A DNA stretch of 6,459 nt from Pseudomonadota bacterium (GTDB lineage: Bacteria; Pseudomonadota; Alphaproteobacteria; Acetobacterales; Acetobacteraceae). Shown here piece by piece: positions 1 through 6,459 of this stretch (positions within the stretch are counted from its first letter, which is position 1; the number at the start of each line of letters is the position of its first letter). The DNA is taken from NCBI GenBank assembly GCA_021829055.1, contig JAJZCS010000119.1:1-6459 (forward strand), in the 5' to 3' direction. The notes beneath the pieces are model-generated. The model saw only the letters and a program-made list of their open reading frames with translations, was not told where the DNA came from and searched no databases. Made by a program: the position numbers and the translations under genes.

Positions 1-2013
1 GAGGCGCACCGCTCAAAGGATGTTTTTGACGAGGTTCGGGACATGACCGCGCCACTCAATGCGATCCTGTCCCTGATCCATGCGCTCGATTGGCTCGGCC
101 TAAAATCGAACGACGACAAGCTGGCGATCCAGGCGTTTTTCGGGGGGCAGTTCGGCGACCCGATCGCGATTGCCATGGGCAAGACGCCGATCACGAATGG
201 CCGCGCCGAGGCCACGCGCTTCGCCGAGATTTTCGAGCGCGTGCGCACGCTTGTGGATGAGGAAGGTTTTCTGCACTGGCAGGTTGCCTTCCCTGGCGTG
301 TGGTCCAACTGGGAACAGGACGGGCTGACCGGCGGTTTCGATGCAGTGATCGGCAACCCGCCCTGGGACCGGATGAAGCTGCAACAGGTGGAGTGGTTTG
401 CGGCCCGGCGCCGCGAGATCGCCCTTGCCCAGCGCGCATCGGATCGCGCCAAGATGATTGCGTCGATGGAAAAGGCCAAAGACCCGTTGGCCCAGGACTT
501 TGCCAAGGCCAATGAGCGGGCCGAGGCTGCGGTGCGGGTGGCACGAACGTCCGGCGACTTTCCGCTCCTGTCGGGCGGTGACGTGAACATCTACTCGCTG
601 TTCGTCGAGCGGGCGATGACGCTGGTGAAGCCGGCCGGCATGGTGGGGTTGCTGACGCCTTCGGGCATTGCGTCCGACAAGACCGCTGCGCCGTTCTTCA
701 AGGGGGTGGCGACCGGGGGCCGGATGAAGGCGCTGTATGATTTCGAGAACCGGCGGACGCGCTTCGATGCCCAGCCGTTTTTCCCGGACGTGGACAGCCG
801 GTTCAAGTTCTGTGCGTTCATCGCCAGCCCGTCCCCGGTTCATGCCGACACGCGTTGCGCCTTCTTTCTGCAGGACGTGTCCGAATTGCTCGACCCGGAG
901 CGCTGTTTCCCGCTTTCGGCCGAGGATTTCGCCAGCGTCAATCCCAATACCGGCACCGCGCCGATCTTCCGGACCCGGCGCGACGCGGCGCTGACGACCG
1001 CGATCTATCGTCGCCTGCCGGTGCTGGTCGATCGCTCATCCGGCACCGAGGTCAAGGCATGGCCGGTGAAATACCTTCGCATGTTCGACATGACCAATGA
1101 CTCAAATCTGTTCCGTACCAGGCAGGAGCTGGAGGAAAAGGAAGGCGCCTACCCCATCGGCGGCAACCGGTTTCGGAGCAAGGCCGGGGACTGGATGCCG
1201 CTGTATGAAGGCAAGATGGTGCAGGCGTTCGATCATCGGGCCGCGAGCGTTGTGGTGAACCCGGAAAATCAGCATCGTCCGGCACAGCCCCTGCCGGCAA
1301 CACTGGAACAGCACGAAAGCCCGGACTGGATGCCTGATCCGCAGTTCTGGGTAAAAGGCTCTGAATGCGGCTGGACGGAAGAAAATGGCTGGGTTCTTGG
1401 TTTTAAGGAAATTACAGCGCCAACAAATGTTAGAACGTTCATTTCGGCGTTGCTTCCGACCGTCGCTTTCGGCAATAAAGTTCCGCTTCTGAAAGCAGAT
1501 GGAGAGGAACGTCACGAATGGCTTCTGGGGGCCAACCTGAATGCAACAGTTTTTGATTTTATCACGAGACAAAAAATTCAAGGACAAACGCTGAATTTAT
1601 TTATCATCGAACAGCTTCCGGTCATCCCGCTTGACCGCTACACGACAACCAGATTTGGCAAAAAGACGGCGGCCCAGATCGTGTGCGAAGCCGTTCTGGA
1701 ACTGACTTACACTTCGCAGGACATGGCCCCGTTTGCTGTGGACATGGGATATGTCGATAAGGCCGGAGCCGTGAAACCGCCGTTCATCTGGGACGAAGAC
1801 CGGAGGCTGAAGCTCCGGGCCAAGCTCGATGCCGTGTATTTCCATCTCTACGGCGTCACTGAGCGCGATGACGTGCGCTACATATATTCGACGTTTCCGA
1901 TCGTTGAACGGGAGGAGATCGTCACCTATGGGCGCTACCGCTCCCGCGACCTATGCTTGGCCTACATGAGCGCACTGGCGGCAGAGGAGCCCGATGCTGA
2001 GATCGATTTGTAG
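1..2013 (+). CDS. N6-adenine DNA methyltransferase, Eco57I/type IIG-like, C-terminal part (5' end outside window)
   Basis: The frame is open from base 1 and reads through an internal ATG at 43, so the gene very probably starts upstream; 670 codons are visible. The catalytic motif IV of N6-adenine methylases, NPPW, is encoded at 355-366 in the context FDAVIGNPPWDRMK. It is followed by segments typical of large Eco57I-like methylases: GDVNIYSLFVERA (583-621), then GLLTPSGIASD (646-678) and YDFENRR (736-756). The SAM-binding motif I is not visible and should lie upstream. Residues from about codon 460 onward (bases 1380-1620) resemble a TaqI-type target-recognition region. The expected activity is methylation of adenine in a specific DNA site, as part of restriction-modification or another defence system such as DISARM (DrmMI-like). 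The system cannot be decided because no nuclease or helicase is in view. GC falls to about 44% over 1381-1620, against about 63% near 541-600. The gene ends 14 bp before a convergent gene. Confidence 0.85.
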   Translation, partial: EAHRSKDVFDEVRDMTAPLNAILSLIHALDWLGLKSNDDKLAIQAFFGGQFGDPIAIAMGKTPITNGRAEATRFAEIFERVRTLVDEEGFLHWQVAFPGVWSNWEQDGLTGGFDAVIGNPPWDRMKLQQVEWFAARRREIALAQRASDRAKMIASMEKAKDPLAQDFAKANERAEAAVRVARTSGDFPLLSGGDVNIYSLFVERAMTLVKPAGMVGLLTPSGIASDKTAAPFFKGVATGGRMKALYDFENRRTRFDAQPFFPDVDSRFKFCAFIASPSPVHADTRCAFFLQDVSELLDPERCFPLSAEDFASVNPNTGTAPIFRTRRDAALTTAIYRRLPVLVDRSSGTEVKAWPVKYLRMFDMTNDSNLFRTRQELEEKEGAYPIGGNRFRSKAGDWMPLYEGKMVQAFDHRAASVVVNPENQHRPAQPLPATLEQHESPDWMPDPQFWVKGSECGWTEENGWVLGFKEITAPTNVRTFISALLPTVAFGNKVPLLKADGEERHEWLLGANLNATVFDFITRQKIQGQTLNLFIIEQLPVIPLDRYTTTRFGKKTAAQIVCEAVLELTYTSQDMAPFAVDMGYVDKAGAVKPPFIWDEDRRLKLRAKLDAVYFHLYGVTERDDVRYIYSTFPIVEREEIVTYGRYRSRDLCLAYMSALAAEEPDAEIDL

Positions 2014-2027
2014 GCGGTCTGCTTTGC

Positions 2028-2321
2028 CTATTTCCCAAGAATTTTATGGCCCAGCGGAGTCAATGAATTAAAATATATACCGATTGCTGGAGCATCATAC
2101 TGGGCACTACCTGAACTAATTATGCCATTTTGGCACATTATGCGAAGCTGTGAATCAATTTGCTCCCAGTTATATCCTGGAATAGTTATTGTATTAGTCG
2201 TCTCTTTCTCCCCGATATTGGGTTGAACCAATATGCTACCGCCTACCTCAATTGAAGGCTCAAGGTGAAATAAAATATCAAGGATTTTTAAGCGTAGATC
2301 ATTCTCGTGCTCTGGTGTCAT
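2028..2321 (-). CDS. Hypothetical small protein, possible winged-helix fold
   Basis: This is a 97-aa protein that I do not recognise. It is acidic at the N-terminus (MTPEHENDLRLKILDIL). Its C-terminus reads FNSLTPLGHKILGK, a pattern often seen at the end of small winged-helix proteins (a helix after a beta wing, with LT-x-x-G). The internal segment NWEQIDSQLRIMCQNGII could be a helix-turn-helix, so a DNA-binding or regulatory role is possible, but this is inference. The coding region is AT-rich (about 39% GC over 2041-2160), unlike its neighbours, which suggests a separate origin. It is the last of three same-strand genes, 34 bp after the 106-aa gene. No good Shine-Dalgarno precedes the ATG at 2321, so expression may depend on upstream translation. 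It converges on the methylase gene with a 14-bp gap and no visible terminator. Confidence 0.6.
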   Translation of the reverse strand: MTPEHENDLRLKILDILFHLEPSIEVGGSILVQPNIGEKETTNTITIPGYNWEQIDSQLRIMCQNGIISSGSAQYDAPAIGIYFNSLTPLGHKILGK

Positions 2322-2355
2322 GGAAACAGGCCCATCGTTGGTGTATTTTTGGTAG

Positions 2356-2676
2356 TTAAAATCCTAGCCGCCTTGCTGCCCATGCGCCCCCGGCTTTCCC
2401 CAGCATTACCTCCCACGAAGGGAACGATGTGTTGGCGCGGACGAATTCGTCCCATTCGGTATCTGGGATGGCGGAGAAGTCATCTTCCGACTCGACTTTG
2501 AAACCGCTCGCCTCAAACATCTCCTCCACTGATTGAAAGCGGCTGCATCGACGGAGAAAATCGGGAGTAAGCAGGTCTGGGAGCGGCACGCTATGGTTTC
2601 CCGACAGGCCGTCCGCTCGATGGGCCATATCGCTTAGCTTACGCTGGAATTCATCCAGACCGGTCATCTTGAGCAT
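2356..2676 (-). CDS. Conserved-looking hypothetical protein, 106 aa
   Basis: A soluble 106-aa protein without signal peptide or membrane segment. It begins MLKMTGLDEFQRKLSDMAHR, probably a helix, followed by a spacer with a proline-rich turn (PLPDLLTPDFLRR), and ends in an aromatic-rich segment (DTEWDEFVRANTSFPSWEVM, then AWAARRLGF). The layout resembles small proteins of unknown function found in mobile and accessory regions of proteobacteria; I cannot assign a named domain. A purine-rich stretch, GGGAAGGGGG, ends a few bases before the ATG at 2676 and can serve as a ribosome binding site. The start lies 12 bp after the stop of the DUF2188 gene, which indicates an operon. A long minus-strand ORF with matching translation initiation and operon spacing supports a real gene. 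Its role, and any link to the neighbouring methylase, are unknown. Confidence 0.7.
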   Translation of the reverse strand: MLKMTGLDEFQRKLSDMAHRADGLSGNHSVPLPDLLTPDFLRRCSRFQSVEEMFEASGFKVESEDDFSAIPDTEWDEFVRANTSFPSWEVMLGKAGGAWAARRLGF

Positions 2677-2688
2677 GTGCCCCCTTCC

Positions 2689-2898
2689 CTACGGCTTCCG
2701 CCACTGATCACGACCGCCTGTTTTGGTATTGCGAACACGCTCGACGAGTGGTGGCGTCTCGGGGTTGAGTTGCCGCGCGCGCTCAATCGCCTCTTTCTGG
2801 GTTGGGGCTACGGCGCTCGCCCGGGCCGAGTTCGGCTTCCGAACCGCGTAATCCCCCTGCTCCCGCTGCTCTACAAAGAGTCGATCTTTGTTGTTCAT
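2689..2898 (-). CDS. DUF2188 domain-containing protein
   Basis: The 69-aa product starts MNNKDRLFVEQREQGDYAVR and continues with KPNSARASAVAPTQKEAIERAR, the pattern of the DUF2188 family: a beta-strand carrying GDYAVR, a short loop with S-x-R-A-S, then a helix with T-Q-K-E-A-I-E-R-A. The family has no established biochemical function; proteins are about 60-80 aa. The frame is open further upstream (an ATG at 3072 would give 127 aa), but the start at 2898 fits the family length and is preceded by AAAGGGA seven bases upstream, so I chose it. It heads the minus-strand run of three small genes and shares a presumed transcript with the 106-aa gene 12 bp downstream. A candidate promoter lies at 2921-2949. 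Confidence 0.8.
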   Translation of the reverse strand: MNNKDRLFVEQREQGDYAVRKPNSARASAVAPTQKEAIERARQLNPETPPLVERVRNTKTGGRDQWRKP

Positions 2899-2920
2899 GG
2901 TGGAGTCCCTTTCACCTCCA

Positions 2921-2949
2921 ACCATACCATATAGCACATTTAGTAGCAA
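2921..2949 (-). promoter_or_regulatory. Candidate sigma-70 promoter for the DUF2188 operon
   Basis: On the minus strand, TTGCTA (2949-2944) and TATGGT (2926-2921) are separated by 17 bp; each matches its consensus hexamer at 4 of 6 positions. The box lies in an AT-rich pocket (2921-2960) just upstream of the DUF2188 ribosome binding site. Inferred from sequence only. Confidence 0.35.
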
Positions 2950-3127
2950 TAAAATATTAAACCGCCACATGTAGTTTAAGATGAATCCCATCGACCGGCT
3001 CGAGCTGCACATGAAATCTGGTTCGCTGGGTAGAGAATCGTGTGGCCGGCTGGAACGGCCTACTGTTCGCAAGCGTTTTCACGAAAATCAAAAACTTTCG
3101 GAAATCGCATCGCATCTCCGGGTAATG

Positions 3128-3706
3128 CTACTGGCGTGCCTCCAAGGCCCGGTAGAGCGTGGCCCGATGGACCCCCAGCAAGCGGGCCACTTCAGCCACG
3201 GGCTTGCCCTCCGTCTCGATGAGCTGGCGGGCATGAGCGATTTGCTCGGTTCCGAGAGTAGGGCTCGGCCCAAAGCGCACACCACGCGCCTTGGCCGCGA
3301 TCCGGCCGGCGCCGGTGCGCTCTACGATCAGGGACCGCTCGAAGTCGGCCATGCCAGCGAACACGGTCAACACCATGCGCCCGGCCGCCGTGGTGGTGTC
3401 TGCCCACGGCTCGGCGAGCGAACGCAGACCCGCGCCGGCCTCCTTGATGCGCTCGGCGATCTCCAAAAGGTCGCGGGTGGAGCGGGCAAGCCGGTCCAGG
3501 CGCGTGACCGTCACCACGTCGCCGACGCGCAGGTGATCGAGCAGCCGACCCAGCTCCGGCCGGTCACGCTTGGCCCCGCTGACCTTTTCCTCGAAAATTC
3601 GGGTGCAGCCGGCCTCGCGTAGCGTGGTGCGCTGCTGGGCGAGGGCTTGGCCTTGAGTGGAGACGCGGGCATAGCCGATCAAGGGACCGGAAGCTGATTT
3701 GGGCAT
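3128..3706 (-). CDS. Serine recombinase, Tn3-type resolvase (TnpR-like), intact
   Basis: A 192-aa small serine resolvase/invertase. The catalytic domain begins IGYARVSTQGQ, with nucleophile Ser16 and Arg14. The remaining active-site arginines are visible as DRPEL (Arg49) and RLDRLARST (Arg72, Arg75), by comparison with gamma-delta resolvase. The E-helix region follows (MVLTVFAGMADFERSLIVERT, about 111-131). The C-terminal helix-turn-helix is GKPVAEVARLLGVHRATLYR (about 167-186). Length matches the roughly 185-200 aa of Tn3-family resolvases. AGGA lies six bases before the ATG at 3706. The enzyme would cut and rejoin DNA at a res site, and the region directly upstream (3716-3830) has the expected inverted arms, so it probably also represses its own promoter by binding there. 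No transposase gene accompanies it in the window. It is similar to, but clearly diverged from, the second resolvase at 6063. Confidence 0.93.
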   Translation of the reverse strand: MPKSASGPLIGYARVSTQGQALAQQRTTLREAGCTRIFEEKVSGAKRDRPELGRLLDHLRVGDVVTVTRLDRLARSTRDLLEIAERIKEAGAGLRSLAEPWADTTTAAGRMVLTVFAGMADFERSLIVERTGAGRIAAKARGVRFGPSPTLGTEQIAHARQLIETEGKPVAEVARLLGVHRATLYRALEARQ

Positions 3707-3715
3707 GAGCTTTCC

Positions 3716-3830
3716 TGTCGTAAGTTATGTCGCGCAATAGATACAACACGCGACCAAGAAACGCGACAAGAAAAAGCTATGCGGACCGGGAGACGGCCTA
3801 AGTGTCGCAAAACTTACAACTTATGCGACA
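3716..3830. other. res-like recombination region of the left resolvase
   Basis: About 115 bp directly upstream of the resolvase start carry repeated GTCGC/GCGAC arms. They are TGTCGTAAGTTA (3716-3727), TGTCGCG (3728-3734) facing CGCGACC (3749-3755), CGCGACA (3762-3768), and TGTCGCA (3803-3809) facing TGCGACA (3824-3830). The 3728-3755 and 3803-3830 pairs both span 28 bp. Tn3-family res regions are about 120 bp with three subsites, subsite I (crossover) farthest from the resolvase gene; here that would be 3803-3830. Assignment of the two inner subsites is uncertain. The region also has to contain the resolvase promoter. Confidence 0.65.
3803..3830. repeat. 28-bp inverted-arm site, probable res subsite I (left)
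   Basis: The arms TGTCGCA and TGCGACA are perfect reverse complements with a 14-bp spacer. The half-sites stay similar beyond the arms: on one strand TGTCGCAAAACTTA, on the other TGTCGCATAAGTTG. The central dinucleotide is AC. The site overlaps the last two complete codons and stop of the marR-like gene. The same arms and spacing recur at 5961-5988. Confidence 0.65.
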
Positions 3831-4294
3831 TCGGCAGTCGCAACACGAACAAGCCATTTTCTAATCGCCAGTTCTTCATCCGGGGCCAGATCGGCAATCA
3901 ACTCATGCTCTATTGCGTGTACCCGGGTACGGCAGGTTGCCAGCAAAGCCTTGCCACTTTCGCTAAGATCAAGATGCTGAATCCGTCCATGAATCGCATG
4001 TGGGCGACGCACTATTGAGTCGGCACGCTCCAAATTGGAGACGATCACGCTGAGCGTCTGCGGGGTGAGCAAAGCCAAGCGCGCAAGATCGGCGTTGGAG
4101 TGGCCCGGATAAGCGGCGAGCATGGTCAACACCGAAAACTGAGGTGGTGTAACGTCTAGGTCCGCCAATGCCAGCTCTACCCGGTGCCGGTACGCGCCAG
4201 CGGCTTGCCGTAACAGGTATCCGATATAGCCCTTTTCCCCCCGCTTCCCCTCACCGGGCTTGGGCAATTGAACTTTTGACGGTGGCATACTCAT
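3821..4294 (-). CDS. MarR-family winged-helix transcriptional regulator
   Basis: A 157-aa protein with MarR layout: an N-terminal dimerisation helix (GYLLRQAAGAYRHRVELAL, about 25-43), then DVTPPQFSVLTMLAAYPG and the DNA-binding region NADLARLALLTPQTLSVIVS (about 67-86). The wing follows (IVRRPHAIHGRIQHLDLSES, about 94-113), and a C-terminal dimerisation helix. MarR proteins bind inverted repeats as dimers and release DNA on binding phenolics or on cysteine oxidation; the only cysteine here is Cys121. It is divergent from the ahpD-like gene with a 66-bp shared region holding an operator-like inverted repeat, so it probably represses itself and the redox genes. ATG at 4294 has no strong ribosome binding site; ATG at 4288 is an alternative. 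Its final residues, DVA plus stop, are encoded inside the 28-bp recombination site, suggesting that the natural C-terminus may have been replaced. Confidence 0.9.
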   Translation of the reverse strand: MSMPPSKVQLPKPGEGKRGEKGYIGYLLRQAAGAYRHRVELALADLDVTPPQFSVLTMLAAYPGHSNADLARLALLTPQTLSVIVSNLERADSIVRRPHAIHGRIQHLDLSESGKALLATCRTRVHAIEHELIADLAPDEELAIRKWLVRVATADVA

Positions 4295-4360
4295 ATTGTA
4301 AGAACTCTTATATCTTGTTAGAGTTTTGATATTAGGCGAAATCGCCTGAAAGGACCAGAC
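4295..4360. promoter_or_regulatory. Divergent promoter/operator region between marR-like and ahpD-like genes
   Basis: A perfect 6-bp inverted repeat, AACTCT (4303-4308) and AGAGTT (4320-4325), spans 23 bp, a suitable size for a MarR dimer. A plus-strand promoter candidate, TTGTAA (4296-4301), 17 bp, TAGAGT (4319-4324), would overlap it almost exactly; on the minus strand TATAAG (4312-4307) could be the -10 of the regulator gene. A second palindrome, AGGCGA-AA-TCGCCT, lies at 4334-4347 and could form a short hairpin in the ahpD leader. AAAGGA (4349-4354) is the ribosome binding site, six bases before ATG 4361. Promoter calls are by eye. Confidence 0.55.
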
Positions 4361-4840
4361 ATGTCAACCGGGATCCCCCGCGTGGATTATCAGACGTTCC
4401 GAAACCTTGCTCCGGCGGCATATGCCGCGCTCGCGGTTCTGGGAAAGGCGGTCGATGATTCTGGCCTCGACAAGCATTTAACGGAACTCGTCAAAGTCCG
4501 GGCCTCGCAAATCAATGGTTGTGCTTTCTGCATCCAGCATCACCTCAATATTGCCCGAAAGGTCGGTGTAACCAGCACGAAACTTGATTTGGTCGCCGCC
4601 TGGCGGGATGCTGGGGTCTTTTCTGAGCGGGAATCTGCCGCTCTTGCCTGGGCCGAGTCTCTGACTGCGGTGACCATCCAAGGCGCATCTGACGAAGTCT
4701 ATGGAGCTCTACGTGAGCATTTTACGGAGACGGAAGCGGTCTTTCTGACCGTTGCAATCGGCACTATCAATAATTGGAATCGTCTTGGCGTAGCACTGCG
4801 ATTCTCGCCACCGCTCCCTCACGCATCAGCAAGCACATGA
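4361..4840 (+). CDS. AhpD-like / carboxymuconolactone decarboxylase family protein
   Basis: The 159-aa protein carries the complete AhpD signature E-x11-C-x2-C-x3-H: Glu42, Cys54, Cys57 and His61, in the stretch ELVKVRASQINGCAFCIQHH. These are the residues that form the proton-relay and redox-active CxxC in alkylhydroperoxidase-type members of the CMD superfamily. The length, the helix-rich C-terminal part (ESAALAWAESLT, then EAVFLTVAIGTINNWNRLGV) and the N-terminal PRVDYQTF fit the small single-domain subfamily. It likely acts as a cytoplasmic thiol peroxidase or reductase on organic peroxides or related electrophiles, but the exact substrate cannot be read from sequence. It is first in a plus-strand run with the GNAT and azoreductase genes and faces the MarR regulator, which probably controls it. 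Its stop TGA overlaps an ATG in the frame of the next gene (ATGA, 4837-4840). Confidence 0.92.
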   Translation: MSTGIPRVDYQTFRNLAPAAYAALAVLGKAVDDSGLDKHLTELVKVRASQINGCAFCIQHHLNIARKVGVTSTKLDLVAAWRDAGVFSERESAALAWAESLTAVTIQGASDEVYGALREHFTETEAVFLTVAIGTINNWNRLGVALRFSPPLPHASAST

Positions 4841-4869
4841 GCACGGCGAAATCACCGCGAGAGGGAAGC

Positions 4870-5313
4870 ATGGCGTCACCCATCCTGCCAGAGGTAAGAT
4901 ATGTGGATAAGGAATCTGAGGTTGTGGCCTGCTATGGATTGATGCGGCAACTCCGGCCGCACCTCGCCTCTGAGCACGAGTTTCTGGCGCGATGGCAGAG
5001 GCAGGTCACCGCAGGCTACCGCTTACTTGCTCTCTGGCAAGGAGCAAAACCCGTCGCCCTAGCCGGTTTCCGCGTTCAGGAGAACCTAGTGCATGGCGTG
5101 CATTTCTATGTCGATGATCTTGTGACCGATGAAGACTCCCGTAGCAGCGGTCACGGCCGAGTCCTGATGGGACGGTTAAAAGCGGAGGGACGGGCGCTCG
5201 GCTGCACAAAGCTTGTGTTGGACACGCCTCTGACCAATACGCTCGGTCATCGTTTCTACTATCGTCAAGGTCTCCTTGCGACGGCGCTGCGTTTCAACGT
5301 GCTTCTCCCCTGA
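4870..5313 (+). CDS. GNAT family N-acetyltransferase
   Basis: The predicted protein is 147 aa from ATG 4870, the usual size of a single-domain GNAT. Core strands read RLLALWQGAKPVALAGFRV (51-69) and GVHFYVDDLVTDEDSRSSGH (76-95). The acetyl-CoA pyrophosphate-binding motif A follows the R/Q-x-x-G-x-G pattern as RSSGHG (91-96), then helix VLMGRLKAEGRALGC. Motif B includes NTLGHRFYYRQGL (123-135). It would transfer acetyl from acetyl-CoA to an unknown amine. Two starts compete: ATG 4837 overlaps the ahpD stop and would couple translation but has no Shine-Dalgarno; ATG 4870 follows GAGG by five bases and gives a family-like N-terminus, so I prefer it. The open frame extends back to 4774 inside ahpD, which is unlikely to be used. 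Cotranscription with ahpD is likely. Confidence 0.85.
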   Translation: MASPILPEVRYVDKESEVVACYGLMRQLRPHLASEHEFLARWQRQVTAGYRLLALWQGAKPVALAGFRVQENLVHGVHFYVDDLVTDEDSRSSGHGRVLMGRLKAEGRALGCTKLVLDTPLTNTLGHRFYYRQGLLATALRFNVLLP

Positions 5314-5328
5314 TACGAGAGCAACAAC

Positions 5329-5429
5329 GTGCCCGTGCACTTCATGTCAGTGCAAGCCCGAGCGGCCCCGCCTCGCAGAGCCGAAAGGCCGGCCATGCGC
5401 TCATTGCGAAATTTAGGGAAATTTCGGAC
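5329..5429 (+). pseudogene. Out-of-frame/unstarted 5' segment of the azoreductase gene
   Basis: In the frame of the downstream gene, bases 5340-5429 encode LHVSASPSGPASQS followed by RKAGHALIAKF, the first beta-strand and the FMN-phosphate loop of FMN azoreductases, which is missing if translation starts at ATG 5430. No ATG or GTG opens this frame. A GTG at 5329, in another frame, reads GTG CCC GTG and would give a typical MPVLHVSASP start if two bases were removed (or one added) near 5338-5339. A short indel in the first codons is the simplest explanation; a sequencing error or a rare start codon are alternatives. Confidence 0.55.
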
Positions 5430-5975
5430 ATGCTAATAACCGAGCGTGACCTTTCGCAGTGGCCGCCACCATATCCCGATCAAACATTCGTCGAGGCAAG
5501 CCTTATGGCAGAGAAGGAACGCGGCGCTCGGGAATTAGCCGCACTCACCTACTCTGAAACATTGATCGCCGAACTGGAAGCCGCCGATCTCATCGTGATC
5601 GACACGCCAATGCACAATTTCATTGTGCCGTCTGTGCTTAAAACCTGGGTTGATTATGTAGCGAGACCGGGACGCACATTCCGCAGCACCCCGGAGGGCA
5701 AGGTGGGCCTCCTAAGTGACCGGCCTGTCTTCACCATAATCGCCTGTGGCGGTTCCTTCTCCGCCCCCTCGGCCGAACAGACGGACTTCCTCACGCCCTA
5801 TCTTCATTATGTACTTGCGACGATGGGCCTCCACGATGTTTCCTCTCTGCGGCTAGAGAATCTACGTCGAGGAGCCGTTGCCATAGAACGGGCTGAGGCA
5901 CAGCTCGCGGCCTGGATCGTAGATCAAGCAGCGAGCTGGAAAAAACGGCAACGCAGCGATTGTCGCATCGCTTAG
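5430..5975 (+). CDS. FMN-dependent NADH-azoreductase-type oxidoreductase (flavodoxin-2 fold), N-terminus probably lost from the ATG-started frame
   Basis: The 181-aa reading frame from ATG 5430 matches the body of AzoR-type quinone/azo reductases. SETLIAELEAADLIVIDTPM precedes HNFIVPSVLKTWVDYVARPG (the FMN-binding PMxNF motif, residues 60-64), then RTFRSTPEGKVGLL, the glycine pair in IIACGGSF (107-108), and TDFLTPYLHYVLATMGLHDV near residues 118-137. Such enzymes use NAD(P)H to reduce quinones or azo compounds with FMN in the cytoplasm. Family members are about 200 aa and begin with a short strand and an S-A-S phosphate loop. That segment is found in the same frame upstream (5340-5429) but has no usual start, so the protein made from 5430 would probably bind FMN poorly. 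The last codons (CRIA and stop) lie inside the 28-bp site 5961-5988. It is the third gene of the presumed MarR-controlled run. Confidence 0.8.
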   Translation: MLITERDLSQWPPPYPDQTFVEASLMAEKERGARELAALTYSETLIAELEAADLIVIDTPMHNFIVPSVLKTWVDYVARPGRTFRSTPEGKVGLLSDRPVFTIIACGGSFSAPSAEQTDFLTPYLHYVLATMGLHDVSSLRLENLRRGAVAIERAEAQLAAWIVDQAASWKKRQRSDCRIA

Positions 5976-5988
5976 GAATTATGCGACA
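5961..5988. repeat. 28-bp inverted-arm site, probable res crossover site (right)
   Basis: The arms TGTCGCA (5961-5967) and TGCGACA (5982-5988) enclose 14 bp, exactly the architecture of 3803-3830. Similarity extends one base further on the cargo side (TGTCGCAT on both when oriented alike). The central dinucleotide is AG, which differs from the left site (AC as written, GT in the mirrored orientation). The stop codon of the azoreductase gene (5973-5975) sits in the centre. No further GTCGC arms are visible between here and the second resolvase start, so any accessory subsites are unclear. Confidence 0.6.
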
Positions 5989-6022
5989 AGTCACATCATA
6001 GAAAGACTTTCGGAAAACCGGC

Positions 6023-6051
6023 TTGCCCGTGGCGAATCAATGGCTTACACT
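6023..6051 (+). promoter_or_regulatory. Candidate promoter of the right resolvase
   Basis: TTGCCC (6023-6028) and TACACT (6046-6051) are 17 bp apart, each 4 of 6 to consensus. Transcription would begin only a few bases before ATG 6063, giving a nearly leaderless mRNA, in keeping with the absence of a good ribosome binding site there. Weak evidence. Confidence 0.3.
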
Positions 6052-6062
6052 TTCCGCAAGAT

Positions 6063-6459
6063 ATGACCGAAACAGACCGCTCTTCCCGCCTGATCGGCTA
6101 TGCCCGAGTCAGCACCTACGGCCAGACGCTCGATGCCCAGCTTGAGCAGTTGAAAGCGGCCGGCTGCGCGAAAATTTTCCGCGAGAAAGCGACCGGAGCG
6201 CGGGCCGATCGCCGCGAGCTGTTAAGGATGCTCCGGTACGTCGCGGCCGGCGACGTGGTGACGGTGACGCGGATCGATCGCCTGGCGCGCTCGACGTTCG
6301 ACCTGTTCGCGATCGTCTAGCAGATCGCCGATGCCGGCGCGCTGTTCCGGTCACTGGCGGAACCGTGGGCCGATACCGGTACGAGCACTGGCCGGTTGAT
6401 GCTGGCCGTATTGGGTGGCCTGGCGGATGTGGAGCGCGACCTGATCCGCACCCGGACGG
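6063..6459 (+). pseudogene. Second serine resolvase (TnpR-like), interrupted by an in-frame TAG and cut by the window end
   Basis: The catalytic domain begins IGYARVSTYGQTLDAQ with Arg15 and Ser17. Further active-site arginines are in ADRREL (Arg50) and TRIDRLARST (Arg73, Arg76). After codon 85 a TAG (6318-6320) interrupts the frame. The same frame then continues without shift as QIADAGALFRSLAEPWADTG and LMLAVLGGLADVERDLIRTR to the end of the window, which aligns with the left resolvase (KEAGAGLRSLAEPWADTT, FAGMADFERSLIVERT). The TAG aligns with Glu85 of that protein, so one base change from GAG, AAG or CAG explains it. The product from this start would be 85 aa, without the dimer helix or the DNA-binding domain, so recombinase activity should be lost unless the stop is suppressed. 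The C-terminal domain lies beyond the window. Confidence 0.85.

Follow-up and report, generated by a model that had tools for sequence, protein, structure and literature searches.

Resolvase-type sites with AC and AG centres border a probable redox-gene cassette in an Acetobacteraceae contig

Four genes lie between two short sites with the same arms, each beside a serine resolvase gene, in contig JAJZCS010000119.1 of an Acetobacteraceae bacterium (the window, here the whole 6,459-nucleotide stretch analysed). The locus raises the question of whether this cargo was gained like a cassette by recombination at resolvase sites, as an earlier note had inferred, and of what part each border would have played.

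Sites and genes of the window

The features are given by coordinates, strand and description.

3131..3706, minus strand: R1, small serine resolvase of 192 aa in an open frame (Pfam Resolvase, 1.4e-42), directed away from the cargo
3728..3755, plus strand: accessory site of the R1 res resembling box II, with AT at its centre, which lies 75 bp from the centre of box I
3803..3830, plus strand: left border site, assigned as box I of the R1 res, with AC as its central dinucleotide (3816-3817)
3817..5974, no strand: cassette body, centre to centre; 85% identical block in genome G062 (contig L106)
3821..4294, minus strand: MarR-family regulator (Pfam MarR_2, 2e-9; OhrR/HpaR-type NCBIfam matches below cut-off)
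4361..4840, plus strand: carboxymuconolactone decarboxylase / AhpD-like protein (Pfam CMD, 8.7e-22; TIGR00778 AhpD core, 55.9 bits, cut-off 27.8)
4837..5313, plus strand: GNAT acetyltransferase (Pfam Acetyltransf_1, 1.1e-10)
5430..5975, plus strand: flavodoxin-like NAD(P)H oxidoreductase (FMN azoreductase-like; Pfam Flavodoxin_2, 1.7e-31)
5961..5988, plus strand: right border site; central dinucleotide AG (5974-5975), orientation as in the left site
About 5989-6062, upstream of R2: R2-type res remnant, an AAGA(C/T)TTTYGG-like sequence common to relatives L017 and L027-L029 and weaker in L030
6063..6459, plus strand: R2, the other serine resolvase gene, interrupted by an in-frame TAG (6318-6320) and truncated where the contig ends

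The earlier note had described two matching 28-bp sites in mirror arrangement around a four-gene cargo, with two different resolvases. Both sites are present, with identical arms (7+7 bases) and 14-bp spacers, and the cargo does consist of four genes, the last of which ends with its final codons inside the right border site. The match holds for the arms but not for the central dinucleotides, which are AC (left) and AG (right). Likewise, the resolvase genes do point outward, but the sites themselves share one orientation, and whilst both resolvase genes exist, the right-hand frame is stopped early and runs off the contig.

The left border is built like a Tn3-type res, with a box I of about 28 bp and inverted arms upstream of a serine resolvase gene, R1. 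Box II lies between box I and R1 at a distance of about 7 helical turns (7.1 turns of 10.5 bp each), at the top of the 4-7 turns given in PMC12217951. The window holds three matches to the arm pattern with at most 3 arm mismatches against 0.41 expected, a number reached in 2 of 200 shuffles; the third, with 3 mismatches, is the site placed as box II, near which TGTCG/GCGACA words also occur at 3716 and 3763. The same pair of box II-like and box I sites stands ahead of R1 relatives. By sequence, the nearest solved relatives of R1 are DNA invertases (4m6f, 3uj3) and the gamma-delta and Tn3 resolvases, and its DNA is 83-85% identical in seven Acidiphilium and Acidithiobacillus plasmids. Homology of the R1 res among plasmids stops at the left border site. 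In an identity profile over the res regions, with 1 of 14 dropped because a contig end was too near, flank identity falls to 0.24-0.28 directly past the AC site.

Tn3-type resolvases require accessory sites. The right border does not qualify as a res of this type, having neither a working resolvase nor accessory sites (the arm pattern, at up to 3 mismatches, has no other match near 5961-5988), and AG sites in cassettes stand without evident accessory sites. Ownership of the right site by R2 was considered and rejected as the main reading. R2 is probably not its owner, because four relatives (L027-L030) carry a different, CATAATTCAAGACTTTTGG-like sequence at this place. AG sites adjoining R1-type resolvases elsewhere also count against R2; they occupy the expected box I place of R1-like resolvases in L022, L038, L054, L055 and L057.

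Homology breaks at or near the sites

Positions 3821-5976 of the window recur at 85% identity at 6226-8383 of L106 in G062, which belongs to another genus. There the cargo sits between conjugation genes, and the flanks are unrelated to those of the window. The homology begins and ends within about 5 bp of both site centres, and outside both ends identity is at the level of unrelated flanks. G062 has a second copy of this conjugation locus, in which the left flank is shared and the right flank partly so, but the gene between them is a different one of 700 aa. The left flanks of the two copies are 95% identical over 2.7 kb, ending at L106 6224; per 50-bp bin, 37-40 of 50 positions agree from 200 to 50 bp before the centre. 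Different cargo beside a conserved flank, which the earlier note had proposed looking for, was thus found on the left side of this locus. The window cargo is also present in G137, and its matches on plasmids are four weak partial ones.

Similar breaks were seen elsewhere. G232 (apparently A. multivorum AIU301) carries one cassette at two chromosomal places with different flanks; it is 4.2 kb in L013, and the L012 copy holds a further insert. Also in G232, L013 and L087 share 3.83 kb to the right of an AG site at 97% identity and have different sequence to the left. One GNAT cassette occurs in MAG contig L071 and in Acidithiobacillus/Acidiphilium plasmids L008 and L025 (95% over 850 bp), with divergent res sequence left of the AC centre and near-identical sequence right of the site. 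On plasmids, the L013 and L069 cassettes gave partial matches and no full ones. At some breaks, above-background identity extends 20-35 bp beyond the site (26 of 36 for L012/L013, 25 of 36 for L013/L087). Across these comparisons, sequence identity is lost at the sites or no more than a few tens of bases away. Recurrence of one cargo within unrelated flanks, a change of cargo behind one left flank and breaks at or near site centres together support the cassette-like gain put forward in the earlier note.

That homology stops at the site centres speaks against a res-targeting element of Tn3, Tn5053/Tn402 or IS type having carried the block. No transposase, and no tnpA in particular, was found among the ten scanned window ORFs, and no transposon end was recognised at the window borders. 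An ordinary Tn3 transposon enclosing the block, the outcome that the earlier note had set against its own proposal, also found no support, with no Tn3-family transposase listed in eight annotated plasmid stretches. Some sites elsewhere do lie near such elements: Tn402-type ends were recognised by eye beside AG sites in L020, L021, L093, L079 and L080 (degenerate in L095), and in L015 box II and box I are separated by TniA/TniB-like genes. Targeting of res regions by res-site hunters is described in PMC7765201. For the window, we judge a transposon origin very improbable.

Order of AC and AG sites in other genomes

The arms alone are weak evidence in whole genomes: of 397 family genomes, 13 have an exact match and 9 match the reversed control. 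With the core added (TTAS, at most 3 mismatches), 7 of 13 genus genomes matched and the control gave 0; in 20 genomes chosen because they bear sites, this control gave one match each in two. The site profile found 0 matches in one mononucleotide shuffle of 685 kb, and the site pattern found 0 in the viral contigs searched.

Blocks consisting of an AC site, differing genes and an AG site recur in Acidiphilium, Acidocella and other bacteria. Taking sites that score at least 24 and are spaced 200-8000 bp apart, 14 of 20 neighbouring pairs run AC then AG in the same orientation, as do 3803 and 5961 in the window; this count includes L012 and L013, which are copies of one cassette, and becomes 12 of 18 without the two pairs whose near-palindromic sites (L064:5076, L066:2141) were oriented by hand from flank homology. 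Left out were L016 (AC site scoring 19.3), the outer L069 pair (opposite site between) and L099 (sites interrupted). The exceptions are one AG-then-AC pair (L070), two AC-then-AC and three opposite, so that AC comes first in 14 of 15 same-orientation AC/AG pairs. Not every end is intact: L120 has no recognisable AG end, and the AG site of L106 does not look like a site in its right half.

Several cassettes have conserved inner ends, one GTGACCGGGTAGGGGGG-like and the other GGGTCGTTTTTRCC-like. We rejected the idea that these are general intergenic repeats, because every perfect match in the eight genomes examined, five in total (3 + 2), sits at an AC/AG site. Looser matches prove nothing (30 and 17 with mismatches, against 33 and 18 for reversed controls). 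Inside both sites of the window cassette, no conserved inner ends were recognisable by eye.

The recurring order bears on a simpler origin, in which two res-bearing plasmid segments were joined around the cargo by rare res recombination with no dedicated system. Resolvases and res sites are common on Acidiphilium/Acidithiobacillus-type plasmids, L008 and L025 have resolvases at both sides of the cargo, and most complete plasmids have a single AC site: of 14 complete records, one (W06) carries both AC and AG and six others carry AC without a recognised AG. Such a mosaic sits poorly, however, with the AC-then-AG order on large contigs that have no R1 or R2 match in the fetched stretch, with the window cargo standing between the same ends in another genus, and with the conserved inner-end motifs. 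We consider it improbable.

Integrons combine a platform bearing a site with gene cassettes that have conserved ends and a fixed orientation. The blocks described here share these traits but have serine- rather than tyrosine-recombinase-type sites, and no long cassette arrays were seen, only a disrupted site group in L099. By analogy, a cassette circle with an AC site might have entered an empty AG-centred res, which would put AC at the left end and AG at the right. The fixed polarity would follow directly; the inner halves (right half of AC, left half of AG) are almost perfect inverted repeats and on the circle would make up a single 28-bp palindrome, and the outer halves are similar to intact R1 res sites with an AG centre (L038, L054, L055). 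Entry would nevertheless have to join mismatched overlaps, and according to PMC11607074 known resolvases yield recombinants between sites with different 2-bp overlaps in traces at most. The same point leaves the earlier note's treatment of the two borders as equivalent partners unsupported. Neither a circle nor an empty version of an occupied chromosomal platform was seen; when 387 genomes were searched for one platform class, none of the six matches was an empty copy, as far as these were read, and relatives L122 and L124 lack the platform altogether. Insertion of a circle is thus unlikely, although less so than a mosaic.

A proposed exchange between like-centred sites

Recombinase-mediated cassette exchange is a laboratory method in which a cassette held between two incompatible sites is swapped by a double crossover. 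We favour a natural counterpart built from resolvase sites: window 3817-5974 is a cassette between same-orientation resolvase-type sites, and was rather likely gained by serine-resolvase crossovers of AC with AC and AG with AG. We infer the enzyme, an R1-type or similar resolvase, as well as the reaction and the AC-with-AC rule. Both left-half types are found with either centre, a finding that exchange between like sites does not by itself account for.

On plasmids the resolvase would act in cis, and at orphan sites in trans. A close R1 was found at E <= 1e-70 in 5 of 14 cassette-bearing genomes. At E <= 1e-40, five of the other nine had nothing, three had 46-50% relatives alone, and the ninth had a 91-residue R1 piece at 90% plus 49-52% relatives. 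This scarcity of close R1 genes counts against the proposed exchange, as do the AG sites without evident accessory sites, the plasmids with AC but no recognised AG, the imperfect AG ends of L120 and L106, the window cassette's lack of recognisable inner ends, the identity that runs on past some sites and the pairs that break the AC-then-AG order. Two replicons would fuse at their AC sites, and the cointegrate would be resolved at the AG sites, swapping the DNA between. The cassette would neither excise itself nor invert, because AC and AG borders should not react together. Cargo genes would travel as passengers: in the window a MarR-type regulator and redox-type genes, and elsewhere sometimes a phage-defence-like gene.

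This exchange would be analogous to that of Acinetobacter dif (pdif) modules, which, according to PMC13141974, are likewise sets of genes that have no transposase and lie between short recombination sites. For a single module, that source proposes cointegrate formation at one like-spacer pair and resolution at the other. The window is no dif module: arms, core and orientation differ, dif modules having alternating inverted XerC/XerD (tyrosine recombinase) sites with a 6-bp spacer, in contrast to the same-orientation, resolvase-type sites with differing central dinucleotides seen here. Tn3-family res sites, including that of SGI1, share the 28-bp box I cut at its central 2 bp and the accessory boxes towards the resolvase gene, and the SGI1 box I centre is also AC (PMC12217951). 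Those sites serve cointegrate or multimer resolution, whereas here box I forms one border of exchangeable cargo, a second site with another centre marks the other border, and many sites are orphans.

Among the ORFs scanned, 6 of 16 cassettes (the window, L010, L012/L013, L015, L016, L018, L064-L069, L071-L073 and L099) hold a protein with a PADLOC anti-phage defence match below 1e-20. Cassette genes of AbiU-, AbiLi- and NsnA-like type occur. Among flank proteins, 2 of 10 had such a match (an ABC-F ATPase and a TnsB-like transposase), and we claim no statistical enrichment of defence genes in cassettes.

Small serine resolvases are usually viewed as cleaning up after transposition and plasmid multimer formation. 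They may also, although we hold this broader reading only tentatively, swap cassettes, some with anti-phage defence genes, among plasmids, conjugative elements and chromosomes through two incompatible docking ends, AC and AG. We found no such resolvase cassette system in the literature searched, a coverage that largely excludes subscription journals. If the reading is true, this would be a third recombinase-based cassette system besides integrons and dif modules, one that reaches chromosomes without a transposase or an enzyme of its own. It would help to explain the gain and loss of defence genes at fixed places, and the AC/AG sites provide a simple search handle for such cassettes.

The window sites and the adjacent resolvase genes

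The window is the entire 6459-bp contig C269 of a 2.1-Mb genome (G000) that is 78.5% complete. Two matching 28-bp sites had been reported at the borders of its cargo in an earlier note, and both proved real when checked in the sequence. We refer to them by central dinucleotide as the AC site and the AG site; their orientation is identical once they are written with the core TTAS. Between them, in the block we call the cassette, lie a MarR-like regulator gene and three genes of AhpD/CMD, GNAT and flavodoxin-like oxidoreductase type. The serine resolvase genes R1 and R2 point away from this cargo on either side.

Sites and resolvase genes of the window
3131-3706, minus strand: R1, an open frame with likeness to DNA invertases and gamma-delta/Tn3 resolvases
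3803-3830: left site, TGTCGCAAAACTTACAACTTATGCGACA, central dinucleotide AC (3816-3817)
5961-5988: right site, TGTCGCATCGCTTAGGAATTATGCGACA, central dinucleotide AG (5974-5975)
6063 to contig end: R2, with TAG in frame at 6318-6320; the gene runs past the contig

Upstream of R2, adjoining the AG site, is an apparent remnant of an R2-type resolvase recombination region (res). Positions 1-2013 hold an ORF that is open at the contig start and carries an Eco57I-type methylase domain, followed by three small minus-strand ORFs (DUF2513-like below cut-off, no match, and DUF2188).

Sequence comparison places the left site as the putative box I, or crossover site, of an R1 res. Relatives of R1 at 83-85% DNA identity are carried by seven Acidiphilium and Acidithiobacillus plasmids, and those read have the pair seen next to R1 in the window: one proximal site and an AC site 74-75 bp farther out. 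Homology between the plasmids spans the resolvase gene and res and ends at the AC site, beyond which the genes mostly differ. In a comparison of 13 R1-type res regions, ungapped pairwise identity averaged 0.37-0.51 left of box I, 0.65-0.90 within it and 0.24-0.28 directly to its right. The site of stretch L008 is like its relatives in the left half and unlike them in the right. AG-centred sites in other bacteria (L022, L038, L054, L055, L057) occupy the expected box I position of R1-like resolvases, and no accessory sites were recognised for the AG end. The window's genome also holds a second R1 gene (89%; L011:715-1462, contig C174) with its own AC site.

Order, spread and cargo of the sites

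When 84,980 species genomes were scanned, the combined site pattern turned up in 33 stretches, from Acidiphilium, Acidocella, Burkholderia, Paraburkholderia, Thiodictyon, Sphingomonas and others; no stretch was found in a viral collection. The site profile, built from 35 distinct sites, had no match in 685 kb of sequence shuffled once at the mononucleotide level. Among 20 neighbouring pairs (profile-listed sites 200-8000 bp apart), 14 had AC then AG in the same orientation, the remainder being AC then AC (2), AG then AC (1) and opposite (3). For several pairs the contig measures 0.1 to 3.7 Mb and the retrieved stretch has no match to R1 or R2. Counted by eye, 25 of 36 AC-type rows have res accessory-like DNA to their left, in several sequence classes. 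By eye, several cassettes also have conserved inner ends, the left one resembling GTGACCGGGTAGGGGGG and the right one GGGTCGTTTTTRCC; the window cassette lacks them. In eight genomes all five perfect matches to the inner-end motifs fell at AC/AG sites, and looser matches were about as numerous as in the reversed control.

In 6 of 16 AC-AG cassettes a protein matched a PADLOC model below 1e-20, namely AbiU (L065), AbiLi (L015), NsnA (L016), PDC-S28 (L069), AriAB (L010) and PDC-S15, an FRG protein (L012/L013). In the remaining ten cassettes, the window's among them with four proteins, no scanned protein matched below this threshold. Control flank proteins gave 2/10 matches (an ABC-F ATPase and a TnsB-like transposase), and the defence content of cassettes is therefore an observation rather than an established enrichment.

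Evidence for movement of the blocks and a proposed scheme for exchange

An 85% identical copy of the window block was found in G062, a genome of the same family and a different genus (window 3821-5976 against 6226-8383 of locus L106). There it is flanked by virD4/copG-like ORFs and a trbB-like ORF, named from sequences and annotated plasmid matches. Directly inside the sites, 32/36 (left) and 28/36 (right) positions agree, against 19/36 and 18/36 directly outside, the level of unrelated flanks. The L106 locus, cargo included, recurs in G137 at 98% over 11.8 kb. In a second copy of the locus in G062 (L120), the left 2.7 kb, ending at L106 6224, are 95% identical; in the bins between 200 and 50 bp ahead of the centre, 37-40 of 50 positions match. 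Past this shared flank L120 has a 700-aa gene with no Pfam match and no recognisable AG end; homology resumes from L106 8548, with gaps beyond. In the relatives L122 and L124 the homologous flanks are 69 bp apart, and the platform, the site-bearing flank DNA, is absent.

Genome G232 has one cassette in two locations; the breaks fall close to the AC centre and just past the AG site. At another place in G232, 3.83 kb right of an AG site is common at 97% and the left sequence is different. At two of these breaks identity is somewhat raised for 20-35 bp past the break. A GNAT cassette is common to a metagenome-assembled contig and Acidithiobacillus and Acidiphilium plasmids (805/850 identical with L008); its copies differ in the res regions left of the AC centre and are near-identical right of the site, and the plasmid copies miss the AG end. 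On the G232 chromosome, an ABC-F-like ATPase gene and a large serine recombinase-like ORF, right of AG sites in L013 and L087, are duplicated at 97%.

Cleavage by resolvases falls on the central 2 bp of box I (PMC12217951), and substrates with differing overlaps yield recombinants in traces at most (PMC11607074). On this basis the borders of a single cassette are not expected to recombine with each other, whereas AC could react with AC and AG with AG. Our preferred reading is that two replicons would fuse at AC sites, and resolution at AG sites would then exchange the cassette. The rival reading, in which a circle with an AC centre inserts into a res whose centre is AG, would account for the fixed polarity and for the pattern of half-sites, but it requires a mismatched overlap. 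Fusion followed by resolution, the scheme we prefer for AC-AG cassettes, has also been proposed for the exchange of single dif modules (PMC13141974).

The enzyme that we infer behind cassette exchange is a resolvase. Of 387 family genomes, 8 have R1 at E <=1e-70, and AC-AG cassettes occur in five of these (G000, G153, G232, G382, G224). Nine more cassette-bearing genomes were searched at E <=1e-40, with no match in G140, G304, G062, G137 and G397, only 46-50% relatives in G187, G398 and G400, and a 91-residue piece at 90% plus 49-52% relatives in G399. Many cassettes would therefore need another resolvase, one delivered by a plasmid, or past activity.

Other elements at the sites and related systems

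Stretch L099 (G304) contains four copies of a repeat of about 180 bp with inverted ends ACAGRCCGTGTGAAA (14426-14604, 15091-15276, 16080-16174, 17560-17745), one of them truncated. By eye, each copy starts at the centre of an AC/AG-type site, and the three complete ones have the central dinucleotide on both sides. The repeat seems to be a small element targeting such sites. Sequences that we take to resemble Tn402-type inverted-repeat ends lie left of AG sites in L020, L021, L093, L079, L080 and L095 (by eye; degenerate in L095). They are a few bp to some tens of bp away from the site, where res-site hunters would be expected to insert. An R1 res in L015 has box II, the accessory site, separated from the AC site by a second recombinase, an AAA ATPase and a transposase like TniA/TnsB (2868-5890); these probably belong to a res-hunter transposon that divided the res.

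Cassette systems using tyrosine recombinases are already known. Transposon insertion into res sites is likewise described (PMC7765201). The open-access literature searched yielded no cassette system built on resolvase sites. We file the AC-AG cassettes with site-bounded gene modules.
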